This document shows, one piece after another, positions 1 to 64,000 of a stretch of DNA of 64,000 nt. How positions within the stretch are numbered: the first letter of the stretch is position 1; each line of letters starts with the position of its first letter. Origin of the DNA: Cristatella mucedo (Eukaryota; Bryozoa; Phylactolaemata; Cristatellidae); the NCBI GenBank assembly GCA_009760855.2, contig WPIO01000016.1:1966001-2030000 (forward strand), in the 5' to 3' direction. The position numbers and the translations under genes are program-made. The notes below the pieces were generated by a model. That model saw nothing but the letters and a program-made list of their open reading frames with translations, was not told the DNA's origin and did not search any database.

Positions 1-174
1 CTCCAACTTCGTGCACGGTTTTCTGTTCGCGTATAGTCGCGCGCGTCGAGCCGCGAACCATTGGCTGATGGTAACTTACAGTGGTTCCCAGTGTTTCGGA
101 GATGAACCCTCACGAATTGGCTGTCCGCTGTGCCACTTTCGTGAGACTGCTTTACTAGGGCGCCTCTGCTTATA

Positions 175-395
175 TATGTATGTATATATATATATATATA
201 TATACATATATATTTATATTTATATTTATATTTATATTTATTTATTTACGTGTGTACATTTATTTGTAGATATAAATGTGTGTGTTTATGCATGTATATA
301 ATGTACGCATACATATATACATATATATATATATGTGTATATATATATATATATATGTATGTATATACATTACGTATATATTACAATATATATAC
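175..395. repeat. TA-rich compound microsatellite
   Basis: Alternating TA, CATA, TTTATA and TGTA units run almost unbroken over about 220 bp. They end directly at a SINE head, so the tract may have grown from a retroposon flank. No coding signal is seen; open frames here are low-complexity Tyr/Ile strings. Confidence 0.9.
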
Positions 396-396
396 G

Positions 397-510
397 TCGG
401 TGAGCGGTTACGGCATCCTAGGTAAAGCGATTGCTTATCGCGACCTGTGTCCCGAGATCCAAGGTTCAAATCCTGCGGTGGGCGATCCTTTATTGCCGTT
501 GCAATAATAA
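397..510 (+). mobile_element. SINE1 copy, tRNA-like head (partial)
   Basis: The copy has a 'gagcggttacggcatc' start, an 'aggtaaagcgattgctt' segment and a B-box-like 'ggttcaaatcc', followed by 'ggtgggcgatcctttattgc'. The same order of blocks recurs at 537-705 and, reversed, at 6778-6955 and 8312-8482. It ends in an AAT-rich tail. It cannot be a working tRNA because the cloverleaf arms do not pair and related copies carry a long non-tRNA body. Confidence 0.7.
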
Positions 511-536
511 TATTAATGTTAATAAATATTAATTAA

Positions 537-705
537 TGGTGAGCCATGATGGCTCATTAGGTAGGTTGGTTGGTTTTCACGACCTCGGCCTGAGGTCGTG
601 GGTTCGAATCCTATGGTGGATGATCACAACTGCCAACGGCGGTGATAGCCGTAAAGGCTCCTCTGTCGCTATACAAAAAGTGGCTGTTGAATCAGCTTGA
701 ATTTT
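537..705 (+). mobile_element. SINE1 copy, near full length
   Basis: It starts 'ggtgagccatgatggctca', contains the pol III B-box-like 'gggttcgaatcc', then a body with 'ggtgatagccgtaaaggctc' and 'ctgtcgctatacaaaaag', and ends 'ggctgttgaatcagctt'. It is the clearest forward copy of the family in the window. The head is tRNA-derived by its box motifs; the body has no coding capacity. Confidence 0.8.
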
Positions 706-714
706 TTAAATAAT

Positions 715-3700
715 AATACATTTGATATAGCGCCCTCGGAGAACTCAATCTCTTTCTAAGCACTTTACATTTGCTGCAAAGGAAGCACGATCGATTGGTT
801 AGTGGTAGCATGCTCAATAAACAATAAGGAAAACGTGGTTAGGGGTAAATGCACAGGATCAGCATGCATGCAAATATGGCGGATATCTTCAGAATGTAGT
901 GCACGCATAAGCACATACAGGAAGAACCACATGGACCCACTAAATGCTGTCATAAGTAGACGTGTTTTTAGTTTCTTTTTAAATGTGGTCAAGTCAGGAG
1001 ATGTCGTGACGCATTGTTTGAATGAGTTCCAGGCTTTTGGAGCGTACGAACTTAAGGCACGGTCTCCAAAGGATTTGAGGTTTGTACGATGTATAGGTAA
1101 ACAATTAGATTCAAAACAAGCAAGTGGTGCGATGTTTAGCCTGGTTAGGAAGTAGAGCTGATAGGTGGGCTGGAGCCAAAGAATGACGGGACCTAAAGGT
1201 GAGTGACCGAATCTTGAAGTCGATGTGTTGCTTGACTGGGAGCCCATGCAGGTCGGCGAGAAGTGGCGTGATGTGGCAATCGACGCTCACGACAGACAAG
1301 CCTAGCTGTAGAGTGCTGCAAGCGCCTGATTGCACATGCCGATAGACTAGCAAGCAGTGAGTTACAGAAGTCAAGACGGGATGTCACGAATGCATAAACC
1401 AATTTAGATGTGGTATCCCTGTCTAAACGAGCCCGAATTTTAGCAATGTTATGTAGCTGAAAGAAGGCAGACTTGACTGTACAGCTGATGTGGTCGTCTA
1501 ATGAAATATCACTTTGGAACAGAACACCTAGATTTCGTGCAGATTCAAAAGGAGATATGCTGGCAGAGCCGATTTTGAGCGTTAACCATTCCAATTTCTG
1601 AATCAAACTTGGCTTGCTCATAAGTAGTAAGTTTGTTTTATCATCATTCAATTTAAGAAAGTTTTCTGCCATCCATTCGTGGATGTCATCAATACACGCA
1701 GCAAAGGGAGTTAACAGAATTCGACGTGCTAGAAGGCTGGGAGGGATGAAAGCAGATGTACAACTAAGTGTCATCTGCATAGAAAAAACCTAGATTGTGC
1801 CTAAGAATCACATCGGCAAGAGGGAGAGTATAAACCGTGAAAAGAATGGGACCGAGCACGGAGACCTGAGGTACCCCATATTTCAGAGGTTCCTCAGATG
1901 ATCTTTGTCCATTCACATCAATACTCTGGAGTCTCTCACTGAAAGCTATTATGCCACTACAGCGGACTATGAATATGGCTGCAAGGCTGGTCTTCAAGTC
2001 CCAGCGGTTTGAGCACGTGTCACCTTTGCTGAAAGAGCTAGTATGGTTGCCGGTTGAGCAAAGGATACAGAGCAAAGTTCTTACGCTGACCCACAAGGCC
2101 GGCCACGGCTTGGCTCCTTCGTACCTAGCTGAACTGCTGCATCAGTTTCAGCCTGTTCGCGCCCTCAGGTCCTGTGTGGACAATAAATTAGCTGTCCCAT
2201 TCCTCCGCTTAAAGACAGTCGGCGACAGAAGCTTTAGCTCTGCAGGTCCTAGACTGTGGAACTCGCTTCCACAATTCTTACGCAACGACAACTACTCTCC
2301 AACTGCCGACTATGGCACATCTTTTTCAGCGGTCCTGAACTGCTACTTCTATGCTACTCACTACCTCAACTGCTCTCCTGACTCTGCTATGCTTCCCACT
2401 TTCTCTTTGTTGCGTGAGACGAAGTTTGTTGGCTACCGAATGCGTTCCGAAAGCCGCTTAGGCTGTGAGTGCGCTATACAAAACTCTCCTGCGTAACACC
2501 CACATGGTCTTTATGACTTTGTGGAGTTACTGACGGAGATACATGACATGACATGACATGAGATAGGACCTGAACCGCTGCGATGCAGTGCATGTGATGC
2601 CCAGGCGAGATGAGAGGCGCTCAAGAAGGACTTGTTGATCAGTAGTATCAAGGCTGCTGAAAGATCAAGCAAAATAAGCAGAGAGACTCTACTTAAGTCT
2701 GCATTCCTAAGTAGGTCGTTATACACTTTAGTGTTGCTTTCTTGAATAGTAGCCTGACTATAGCCTTTTTTGAAAGGTGCTGAGACAAGACGAGAGGCTA
2801 ATGACACATCTATGATGTTATGAATCGCAGCAGATGCAATGCATCGTAGAAGCATGACAGTGGGAACAGGGTCCAGAGGACTAGTTATCTTCTTTGATTG
2901 GGGTATGACTTCAGGACTAGGTCGCTACTCGTTACTGGCCTCCTTGAACGAAGACATCGGGGGTTCTTCGTGGAATTGAGGAACAGGATTCCGGGGGGGG
3001 GGGTTGCTGCCACTCTAGTGGTGGGCTCCTCAATCTTGTCTATCTTGTTGACAAAGAAGCTAGAGAAGCTACATCATCACAGAGATCATCGGGTAAGGAG
3101 CAAACCTGGGAGTGGTTGAGGAGATGGTTGATCGTAGACATCAGCATTTTTGGATGATGAATCTACGTTCAACAATGGTTTTTTAGAAGCCAGACTTGGC
3201 TTTTGCAAGGATTGATTAGTGCAATTTACAGTAGCCCCAGTATGCCTGTCGATTGACAGTCAATCCTGATCTTGTGTATGCCTTTTCAAGCTTTAGATTA
3301 GTGACCTAGCTAGTTTAATGTCTGTGGTAAACAATAGGCCGTCTGGGCGAGGGCGCCTATTCAGAGCTGCAAACTCTTCGAGCATGTCGGCTAGTGTCGT
3401 GTTGTAGCCATCTACCAATGATGACAGATCGGAGGGGGATTGAGCCGCAGAGGTGAAGCAGATAGTCTCGCACAGACAGCACCGACGTCAATAATCTTGA
3501 AGTTAGGCGACTCACAGGTGATTTTACATGAGGAGGAGGAGGGCACACACATTGTAGACCGAATGAGATCTGCATGTGGTCAGATAAGCAGGATTTGGTA
3601 ATAATTGGTGATGACAAAGTGCGGTTTTATGAGAAAATTTGTTTGAGTGTGTGACACTTGATGTGAGTAGGGCCACGCACATGAGCCACAAGAGACAATG

Positions 3701-4611
3701 AGTCAGTCTGCGCACGAAGTTCGGTGCTGAAGGCGTCAGATAAGTTTTCAAAATGAATGTTGAAATCACCCATTATGAGGAAAGATCTCTCTCTCTCTCT
3801 CTCTCTTGCACACAGAATCGAATTGAGATCAGAGAAATCTGATATAAAGGAGGACTTGGTACGTGGTTGGCGATAGACCACTGCCACCATCGGAAGCTTG
3901 TTTTCGAGCGAAATCAACACAATAGATTCGAAAGACTACTTCGAGGGTACTGCAAATGGCTTGAAGTTGAATTTCGAGCGCATGATAATAGCCACTCCAT
4001 CTCCAGTTTCAATTGATCTAGGGGTCTAAAAGAATGAGAAACCTGTCGGGGTAGCGTCTTTAATTGTCGGGCAGTTTACCGATTTTAGAAAAGCTTCAGT
4101 CAAGGCGAGCAGGTCGAGACCATTTTCAGAATTAAGGTCGCTTTTTACTAGAGGTTGATTGCACATTGAGTGAGGACTCTAAAGACAAGCGTTAATTTGG
4201 GTCGCCGGAGTTATAACAAGCCTGACGACCACAAAGTTAGAGAGATTCACAGTGACGCTTGTGGGGAAGCGCGCTGAGCGGTTCGAGACAAAGAATACCA
4301 AACGAGTAGGTACTCAGCTCGCAGCTCCAGCCAAAACCTCGCGGCGGCTCCGGGGCACTTTTCTTTTGTTAATGCATAATTCACGGATCTTAGCTACAGC
4401 AATAACATCTAAGATTGCATTCCAACTACGATAATGAAGCGATAGTAGGTACACACGATCGTAACTAACATGCAGGTTACTAGCCGCCGGCGTGTATAAC
4501 GCCGCCGCCGGCGTGACAGACTCAGCAGCCGGAAACGATAAGCGTTTAGATGTCCGTAGGCACGTAATTTCTTACGCGCTACAGTCCCACAACAAACAGA
4601 TAAGCTTTAAA
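715..4611 (-). mobile_element. LINE1 copy (CR1/L2-like), decayed, interrupted by LINE2
   Basis: Read on the minus strand from about 4611 down to 715, this matches the better preserved element at 30195-36360. Visible are a 5' region with repeated CCGCCGGCGT, endonuclease pieces (GDFNIHF, near 3627-3920), RT pieces (YGVPQ-SVLGP and FYADDT, near 1764-2096), and the post-RT segment with FLKLNDDKTNLLL and TSRLDFCNSLL (near 1193-1780). Stops and frameshifts break the reading frame many times, so it is a pseudogene. A forward LINE2 fragment sits inside at about 1944-2560, exactly where the LINE1 consensus 'ctcccactgagataggacc' is split. Confidence 0.85.
1944..2560 (+). mobile_element. LINE2 3' fragment inserted into LINE1
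   Basis: The forward frame 1951-2496 carries a post-RT C-terminal region (NMAARLVFKSQRFEHVSPLL, then LPVEQRIQSKVLTL and GDRSFSSAGPRLWNSLP), a pattern common to CR1/L2-type LINEs. The 3' end is 'ttatgactttgtggagtta', then 'ctgacggagata' and a (catga)n tail. The 5' part is missing, as expected for incomplete reverse transcription. Related copies lie at 5580-5785, 10600-11820, 23757-23905 (-), 24460-24775, 43850-43960 and 44990-45575. Confidence 0.8.
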
Positions 4612-4690
4612 CACGCTGCAACCGGTGGTAATAGCCGTAAAAGCTCTTCTGTCGCTATAAAAAAGAGGCTGTTAAATCGCCAGCTTTTAT
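4611..4690 (+). mobile_element. SINE1 tail fragment plus GA microsatellite flank
   Basis: The body blocks 'ggtggtaatagccgtaaaag', 'ctgtcgctataaaaaagagg' and 'ctgttaaatcgcc' match the 3' half of SINE1. The tRNA-like head is absent. A (GA)n tract follows at about 4718-4748. Confidence 0.7.
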
Positions 4691-4712
4691 TTTATTTATC
4701 TATACATATATG

Positions 4713-4752
<40 letters not shown>

Positions 4753-5189
4753 ATATACAATATAGTAGTTCTTATTCTTTGAGTTTGGAAGTCAATGGCA
4801 TCAATAAAGTAAAGCAAATGTCGAGGCTGATTTAATAGCCTCATTCGTGTAGCGGCAGAAGAGCCGTAACGGGTTTCGAATGAGATTATGTCTATTTTAA
4901 GGTGGAAGAAGCTGGAGAAGAAGTTTGTTAGAGCTCTATATATAGCCTTTCTATCTAGCTCTATATGTAGCCTTTCAGTTGGAGTGCAGCCGCCTCCGTT
5001 TGCTGCTGGTGCTGATCGTATGGAGACGTCAGAATACATCTTTGCAGCCCGTGTGGACAACGGGAAATTTGTTAGAACGATTTGCCTGGCGTTTGTATGG
5101 CAGGCCTAAAAATACCAATGGAACTATTTTATTAAACTTTTTGCCTCCCCTGCGATTGAACGTAGTCAGGTTTTGCTGCAACTAAGAGT

Positions 5190-5325
5190 TGTTAAAGGCC
5201 TGTCAACGTTGTGTGCATGCCACCATTAGCCATTTGATCACGCTTCCTTTGCAGCATATGTAAAGTGCCTTGAAATAGATTAAGTTCTCTGATGGGGCTA
5301 TACAAATGTATTTGTATTTTTATCG
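5190..5325 (+). mobile_element. LINE1 3'-end fragment
   Basis: Contains 'tgcatgccaccattagcc', 'cttcctttgcagcatatgta' and 'agattaagttctctgatggg', matching the terminal untranslated part of LINE1 seen at 34750-34930. It ends in a short AT-rich tail. Confidence 0.7.
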
Positions 5326-5579
5326 TCACAGCTGGAAGTGGGCAATCAAGGATCGCCCGCTGCAGGTCTTGTAGTTCGAGTCCCCGGACGGCGGCGGCGG
5401 TGCCGGCCAAACTCGAAACAAAGACTGGATCAACGAAAAACCGCTCGCTGTAATGAGAACTTGGGAGTCGCCAGCTAGACATTTCTCAGCTGACGACGTT
5501 ATAAGTCAGTACATAAAAATAATAACGATCGAATGGTTCCTGAGATTTCTCTCAGCAAATTATCTATTAAATTATCAAA

Positions 5580-5785
5580 TAATGCTACCCGTCTCATCGA
5601 CTGCCCTCCTTACTCTCAGACATGCTTCTCAATTTCTCTTGATTGTGTGAGATTGGCTACTGAATGCACACCGAAAGCCGCTAAGGCTGTGAGTGCTCTA
5701 GGGACAACTTCTCCCCACCGTAAAACCCACTCAGTCCTCGTGGCTTCGCGGAGTTACAGACGGAGATACGTTCCGATGCACTGAA
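5580..5785 (+). mobile_element. LINE2 3'-end fragment
   Basis: It carries the terminal LINE2 landmarks 'gattggctactgaatgcaca', 'ccgaaagccgctaaggctgt' and 'gcggagttacagacggagat'. The upstream coding part is missing. Confidence 0.7.
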
Positions 5786-5859
5786 TTACATAAAGTGCAA
5801 ACGAATCGAAATCCTAAGCCCTCGAGCGTCGCGGCGCTAGACATCTCAGACTCACAAAG

Positions 5860-6475
5860 CTACCGGCTTCCTGGTCTGAAATGCGGCCTACGCGCCGGCG
5901 AGTGGGCGCGCGCGAGGGATTTGCGCATCCAATTCTTCGGCGGCTCATCGGCGCCCATCCGGCCCCCGGGGGGGGGGGCGATGAAAGGCGCCGATTTCAG
6001 CGAGAGCGCGCGAGCTGCACCGAGTCGGTCGGTCGGTCGGTGGATGACAAGAGGTGGAGACTCGATGGACAAGAGCTGACGACTCGCCGCGACTAGTCGC
6101 GCGAACCCGTCGGCGATGCAGCTTCTGCGTTCGCACGCGGATTCGAGCCGCTGCAGTCGGCGAGGCGGAATCCTGACCTTGACCGAGGGGAGGTGCAATC
6201 GATCGAGGGCGCCGGTGAAAAGGGCGCGGCGGCGAACGCGCTCTCAGCCAGAGCCAGAGCCAGAGCAGCGCGACTTCCCTGTCGGGACGCGGTGGCAATG
6301 GGGAGGGAGGCGCGGAGTTCTGGCGGTGGCCACCGCTCTCCCTTCGCCACGACGCCCCACTCTGAGCGGGTGTGCTCACCACAGCGAGCCCTCCGTTACC
6401 GTCCAGCTACGACCGCGCGGGCGAACTATGCCTCGCTCGTTTCGTACAAGTTACGGTAAGTGCGACTGAATAATC
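5860..6475 (+). promoter_or_regulatory. GC-rich candidate promoter / first-exon region
   Basis: This is a roughly 600-bp island of high GC and CpG in an otherwise AT-richer repeat landscape. Near its 3' edge an ATG at 6428 opens a ten-codon frame that runs into a strong donor (G|GTAAGTG at 6455/6456). The peptide begins MPRSF, which recalls the SNAG-type start of Snail/Scratch/Ovo zinc-finger factors, but the next residues (RTSYG) do not match the usual continuation. No downstream zinc-finger exon was found here, so this stays a candidate. It could equally be an untranslated first exon or a chance donor. Confidence 0.25.
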
Positions 6476-6777
6476 AGCTGGCTTCATCTCTATAGCAGAG
6501 CGTCACAATAGCGACATAAAGAAAGGACACCTCGTGTCACCCTCGTGTCAACTCGTGTTACCTCGCGCCACCTACATGAGTTGAATCCGCAACTCGCTGT
6601 TGACACTAGAGGCTGAGTATCCAGCTACCCATGAATTATGTGACTGAATAAAGACACTCTCAATCCATTCTTATTTGAGTCGTAATATATTAAATTCTTC
6701 CTCTAAAGTGGTAATAACTTTCAAAGTGGCCGGCTTGCGTTAAGTAAAAACATCGGCTGCTTCACTCTTAAATAAAA

Positions 6778-6955
6778 AAATACAAGCTGATTTAACAGCC
6801 TCTTTTTGTATAGCGACAGAAGAGCCTTGACGGCTATCACCAGCGCTTGCAGCGGCGATACAGGATCGCCCACCACAGGATTCGAACCCACAACCTCGGG
6901 GCCGAGGTCGTGAAAAGCAACCGCCTTACCTAGTGAGCCATTACGGCTCACCATT
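6778..6955 (-). mobile_element. SINE1 copy, near full length
   Basis: Read on the minus strand it runs from 'ggtgagccgtaatggctc' through the B-box 'gggttcgaatcctgtggtg' to 'ggctgttaaatcagcttg'. It matches the copy at 537-705 block for block in reverse orientation. Confidence 0.8.
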
Positions 6956-6989
6956 TTAGGCTGCAGGAGCTGCACAAATCTCAAGTTCA

Positions 6990-8310
6990 GAGGATACAGA
7001 CTAATACCGGAGCAATTTCTTTAGCAGACGTATGCACAACCAGAAGGGTATCCAAATTTAGCTAAACCGGAAGGCGGAGGATGATATGCGCAGTAAGTGC
7101 AAGCCTCCTCAAACAAAGTCAGCGTAGTAATGGATCTGTGCGCACCCTGACACCTAGCGTGTGAGTCTGAAAAATAAGGATGCACCACCCTTTAAAACTG
7201 CTGACACGTTACAAATCAGACGAGAATCTGTAAATTTTTTAAAAGTCCCTCCCCTCGCTTCTCCGCTTCTTAGAAGTGCGTATCGTATTCCGAGTCTTGC
7301 CCTTACCTTGATTGACAGACGCGCTCGATCGGTGGCAGCACTGCTTAGCATCGTGGCGGCGGCGATAGCGGCGGCGGCGGCGGCGGCGGCGGCGGACTTT
7401 GGCAGATTGTGCTTCTCTTTATCATCGCGAGACTGGCGTTCAGTCGAATGATCCAGGTTATGGTAGGTCGCTCCGCTACCGCGACGGAGCAGTTTATCGA
7501 TAAGAGCTTTCGCTAACATCATCGCAACAAATGATCGCTATAACTTTGTGTTTGTGTCGGTGTTTAACCTCTAGGTTACTGGAGATTACGAGAACGAATG
7601 TGACTCGATCATGCTAGGTAATAGCAGGAGTCGAGACAGCGTGGTATGTGCGAACAATGGAAAGACGTCATCGCGGCGGGACCGGCTGTGTTTAGCAGGG
7701 GCCGCGGAATCCATTCTCGTCGAATCTCGCCGTTCTCTAGCGCGCAGCGTGCGCCGAGCGCTCGTCGCGAGGAAGGAAAACCTCGACGCGCCCGCCAAAT
7801 GCTGATTGACCTTTGACCGACTAGCACTCGTACGTAGCGAGGTCACCGCCGCCGCCGCCGCCGCTCGACAGCCATCGCTCTCTACTGCGGGCCCCACTGC
7901 GGTACATGCTACACCAGCCGCGCCAAATATGGCGTCTAGTCCAGCAACTACCGCGTAACGAGTCCTAGTTGTTCACGCACGCAGATGCATACATATATTC
8001 AGTTAATTAAAGATGAATCCCATTCCATGTTTCAAGGGAGGCAACTTTTAAATTCCAACAAGAACCGGAAGAGAACTTGACATACGCGGAAACCTCTTGG
8101 CAACTCGGGCCAGAAGTGTCCCGCTCGATCTCTCGCGGGCTCACCTCGCGGGGAAGGCTGGAGGCACCGTCAGTACGCCGATTGCTGGCTGGGGGGTCGT
8201 TTGTGCTCGGGGTGTGAGCTAAGCGGCAGCCGTCGCCGGCGCGGTCATCTGGGCGATCATGTGAGCGTCGACTCGGGTTTCGCAGGTGCCTATTCAACTT
8301 CAACGTACGT
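6990..8310. other. Intergenic, no gene recognised
   Basis: Short GGC/GCC triplet tracts (about 7353-7393 and 7848-7866) create Ala-, Arg- and Pro-rich open frames on both strands. None has recognisable domains, consistent codon use or convincing splice partners. I see no RNA gene. Confidence 0.5.
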
Positions 8311-8311
8311 G

Positions 8312-8482
8312 CTAGCTGATTTATCAGCCTCTTTTGTATAGCGACAGAAAAGCCTTTATGGCTATCACTACCACTGGCAGCGGCAATAAAGGATCGTCCG
8401 CCGCAGGATTCGAACCCACGACCTCGTGACCGAGGTGGTGAAAAGCATCCGCCTTACCTAGTGTGCCATCGCGACTCACCAA
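8312..8482 (-). mobile_element. SINE1 copy
   Basis: On the minus strand it has the tRNA-like head with 'gggttcgaatcctgcggcgg', then 'gatagccataaaggc' and 'ctgtcgctatacaaaagagg', ending 'ctgataaatcagct'. It is a complete but diverged member of the family. Confidence 0.75.
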
Positions 8483-9285
8483 GGCTAGTTCCTCTCGAGC
8501 AGGCACCGTGCTGTCAGCATGCCTCCCACCCACGTGGTCCCACGGTCACGCCTTCTTTCGGGCAGGGCCAAAGTTGGACTTCAACTGAGCGCAGCCGAAT
8601 GTTGCCGGCGGTGTGACGTCACGTGCTTAATTTCTCTGCTCCTACAGCTTGACGAATGACGGTCGTGCATAGCGTCAGAGCGATCAGGTGAGCGTCGAGG
8701 CCTCAGTCGTGCGCGGCGCAAGATCTAGAGGGATCGAGTTGTCTCGGGTTATTGATAATAAGTATCAAGCACCGGTCATTTAGTTTACTTTGGTTTTCTA
8801 CATTTAAGCTTGTGTTGCGAAAATTTTGGCCTGCTTGGAAAGGGAGGGATAGCGCCAGCATCCATGCCGGTCCTTACGTTTGTGACATCAGACGTCACAA
8901 CTCCTGCGCTCGCTCCGAGCTAGTTGGGTCATTTTTTTTTATTGTAAGGAGACGCATTGAGCCGGTGCAAAAGCCTGCTGCGCTGGGCTTGTCTGTCGTG
9001 AGCGAAGAAAGCTGCTGCATTGCAGCATTCATTTCTCACTGACCCGACGCACGGAGGGTTCGCATTGAGGCTTCGACTTCGAAGCTTCGTTGTTTCACTC
9101 ACGTTTAGGGTCCCGCTCTCTCGCTCCGGCCGAGTTTTGTTTTCCCTACCAAGCTAAGCGTCGTACCGCCTGCTCGCCCGATTCAAGTCGTTTAGCTGCA
9201 CACATCCGAACTAAAATGAAATCCCTTTTGAGATAATACAATGTTATAATTAATAATATAAGTCATTTGTACAGGCCCCAAAGAT
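8483..9285. other. Intergenic, nothing recognised
   Basis: This is mixed-composition sequence with no long frame, no recognisable domain, no splice-supported exon and no repeat family shared with the rest of the window. Confidence 0.4.
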
Positions 9286-9289
9286 AATT

Positions 9290-9430
9290 CAATTCAAATT
9301 CAAATTCAATTCAATTCAAAATCTCTATCCAGGCGCTTTGCATACGCCGCTGCAGCCCTCGACCCTACGACCTCGGTCGTCGCTAGCATTCACCCTTGAC
9401 CTCGGTCGTTAAAGGCGAGCAGCCGCGCTC
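9290..9430 (-). mobile_element. SINE2 copy (diverged)
   Basis: It has the SINE2 order: an AT-rich 'caaattcaattc' tail, 'tccaggcgctttgcatacg', then paired 'gacctcggtcgt' blocks from the tRNA-like head and 'gggccaaacgag'. It is a weaker match than the copies at 19407 and 42472. Confidence 0.55.
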
Positions 9431-9439
9431 GTGGGCCAA

Positions 9440-9705
9440 ACGAGACGGTGCCTTTAGTTCGCATGCTCTCTCAAAGCCTGGAACGCACTCCTGACTGACG
9501 TCACGCAACCCCCTGATTTGATTACATTTAAAAAGAAGCTCATCAAGCACCCGTTCCTTGGAGCGTTTGCTGCTGGTCCGTGCGAATTGCGCTTTGTGCG
9601 CTTACACATGGCGACGCTGCGCATTCTACGACTGACCAATTGACATGCTTCCTTGACGACAATATATGCAAAGTGTCCATTAAGAGATTTTTGTTTACTT
9701 AGGGC
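9440..9705 (+). mobile_element. LINE1 3' fragment
   Basis: It encodes the end of the LINE1 C-terminus ('aaagcctggaacgcactcc' and 'acatttaaaaagaagctcat') and then the 3' untranslated landmarks ('acttcctt'-type segment, 'atatgcaaagtgtcc'). Frame breaks show it is dead. Confidence 0.65.
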
Positions 9706-10377
9706 GCAATGAAAATGTCTTACGATTATTACCATTGCTATTATTTCTTGCCTTCCCTTGTATGCATGTTTTCGTGGCAAAGCGAATGTATACAATAATC
9801 ACTATTGTTTTGTCACCCCCACCCGCTCTCGGCGGCCGCCGTCATAGCCGGACCGTACGGCACTTGCACGTAGACCAAAAACGTTCGTGTCTTCTCAAAG
9901 GTCCGCAGGAACGTCGGCTGCCGCACGTGCTCGGGCAAAGTTCTCACGTGCGAGTTCTCACAGCCGGATACGCGAGAAACTCTCTCCTCCGCAATCTTGA
10001 GGCGGCCGCCTAGTACTGACCACTGTGGATTTGAGGAGCGTTGCCTGGGCGGTATAGTTATATAACAGCCAGCCAGGTAGGAGAGACGCACCTGGCCCGG
10101 TGCGACGTTTAGAGACCCCAGGAAACGCTTTGAGCTGAGTTTGCTGTCCAATAGACCTGCCAGACGTTCTTCGAGCCGCGTCCAATTTATACAGAAAACC
10201 TGATTATTTTTTTTATGCCGGAGGTCTGACTGACACGTATCCATATTTTATTTGCGTCGTGGGTGGTGAAGGGCGATCACCTCGCCACTGAGCTAAGGCT
10301 GCACGTCGCACCATCGCGAGGACGCGACGCAGCATGTACGGAGCACGTGGCTGCGAGCTCGGTCGATCGACAGAATG

Positions 10378-10416
10378 CCTGGTCGCACTTCCGGACCGAC
10401 ACCGGAAGTGCGATCA
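10378..10416. repeat. Short inverted repeat
   Basis: The arms 'ggtcgcacttccgg' and 'ccggaagtgcgatc' flank a 7-nt loop, with one G:T-type mismatch. It could be a hairpin relic or a small foldback element. Function is unknown. Confidence 0.6.
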
Positions 10417-10599
10417 GGCAAAGCTCGCGGGAATGCGCCAATGCTGACTTGCGACTCGCTACGGGCAGCAATCGTAGGTCACGCCTGTCAGCCGGACGAA
10501 TTGAGCTATAAATGATAATAAATAAGTAAATATATAATTCATTTGTGGTGCACCCCAGGAGAACTTAATGTCTATTCAGGCGCTTCACTTATGAGAACA

Positions 10600-11820
10600 A
10601 TGATCGGTCTGGCCGAAAAGGCACAGGAGTGGTTTAAATCGTACATGTCCCATCGTGTTCAATCCGTGTCGTGTGGGGGTCAGGTCTCAGACACGAGACG
10701 GGTCACCTGTGGAGTCCCTCAAGGGTCTGTACTCGGTCCCTTGCTGTTCTCCATTTACACGCGACCTCTGGGAAAAGTGATTCAGGCCCATGGAATAGGA
10801 TATCACTTTTATGCTGAAGATACTCAGCTGTATGTGTCATTCAAACCGTCGGAATCTGCTGCAAAAACTAATAAACTGAATGCTTGCCTTGCCAGCATTC
10901 GATCCTAGATGTTAGAAAACTTCTTGAAGCTAAATGACGATACAACCGAACTGCTGCTCATAGGACACCCTAAGCGCGTGGCTGGATTAAAAGGCTTTGC
11001 TCTTCTAATAGGTGATGTTGCTGTGGGACCGTCACGTGCTCAAAACTTAGGTGTCGTTTTCGACAGCTGCCCAAATTTTAAAAGCATTCCAATCACGTCC
11101 AATCCCTTTTTTAAGATAAGGAGCTGTTGTTCACAGTGGCTTGCCAAAAATTTAGCTAGCTCCTTAGTTCTGTCTCGACTTGATTACCATACTTCCTTTT
11201 TGGCTGGGCTACCGAAGAAAAGCAACTAGGGCCACTGCAGCTGGCTATGAATATGGCTGCAAGGCTAGCCTTCAAGTCCCAGCGGTTTGAGCACGTGTCT
11301 CCTTTTCTAAAAGAGCTAGGATGACTGCCGGTTGATCTACGGATACAGAGCCGAGGTCTTACGCTGACCCAAAAGGCCCGCCACGCCTTGGCTCCTCTGT
11401 ACCTAGCTGAACTGCTGCACCAGTTTCAGTCTCCTCGAGCCATCAGGTCCTGGATGGACAATACATTAGCTGTTCCATTCTTCCGCTTAAAGACCATTGG
11501 CGACCGAAGCTTTTCTCTGTGGGTACGAGACTGCGGAAGTCACTTCGACGATTCTTACGCAACGACAACAACTCTCCCCGATGATGGCTCATCCTTCCCA
11601 GTCGTCCCGAGCTGCGAACTATTTGCCACTCACTGCACCTCAACTGCTCCCCTGACTCTGCTACGCTTCCCGTTTTCTCTTTGTTGCGTGAGACGAAGTC
11701 TGTTGGCTACGACATGGAGCAGTCGAGAGACGTCGCGGAACGCCTCTACGAAAGCTCTCTCTGCCCGAGCCTCGCTGTCACGCCTCACCGGCCTCAATAC
11801 GGACGCTGGAGCCACTGGGC
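10600..11820 (+). mobile_element. LINE2 copy with RT domain, decayed
   Basis: Frame 10543-10908 carries RT palm motifs: AQEWFKSYMSHRVQS, then GVPQGSVLGPLLFSIYTRPL and FYAEDTQLY. The YADD box therefore reads YAED, with a changed catalytic Asp. After a stop the frame continues as MLENFLKLNDDTTELLL (10909-11229), then the C-terminal part in further frames to 11825. It is followed by an ATA-rich tail (11820-11850). An abutting SINE2 fragment lies upstream (about 10535-10598, minus). It is a pseudogene of a non-LTR element. Confidence 0.8.
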
Positions 11821-11847
11821 AATAACAATAATAATAATAATAATAAT

Positions 11848-12245
11848 AATGCATTTGTTTTGGCACCCTTAAAGAACTCGATCTCTTTCTAGGCACATTA
11901 AGTTTGCGGCAATTGTATGTCGTCTGCTGCAAGCCTCCTTCGGCCCCTTCATTATAATAGTTTGCCTCTCGAAACAATTCTTTAGCCTCCTCGCCGGAAA
12001 GAATGGCCTCTGAATCGGGGGCACTATGGCCCGTCGCCCGCTGATGAGCTCTCGGGTCTCCTCATTATAGAAATCGGCTGCGGCGGCCATTTTTCTATAG
12101 CCTTAAGCTGCGCCAGGAAGCCGCTGCACAGTAAGAATAATAATAAGAAGAAATTTCCATGGTGCCCTTAGAGGATTGAATCTCTTTCTATAATCTCTCT
12201 CTCTCTCTCTCTCTCTGGGTACTTTATAGATGATTTGTAGAAACC
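11848..12245 (-). mobile_element. LINE1/SINE2 3'-tail fragments
   Basis: Two short reverse pieces (about 11848-11920 and 12150-12215) share 'ctcgatctctttctaggc' and 'gaatctctttcta', the common 3' tail of LINE1 and SINE2. The second runs into a (CT)n tract. The sequence between them is unassigned. Confidence 0.55.
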
Positions 12246-12249
12246 ATTA

Positions 12250-13089
12250 CCAAATGATCGGTGGTAACATCCTGGGGCTAATGTCAATGATATTTAGCAA
12301 AGAGAAACAATGATAACAACGGTATTTAACAAAGAGAAACGCTGCATCTGGGCAAGAATAAATCAGCGAATCAAACGAAGCGCAGCCACCCGTGCGCGCA
12401 ACGCTGCTGCTTGACAGACACCTCTCCGAAGCAAAATGCATGCCGATGACGTAACCGCGCCTAGAAAGTGAATCGGTCCGCTCGGAGAGTCGGAGGCCGG
12501 CGGCGCCGGGCCGGCGTCTGTGGAAATACGCCTGAGAGGAAATACGTCGTCAGCACTCTCCTAGACGCCCGCGGGTCATTCAAAGGCAACGGTCGCCTCA
12601 CGGAAAACGCAGCCCGAAGCTGAGGCTGCGCCATCCCAGAAGGCATTAATTAGCCCGATCTGAAAGAGACCTCAATAGACTCGGCCTCTGCCTCCTCCTC
12701 CTCCTCCTCCTCAGGAGAGCGCCTCGAGGAGTCGGCACACCGATGGCTCGCCGCCAGGACGCCGCTATAGACCGATCGAGCAGGAAATCGGTAGTCGTCA
12801 TTTGCGTGAGCCGGAAACGAGGCGTCGCCGCAGGCGCACCGCCCATCAGGCCGCCCGTCTGAAACGCTCACCGTCACAGAACGCCTTCTAAGAACGCACG
12901 GCCTGCCAAAAGCGCACGCCACGTTACCGACACGAGTGCGACACGCCACGCCCAGCAGCCCTTTAAAGCGCCGCCTGGAATCGCGGCACTAGTTCCACCG
13001 AGAGAGCGACGCTCTGAGGCAATCCAGCCTCTCCGCGGCCACGAGAAGAGGTAGTACCAGGCGTCCTGCGGGGTGGGGCTAAAATGATC

Positions 13090-13124
<35 letters not shown>

Positions 13125-13960
13125 TTGCTTCCTGGTAAGCCTTATGCAGCGGGTGGGGTGGGCGGGGGTTAAAGGCCGCCACAGGCCAGCTCTCGCTTCG
13201 CGCGGCCGACATAGTGCCTACGCAGAGGACCGCTCGGTTCTCGCTGGGAGCTCTCAGGCTGGCTCCGAGGCGAGATCCTGCCGTCCTGTGTGGCGGCTTT
13301 GTGGAATCACAGAAGGAGACACGTGCGTGCATACGCGCATACATCCCACCGCCTTCTCCCCTCTGACCCGCAGCACCCTGGTCTCCGAGAGAACTGCAGC
13401 GAAGCGAAAGCGCTGTACGGCTGAGACGCGGTCGCACTAATCTCTACGGAAACTGATAAGATGGAGGCGCACGACTTGAAGCGGGGCAGAGCTTGCAGAA
13501 TGCATGTGGTACCGGCGGAGCGGGCTGCCTCAACTGGATGGTCGACAGGACCGCTGCGCCGCTCGTAGCAGACCGTCGATGCGATGAGCTAAGGGAAGGG
13601 CTACCCCAACTACAACGTATCCTCGTCCTTGAGGAAAATTTGACAACAAGAAATTATATATTAAAAACGAGGCACCTTCAACTAGATAGGAATGCAGAAT
13701 CTAAGGGTAGCTTTAACCGCGAACTGGCGACACTCCGAACGAGAACGAGGGCGGCTCAAAAGATGCCTCCGCCCGGAAGTGACCACATCGGACGGTCTGT
13801 GCTTTCGAGAATATCATCCAGGTAGCAGCTCACCAGTAAAGACAAATAATTCTAGCCATTAGTTTTCTTCTTTTATTTGCAGAAACATTCTGGCTGCATC
13901 GCACGACATGTCACGTGACAGCCTCGGTCCTGTAAGTCAACGTAGTCACATGACAAGCAA
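12250..13960. other. GC-rich intergenic sequence upstream of the V-ATPase G gene
   Basis: Composition rises and triplet tracts appear: (CTC)n at about 12684-12712 and (GGC)n at about 13090-13125. Long frames here are Arg/Pro-rich by-products of these tracts. The 3' end, next to the start codon at 13963, is the likely promoter and 5' UTR of the downstream gene. A pyrimidine-rich acceptor-like 'tcttcttttatttgcag' ends at about 13882, which could mark a 5' UTR intron. Confidence 0.4.
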
Positions 13961-13962
13961 CC

Positions 13963-15374
13963 ATGGCCAGCCAGTCGCAGGGTATACAGCAGCTCCTCGC
14001 TGCCGAAAAACGAGCGGCGGAGAAGGTCGCTGAAGCCAGAAAGCGTAAGTATAAGGCAGGGTTGGATTGCACTGAAGTATTGGCAGCTCCGTAATATTTT
14101 ACCGCCAGCAATCGACTCGTGCAGCGCTGCGCCGTAATGCCACTCGACAACTGTCGCCGGGCTATCCCTTTCCTGACTAGATAATACCGGTACGAATTGG
14201 CGTGTACCAATGCCTCAGCCGGTCTCGGCGACCTAGATAGCGCTCAGCTTGGAGGCTGTGACTGAAAATTGTCCTCTAGTTTTATGTGGAGTGGCTCGAA
14301 ACGTGCTCGACTGGACAGCGTTTCGATCGCCAGACGGAGAGAGCGCCAGACGCGCGCCCGTCTGTGCCGTAGTCTGATTTTTGGATCCTCCCCTTCGCGC
14401 TCATCTTCGCGCTCATCTCGCACCGGTATCTCATCTCATCTCATCATCATCTTCGTGCTCATCTGGCACCGGGCGGCCTCGGCTAGCACGATCTCGCACG
14501 ATATTGCAAGCATGTCCACGAAGTCAAGCGGCCTCGGCCGGCGTGCTGGATCGCGATGCTTGATGTCCCGCTCGTGCTCCCGGCTCACTCGGCTGCCGTG
14601 CTCTCTACGTGCAGGCAAAGCGAAGCGACTCAAGCAAGCGAAGGATGAAGCACAGGCCGAGATCGATGCCTACAAGAAGGAAAGAGAAAATCAGTTCAAG
14701 CTGTACGAAAGCCAGGTACGAGAGCCCGCGACGCTCGCTTCGCGCTCGATTGAATCCGCGCTGCGTCCCTTGCGGCGTCCCGTGTGGGCTAACCACGCCA
14801 CGCAGGAAGCTTATATTTGAGCTATTTGAGCCGGGGCCTGGGGACCTGTGATTAGCGGCATAGTGCTGGCAGCGTCAGCTCGCACGCCGTCCTCGATGTT
14901 CGCCCAAACTTCGCGAAGGGGTGGGAGAGGGCCTACTATGCTCAAGCAAATTATGCGCCGACACGACCCCAAGGCTCCTGGTGATGGGTGACGTCTAGAA
15001 GTCATGTCACAAGAAACTTGCATCGGATTTTTGTTAGACGATCGCCTGTGCTTGCCATGGGTAAAGCCCTGTCGCCCTCAGAAATCTTCCAGATACCAAT
15101 GAGCAATGCCCTGTCACTGCCTGCCATCGTTTAAGCGAGTGTGTGGGCTTCACGGAGCCCGTCATTATCACACAGCCGGAGAATGGCAAACAGTGGACGA
15201 GCCTGGGTGACCAATCGTGCTGCCTCGCTTGCCTGTGACCGTTCGATGGCTTGTCAGCTAACCCTGTCACCTTTCATTGACCGTGGTCTTGCTTTCGTTT
15301 GAGTGTGTGAAGGGAACTTAAACGCATCTCATGGTCTCTTGTTTCTGTCTTGGTCTCTCTTCTCTGCTTGTCTT

Positions 15375-15410
<36 letters not shown>

Positions 15411-16806
15411 TCTTTTTCTCACTGGAAGTATTTATCTATCTATCTATCTAAATGCCTATGCCTTGCCTGCCTGTCCGCCTCATCCTCAGATCTCTAGGCA
15501 TGTCAGCAAATGTTAGCTTGTCAACGGGTAGTAATCTTGTGTTAGTTATAACTGATGGGTCTGTAGACTTAGTACCGAAAGGATCCTTAGTACGAGCCAG
15601 GTGGCTTCCCAGTAAATCATCTCTTCCAGTGTTTGATAGATACTCGAGCTCAAAGCCATGGCCTCCAACTGTAAAGAGCCGTAGTTTTCATACATTCGGT
15701 CTGCCAACTGATGCCACTGGTGGTGGCCAGATGTGGGAAACACTGCAATGAAGTCGGTGCTCTTTTTGTCAACTAATTTCTTGCTTGCTACATAAATAAA
15801 GATCCTAAATCCTGGCCGACCTTCCACATACCACGGTATACAGGCAGATCACGATACACGACCAATTGATCGGTCTGACCTGTGTGCGTATGTCATAGAC
15901 CTGCATTATCCGAGTGCGCATGTGAGCAGCATGTTTGAAGACCCTCATTCGGGTCTCTAGAAGTGCTTAGAGTACACGTGATCAAGCTGTGTTTGGTGAA
16001 TGGCTAATCTTCCACCGGAAACCTTACGGGTAGAGTGCTTGCGTTTTCACTTGCCGTGGACTTGGTCAGCCGATTTTTACACTTATGTGGTAGCTACTAA
16101 CATCGTCAGCGAATGTCGGCATCTGACTTAATCAACGTCGCATGTCTTGCAAATGGTGCTGCTGTACTACCGTACCTTGGACCGACTGCTGCATAGCGTA
16201 GATGCCAGTCGGTCAAGGTTTTAGTTTCTGGTCTGATACTAGATATCTCGTTTTCATGCTCACGTCAGTGCTATGCAGCACAAGCTATTCAAATAGTTTT
16301 AAGGCTGTTCTCACCCAATTCCTTGATCTGCTGATCGTTGCCGTTACCTGGAGGGGAATGCACCTAACCTAGCCGTGGCCATCCGTGCCCATCGGTTTTC
16401 GGGGCAATCAATTTTTGCAGCTCCAGTTTATTTTACTTTGAATTTTTTCTTTTAAGCTTAATTGGAGTCGCCATATGTGATTGAACGTTGATTCCCACGC
16501 TTACTGCACCTGACTGCTGTATTTGCGCACGGATCCTGTCAGTGTGCTCAAGAGCTGCATTGGTAGCAGACCGGAGAAAGTAGTGGTGACTCCACAAACA
16601 CTCGATGATGACAGCTTCGTGGCGCTGCATGCTTTCTTTAGGTCCTTGGCAGCAAAGACGATATGGCCAACAAGATTGACGAGTCGACACAGACGAAAAT
16701 AGCCGAAATAAATACACGTGTGAACAAATACCGCGAGGAGGCGCTGAGGTCTCTGCTGAATATCGTGTATGACATCAAGAGCGAGATGCACATCAACTTG
16801 AAGTAA
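13963..16806 (+). CDS. ATP6V1G: V-type proton ATPase subunit G
   Basis: This is subunit G of the V1 sector. With subunit E it forms the peripheral stalk that holds the catalytic head against the membrane rotor, so the pump acidifies organelles. Three exons, 13963-14044, 14615-14715 and 16642-16806 (stop TAA), join in phases 1 and 0 to give 115 aa, close to the usual 115-120. The N-terminus [20 protein letters not shown] and the [14 protein letters not shown] helix are hallmark family sequence. The protein is almost all charged coiled coil with no membrane segment. The last exon starts VLGSKDD, matching the family's linker position. The start has a strong context (caaccATGg). Donors are GTAAGT and GTACGA; acceptors end gtgcag and ctttag. 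Intron 2 (1.9 kb) holds CT and TATC microsatellites. A possible ATTAAA poly(A) signal lies at 17062-17067. The gene is convergent with PRPF38B. Identity is very secure. Confidence 0.97.
15368..15452. repeat. (CT)n and (TATC)n microsatellites in V-ATPase G intron 2
   Basis: About 36 bp of CT repeat is followed closely by a TATC run. It lies in the intron between exons 2 and 3 and has no effect on the coding sequence. Confidence 0.85.
16174..16218. repeat. Imperfect inverted repeat in V-ATPase G intron 2
   Basis: 'accttggaccgactg' and 'cagtcggtcaaggt' pair across a short loop, with one unpaired base. It may form a hairpin in the intron. No family assignment. Confidence 0.5.
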
Positions 16807-17188
16807 AATGTTTCACTGCCCGACGACGGCGACTTGGCGATTGGAAACGTTGGCTCGTGCGACCCAGAAACCATCGCGTAGCTGGCACGTGTGGTCTCCA
16901 GGTTTCGACCTGAGTCAGCCTTCGTGCTGCTGTTCGCCATTCCACGGCTATTGGGTGTAGCTCTATAATGCTGTAGCACCCGTGTCGCAGTCGGCAAGTG
17001 CTTACCTACTAGTGCCGTCTGTTATGGAACGGTTATCGTTGTCAGTGTCAGTTAGTGAGCAATTAAATTCTATTCTGTAGGGTATTCTTGTCAAGCTTGT
17101 GTCATGACCATAAGGTTGGGCCGCTTGCTTATTAAACTGCTTAACTAAAACTGAAGCTTTTCTTTCTTTATCGCAATCGTCTTGTAGG

Positions 17189-17339
17189 TTGTCTTGTAGT
17201 TGGAGGATCTTGTCTTGTAGTTGGAGGTTGTCTTGTAGTTGGAGTCTTGTAGTTGTTCGTCTTGTAGTTGGAGGAGGGGGTGGCCAGGTAAATTGCCGCC
17301 GTTGGCTGCAATGCAACCTGGCCACCCCCTCCTCCAACT
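17189..17339. repeat. Tandem repeat fused to a 24-bp perfect inverted repeat
   Basis: Units of 'tcttgtagttggag' type repeat several times from 17189 to 17275. The last unit becomes the left arm (17266-17289) of a perfect 24-bp inverted repeat whose right arm is 17316-17339, with a 26-nt spacer. It lies between the convergent 3' ends of V-ATPase G and PRPF38B. Confidence 0.8.
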
Positions 17340-17344
17340 GGCCA

Positions 17345-18729
17345 TTGCCGATGCCTGTGAATCGTTAGCTTGCCGTTTGTTTCAACTGGCAAGCTAGTCG
17401 GAGAATGTGGTCGAGCAAGCATCCGCTGGACAATGTCCACATTATACACATTCAGTTGAGACCGAAGTTGCCTCTGGCGATGCTGTTGTGAAACTCCCTA
17501 GGCATTGGACTAACACCCATGGGTAAGGCGACTTGCACTTCACCCAGGTCGTGAGTTAGTGGGCAATTTTCTGTTACCCACTGCTAACTGAAAATGGCAA
17601 ATTTATCACCAGTTCCACCCCACCCCGAGTTCTTCCGATGGTTTCATTTGGTTGCTGGCTACCAGTAAATCCCAGCCAGTCAGCAGCCACATTAGTACGA
17701 CCTTGATTTCGAAGGTCGTGGGTTCAGCTCCCGATCGAGATAACGTTACTGTTAATTTCTTTCTTTGTAATGCTACACTATGCTTAGCACAGACTGTATT
17801 AAAACCTTTGCAATAGTAGTGCTAAACCTGTGTGTCGCGACACCTTTGGGGGTTAAACGACCCGACAGGGTCCGCCTAGGACCATCGGAAAACACGCACT
17901 TCCACATCTTGTATACAATAATTTTATGGTTGGGGGTCGCTACAACATAAGGAACTGTATAAAAGGGTCGAGGAATTAGGAAGGTTAAGAACCACTGCTT
18001 TACAAGTTCCATTCAGGTGCTAGGCCGACAAATGTCTTAATTCACACGGATTTAAGTGGTCAGTTCCTAAAACGGAAGCCATTTGTGTTCAAAGCTAGTC
18101 TGAACAGGAGCCAAGCTACCACTGCTGCCGAAAGAGTGTTGCACATGTAAACTTGTGCCCTTTGTCGTGACTTATAGACAAAACTCTGGGCACACCACAG
18201 ACTACCTACCACCTAGTGTTTGTGCAATGCCATCATGCTTAAGGCTTGTTGCTGCTGTGTCAACAGGAAATTGAATGCTAATTTTAACCATGAAATGTCA
18301 TCTTATTTGAAATGCATACTGCTTCTGCTGTAAGAAGCCTTCCTTTAACTAGACGATGGTATGGACTTATATCACAAAAGTAATGTGCCAAAGATACTTA
18401 TTCACGAATGACTATAGCTGAACAGCCTGAAGAGCCAAGCCTTGTTTCACATTGATTGCATTTAGTAGAGCGACTGGGCAGAGGAGTAGTAGTACAACAA
18501 CGTTTACTAAACATGATATATACATACATAGATATCGTGATATATACATATATATTCTACGCTTATATAATTATATGAAATAAGCACTCAATTTCTTGAT
18601 GACAGACCTGCACACACACGGGCTCAGAGCAGAGAGCGATGGATAGCCTCTATATAGCAAGGCTATATGGTGATCATCGTCACGTGCTGCCGCAGTCTCG
18701 AATGGTCACCCGAAAGGCTGCAAATCTGG
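17345..18729. other. Intergenic gap between convergent genes
   Basis: It contains tRNA-like fragments near 17495-17560 and 17690-17760 (a B-box-like 'gggttcagctcc' next to 'cgaaggtcgt'), probably SINE relics, and an ATA-rich patch near 18515-18560. It must also hold the PRPF38B 3' UTR. No extra gene is seen. Confidence 0.45.
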
Positions 18730-19977
18730 CTAGCCTTTAGCCTGCGGAGAATCGGCAACCCGTGCCTTCGATGAGTGTCGGTGATCACTGTGTTCTCTTG
18801 ACCGGGATCTGGACATTTTCCGCCGCTTGTGTTTCTCCACAGACATGGACCTATCTCTTTCCTTCCTTTCCGACGGACTCCTCGGACCTGCACGATGACG
18901 ATCGCCTCTGTCGCGCACAGGTGAACGGCGAGAGTGGTCCTCTAGCTCTTTACTTGGCGAGTGGCGCTTATAACTTCCGGAAGTGGCAGTGCGCGCGTCG
19001 TCACGCCTCTCCCGGGAAGGTGGTCTCCTATGACCTTCTGTTGAGCCCGACTTGTGCATCTTCGTCTTATCATGTGACCTCGATCTCTTTGGCCGATCTC
19101 GAAAATCTTGATGCTTGTCTCGTGACCGAGACCTGTCTTTTCGGCTAAACGTGTCCTTGTGAGGTGACCTATCACGATGCCGATCCCGCGAACTTGACCT
19201 TCAAATATACCGGCAGCAAAATGCTCAGACGATAATCTAAATAAATAGTCATTAAGAAATGGCAAACTTCCCCCAAAATCACTCACGTCAGGGATCAGCA
19301 ATCATCATGTATTCCAAATGCACCTAATGTGACACCCATGCATGATTAATTGATATACATGATAATCAATATTGATTGTTCAGGCAGGACACTATTATTA
19401 TAATAATACATTTCTTTTGTATGGCGCCCTAAGAGAACTTAATCTCCATTCAGGCGCTTCACGTATACCTCGGGGGCTCGAGCCCACGATCTCGGCCAGA
19501 CCTTGGTCGGGGCGAGCACCTTGACCACAGGGCCAAACCAGCTCGGCGGCACTAGCAGAAGGACTTGCATTTAGCATGCATGAGGCTGTCTATACAGTGC
19601 TCAGCTCAGCTTCTTCACGCACCGTGTGGCCTTTGGGGCATGCATAACGCCTGCATGCACACACAGAGTGCAAGTTAACTTAGGTGTAAAAGTGTATTAA
19701 AACGCCTTTCGGTAGCACATTAATGACGGCCAATAAGCCACTTTAGGCAAGTAATTGGAAAAGAACGTCTGACGTTAGCTACTGTTTGAATTATCCTTAT
19801 AATGCATTCATTATTCACTAGAAGATCTGATTTACACCGCTAGATGGTGCGATACTATGCAATTCGACCCTTTCCTATCGAGGAGTCCTTGGCCCCTCTG
19901 CTTGAGACACAGAGCTACTGGCCTGACTGACATAACACGTGATATACCCTCGCAAGTCTAACAAACTCACTTTGATT

Positions 19978-20023
<46 letters not shown>

Positions 20024-21284
20024 GCGCGCACACACGCACAAAACATAAAACATCGTCATGAAACAAGCAGACACAAATGAGAAGATAGGAAATGTGATAG
20101 CAATAACTGAAAGACATAACCGTCGATGGAAACAACCAACTACAAGCACTGGGGCCTTGCAGAAACCACAACGACTTGCATCTGCTTTACAGCTAAAGCT
20201 ATGCAATATGCATGGTGATTATTTACCATTCGTACGGCAGATCTGCTGAAAAGCAGACGAAAATTTACAAAACAAAGGAAAGGCCACAAGATCCTGATTT
20301 AAATGAATGAACCTGGCCTCCCACTCCTAGCGTGGAGAGACCAGATATGCAGAAACTTGAGGCAGACAGACAGGGTTTAGATAGGCAGAAACTGAGACAA
20401 AGTCTTTAGTGAGTGTACTAGTGTTTGAATGTGCGAGTGAGGACAAGAGCATGTGTCTAAGTGAGGCAAGGGTCTTTGCTAAGCAACTTTCTAGCATAAG
20501 CTCAAGGTCCACATTGGTTTACTTTCCGCTACAGTGTGTCAGCCGGACTTATAGCATCAGCATAGCGAGATTGCCACCAAACACGGTAGCACAGCAGATA
20601 CAGCTGATATTCGTCTACGACCGAATGGAGACATGCTGGCTTGGTACGACCAGCTTTTTCACTCGCTGCAAAAGCTGCCCAGCTCCGAAAAACACGAGCC
20701 AGTTTGCACGACACGAGTTAAGGCCGAGGGCAGTTATTAGACAGCTGTGAAACCTTCTGGTGAAGCCAGGCTCGGATCCTGGTTCCCAAAACATGGCGAT
20801 ACATTTCTCTCGTGCGACAGCAATCCAGAATTTGTCCAGACGGCCACCACTATGGCGGACTACAAAAACAAAACCACAGCTACCGAGAATCTGTATCTGA
20901 AAGCAACAAGATACAAGGTTGCAAACGTAGCTGGTCTCAACACAATTACGGCTTACTCATCAGGCCAGCGATCACCACCCTGTCGATCAGGCAACAGCGC
21001 TGCAAAGTCTTCTCTTGTGCTCACTGAAAATGTGTCAAAAATCGGCTTATCTGTGAGGCAGTGCAAAGTGCGTCCATGCCGTTCTACAATACCGTGCCGA
21101 CGATCGTGATCACGTGACCCTCGTTTGCTGTTCAAGCCAATTTCTCTGGCAGAACTATAAGCTCCCACGGTCAGCAAAGACCCAGCACATGCCTTCACTG
21201 CAAACTCCCGGTCAATTGGTCGATAGGAGGCGAGCGATTCTAAACAGCGGCATGTTACATGTTACAGAAAGCAACACACACACA

Positions 21285-21317
<33 letters not shown>

Positions 21318-24300
21318 AAGCGCGTGAACACTGTAAGCAGGAGGGAAAAAATCTGCGGCCTTTTGTGCCGGTAGCTAGCAGTAGCTCTTGGACCTTGGCT
21401 GCCTTACGTGAGTGCAGTTTCACCAACCCCCTTCCCGATGCACTAGTCGCCCGACACAAAAATCAAGCTCGGCCAGAAAGGTACGTACGTCAGAAAGCCA
21501 CGAGGCAGACCACCTTAGGTGAAACATCAGCCAGCGTGCTATTTTGCACCAGCAAGTGCTCACTCACCATTGGCTAGCTAGCTAGCTAGCTGCACGGCAC
21601 CCCACGCCCTAAGACCGCGCCATGAGGGCTTCCACGCAGAAACCCTCTCAGCTCTCTCCGGTCCGTTGAGGGCTGCACTTTAACCGATCTTGCTGCGAGG
21701 CAGACGGATACTCTTAGCCGCCGGTGCTGCTGCATTTGCTAAGCTCAGCGAGCATCACGCCGCTTGCCGAGCGGCGACGGCGATCATCGCGAGATCACGC
21801 ACGCACACACACACCTGTGCCGATGCCTGTCATGCGACCGCGATCTTCGACGATGCTCTTTCGCCGAGTCGCCAGAGTGCCGAGAATGCGGAGGCGGCGA
21901 CCTGGCTGAGCTGCCGCCTCGCCGCGACTTGCGCTGCCGCTCCTTCTCGCGCTCGAGGGCTTGCCGGTAGCCGCCGCCGTCGTCCCCGCCCACTGGCTCG
22001 TCCTCGGGCCGCCTGCCGCTGGCTGGCCGCCTGCCGCTGGCTGCCTCAGGCTCCCTCCTGACGAGGGCAAGAACGAGTAGCCAACGTCTACACGTGGCCC
22101 AGCGCTCGAGCGAAAGCCGGGCAAGACTCAGGCAACATGCAAGCCGGACACGCAGATGGACGGAGAAGGAAGGAGATCCGCACACACGCGTGCACACATT
22201 GGCACACTGCGACAGACAGACAGAGAGACGAATACACACGGGGTGGGCGTGGAGACAGGCCGCAGCAGAATCAGTCAGGACTAGGGCGAGCACACACGGA
22301 CGGACGAATCGCTGTGGTCGGTCACATACTTGCCGCACTGACCTCGGCGCCTGAGATCCGGTCGGACCTGACGGCCTCTGCTGCAGACGCCCGCCGCTTG
22401 CCGCCGCCTCGTCGGCTCCGCCTCCTCCTCTGCCGCGATCGCCAACGCCTCCGCTTTCTCCGTTCTGCTCGTCGCCTCCGTACTCCTCTTCGTCTCCCGC
22501 GCCGTCGCCTCCTTCCCCTCCTGCCGCACCGCCGCCGACAGCACGGGGCGGTGGCGGCAGACCTCGCATTTTTTGGTCCAGATCCTTCTGTATGGGCACC
22601 GGTATGCGAGGGAACAGGGCCGAGTACCAGTCGAGCTTGACCAGGAATTCCCGGCACATCTCGCCGATCGTCATCACGCAGCCACCGCCGGCCTTCACGT
22701 CTATTTCCTACGACGAAGGCAGCACTCACTGGCTAAACCGCAGCATCGTGGCAGGCAGGCCCTACATGCGACAGCACGGTGTGGACGAAACGCCACATCG
22801 ATGCGGGCTTCGAGCTTCTGCGCATGCACGCCAGCCCCCCCCCCCCCCGACGCTCACGTGGCGCAGCAGGGCAGGCAGGTCGTGGCAGAAGCTCGTGCAG
22901 CTGGACTTCCCCTACATCCTAGACATCAGAGCGGACTGATTGAAGAGGGCAGCACTTCACCGAAGGAGGAGGCGCCGCAGCAGAAGCACGAGAATCGCCA
23001 TCGATCGCGGTACGAGAAATCGACAGCAGCGCCGGCAGCTGGTGGGCTCACACAGAGAGCTCGCTCGCGCCGCGAGCGCACTCGCGGCTGCTTGCTCGGG
23101 GCCGATTTAGCAGCAGGTGCACCGCTAGCCAAACGAAACTGAGAAAACTGCCGAGCTAGCGTACACAGCGCCGGCAGCTCTGCGTAACCGCTCAGCCCGC
23201 GGCACTGACCTCGTCGTCGTCCAGATACGGCTCCATCCAGTCCCACAGGTCGGGCGGCGGCTGCGTGTAGCGCACGTACATGAAGCCGAGGCCGCGTATG
23301 TAGGGCGAGTCGGAGTGATTGAGCAGGCCCGTCAGCTGCTTGCGCGTGAGCTTGAGCGTGTAGAGCTTGTACAGCAGGCAGAAGGCGCTCGACACGATGC
23401 CGCCGGCGCCGACTCCGCGCACGCCGCCGCACATGCCCGTCTGGCCCGACAGCTTGCGACTGCCCTTCTCCCACGGCTCCAGATGGGTCACCTGTCAACG
23501 ACGACGACGACGACGACGTAAGGACTCGCCAACTGGCTCTCTCGCACGTCTGCAGGCTGCTAAGGCGGCCTTCGCGCTGGCTTCAGCTGGCACTAAACAG
23601 CGAGGGGGGAGGGAGCATCTCGCGAGAGAAAAAAGTGGGCTCGCTCTCAAAGCGAGGCGCGCCGAATCCACGGCACCGGCGCACGTGTGCCACGTACGGC
23701 TAGGTCTAAATGAAACGTTCGATCGCTGGCGGTCGATGATTTCAACTTCGACTAATGTAATGTAATGTATCTCCGTCAGTAACTCCACAAAGTCACAAAG
23801 AACATGTGGGTGTTACGCAGGAGAGTTTTGTATAGCGCACTCACAGCCTAAGCGGCTTTCGGTACGAATTCGGTAGCCAACAGACTTAGTCTCACGCAAC
23901 AAAGAGAACTACTTTCGCTTGAAACAAACTTGGAACAAACTGGCGACTGAATGATTTATTCCCCCTCCACGAAGCACGCTTGCGCGATCGCCTGCGCTTC
24001 CTTAGACAGAAGCGTCTCTAGTCGCGGTTATCAAGAGCTGCCAGATTCAATGCGAGCGGCAGATTCAATGTGGGTGGGCCGTATCGCTCGAACGACGACG
24101 ACGAGAAACCGGCGCTTCGGGCGGACGACTCAGAGGGCCGAACACAAGCAATCTTAGCAGCTTGTGCAATCCACGCAGCTAATGGCACGTCGATGACTTG
24201 AAGAATGCCCAGTTCACGGCAGAAATAACCAGAGAAAACGTTTGGCACTAACAAAAAACCGCTCAAACGTTTCACTCAAACGGCAGCCATTAGCCTGCGC

Positions 24301-25335
24301 ACTAAATCAACAGGCCGCCTGCCAAGCACCGATGCTTGGCATCGGTCGCCATGGCAACACGTATTCCTCCGCATTCCAGTGCGGCTTCTCGGTAACAGAA
24401 ATCAATGTGGATTAATCTCCCAATAATCCACTTTAAAGTTTGTCACACGAAGCTTTTGCTCAGCAGGTCCTAGACTTCGGAACTCGATTCCAAAATTCTT
24501 AACGTAATGCCGTCTGCTTTCCTGCTGCCGACAGTGGCACATCCTTTCCAGCCGTTTCTGAGCTGCTACTTTCATTCTAGTCATACTCTCGACAACCCTC
24601 CCGACTCAGCTATACTTCTCACTTTCTCTTTGCTGCATGAGATGAAGTATGTTGGCTACAAAAGGACCGAAATCCACTCAGGCTTTTTGTGTGCGCTACG
24701 AAAAAACTGTCCTGTGTAAAACCCAATTGGTCTTTGTGGCTTTGCGAAGTTCAAGACGTACATTACTTACATATACAGCAACGCACGGAGTCGAAGCGCC
24801 AGCAGCAGGCTGAGTACTGCCTGTGTTCATAACGAGAGGTGACAGCTGGGGACAGACAGACACACCCACGTGCGTGAATGCGCCCACCTCGGCTTCACTC
24901 TATGCCCGGCCTTCAGCCCAGTGCTGAGCGCACTGCCAGGCCACATGCCGGCGAGTGGCAGCTCCTCGGCGTGTGGCAGACCGAGTGGCAAACACAGCAG
25001 CAATCCTCAGCAGAACGAAAAACTGCAAAGCTTGGACAGGCAGGCAGCTCCGAGGAAAGGTTAATGACGGCAGCTCACATCGGTGGCAGCAGGTAATGAC
25101 AGTGGCTCACTTCGGCAGCAGCAGCAACAGCAGCGGCACTGACCTTGTAGTAGATCTCGTCGATGACCTCGTGGTACGTCTTTAAATCAAAGAGCTGCAC
25201 TTTGAAGTATGGCGATGACTGTATGTTGGTCAGGATCATGTTGTTGAGGTTCATCGTCTTTTCGTTGCCCCATTGCGGAAGCACGTTGCTCCCCTTGCCA
25301 GACATTTGGAGTGCCTGCAGTCGAGCCAGGGACAT
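18730..25335 (-). CDS. PRPF38B: Pre-mRNA-splicing factor 38B (PRP38 family)
   Basis: PRP38-domain proteins act in the spliceosome around B-complex activation, and this paralogue has an RS-like tail. Five exons on the minus strand, 25335-25144, 23491-23210, 22707-22343, 22057-21815 and 19198-18730 (stop TAG), join in phases 0, 0, 2 and 2 to give 516 aa, near the known animal length. Exon 1 carries NVLPQWGNEKTMNLN and FKVQLFDLKTYHEVIDEIYY. Exon 2 carries GGVRGVGAGGIVS, LYTLKLTRKQ and RYTQPPPDLWDW. Exon 3 starts with VKAGGGCVMTIGEM and LFPRIPVPIQK, completing the domain by about residue 205. Residues about 209-270 are a Gly/Glu-rich low-complexity stretch. The rest is Arg/Ser/His/Asp-rich. The start chosen is the first in-frame ATG (MSLARL); MSGKG at 25305 is an alternative. 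It is divergent from PPIL3. Identity is secure; the exact N-terminus is less so. Confidence 0.95.
19407..19555 (-). mobile_element. SINE2 copy in PRPF38B intron 4
   Basis: Read in reverse it has a tRNA-like head (a 'tggtttggccctgtggtcaa' side, 'ggtctggccgagatcgtggg', B-box-like 'gggctcgagccc') and a tail 'gcgcctgaatggagattaag' plus 'ttctcttagggcgccatac'. The tail matches the LINE1 3' end. The copy at 42472-42610 is very similar. Confidence 0.75.
19981..20040. repeat. (CA)n microsatellite in PRPF38B intron 4
   Basis: About 20 CA units are followed by CG-interrupted units. A second CA tract lies at 21273-21315 in the same intron. The intron (19199-21814) holds no other recognised feature except the SINE2 copy. 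Confidence 0.9.
23757..23905 (-). mobile_element. LINE2 3' end in PRPF38B intron 1
   Basis: Reverse orientation shows 'ccgaaagccgcttaggctgt', 'gagtgcgctatacaaaactc', then 'gttactgacggagataca' and a (catta)n tail. It is nearly identical to the 3' end at 2440-2560. Confidence 0.8.
24460..24775 (+). mobile_element. LINE2 3' fragment in PRPF38B intron 1
   Basis: It starts in the C-terminal coding part ('gcaggtcctagacttcggaa'), continues through 'ctcactttctctttgctgca', and ends 'ctttgtggctttgcgaagtt' with a TACAT-like tail. It lies opposite in direction to the neighbouring copy at 23757-23905 and about 560 bp from it. Confidence 0.75.
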
Positions 25336-26930
25336 AGATTCATAGTACACAGCCTCTTTAAAGTAGCACAATCGAAACGGATCGCAGATGAGCCAAAAAG
25401 TAAAAGCCGTGCTTCGTCGCCGGCTAGAAAGAGCCTGCTTAAAACTTGATGGTCAACCGCAAAATGAACACCTCTTACCTCTTCTACGAACCGCAGCATA
25501 AAATAGCTACAATGCCAAGACCGCAAACCTCAGGCAGAAAGGTATCCCACAAATGACTGTCGCACCGGAAAGCTGGGCCGCTCAATCGATTTTCGGGTTA
25601 ATAGATCAACTCAAAAAGAGAGGTCTTATGCAGTCGTAGCGAACGTGGCAGTGTTCAGAATGGAGAGCATAGCGTGCTGGCGCTTTGCATGTATCGTACA
25701 CATCATGCGATCATAAGTAGGTGGTGGCAAATATGGAATGCGTGTAGCCAGCAGAACCATGGCAGAGCACATGATGGGGCCTCGCACTTAGTTCTTTGTG
25801 AGGGCCAGCATCCGGCCAGACGATCAGCCGAGGTGATACATCCTCTCCATGATATTAAAATAATAACATTGCAGATTTAACAGCCTCATTTACATAGCGG
25901 CGGTAGAACCTTAACGGACGGCTATCACCACCGCTTGCAGTTAAAAGATCCCCCACTGCAGGATTCAAACTAAAGACCTCAATCGTGAAGAGCGAGCGAA
26001 CCGCACCCCCTGGGCTTTCGCATCCTAGCTTGAAAAAACAGTCTATGCTTCGTCAATATACGCAGAAAGCAAGCAGACCAGCTAGGTAAGAAAGTGTGGG
26101 AGAAGAGGGGTGAGAACTAGAGAAAATTTCGGTTTCGTTTGACGTTAAAAATTAGCTTCGAGTACCGCCTTAGATCACAAAAATCGCTCTTGATGAAACT
26201 CTAGAAGTAGGTTTTATACGGTAAAAAAAGGCCGGACGCGGTAACTGACATACGATCGTCGAATTTTTGAATGATATCAACTAGGAGGCTCGCCGAAAAG
26301 GGGCGAGAGCGATCCGAGCAGCGGCCACTGCGGCAGGACACGGGCTGGTGGCCAACGCACGCACGCACGCACACGCAATCGGCTGACGTCGCGATTTCAA
26401 GGCAGAAAACGCACTTTAATAAACAATACAGATAACGCACTCCGCTTCAAAATGAAACGCGCGTAAGGTGAAGCAGGCAAGACAAGCGCGCACGCAAAGC
26501 TTGGATTAACCCTGCAGCAACGGCTGGAAAGGCTGGCGCGATGTTTATCACAGCTTCTACACGAAATGAAACGCCACTAAGAAGAAGCTGAGACGAGCAG
26601 CTCGCTATGAGAGTTACCTGTGAAACGTTTCTCTACACTGAAGCAGTTTTTGTCAACGACAAATACTACGAAAAATGCAGTCCCCGCTAGCGGGAAATCA
26701 AACACGGACGGCTCGCAAGAGCTGCGGATGCCCTTGTCCAGACGTAATGCGATACAGCTTCATTCCTACTCTAAAAAAAATGTATTATCCTAATTGTATT
26801 ACAAAATAAATTTATTTTGTAAATTAAAAGTCTTTTACCAATCTTTAAAGTTATGAAGGCTAAGTTTTTATTGTAATAGCTACGGCGGTACACGCACTGC
26901 GACTACTGCTTAGTAGCCAGAACGCTTATC
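25336..26930. promoter_or_regulatory. Shared divergent intergenic region of PRPF38B and PPIL3
   Basis: The start codons of the two genes face away from each other across 1.6 kb, so both promoters and 5' UTRs must lie here unless a distal untranslated exon exists. A diverged SINE1 copy sits in the middle. No TATA box can be assigned with confidence. A 100-bp AT-rich patch lies at about 26765-26880, just upstream of PPIL3. Confidence 0.55.
25869..26000 (-). mobile_element. SINE1 copy, diverged, in the divergent promoter region
   Basis: Minus-strand reading gives 'gaatcctgcagtggggga' from the head, then 'ggtggtgatagccgtccgtt' and 'ggctgttaaatctgcaa' from the body and tail. The head is partly lost. 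Confidence 0.65.
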
Positions 26931-42866
<15,936 letters not shown>

Positions 42867-43274
42867 ATGAAGTAAGCGACGTTCCTCGTGCGAGTGTCGT
42901 CTCTCTGGAAGCCATCACCGCGCACGGGCCTGCTGCTGCTGCTTGCCTTCAGTCTGAAGCCAATGCAGTCGATAGATGCTCCCGTGAGTGAACTGCTGTC
43001 GACCTGCGGGGTATCGTAGCAGCAGCAGTGCTGCTCGGGCAGCCCTAAGATTCGGTGCTGCTCGTCTTCTCTTGCCTCCATGCTCATACCTGCTGTATGC
43101 GGCTGTGAGCTAGCAAGCACTGCCTAAGCTTGGCTGTGCCGAAGCAGGCGACGCCTGTGAGTGGCAGTAAGAAACCGGTCATTAATTAAGCATACTTTGT
43201 ACTTGCAGCAATTTTTTATACACGATTATTTTGCATCCTCGTCGATGAATCAACAGCAGCTGCAATGGACTCGC

Positions 43275-43280
43275 AATAAA
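43275..43280 (+). terminator. Candidate PPIL3 poly(A) signal
   Basis: AATAAA lies 409 nt after the PPIL3 stop and is followed by a GT-rich stretch ('gttggcattgttgttcg'), a typical cleavage-site context. No transcript data are available to confirm use. Confidence 0.4.
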
Positions 43281-43849
43281 ACCGTTGGCATTGTTGTTCG
43301 TCCTCTGCGAATGGGTGATTTTTACGTTTGCTATAAGAAGTATGTCACACGGACTCATCTACACTTTCGTCGGTCATTGTCCTTGTTTTTTGTGAGGCCG
43401 GGGATGTGTGTGCCTTAGCAACAGCACCCACTCGCTCAACTGCATCGACTTCATGCTGTTGTCGGCTGTCTTTACCGGATGTCATTGTCCTGCTGAAGCC
43501 TTTCTGTGGTTACTTCAATCCCGGACCTTAAATTTAAAGGAAAGAGGAAAGAAAATAGCAGGCATGATTACCTTATTATTGCTCCGATCGCAGAGCCTAT
43601 CATCAAGCCTATAATCTTAACTGGCAGATTAAGCCCTACACGAACTGTGCCACTGGAGAATGTTTCTCGGTGAATATGATTGCCTCAGAGACCTTATTAA
43701 CTCTTGGTACTTGGTTTTCCAGTACACCTGCATCGAATATACCGAGGTTCTAACCAGGAATTATTTATGATGAGCCAAATCCTATGGGGGAAGGGAGCTC
43801 ATCCTTTATGGAAGGTTGAGCTCCCTAGAGAAGGGCTGAAACTTCTTTA

Positions 43850-43960
43850 CCACATACTTATCGAAAGCCGCTTAGGCTTTGTGTGCGCTATAGAAAACTC
43901 TCCTGCGTCACACTTAGTCTTTGTGGGGTGGTGGAGTTACAGACAGCAATAGGTAACGTT
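43850..43960 (+). mobile_element. LINE2 3'-end fragment
   Basis: It has 'cgaaagccgcttaggctttg', 'tgtgcgctatagaaaactct' and 'ggtggagttacagacagca', matching the LINE2 terminus. The flanks to 44990 show no gene; 44320-44520 is unassigned. Confidence 0.65.
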
Positions 43961-44989
43961 ACTGAACCTTAGAAGTAGGCATAATCTTGACTTGACTCAA
44001 ACCAGCCACTCTCAATGGACTGCACACCCCCTCCATGCCCAGGGAACATTAGGTCATAGTGGCAGCATTCACTATGCTTCAAGTGGGTGGCAGCCAGCCT
44101 CATCGAATCAATGAGATCTTGAATTGGGGCACTTTGGCTGACACTGTGAGCAGCTTAAGTTCAAGCTGGAACCCAAGGATCTGGATATAGTGAGCGACAG
44201 CTTCTCAAACTTCAATAGTTCTGTTGGATAATGAATCGACTGCTGATTGGTTGTTCGACCGACCTTGGTTTCTGAACTGACCATCACAAATAGATCACCT
44301 GGAGCGAGATAACATCACCTGGTGCTAATTATACATCTGCGACTATTGAGGGGTCTGCAAAGCCATGACGACGAGCAGGTGTTACAATTGAATAGGCTAC
44401 AGCTGGCTCAAAGCCTGCATCTTTCAATTGGTATACCAATATATAACCAACCGAGATGCAGCAGTGAAGGACCACTAGAAAGGAAGGAAGGACCCAGTAG
44501 ACAGTAACTGGAGATGCCGTTGAGCAAGAATTTTGGAATTTAGTTAAACAATCCCGGAACCACAGAGCAAAAGCTGTCGCCGACAGTCTTTTAGAGACAG
44601 AAAGGGTCATGGTAATGTATAGCCCTGTCAGTTTCTAAGCTTATGAACAGCTTGAACTGGCACAGCAGTGTAGCTAAGTATAAATGAGTAGCTGTGGCGT
44701 GCCTTGAGAGTCATAGTAAGGTTAACGCTGCATACTAATGGTCAACCTAGAGCAAACGTGGCTCCTTTAGCAAGGCGACATGTGACTGAATTACTTGGAT
44801 TAAAAGATATGCCTAGCGGCCGTATTTAGCGTAAACTGTGGTGGCTTTTCGGCAGCCCTGTCAATATTGTATCGCAGCGGTCGAGCATAAAGAGAACCGG
44901 CGAGCTCATAAGATCGTCGCGGTAAGGAATCCTAATGAACATCTTGGTTGGTCATAGTTTTTGTCCGGGAAAAGATTATTTGAGGTAGG

Positions 44990-45575
44990 TGCGCATCAGC
45001 TTCACACAACTTCTGGGAAAAGTTACTCAGGCCCATTGGATAGGCTATCACTTTTATGCTGATGATGCTCAGCTTTTTTTGTCATTTAAACCGGCATAGA
45101 AATCATAGAACACCCCAAGCGCGTGGCTGGCCTAGAAGACTTTGCTCTTCTAATGGATGACATTGTCGTTCGAACATCGTCGAGTGCTCGAAATTTAGGT
45201 TTAGTCTTTTGACAGCTGCCTAAACTTTGAAAGCTTCGTTAAGGAGACTTTTTCCACAGCTAGCTATCACGTCCGACCCCTATCTATCCGACCCCTTCTT
45301 AGACAACGACAGCTACTCTCCTGCTGCCGACTATGGCACATCCTTTCCAGCCTTCGTCCTGAGCTGTGCTTTCATGCTACTCACTACCTCAACTGCTCTC
45401 CTGACTTAGCTGTGCTTCTCACTTTCTCTTCGTTGTGTGAGATGAAGTCTGTTGGCTACAGAATGTGTGCCAAAAGCCACTTAGGCTGTGAGTGCAATAG
45501 ACAAAACTCCCCAGCATAACGCCCACGTAGTCTTTGTGGCTTTGTGGAGTTGCAGAAGGAGATAGGTTACATACA
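44990..45575 (+). mobile_element. LINE2 fragment, decayed
   Basis: It includes an RT-end piece ('atcacttttatgctgatgat', YADDA), then 'catcgtcgagtgctcgaaat', and the terminal part 'ttaggctgtgagtgcaatag', 'ctttgtggagttgcagaagg'. Internal deletions are large. It ends about 260 bp before the NCS stop codon, tail to tail with that gene. A minus-strand AATAAA (45614-45619 as TTTATT) between them may end the NCS transcript. Confidence 0.7.
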
Positions 45576-45834
45576 TAAACAGGCGATCACGAGACATGTC
45601 CAGCCTCTTTGTCTTTATTCGCTTGAACGTATAGACTCTAAAGGTCGCAAAAATTCGATGAGCCTGAGAGAAATCGAAACTAATATATCGATCGGACGAG
45701 CGAGATGTGCCACGGATATAGTGCCACATTTGTCTGGTGGCTAGTTTGACATTTGTTTGCCTTCCTCGGAGACCTGTGTTATTCGAGCTGACTGGACCAC
45801 AGGCGCAGAGCTGGAGCCAAGTACCAACCTGCGC

Positions 45835-48800
45835 TCACTTGGCCAATTTTCCGATTTCCTTTGCTCGGCCCTTTGAATCGTCATTGTCATCGTCATCGTC
45901 TCCCAACTGGGAACCGCTGTTCATTTCGAGTGCCAACGCACGGACTACCCACGGATCGCTTTGAGCGCCGTTCTTGAATTCTTCACGTGTGATGAGACCG
46001 TCGTGGTTCTGAAATGTAGGAAATAGTAAGCGAAACATGCCTGCGAGTGTCTACTTGGAATATTCTAAGATGCTCAGCGAAGTCAGAGGTCGCAGTCGGT
46101 CTGCGGACTATTAGTAGTTACTAGTCGGTTACTAATCGATCCGACTGTTGCGTCGCTGACTCTTTCGTGATTTTGACTATCCTTAGGTTATTTACTGTAG
46201 TCGTTCGCTTAGAAGCCGCCGCATTGTTTTCTTAACGAGCTAGACGTCTTTACATGTCAAATCTCAGTACGTAATTAATTATGCGAATGTTTCTCGTGTT
46301 CGTACGTTGAGACTTCTGGCTGCTCTCAGTGCTGAGATGCATTGCTGCACATGAACTCTTTATATTATTTGGAATACTTTACTTTAACGAGTGCTAGAGC
46401 TAATATTTCCTAGTTACTATTACTTAGTACTAGAGCTATATTTTTTCACAATTTAAGCTCTTTCTCTTGCCGATGTAATCGCCAGGCGCAACCTAGGCCG
46501 TCTCACCGATGCAGATGACACCTAGCTGTGCCCGTGTTTTGATACCTTTGAGCCTCCCACCACTGTAAATTCTCTCAACTCCCTTGCTGCCTATATTGCT
46601 GACGTTCGTACTTGGATGGCAGCAAACTTTCTCACATTGAATGATGATAAAAACCAACATGCTAGGCTTGGGCAAATCTAGTGTGCTTTAGAAATTGGAA
46701 AGCTGAACGCTCAACATGACCTTGGCCAGCAAATCTCATGTAGCAGCTGCACAAAATCTGTCTTGTTCCAAAGTGACCTTTCACTAGATAGCCACATTAG
46801 CACCGAAGTCAAGTCTGCGTAGCATTACAAAACTTTCACGTACTTAACATTGCAAAATGTTCGGACCTGTTTAGACAAGGATACTGCATTCAAATTGGTT
46901 CAGGCATTTGTAACGTTCCGTCTCGACTTTCGTAATTCACTGCGCACAGGTCTACTAGCCTATCCAATCAGGCGCCTGCGGTTAGTAAAAACTACGGCCA
47001 GGCTTGTCTGTCGTAAGCGTCTCAGTTGCCTCATCACAGCACTTCTCAGACCACCACCTGCACTGGCCTTCAATTCAAGCAGCAAATTGACTTAAAGGTT
47101 TTGTCCGTCGCCATCAGGCCCCTTTATTCTCTGGCTCTGACTTATAAGACCTATAAGAACTATGACCTGCGACCTACCTGGCTCTGGCTCTGACCTGTGA
47201 GTTAACTAAATGCGAGATCTCAAAAAAAAATTGAGGCTCGTATGAGGTATAGGTACACGATTAGATTCCGAAAAGAGAGTAGTACGATGCTTAGCCCGGT
47301 AGGGGAGTAGATCTGATTGGTAGGCTGGAACCAAATAATGAAGGAACCTAAAAGCGAGTGAAAGAACCTTGAAGTCGATGCTTTGCTTGGCTGGGAGCAA
47401 GTGCATGTCAGCCTAGCAAGAGATTTAGCTCTCCGAGGGTGCTATACAAGTGTATTGCATTATTATTATTATTATTGCATGGAATTTTTGATGTCGCAAG
47501 TTATGTTTCGTCTGAGACATCTTGAGCCGGTCTTGGTGCATAGCGAAAGAGTTTTCTCGATTGCCGTTTGGATTTGCACCCACCGGTCGGTAACTAGGCG
47601 GTCAGCGCTCGATGGTAACAATAATAACTAAGCTCAAACTCATGTATGGCGCCCTAAGAGAACTTGAATCTTTTTCTATAGAAGAGGCTCGAAAGGAAGC
47701 ATATCAGCTGGTCAGCTGGTCAGCTGATTAGCATATCAGCTGGTCAGCTGATATGCCCAAGTGCAACTTGTAGCGGCTTACGCGTATTTAGACAATTCAC
47801 CCGTTTTAAGCCTATTCTGCGAAGAACGTTTTTGCGTTTTCCACGGTGGAAGGGTGAAGGTGAAGGCTGATTTTCAGGCGAACGTGCCGCACGGCTGGAG
47901 CACCGAAAATTCGGTGGTCGCACCAGTATGGCGGCTGCTTTCTGCCATCCACACTGGCAGCCCACTAAATGGCCGACCTTCGCCTTATAGCAGGTCGGAA
48001 CGGGCAGCCTGCTAACGGCGCCTGGTCCGAAAGCCCACTTGTTCTTATTTGGGATAGCACGAGGCCAGTGGATGACCGCAATAGTTGTAAGGTGTTCAGA
48101 AGGGCACGGCGGGACGTTTGTCCCGCCTATCTCTCGATATCTCTGCGGAGCACTCGTGGCCTTGAGTTCCAGCTCTTTCCACTAAAAGCCTATTGGGTGA
48201 AACGAGGGCCTTCGAACGGCTTTTTTTTCTTGTTTTTTCACCCAACTACCGGGCAAAAAGCCGGTGTCAGACTGACGAGAGAGTGTAGAGCTTTAAAAGA
48301 AAACGACGCTCGGCCTCGAGGAGCGGCAGTCGACGGCCCGTCGCCCGCGCTTGCGCAGAGGGTCGCCCAAGTGAAAGCGGGGAAGGAGAGAGTCGACGCA
48401 GCTACCTTATCCATTTGCTTGAAGATTTCCTCGACTCGCCTCTCCGGCGAGCTCATAGTGGCGCCGCCACCGTCCTCGTCCTTGACACTGTCACCGAGCA
48501 TGGCGTAGATGGCGTGCACAATCTTGATCATTTCCTCTCTCGTAATGCAGCCGTCGTTGTCAATGTCGTATAGCGTAAACGCCCCTGCCACGGACAGGCG
48601 GCGGCGAAGCTCAATCGACGACTCACAGCCCCTGTCCCCCTCGACGGGTGCTCAGCGTCCGCGCCCCCCCCCCCGCCGGGTGCCGCGTCCGTTTAGCCTC
48701 TCCGAATTCCTGTAGCTACAGCCCGATCTCGTCAGACACGAAACTATCTCAAAATTAGAACAAGACTATTGCTCACACAAAGCAAATCTCAATCAATAGT

Positions 48801-51800
48801 TTCACAAACGATTGCGACTGCAACTTATATTCTTTTGTTGCCCATGTACCATTAACGACCAAGGTCGTGAGTTCAAGCCCCCATAGTGCAGCATATGTAA
48901 GCGCCTTGATCGAGTTTACATTCTCTTAGGGCTCAATACAAATGAATTGTATAGAGTTTATCCCTAGCTTTTTCCGCCAACCCAGTCCTGTCTGCCTTGC
49001 ATTCAGTTGGATAGTCTGGGTGTGCTGAGCAACATCCAGCAGATGCCTCAGATGAGCATAAACTCAGCAGCAGACTTTCAAAAACCAGCGAACAATAAGG
49101 TTACTGAGATTCGCAACAGCTATACATTACTCGGGCAACAACATTATTCGGGCGGCAGCTCTATAACCGTCCAGACCGTAAGGCATGCTTCAAGTACGCT
49201 GCTGCCGGGCGGGAGGGGTGTTCAGCAACGATCCCTAACAAAGGCAGCTGCTACGAACACGCTCCTTTAACCGGGCTCCTGAACTCGACCTCGACACGGT
49301 GTGCCCCGTGTGCCCACGTGCAAGGTAGGAGAGCTCGGCGGCAGCAATCAAGAGCACCAGCTATGCTACTTTCGACGCAGTGGGACTCGCTGCGTTAATG
49401 TAGCGAGTCCCACTGCGTCAAAAGTGGAGTGAATAGTCCATTCGTTGGCAGCCACCGAGGGCTACATCTGTGCAAAACAAGCCGCGGTGCACAGCTCACT
49501 AGTTCAAAAAGCCCGAGGCGCATCGCCTGACCGAAGCGCATCACGCTCGAGATGTAGTGCTGCGCTTTACTAACTATAGAATGCGACCTATCCGGTTCCT
49601 TACGGCTAATCATTTACGAACCGTTAAGAATCTCTAGGGCTGACATAAATCTAGCCGATGTAGCTCGACATTGTATCGCCATTTGTGCCATCGCGTTGCC
49701 AATTGAATTGATTCGCCGTAGGAAATTTTACCGCGGCCGAGATCCAACAACCGGAACGCCTCGGCGGTAGAGGACAGCAAAATGGACCGGAAACTACTGG
49801 ACAGGAATGAGCGAATTCTGATTGGTTCCTGCGAACCTCTGCCTATTGGTCTACTGCGCGCAGCGAAAGGCTTGTAAAACTAGCTTTCGCCTCCCCCCCC
49901 CCCCCCCCCCGCCCCCGCCCCCGCCCCCACTCGCTCTCCGACCCCGGACGCTTGGGCGCTCGCCGAGCCAGACTTCCGCCGCCGGACGCACGCCGGCGGT
50001 CGACGACGACCACGACCACGACGACGACGCCCAACGAAACTCTCGCAGAGGAAAAGCGAGGAGCGAAAGCGCCGGACGTTCATTAGCGTCCGATCAGCAG
50101 CCGAAGCGCCACTTCTCGCGATGGCGGCGAGGCTCGGCGTGGCGGCGGCGGGGAGATGACGACGGACGAAGAAGCTCGACTCACAGTCGAGCTTCTCTTC
50201 GAGCGATCCGCGCGACGTTATCGACAGGGCGCCGATGAACTCGAAGAAGTTGATGAACCCGTCCTGAAGCGATCGCCGCCACGCATCGATCACCCCGCCG
50301 CCGCCTCTCGCGCGCTCGCGCGGCCGCTCGGCGAGGCGCTCGGACGCCGCGAGCGCGCTGCTGCGATTGACCGGCCTCGCCCCCAGCGTAGACGGGACGA
50401 GCCCCCGACGACGCGCCGATGACCCGCTGATGCCCGGATGTCGGAGGTTCGCGCGGCGCGGCAGTCGGCGCCGTCGCGGGTGCGAGCGAGCTCCGCCGTC
50501 GGCAGACGACCGCTAGCAGACGACCGCAAGCAGTGACTATCGCTAGCAGACGAACGCTCGCTCGCGCCTCTACCTTGTTTTTGTCGAAGACGTTGAATAC
50601 GAATGCCGCAAAGCTGGATGGGTCGCCTTGAGGGAAGACATTCTTGTACACTGACTGGAACTCCTGCAACGCGTCGACGTAATGACGTAATGTTTCAATG
50701 CGCGCGCATATACTGACCGAGCGCTGGGGGGGAGGCGATTCCTTTAATTCTGTTGACCGAGTTCGACCGTTTACACGCTTAGGGGCGGCGGCAGCAGCGG
50801 CGGCGGCGGCGGCGGCTTCGTGTCGGCGCTCTAGATATACGAACTCATAGGTGTCAGAGTGAAAGCCGCTCGAAATGGCCGCTCTACAGTTTCCCTCGAC
50901 AGGACTTTGTAAAACCTGAGCTAAAGCTCCGCCTTTCTGCGTCTTTTTCTAACCGCGGTAACGTGCACTCGCTACTCCAGTAAATTGCACAAGTACGAGA
51001 GCGGCGCGTAGCGCAACCTGGAGCGCAATTTCAGCCGCGAGCTCGCTGTCCCGAGACGTTATCGATTGGCTAGAGCAGGGTGACGCATCCGGGACACGCG
51101 CAGCCCACGCGGAGAGAGATCTCAGCCATTGGAGCGCTTCCCGCTAGCAGCGTCGTCCAGCTGCAAGCCGCTTGCTTGCAAGTGTCGCAGCCATTAAGGT
51201 TCGCCATTGCCACATGGGAACCCGCTGATCTTCGGCGGTCTAGGCGTTATCGCCAGCGAATAGCACTGGTCAGCACGGAGGCCTGGGCGATTATCTTTGG
51301 GCCTTCGACAATGAAACTCCTGCTACCGCGAGTCCAGCTTGACTGTACGCCTGCAACTATATAAAGATAGTGTTTGTTTGTATACGTGTACATAATCGTC
51401 TTTGAATACGTGTATACCGGTTTACGTAATATTCGTGTATATATTTAAAAAGACAGAGTCACTCATCGCAGCGTACAGGACTTAGGACTTTCTAAAGACT
51501 TTCTAAACTTTCTAGGACTTTCTAGACTTTCTAAAGCTACACTTCCGCTCTAGCCCGTTTGCACGCAACGACTGATTTCCATTTTCTCTACGAAAGCTAC
51601 GCTTCGCCGCAGCTACGCTACGCTTCGCCGCCGATCGCCGTGCCGCAGATCAGGACGGCCATTGAGCTGTTCACTGGCACCCGCGGTCAAACACTGCGCA
51701 TGCGACGCTAGCTCACGCTGATTTGGATCGCCAGGCTCGCCGCCATCGCACGCCGCCACGGCCGCCCGGCGCTCTGCAGACGATCGTTCGGTGAGGCTCG

Positions 51801-54800
51801 CGGCGGAAGTTCGGCGTCGCTCGCTTCTCGCTCCTAATGTGCATCCTTCTCCGACGCCGCGAGAGTCGCTCAGGACGCCCGCCTGCGCGAGGGGCGGACA
51901 CAGCCCAATCGAAGTCGGCGGCTTTCATTTGCATCTCGTCCTGGCGACGCGGTGGAGCCGACTCGGCCGCAGCAGAGAGGAGCAGAGCACTGCGGTAGGA
52001 GAGAGGCAGCCGGAAGTCACATCCAGACTGTTAGAGGTCACATTTCGCTGCACCCCCCCCCCCGTCAGAAGTCCGCGCTCCTCCTTCACCTCCTCAGTCG
52101 ACGTCATACGACGCGACATCGAAGCAGCCTGTGGCTGGCGGCGTTCAATCAGAGCGACGACTCGCGGCCGCCGGGAAGAACCTGAGGAAGGACGCGCCGC
52201 CGTCGCGTGCCAACGGTCAGCGCGATAATTCGCGGCTACCGGGGACGGCCGAGCGCATCGCCATGGCTGGACAGACGCTGACGAGCGCGGCGCCGGTGCG
52301 AGCAGCAGCCCGCGTCCGGAAATTGATTTTTTCCCAATAACCTTTCGCGGGGACGCCGCGCATGCGTCGCCGGCGCCCGCCCGATCGCCATTCTCCTAGC
52401 GACGGCGATTCGGAGCCCGGCGGGCGGTCGGCTGGGCCGTTGCGCCGTTGAGGCAGCCCCTTAATACCTGCCGTTCGCTGATGGCGGAGCGGCCATCTTT
52501 AATCTAGTTTGCTGAACGGCCCGCATTAGCCGCCGTCGATGCTGAAACCTTCTGGCTGTCGACAGAGTGCCGAGCGCCAGACAGAGCACAGAGCGTTCGG
52601 TCGTCGCTAGAGACCTGGAATAATTGCTCTCGCGGGAGCTTCGCCTCGCAAGGAAGCCGCTCGGCGCTCGGTGGCGGCCGCTCTTAGGACGACTAATGGC
52701 CGCCGTCGGGCCACGCCGTCGCGCGATGCGCACGCTCCACTCTCTACCGCTGCCAGGCGCCGGCGCTGCGCGGGCGCGAGACTCGGACGCGAACGAGCGA
52801 GTCGCCGCGAGCGAGTCCTGCGCTCAGCCTCCTGTGGCTCCGCTTCTGCTTCGCTTCCTTTTGGCTACGCGCCGCTTTTGAGAGACACTTTTCGTCGTCG
52901 TCTTAGGGCGCTCGCGAGCGTCGTCTTATCATCAGCGGCTGGAACGGCGCGCGAGCGCCGCCGACGATCGCCGCACGATCCCAGACGGCGGCTGCGGGGG
53001 CTTCCGCCGCGAGCGGCGACGCCGTGCGCGTGTGCAGTGGGCCGCTTATGCCGACGAACGTTCAGCTCGCTGTAGCGCCGGCGGACACGAATGGTGCAGC
53101 GCAGGCGCAGCGCAGGCGTCCAGCAGCCGGCCGGGCCTCTCCCGCGCGGCGGGCTCGGAGCGCGCAGCACACGGCAGAGCAGTTTCGCCTTCTCGCCGCC
53201 GAGAGCGAAGCTTCGAGACTCGGTGGCGCCCGCGCTCCCAGAGCGAGGCGTCAGCACCACGAGCCCACTCAGGTGTACCGCTCGCTCACTCGCTCACTCG
53301 CTCACTCGCCCACTCGCTCACTCGCCCACTCTGCAGTGCAGGGTCAGCTCGGTGCAGCCGCTCCCGCAGGCGTGCGCTGCTTAGGAGCCGGTGCTTACGT
53401 TTATGTTCAGAGCTCCGGAGGGACAGTCCTTCAGGAAGTTTCTGTACCTAGAAGCCGAGCGCAGCTCGTCTGACTTCGCAGAGACGCTCGCGCGACTGAT
53501 ATTTTCGCAGCGACAGCGAAGCGGCGCTGCGACAGTGACATTTGATCTTCACTCGCACTGAACGGAGACTTTGGCTGTTTGGAGCAGGTCGTCAAACAGC
53601 GGCGCTGGGCGCTGACGCAGAAGCCGCGACGAGGCGGACAGCCGCGCAAGGACGCGACGCGCAAGGACGGAAGCTAGGCAGGAACGAATCGGAAGAGGTC
53701 AAGGTCAAGGCGGGGTCGGACGGGCTCCGTTCGACGCAGCGACGAGGCTCGGCTCTAACGTGGCCTCTCTAGCTCCAACATGGCCGCTCGAGCTCAAACG
53801 CGGCAGCCGCCGGCGAGCGGTGGCAACGCTGCTTCGCGGTACTTACCACTGCTTGATTTCTTTTTTCGTGACTACAAAAAGACTGGCCCAGATGTACGCA
53901 ACGGCGCGAGCTCGCAGACGTGCGGTCGCATTCATCAAAAGCTTTAATATATTAAGGGGTTTCTGCGCGCACAGCCCGAGGCGTTTGCCGAGCGAGCGCC
54001 GGAGTCAATCGACGAGCTACAGGGAGACCGTACAGAGAGCCGCTTGAATGCGCAGCTCCGGGCCGCCGCGCCGCCCGATTTCCATGGCGCTACAGCGCCC
54101 GACGGACGCAGCGCACTTTCTAGACTGAAAGAAGAGCCGCGAGGTCAGGGTCGGAGGTCGGTCAAGCGAGCGGCCGTACCGTTTCGAAATAGGCCGACTA
54201 AAGTGCGATCGCGTAGGGGTTCGCGATGCGTGAGCCAGCCATCGCCTCAAACCGCTCGTGGGCGGCAGCGCTCGGAGGCGGCAGCGATGGCTACCGCCAT
54301 CGCTGCCGCCCCCGAGTGCTGCCGTCCTCGGTTTGAGGCGATGGATGGCTCACGCATCGCGAATCCGTGAACTCGCCCACGCGGCCGTCGCTCGCGGGAG
54401 CGAGCGACGGCTGCCGTTCGCGGCCGCGCGCCGGTCGCCCCTCGCCGGCCGTTCCGAGCGACGCCAGCAGCTACGCTGCGAAGCTGCTGGAAAAGTGGGC
54501 ACGCTGCCGCGTCCGCGACCATCCTTGCCGACCGACAGCTCCGCACGACCCGAGCGAGAGCTCCTACACGGTCTGCGGTCACGTGACGCTTTGTCGCGCA
54601 CCGACGCCCTCAGCGAGCCGTAAGTCCGCGCGTCTGAATGTATCGCCAGCTGTACAGCAAGAGCGCATCGTAAGCTGCCCCAGTCAATCAGTCCGCCGCA
54701 ATGATAGTCAGAAAGGGTTGGTAATGGCGACGCGTGTCGTCGGTTCGCGTATGCTCAGCTCTTGCTATACTGACGGCTCGCGTCCAAGCCGACCGCGACA

Positions 54801-55686
54801 AAGTGCGCGCCCCTCCCCACATTGAGTGGCCCGTTCGCGGCCTATTCGCGCCTACGCCGGCTGGACCCGGCTTTCGGCCATGCGACGCCGGCGGTGCGAC
54901 TTCGGCTCGGGCGACGGCTGCAGCGGCGAAAGTGCTACTTCCGCCCGTTTCCCCGTTTCAATGCACTCCGGCCGGCTCTGCACGACGGAGCGTACTGAGA
55001 AGGCGTGGTCAAGGTTGCAAATAGCTATTAGCAAAGAGCAATAATAACAATTGCTAAAAACAATTTGCAAATTGCTATTAGCTTACTTGCTGCGGACGGC
55101 CGACGCTCCGCGGCGCCTTTTCAAGCCACGGCGCGTCGGCAAACGTCACTTCCGAAACGAAACGTCACTTCCGCCGTTTCGTGCGCTCGGCTTTTGCCGG
55201 CTGAGTCGACACTTCGACGCGGGGCGAAATTCGCTCCTTAATGCTCGGCGCGTGTTCGTGAAACGTGTGCGACCCCTGTGCGACGTCGTGCTGTCTCCGT
55301 GAGTGGCGCACAGAGAGCCGAACCGTCGCTTAGAGCCGTTGCTCGGAGACCGAGTCCAATGCAACCACGCCATAGTTATGGTACATTGTGTCAGCCGCTG
55401 CACTACCCTCTGCGGTCGAGAGGCAGTCTTGCGATGTCTTGTTCCACCGCGACGGCTCGCTTCAGCGGACGCTGCTCCGCCCTTGCTACCTCGGCTACGG
55501 TTCCTCAGCCGATTTCCTTATACAATGTCGCCGATGTCGCTATGCGTCGCAAGAGGATAGATCGCGGCATATATAAAGTCCCGCGCGGGATCAAGAAGTC
55601 TCTCCACTAGCGAACGGTTAGACGAAAAGCCGCACTTTCCGTCTGGCGGCATTCGGTGACGCTCCCCGTCTGGGCGGCTAGTCGAT

Positions 55687-55746
<60 letters not shown>

Positions 55747-58021
55747 TAAAGTCAAAGTCTTCGCTACGCGCCGAAATAGCTCCTGCAACGGTTTCTACGC
55801 TCGTTTAGCTTAACGTCGACTCACTACGAGCGGCGACGTGACGCACAAGCGGCATCGCAACGAAGTCGGCGGCGCTGCTCGTCGGCGCAAGCTGCGACAG
55901 ATACCGCAAGCCTCTACCTGCCCGCCCACCTGCCTGCCTGCTTGTCCGGGCAAGTTGACACCTGGCTTTTGGTCCGCCGCACGCTCGTTCAAACCCCGAT
56001 CGCTACGCGCGCACGCGTTCGAGGAGCTCGCGAGGAAAAGCCGACGAGCGCGCGGCGAGGATGATAATAACGTAATTATCACAGGGGAACAGCTGAGGAA
56101 CGTTTGTGGCAAGGATAGTAATAAAGGACGTTAATAGACGATCAGCCTTAGGCTCAATGAGCTCGCACACGACCGACGCTCCGACGAGCGCGCGGCGAAG
56201 GTAATAACCAACGCGCGCTCACGATACAGCCTCCTTTCTCGTCTCCTCCTTTCTCGTCTCCTCCTTTCTCGCCGCTTCTCGAAATAAATTGAAAGCCTTG
56301 GGTTGTCAAGCGTTCAGCTCGAGTCCGAAAGTCTGCAAAGTGCAGCTGCTGCTGCTTCCGGCTGCAGGCACTACCTGGGACGACTGTTCACCATTTAAGT
56401 TTCAGCTGAAGACGCACTAGACTGATAACCTCCTCTCGCGGACTAGATATCAATTCCCCGCCGCCCCACGCGACGCGCGACTGTCGCGGCGCGGCTACGC
56501 CACTGCTCCGAGAGCGGTCGCTCCGACTGAGCAGCGGCGAGCAAAGCCGCCGGCCGCGTGGCGAGCGCTGAGTGACTTTCGGTCGCTCCGCGCCCCCTAG
56601 AGCGACGAGCATCGCTCCACTCCGAGCGCTCTCGCCGCGCTGCAGCCATTTGCGCCCGGCCGCGAGAAGGGATCGCCCGCCCGCCGCAGCGCCAGCGGCA
56701 GCGCTCGCCGCTAGCGGCAGCACGTCGCCGCAGCACCTTCGGTGGCTCACTGCGGATTGATGCGAGGCGGGGCGGTCGCGCGTGCGCGCGCGCGATGCGA
56801 GAAGACATTTAGCCGCACGGAATTGGCGGCCGCCAGAACGGCGGCCCGGGCTCCCGGAGCCGATCGCCGACGCCAACCACGCTCTGCGACGTACCGGACG
56901 CGCCACCGGACGCCGCGCGAACGTCGCCACTTTCAGCCGCCGTGGGCGCTACGTGCAGCTAGCTGTGTTCGCTGCGCAGGCAGCGCAGCGCGAGCGTCGC
57001 GCCCCGTTTCCACGCCGACCCGCTGAGTGGAACTTGGGCCGCTGCAGCTGCCGAAAGCCTCGCCGATCCGGGTGCGCGCGGGCGAAGCGCTGGTGCGAGG
57101 GACCTTCGCGCAGGCGCAAGCGGCGGTGCGGCAGTGCGGCGGCGGCGGCTGCACCGTCCTCGCCGGCGGAGGCGTCCGCTTGAGCTAGCGTTCAGGGGAG
57201 GGCGTGCGAGTGCGTCTTTCTGGGCATCGCGAGGCAGCGCCCGAGGCGTCAGGCTATTTCCGCTTCGTCAATGCCAGCGCGGCGACGTCAAGCTCAGCGC
57301 GGCATCACGCATCAGCTTTGCCCGCTTTTGTTCGCAGCCACCGATGCGGCACGGCCAGAGAAAGCGCGCCCGCGCGGCAACGCAACGGGGCTACTCGGCG
57401 CGCGCGGCTGCACGCGCGCGCGCCGAGCAGCCGGCCACTAGGGCGTGCACACATCCACCGCGATGCTGCGCAGAGCCTGGGACTGGTCTGAGCAGAAGCG
57501 GCGCGCGGGGCGCTGCAACCGGCGCGCCGCCCATGCGGTTGCAACGCGGTGACGGTGGCGGCTGCTCGCCGCTCGCAGTTCAGCCTCGCACGCCCTCTGT
57601 CGGTTCGCCGAGCTCGCGTAAGATGCCGAGCTCTGCGGCGCCGGCGCCGCCGCCGCCGCCACCACATCGACTCTGGCGCCGCGGCGGTGCGCCGGGCTTT
57701 GGCTAAGGGCTTATAAGAGTTTTAGGCGACGGCCACCGGTCGTCTGGCATTTCCCTGCGAAGCCGCCATTTTGGCTATCGACTCCCACAGCCGCCGTCTG
57801 CCACCGCCGCTGGGACTCTTTTATCTGTAGTAGCCTCCGGCTCGCCGCGGCGACTGCGCGCCGCCAGCCTCGAACGGACTCGCCGCGGCGACCGCAGCAC
57901 AGACCAATGCTAGCGAAGGACACCGTCGGCGGCGGCGCACGCCCGTAGACGAGAAAGCGGTCGGCGCGGCGGCGGACGCGCGACGTTGCGTCGGAGCCGA
58001 CGTTGCTGCTCGCAAATCACG

Positions 58022-58054
<33 letters not shown>

Positions 58055-58241
58055 CTTTCCCTCTCATGCGACTCCGTGCGAGCGGCTTCGGCGGCGGCTG
58101 CGGCGAGCTTGCGAGGAACGGGGCGGCTGCCGATGCGGGGCCGCGCCACGCTGCAGAAGACTCACAGTACGTGCTCTCAGCGAGCGCGTTCAAATCGGCC
58201 TCCGTGAGGTCTTTGCCGCCCGACGACGACCCAACGCCCAT
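45835..58241 (-). CDS. Neuronal calcium sensor family EF-hand protein (NCS-1/hippocalcin type)
   Basis: This is a myristoylated EF-hand calcium switch. Seven minus-strand exons, 58241-58166, 53871-53847 (25 nt), 53447-53399, 50663-50574, 50263-50185, 48584-48406 and 46008-45835 (stop TGA), close in phase to give 223 aa. Residues 2-7 (GVGSSS) fit the N-myristoylation pattern. FTKKEIKQW comes from the microexon. [11 protein letters not shown] is the family's degenerate first EF-hand with Cys-Pro. Loops [12 protein letters not shown] (77-88), [12 protein letters not shown] (113-124) and [12 protein letters not shown] (165-176) keep all calcium ligands. [18 protein letters not shown] is typical family sequence. 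The tail after ALALE is about 30 residues longer than usual and Asp-rich. NCS-1, hippocalcin and visinin-like subgroups cannot be separated by eye, so no symbol is given. The family call is very secure. Confidence 0.95.
46450..47475 (+). mobile_element. LINE1 fragments in NCS intron 6
   Basis: A forward decayed segment (46450-47110) retains RT-end and post-RT pieces (NFLTLNDDK-like, and [13 protein letters not shown] at 46850-47095). A reverse piece follows (about 47210-47405), then a forward 3' end (47410-47475) with an ATT tail. The mixed directions show at least two insertions or an inversion. Confidence 0.7.
47645..47760. repeat. SINE2/LINE1 tail scrap and AGCTGGTC palindromic repeat
   Basis: 47640-47690 is a short reverse 3'-tail scrap ('ggcgccctaagagaacttga'). 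47699-47756 then repeats 'gcatatcagctggtcagctg' with internal inverted symmetry, so it can fold back on itself. Confidence 0.6.
48850..48955 (+). mobile_element. SINE2 fragment in NCS intron 5
   Basis: Forward head end 'gaccaaggtcgtgagttcaa' and B-box-like 'gagttcaagcccc' lead to the tail 'gtaagcgccttgatcgagtt' and 'cattctcttagggctcaata'. The upstream half of the head is missing. Confidence 0.65.
49367..49425. repeat. 24-bp inverted repeat, short loop
   Basis: 'actttcgacgcagtgggact' and onward (left arm) pairs with 'agcgagtcccactgcgtcaa' and onward (right arm) with one mismatch around a loop of about 10 nt. It lies in NCS intron 5. Confidence 0.8.
49893..49930. repeat. C-rich homopolymer tract
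   Basis: A run of about 18 C is followed by (GCCCCC)n. It lies in NCS intron 5. Similar shorter runs occur at 22831 and 48667. These are likely assembly weak points. Confidence 0.8.
50665..53398. other. NCS intron 3, GC-rich, no further gene recognised
   Basis: It includes a (GGC)n tract near 50785-50815 and short direct repeats of 'gactttctaaa' type (51487-51535). Many long Arg-rich frames exist on both strands but follow from the GC content. Confidence 0.4.
53281..53331. repeat. 8-bp tandem repeat (CTCACTCG)n
   Basis: About six units with C variants lie in NCS intron 3, close to the donor at 53398. Confidence 0.85.
54220..54363. repeat. Near-perfect long hairpin, arms about 70 nt, 6-nt loop
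   Basis: The left arm 54220-54290 pairs with 54297-54363, with a few mismatches and one small indel block ('ctcgtggg' against 'aggac'). The loop is ctaccg. It lies in NCS intron 1, 350 nt upstream of the microexon in transcription order. A second small hairpin (54384-54411, 'gccgtcgctcgc') follows. Confidence 0.85.
55689..55743. repeat. (CT)27 microsatellite in NCS intron 1
   Basis: An uninterrupted dinucleotide run of 55 bp. Intron 1 (53872-58165) otherwise holds GC-rich sequence with no recognised exon. A shorter CT tract lies at 58019-58048. Confidence 0.95.
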
Positions 58242-58313
58242 TCTCCGTTGGCGCGAGCTGCGTTTGCTCGGCGGCGGCAGTGCCTAGACAGCGCACCGGC
58301 GGCTGGAGGAGGA

Positions 58314-58348
<35 letters not shown>

Positions 58349-61105
58349 AGGACGGGGTCGAGGAGGCGGAGCGCGACTCGAGGGGCGCCTTCACTGCCGC
58401 TCGGCTGCCAGAGGCCTCTTAATATCGGCCGTCGGTTCCCGGTCGTCGGTCAGCGGCCGGGAGGGCGTGTCGCGGCCGCGCTCGGCCTAGGCGAGCGCCC
58501 TCTGTCAGCGGTGGCTGGCGCGACCGCGCGGGCGGCGGCGACGCGCGCGCGGCGGGCGGAGACGGCGCGCTTTCGCTGGAGAGGCACTAGGCCAGAGGCG
58601 CGCGCCCCCCACGAGAGCGCTCCGGTCGAGCGGCGGCGGTGACGGCGTCGACGACCTTGACCGATCCGGCGGCCGGCGGATCGCCGATCCCCTGGCGGCG
58701 AACGAAACATCGATTTTCCTTGGGAAATCAAGCGGCCCGCGAATAATTATTTTCCAATCACGTTACCATTGCTCTCTGCGGCATGCAATTAAAAATCCGG
58801 TATTTTTAGCGGCGACGCCACGCCAGCGGCGGTGGCGGCGGATGCGCTGGCCAGCCTTGTCTCGACCTCGCAGGTGACCGCTGCTAGCGGCGCGCAGCCG
58901 GAAGTGGCGTCAGAGGCCTTGCAGGTCCGGCGCGCCACTGGCACTTCCGGGTCGGTGGTTGACCGGATCTAACCGTGATCGAGCGTTCACCGACGCTCGC
59001 CGCCGCGTCGAATAAAACGGCGGCCTCTCCTCGCTGTCGACTTCCGAGTAAACTCTAGCGTGAACTACGTAGGTATTTAGCTAAATAGATATCGAATGTC
59101 GGCGAGAAGCACTGCTACAGCGAATCGCGGCGGCACATTTATCGCTCGATCGTGCTCTCGAGTTTTAGCGTTTCTTTTTGAAATTCGGCAAAACTTGCTG
59201 GGCCGGCGGCTAGCGCCGGGGCATCGAATGTTCGGCTGGCAGTCCAGAGAATGTTTCAGAGGAAGCTTTTTGAAGGCGCCTCCAAGTTACGTTACGTAGG
59301 GGTAAATCGAATGAATGCCTAGATGCGAGTTGCGACTGGCGGTGCGATCTCGAAGGCCAGAGCGCAGCGAAACGCAGCCGCACTCGTCGCTGGACAAAAA
59401 GGGTTCGAAGGGCAAGGCGCACGCGATCTAAACGCCGCCGGCCGCCATTGTAAAAGGCTCCGGGCGGAGGCGGCGGCGCGGTTGCTTGTTACTAGGAAAA
59501 GCAGCCGCGGCTGAGCGCACCGCCCGCCACGCACCGACTCGGGCGCTGCAGCGGAACGTAAGAGCGTAAGGTCGCCGCCGAGCCGCCGCTCTCGCGTCGG
59601 CCCGGCGTCGACGGGTGGCGAACTCTAGAGCCTCCCTGCTGCCGACGACTTTTAGGACTCGCCGGACGGACGGAGGCTCGATAGAGCGACTCGTATCTGT
59701 AACCGATTTTATCTCGGCATGGGCTTCGGTGTGGGCCAGGAGGGCTTAGTGGGCAGCCGGCGCTAATGCTACTGCGGCTAGGTGCTACAGCCGCCAGTGC
59801 TCCGCCGCCGCCGCCGCCGCCGCCGCCCAGGAATCGATCTCAAATTTTTCACGCTGCTGCGCAAGGCACAGGGCAAGCGGATCTGGCAGCGCCGCCGCCG
59901 CACGGGGGCGCGTCAAGCAGCGCTGCTGCAGCCGGGGCCGCGCCTGGCGAGCGGCCTCGCGGGCGGGCGAGCGCGCGCGCTGCATCTGCGTCGGCATCTG
60001 TAACCATCGACTAAGTGTCACGTCCGCGCTCATCACGTCCGCCCGTTGCACTCTTGAAGCGTTGCTTTGATGACAGCCGCCGCCGCCGCCGCCGCCGCGG
60101 CTCCTATATCGCACTAGCGGCGGCTCCGGGGAATTCATTCACCCAGCGACCTCACACTCGCCCATGTCCTCCTCATCTTCCTCCTTCTCCTCCCGCGTAT
60201 GAAGCAACGAACTCTTTTCTTGCTCGGCATTTATCTCGTTTCTCTCTTGACGTTTCTCGACATTTTTTGTTTCCGGATGCGTCGTTCCACCCCCCCCCTT
60301 GTGTCTTTATCTTTCTCTCACGCAGCTTCGCCTCTTCGTGTAGCTGCGAAAATGCCTCCTCCTCCCCCTTTCCCGTCGTCCCCCTTTCCCGTCGTCCCCC
60401 TTTCCCGTCGTCCCCCTTTCCTCCTCGTCCTACGGTCACTGCATTGCCAGCCGCACGGCCCTTTACAGACAAGACGAATCCACCGACGCTGCTAATCGGC
60501 CGGATTTCGGCAGTCGCTGGAGATCACAAGCTACGATCTACGAGTTATTATTCCCATTAGAAGTGCCGTCCGTCGTAATCTCCGGCTTAGATCTTGCGAA
60601 AGGGCAACCAGAGCGATCGCGAGTCGGTCTCTCGCCGCTAGGGGTCGCAGAGATTGCAGGCTGGCTCGCCGCCGCCGCTGCCGCCGTCGCGGGGGAGGCG
60701 GGGCGGCGCAGCTGCTTCGGGTTGCGCCGCCTGCCTGGTGCGCACACGATCGACGTGCCGGAACGGCGGGCGGCAGCTGCCGAGCGGCGGCGGCACGCTT
60801 CGCGTACGAGGGAAAGGTGAAGCGCGAATGAGAAGGATCGTTCTAGAAGCGCTCCTAGAACGATCTAGAAGCGCTTCTAGAAGCGCTTCCGAGAGCAAGC
60901 GGCGGCAGGCGCGTCCAGCAGCAGACGGCCCGCAGTGCCCGGACGTCGGACAAGCAGACCGTCGCTCACTACGCGAGGCGTCCGCCGAGGCGCTCGGCCG
61001 AGCCGGACTACGGCGACTCCCGGAGCGGCGCTGCAGCTTGCTTGACGGCGGCAAGCTGCAGCCGGTCGAGACGTTGGCCCGACCTTTGACCCCCTACGCC
61101 AGTCA
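58242..61105. other. GC-rich region upstream of the NCS gene
   Basis: The segment nearest 58241 is the probable promoter and 5' UTR of the NCS gene. Triplet tracts occur at about 58306-58350 (GGC), 59797-59827 (CCG) and 60068-60098 (CCG), and a 15-bp pyrimidine repeat at 60364-60420. A small foldback with 'gatcgttctag' arms lies at 60836-60875. No other gene could be supported. Confidence 0.4.
60364..60420. repeat. 15-bp pyrimidine-rich tandem repeat
   Basis: The unit 'cccctttcccgtcgt' repeats about four times almost exactly. It may form a triplex-prone tract. Confidence 0.85.
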
Positions 61106-61109
61106 TTTG

Positions 61110-61815
61110 ACGCCGATGCAATTCGACTTCTGCAACTCACTGCTCGCTGGCCTACCGGCATGTGCGATCGGGCGATTGCGGCTGGTGCAAAACTCCGCAG
61201 CTAGGCTTGTCTGTCGTGAGCGTCGCAGTTGCCACATTACTCCACTTCTCGCCGACCTGCACTGGCTACCAGTCAAGCAACGGATTGACTTCAAGGTTTT
61301 GTCGCTCACTTTTAGGTCCCTTCATTCTATGGCTACAGCCTATCTCTCCGACATACTCCCCCATCAGGCCAAGCATCGTACCTCCCGCTTTTCGGAATCC
61401 AACAGTCTACAATTACCTCGTACAAACCTTAAATCCTTTGGAGACCGTGCATTTAGTTCGTATGCTCCAAAAGCCTGGAACTCCCTCCCGACCTGCGTCA
61501 GAACATCCCCTGACCTGACCACAATTAAAAGGAACTAAAAAACACACCTATTTAGAACAGCATTTAGTGGGTCCCTGTGATTCGTCCTTCACGTGCTTAT
61601 GTGTGCTGACACTGTGCATGCTGCCACTAACCACATTTGCATGCTGACCCTGTGCATGTCACCCCTAACCATGTCATTCATTTTGTTTGTTTTTCAAGCA
61701 TGATATTACTCACCATTCAATTGCTTTTCCCTTTGCAGCAAATGCAAAGTGCCTAGAGAGAGATTAAGTTATCTGAGGGTGCCTTATCAAGAGCATTATT
61801 ATTATTATTATTAAC
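61110..61815 (+). mobile_element. LINE1 copy, 5'-truncated, young
   Basis: It opens in the post-RT region ('gacttctgcaactcactgct') and encodes CNSLLAGLPACAIGRLRLVQ, CHITPLLADLHWLPVKQRID and FGDRAFSSYAPKAWNSLPTC before a stop at 61538. It ends with (ATT)n at about 61785-61815. It is nearly identical to the copies at 30200-34930, so insertion was recent. Confidence 0.88.
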
Positions 61816-61864
61816 ATAACCTTTTCTTGCATCGGATTCGGCCAGTGTCTTCAGATAAAATACG

Positions 61865-61985
61865 TTGACTGGAATCTGCATAGCACCCCAAGGGAAGCTG
61901 TTCTCTGGAAGGTGTCCTGCAGATGCAGGGCTCGAGCTCACAACCTTGGTCGTCAATGGCGACCAATTTACCCCGGAGTCAAGGC
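61865..61985 (-). mobile_element. SINE2 copy, diverged
   Basis: Reverse landmarks are 'ggtcgccattgacgacca', 'aggttgtgagctcgagccct' and 'cttggggtgctatgcag'. It is degraded in the tail part. Confidence 0.55.
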
Positions 61986-62105
61986 AGTGCGGCATCTTAC
62001 CTATCGGTCATAACCTAGGGGGTCAGGTGCCCATGGTACTTGCCGATCCAGATCTTCGTGGCTTCGGGTACTGCGGCGTATGGGAAGCACGTAGATCGAG
62101 ATTAA

Positions 62106-62134
62106 GTTCACTAACGGTGCTATTATATATGTAA

Positions 62135-62192
<58 letters not shown>

Positions 62193-62221
62193 TTACATAT
62201 ATAATAGCACCGTTAGTGAAC
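62106..62221. repeat. Perfect 116-bp palindrome
   Basis: The 31-nt arms 62106-62136 and 62191-62221 are exact reverse complements and flank (AT)27, itself self-complementary. The arms contain the SINE2/LINE1 tail sequence ('gttcactaacggtgctatta'). Confidence 0.95.
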
Positions 62222-62403
62222 TATATATATATATTTACACACACACTTTAAGCCAGCGAATTTCCCGTTCGCACCTCACTCCACCGGCGGCCTTAGCTCG
62301 GTCGTTTCGAGACGAACGCCTCCACCCTACGCGGCTCGAAAGCCGGTCGCGTGCTGCGTCCGTCGCACATCATCACGCCTCGACCGAGCCTTCGACAGCT
62401 TGG

Positions 62404-63000
62404 ATGGCCTTGATGACCTTCGCCCGACGAGAGGCGTCCGAGGCACCGGAGCCTTCGGCCCTGGCAGCAGTCGGGTCGGCCGGATCTCGCGAGATCTCAC
62501 TGCGGTCGGACGCGCGAAAGCGCCTCAAGCGACTCTCTTGCCGCCTCTCGCTGGCCGGCCCTGAAGTGCTGCCCACCGACCCTGATGGCATCGAGCACTC
62601 GTTCGCACTGCTGGTGGCGATTGTGAAGCCGCTGGTGCAAGCCAGGCTCGAGAAAGGCCGGGCTTGGGCGGCCCAGCCTTCACAGGGCAGTGTCAGCCGC
62701 TGCCTGACCGCGGACAGATTCGTCACCCGCAGTCACTTCCAGACCAAGGGTCTTGGCCTGTCGTTCTGGGCCTGGCGGTTCGCTCGTATACCGAGCGTGC
62801 GGCTGTCCGTGCTGCCAGTGGCTGCTGCCATGACCCGGGACGGTTACCAGCTGTTGCCTATGCCGCACGGAGTCGCGGACCACTTGCCATGCGCACCGAG
62901 CCACTGTCGGCCGATGCTGTATGCGATCGTGGCCACACACAAGCTGGTTCTGGGCCGCCTAATCGGAGCTCTTCCGGCCACCACGCTCACCTGCATGTAG
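62404..63000 (+). other. Unassigned open frame, 198 codons
   Basis: The frame has no recognised domain. Overlapping frames of 117 and 86 codons exist on the other strand, as expected in GC-rich DNA. The hydrophobic C-terminal half (LYAIVATHKLVLGRLIGALP) is the most protein-like part. It could be an exon of an unknown gene, a decayed retroelement, or chance. Confidence 0.15.
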
Positions 63001-64000
63001 GCAGGCCGCGCCCTCCCGCTTGCCAGCGGTTCGGCTCTACAGCCGGATCTGGTGCTAGACAACGGCGCCGACAATGGCAATCGTCGTCGTGACGGTGCCG
63101 TACGACTGCAGGGAAGATGCCGCGGCTGCCGCCCGGAACAAGACCGATAAGCAAGCGACCATTGCCCGGTCGTTGCTGACCGCCGGCTATTGGTCGGCGG
63201 TGGCGAGGCCCTTCGCGGTCCGTGCTCTCGGCAGCTGGTGGCTGAACAATAAAGCTGGCTGCCTCGGCATTCTACGCACGGAGCTAAGGGCTCCGCATTG
63301 CGGCGGTCTCCGAAGTCATTACGTCAGCTCAAAAGCCGCGCTGCCTGCTCCTGAACCGGAAGGCGAGGGTAGCACTACCGCGACTTCCGGCAGGGCAGGG
63401 CACCGCCGGCTAACGTATACAAGGCACGTTCAATATTTTGATAAATCTTTAATATATTTATATATGTATATACATATATCGCGACGGTGCAACGGCGAGC
63501 CTGGATCTGAACAGTATTTCTGATTTCTGCCCGGTACACCGGCGCAGCAGCAGCAGCAGCGGGCGAGCGGTGACCCGCGGTGTTTTCGAAGCAATTTCTC
63601 AATTTAGTGCCATTTCCCCAAAATGGCCACATCAAATTGAGGACGGCCGCTCCTCCACTCGGAGTAGCGGAGCGGCTGCGGCGGATTAGCAGCTCTCTCA
63701 GGAGCTCTCTCAGGAGCTCTCAGGGGCTCCGGAGCGAGCGAGCGTCGGAGTCTAATCGATGCTCGAATCGAATTCTTTCGGTCGCGAAGCTTTCGATTAC
63801 CGTTCAGGCTTCGCGTGGCCGCCGCTCGCGAGAGGAGGCAATTGACCGACCGAGCGTCTCGAAGCGGCGGCGGCGGCGGCGGCGCCGGCCCGTACCCGGC
63901 GCGTACCCGGCGGCGGCGCGGCGTCTACTGCGACGCCAGCTGTCGCAATTGTCATTACAGATCCTCCCCCGCCCCCTGGACGCAGCTGGCAACCGGCTGG
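63001..64000. other. GC-rich terminal stretch, nothing recognised
   Basis: It contains a TA-rich patch at 63450-63480, a GCA triplet run at 63546-63560, a GGAGCTCTCTCA tandem at 63690-63725 and a GGC run near 63865-63882. No gene is supported. Confidence 0.4.

Follow-up and report, generated by a model that had tools for sequence, protein, structure and literature searches.

The minus-strand segment at positions 53871-53847 is almost certainly a real exon: a 25-nt coding micro-exon, the second of seven coding exons in a neuronal calcium sensor (NCS) gene. Judged from the sequence, it is very probably exon 2 of an NCS-1/frequenin gene, inherited with an old exon layout and included in essentially all coding transcripts. 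The find is ordinary in kind, a short exon completing a conserved gene. It completes the model of a conserved calcium sensor gene, whose frame runs into a stop after 30 residues when these 25 nt are left out. An exon of this size is easily missed by gene finders, and homology predictors could break the model at this point. All positions refer to the window, i.e., the whole stretch of 64,000 nucleotides analyzed here, which was drawn from a 572-Mb assembly (contig coordinates 1966001-2030000). The intron-bearing genes mark this genome as eukaryotic, and it is animal-like.

The gene model and its second exon

The gene was traced on the minus strand from start to stop, and the joined frame of its seven coding exons encodes 223 aa (Table 1). 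In this model, six of six introns are of the GT-AG type. The start codon in exon 1 is a predicted one, and the C-terminal tail is presumably not spliced any further.

Table 1. Coding exons of the NCS gene (window positions)
Exon	Position	Strand	Length and features
Exon 1	58241-58166	minus	76 nt; ends in phase 1 after ...LAESTY, with the first base of the Phe codon; donor GTGAGT; start codon predicted
Exon 2 (micro-exon)	53871-53847	minus	25 nt; acceptor CCAGTCTTTTTGTAG, donor GTAAGT; motif match 9/9
Exon 3	53447-53399	minus	49 nt; starts in phase 2; EF-hand 1 region
Exon 4	50663-50574	minus	90 nt; frame and own-genome match
Exon 5	50263-50185	minus	79 nt; EF-hand 2; ends with the first base of a Trp codon
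Exon 6	48584-48406	minus	179 nt; rest of the Trp codon to ...IFKQMDK; EF-hand 3
Exon 7	46008-45835	minus	174 nt with stop; EF-hand 4, acidic C-terminal tail

Exon 2 is flanked by TTTTTGTAG and GTAAGT and links the phase-1 end of exon 1 to the phase-2 start of exon 3. Over two split codons it encodes F-T-K-K-E-I-K-Q-W, whereby the Trp codon is divided TG/G at the exon 2/3 junction. Next to the GTAAGT donor stands an acceptor with a short pyrimidine tract, TCTTTTTGTAG, and a competing AG lies 11 nt upstream of it. If a coding micro-exon is taken as an internal exon of ≤27-30 nt, the segment belongs to this class by its length and by its canonical TAG/GTAAGT sites. Its coordinates, flanks, phases, and translation had been proposed in a first-pass annotation of this DNA and proved exact on re-reading.

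The same annotation had the exon complete a segment conserved in the NCS family, and this is borne out in two ways: nine of nine family positions fit, and the exon brings a gain of 26 bits against the NCS-1 chain 4ov2_A. Exon 1 and exon 3 are separated by a gap of 4,718 nt with eight open 25-nt AG...GT candidates, among which exon 2 scores 9/9 and the runner-up 4/9. In 2,000 dinucleotide shuffles the top score was 8, reached once, and a score of 9 was reached in 0/2,000. Extended to the whole window and both strands, such a count gives 275 candidates including exon 2, one of which scores 9, with a runner-up at 6. When all open, frame-fitting candidates of the gap are admitted (length 3k+1, 4-118 nt), the family motif is found in one of 325, which is exon 2 itself. 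Other cassette exons in the gap hence drop out (motif in 0 of the remaining 324), and so does a direct join of exon 1 to exon 3, which runs into a stop after 30 aa. A simple splice-site filter, fixed after exon 2 was known, passes two cassette candidates in the gap; the other one lacks the motif. The family position sets were chosen with the family already known and after exon 2 was known, and, hence, these counts are a test of fit and no blind discovery.

The comparison of bit scores with and without the nine residues is independent of these position sets. With the first 166 residues as query, 4ov2_A gives 191.6 bits with the nine residues and 165.7 bits without them, and the alignment starts at query residue 17 with them and at residue 24—the junction—without them. 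For the hippocalcin chain 5g4p_A, the loss is smaller (from 171.2 to 155.9 bits), and the alignment without the nine residues still starts at residue 16. Across the nine-residue segment, the alignment is ungapped for both NCS-1 and Frq2.

Subfamily, paralogues, and exon layout

Members of the NCS-1/frequenin subfamily carry four EF-hands, of which the first is crippled by Cys-Pro and three are canonical. In the protein described here, EF-hand 1 bears KDCPSG, the other three EF-hands are of the canonical kind, and Pfam EF-hand families match the sequence. Exon 1 carries MGVGSS after the predicted start codon, in agreement with MGxxxS, which we take to be the N-terminal myristoylation motif. NCS-1 (191.6 bits) and Frq2 (185.8 bits) lead the solved relatives among the best 60 of 299 matches, and lower scores are found for hippocalcin (171.2 bits), KChIP2 (146.8 bits), recoverin (135.4 bits), and GCAP1 (103 bits). 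Within these 60, similarity is thus best to NCS-1/frequenin over hippocalcin, recoverin, KChIP, and GCAP—a subfamily call that rests on similarity scores and not on a tree. The nine residues of exon 2 are identical in 7/9 positions to fly Frq2, in 6/9 to human NCS-1, in 5/9 to yeast Ncs1, and in 5/9 to the neurocalcin-like paralogue of the same genome, where human and yeast are the species we assume for the NCS-1 and Ncs1 chains compared.

A search of the same genome with the first 166 residues yields 13 matching places, four of which are exons of the NCS gene itself and nine of which lie elsewhere; exons 2 and 3 have no match on their own. By our reading of the alignments, the nine other places are neurocalcin/hippocalcin-like (L029), visinin/recoverin-like (L031, L032), KChIP-like (L033, L035+L041), and GCAP-like (L038+L040, L039). 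At the sensitivity of this search, no second NCS-1-type gene was found. The neurocalcin/hippocalcin-like paralogue L029 (C442) shares 57% identity with the query over residues 17-130, but its sequence runs from the start to beyond the Trp in one exon, with no intron within the segment. L029 is the one paralogue judged at the segment—the N-terminal exons of L033 and L035/L041 lie outside the stretches covered—and, hence, this comparison shows just a layout that differs from neurocalcin.

L031, L032, L038, and L039 have an apparent phase-0 acceptor just before [RK]-[DE]-C-P, where the NCS-1 gene has none; in the 3-kb stretches covered, no N-terminal exon was found for any of them. The shared acceptor suggests a common origin of these four, separate from genes of the NCS-1 and neurocalcin types. 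An EF-hand search with 58 rows led to 20 further stretches (L009-L028), in which neither an NCS paralogue nor any match below E 0.04 was found. Eight further loci of the EF-hand search comprise five that are calmodulin-like by eye (L001-L005) and two weaker EF-hand matches (L007, L008); L006 gave no match in the comparison of these eight. Two of the calmodulin-like loci, L001 (C115) and L002 (C486), show equal EF-hand scores and frames of 124 aa on different contigs. They might be either recent duplicates or alleles separated in the assembly.

The exon layout can be compared with that of human NCS1. The human gene has eight exons—seven coding and a non-coding exon 8—the junction between its exons 1 and 2 splits the codon of residue 22, and its exons 2-7 are identical in both protein-coding transcripts (PMC5004852). 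In the NCS-1 alignment, human residue 22 is the same Phe, and the human junction data fit a codon break after base 1 or base 2, which matches the codon and leaves the phase unfixed (PMC5004852). The gene described here resembles the human one in its seven coding exons, in the junction within the Phe22 codon (one species compared, codon matched and not phase), and in the F-T-x-K-E-[IV]-x-Q-W segment. It differs in that four additional residues precede the segment, the N-terminus diverges, and a 4-residue insert and an acidic C-terminal tail are present. The exon layout is likely old, with human exon 2 as the counterpart of the micro-exon, since human NCS1 shares the seven coding exons and the junction at Phe22 and keeps its exon 2 in both coding transcripts. 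Human exon 2 is expected to be similarly short and may also measure 25 nt.

The C-terminal tail of this NCS-1-type protein, with its acidic run, lies at window positions 45835-45940 on the minus strand. We take the tail to reach past the end of human NCS-1, the human C-terminus being shorter. Helix H10, which can insert into the crevice, is placed near the C-terminus of NCS-1 (PMC10732572), and the acidic tail may hence alter this helix.

Among other animals, Drosophila Frq2 (CG5907) shares 7/9 micro-exon residues in an alignment spanning query residues 12-166. The fly has two tandem genes (PMC2837045), whereas one NCS-1-type gene was found here. In Ciona NCS1, exon 2 holds two guide targets and the EF hands fall in exons 3-7 (PMC10497037); this gene may be laid out differently. 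A literature search gave, among the matches listed, no paper on a micro-exon in NCS-1/frequenin.

Inclusion, skipping, and other joins

The segment encoded by exon 2 is the start of EF-hand 1, and its final residue aligns with human Trp30. W30 of NCS-1 lies at EF-1 and belongs to the upper part of the target cavity; the W30A exchange has a relevant effect on the interaction with Ric-8A (PMC10732572). As its 25 nt cannot be divided by three, skipping of exon 2 shifts the frame, which then reads ...LAESTYCTETS and meets a premature stop at nt 93 of the coding sequence, leaving a fragment of 30 residues. This confirms the frame shift on skipping that the first-pass annotation had predicted. In the skipped message, four junctions (at 125, 215, 294, and 473) lie downstream of the stop, and by the usual rule such a transcript is likely an NMD target. 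With a premature stop and likely NMD, skipping would therefore mean a lost product and no isoform.

We propose that exon 2 is recognized via its own good splice sites and that practically all coding transcripts probably contain it; EF-hand 1 would thereby receive its first residues, Phe22-Trp30 (human numbering). Skipping of exon 2 would lead to the 30-residue fragment, likely NMD, and loss of the product. Splicing, constitutive use, and ancestry are inferred in this scheme. Constitutive inclusion is most likely the better reading than a switch because the splice sites are good, the aligned relatives keep the segment, and both human coding transcripts contain exon 2. A non-3n micro-exon with constitutive use has been reported before: the 4-nt exon 2 of MPC1 (PMC9929638). 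As in our case, its skipping breaks the frame; the gene is, however, unrelated, and constitutive use is a prediction here. The NCS-1 micro-exon adds a further case of a short exon whose skipping breaks the frame and whose use is probably constitutive.

The first-pass annotation had instead suggested that the exon could act as an on/off switch for the protein, and this is not supported: the donor is a consensus one, the acceptor is clear, and human exon 2 stands in both of the coding transcripts described (PMC5004852). In its fuller form, this idea describes a regulated cassette, whose tissue-dependent skipping would bring premature termination and NMD; through inclusion, the exon would set the NCS-1 level as a dosage switch. 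We regard this as unlikely. The length of 25 nt, not divisible by three, together with a frame that stops after 30 aa and four junctions downstream, would suit such a mechanism. In addition, 283/411 Drosophila exon-microexon-exon cases are alternatively spliced (PMC8042270), and Bak1 offers a precedent, as inclusion of its 20-bp micro-exon triggers NMD (cited in PMC9929638). Some room for regulation is left by these cases, as micro-exons of Drosophila are often alternative and the one of Bak1 acts through NMD. The splice sites of exon 2, the human transcripts, and the parts of the sequence inspected—where no sign of regulation was seen, in an inspection that was no systematic search for regulatory motifs—argue against it. 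If regulation did hold true, a synaptic calcium sensor would be turned on and off in a simple way.

Exon 2 might also be the last part of an alternative first exon, in which an in-frame ATG at 53935 would give a different N-terminus. Human NCS1 Var2 would be comparable, as its first exon is located close to the 3′ end of intron 1 (PMC5004852). Ahead of the micro-exon, 45 codons are indeed free of stops, with one ATG among them. By chance, however, an open frame with an in-frame ATG is found for 20.7% of gap positions, the frame extends at least this far for 29%, and the alternative leader would lack a myristoylation-like start, which makes this alternative highly improbable. That the resemblance of exon 2 to the family is due to chance is scarcely credible. 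The true transcript would then use another acceptor, e.g., with exon 3 extended by 22 or 79 nt upstream, and would lack the nine residues. Both extensions give open in-frame joins, but they encode YELRSASR or SPLRC...SASR with no family residues, the aligned NCS-1 relatives keep the segment, and none of the 2,000 shuffles equaled the motif score.

As a separate observation, the ATG at 53935 (minus strand) is found just after an AT-rich stretch, ttaatatattaaag, inside a GC-rich intron.

Other features of the window

At gathering scores, no Rfam family matches the window. Long open frames on both strands at 30435-34703 resemble, by eye, the reverse transcriptases of non-LTR retrotransposons. Two frames were noted on the minus strand, an SR-rich one at 18730-19200 and a second one at 21784-22707; a stretch in the second frame presumably belongs to a PRPF38-type splicing factor.
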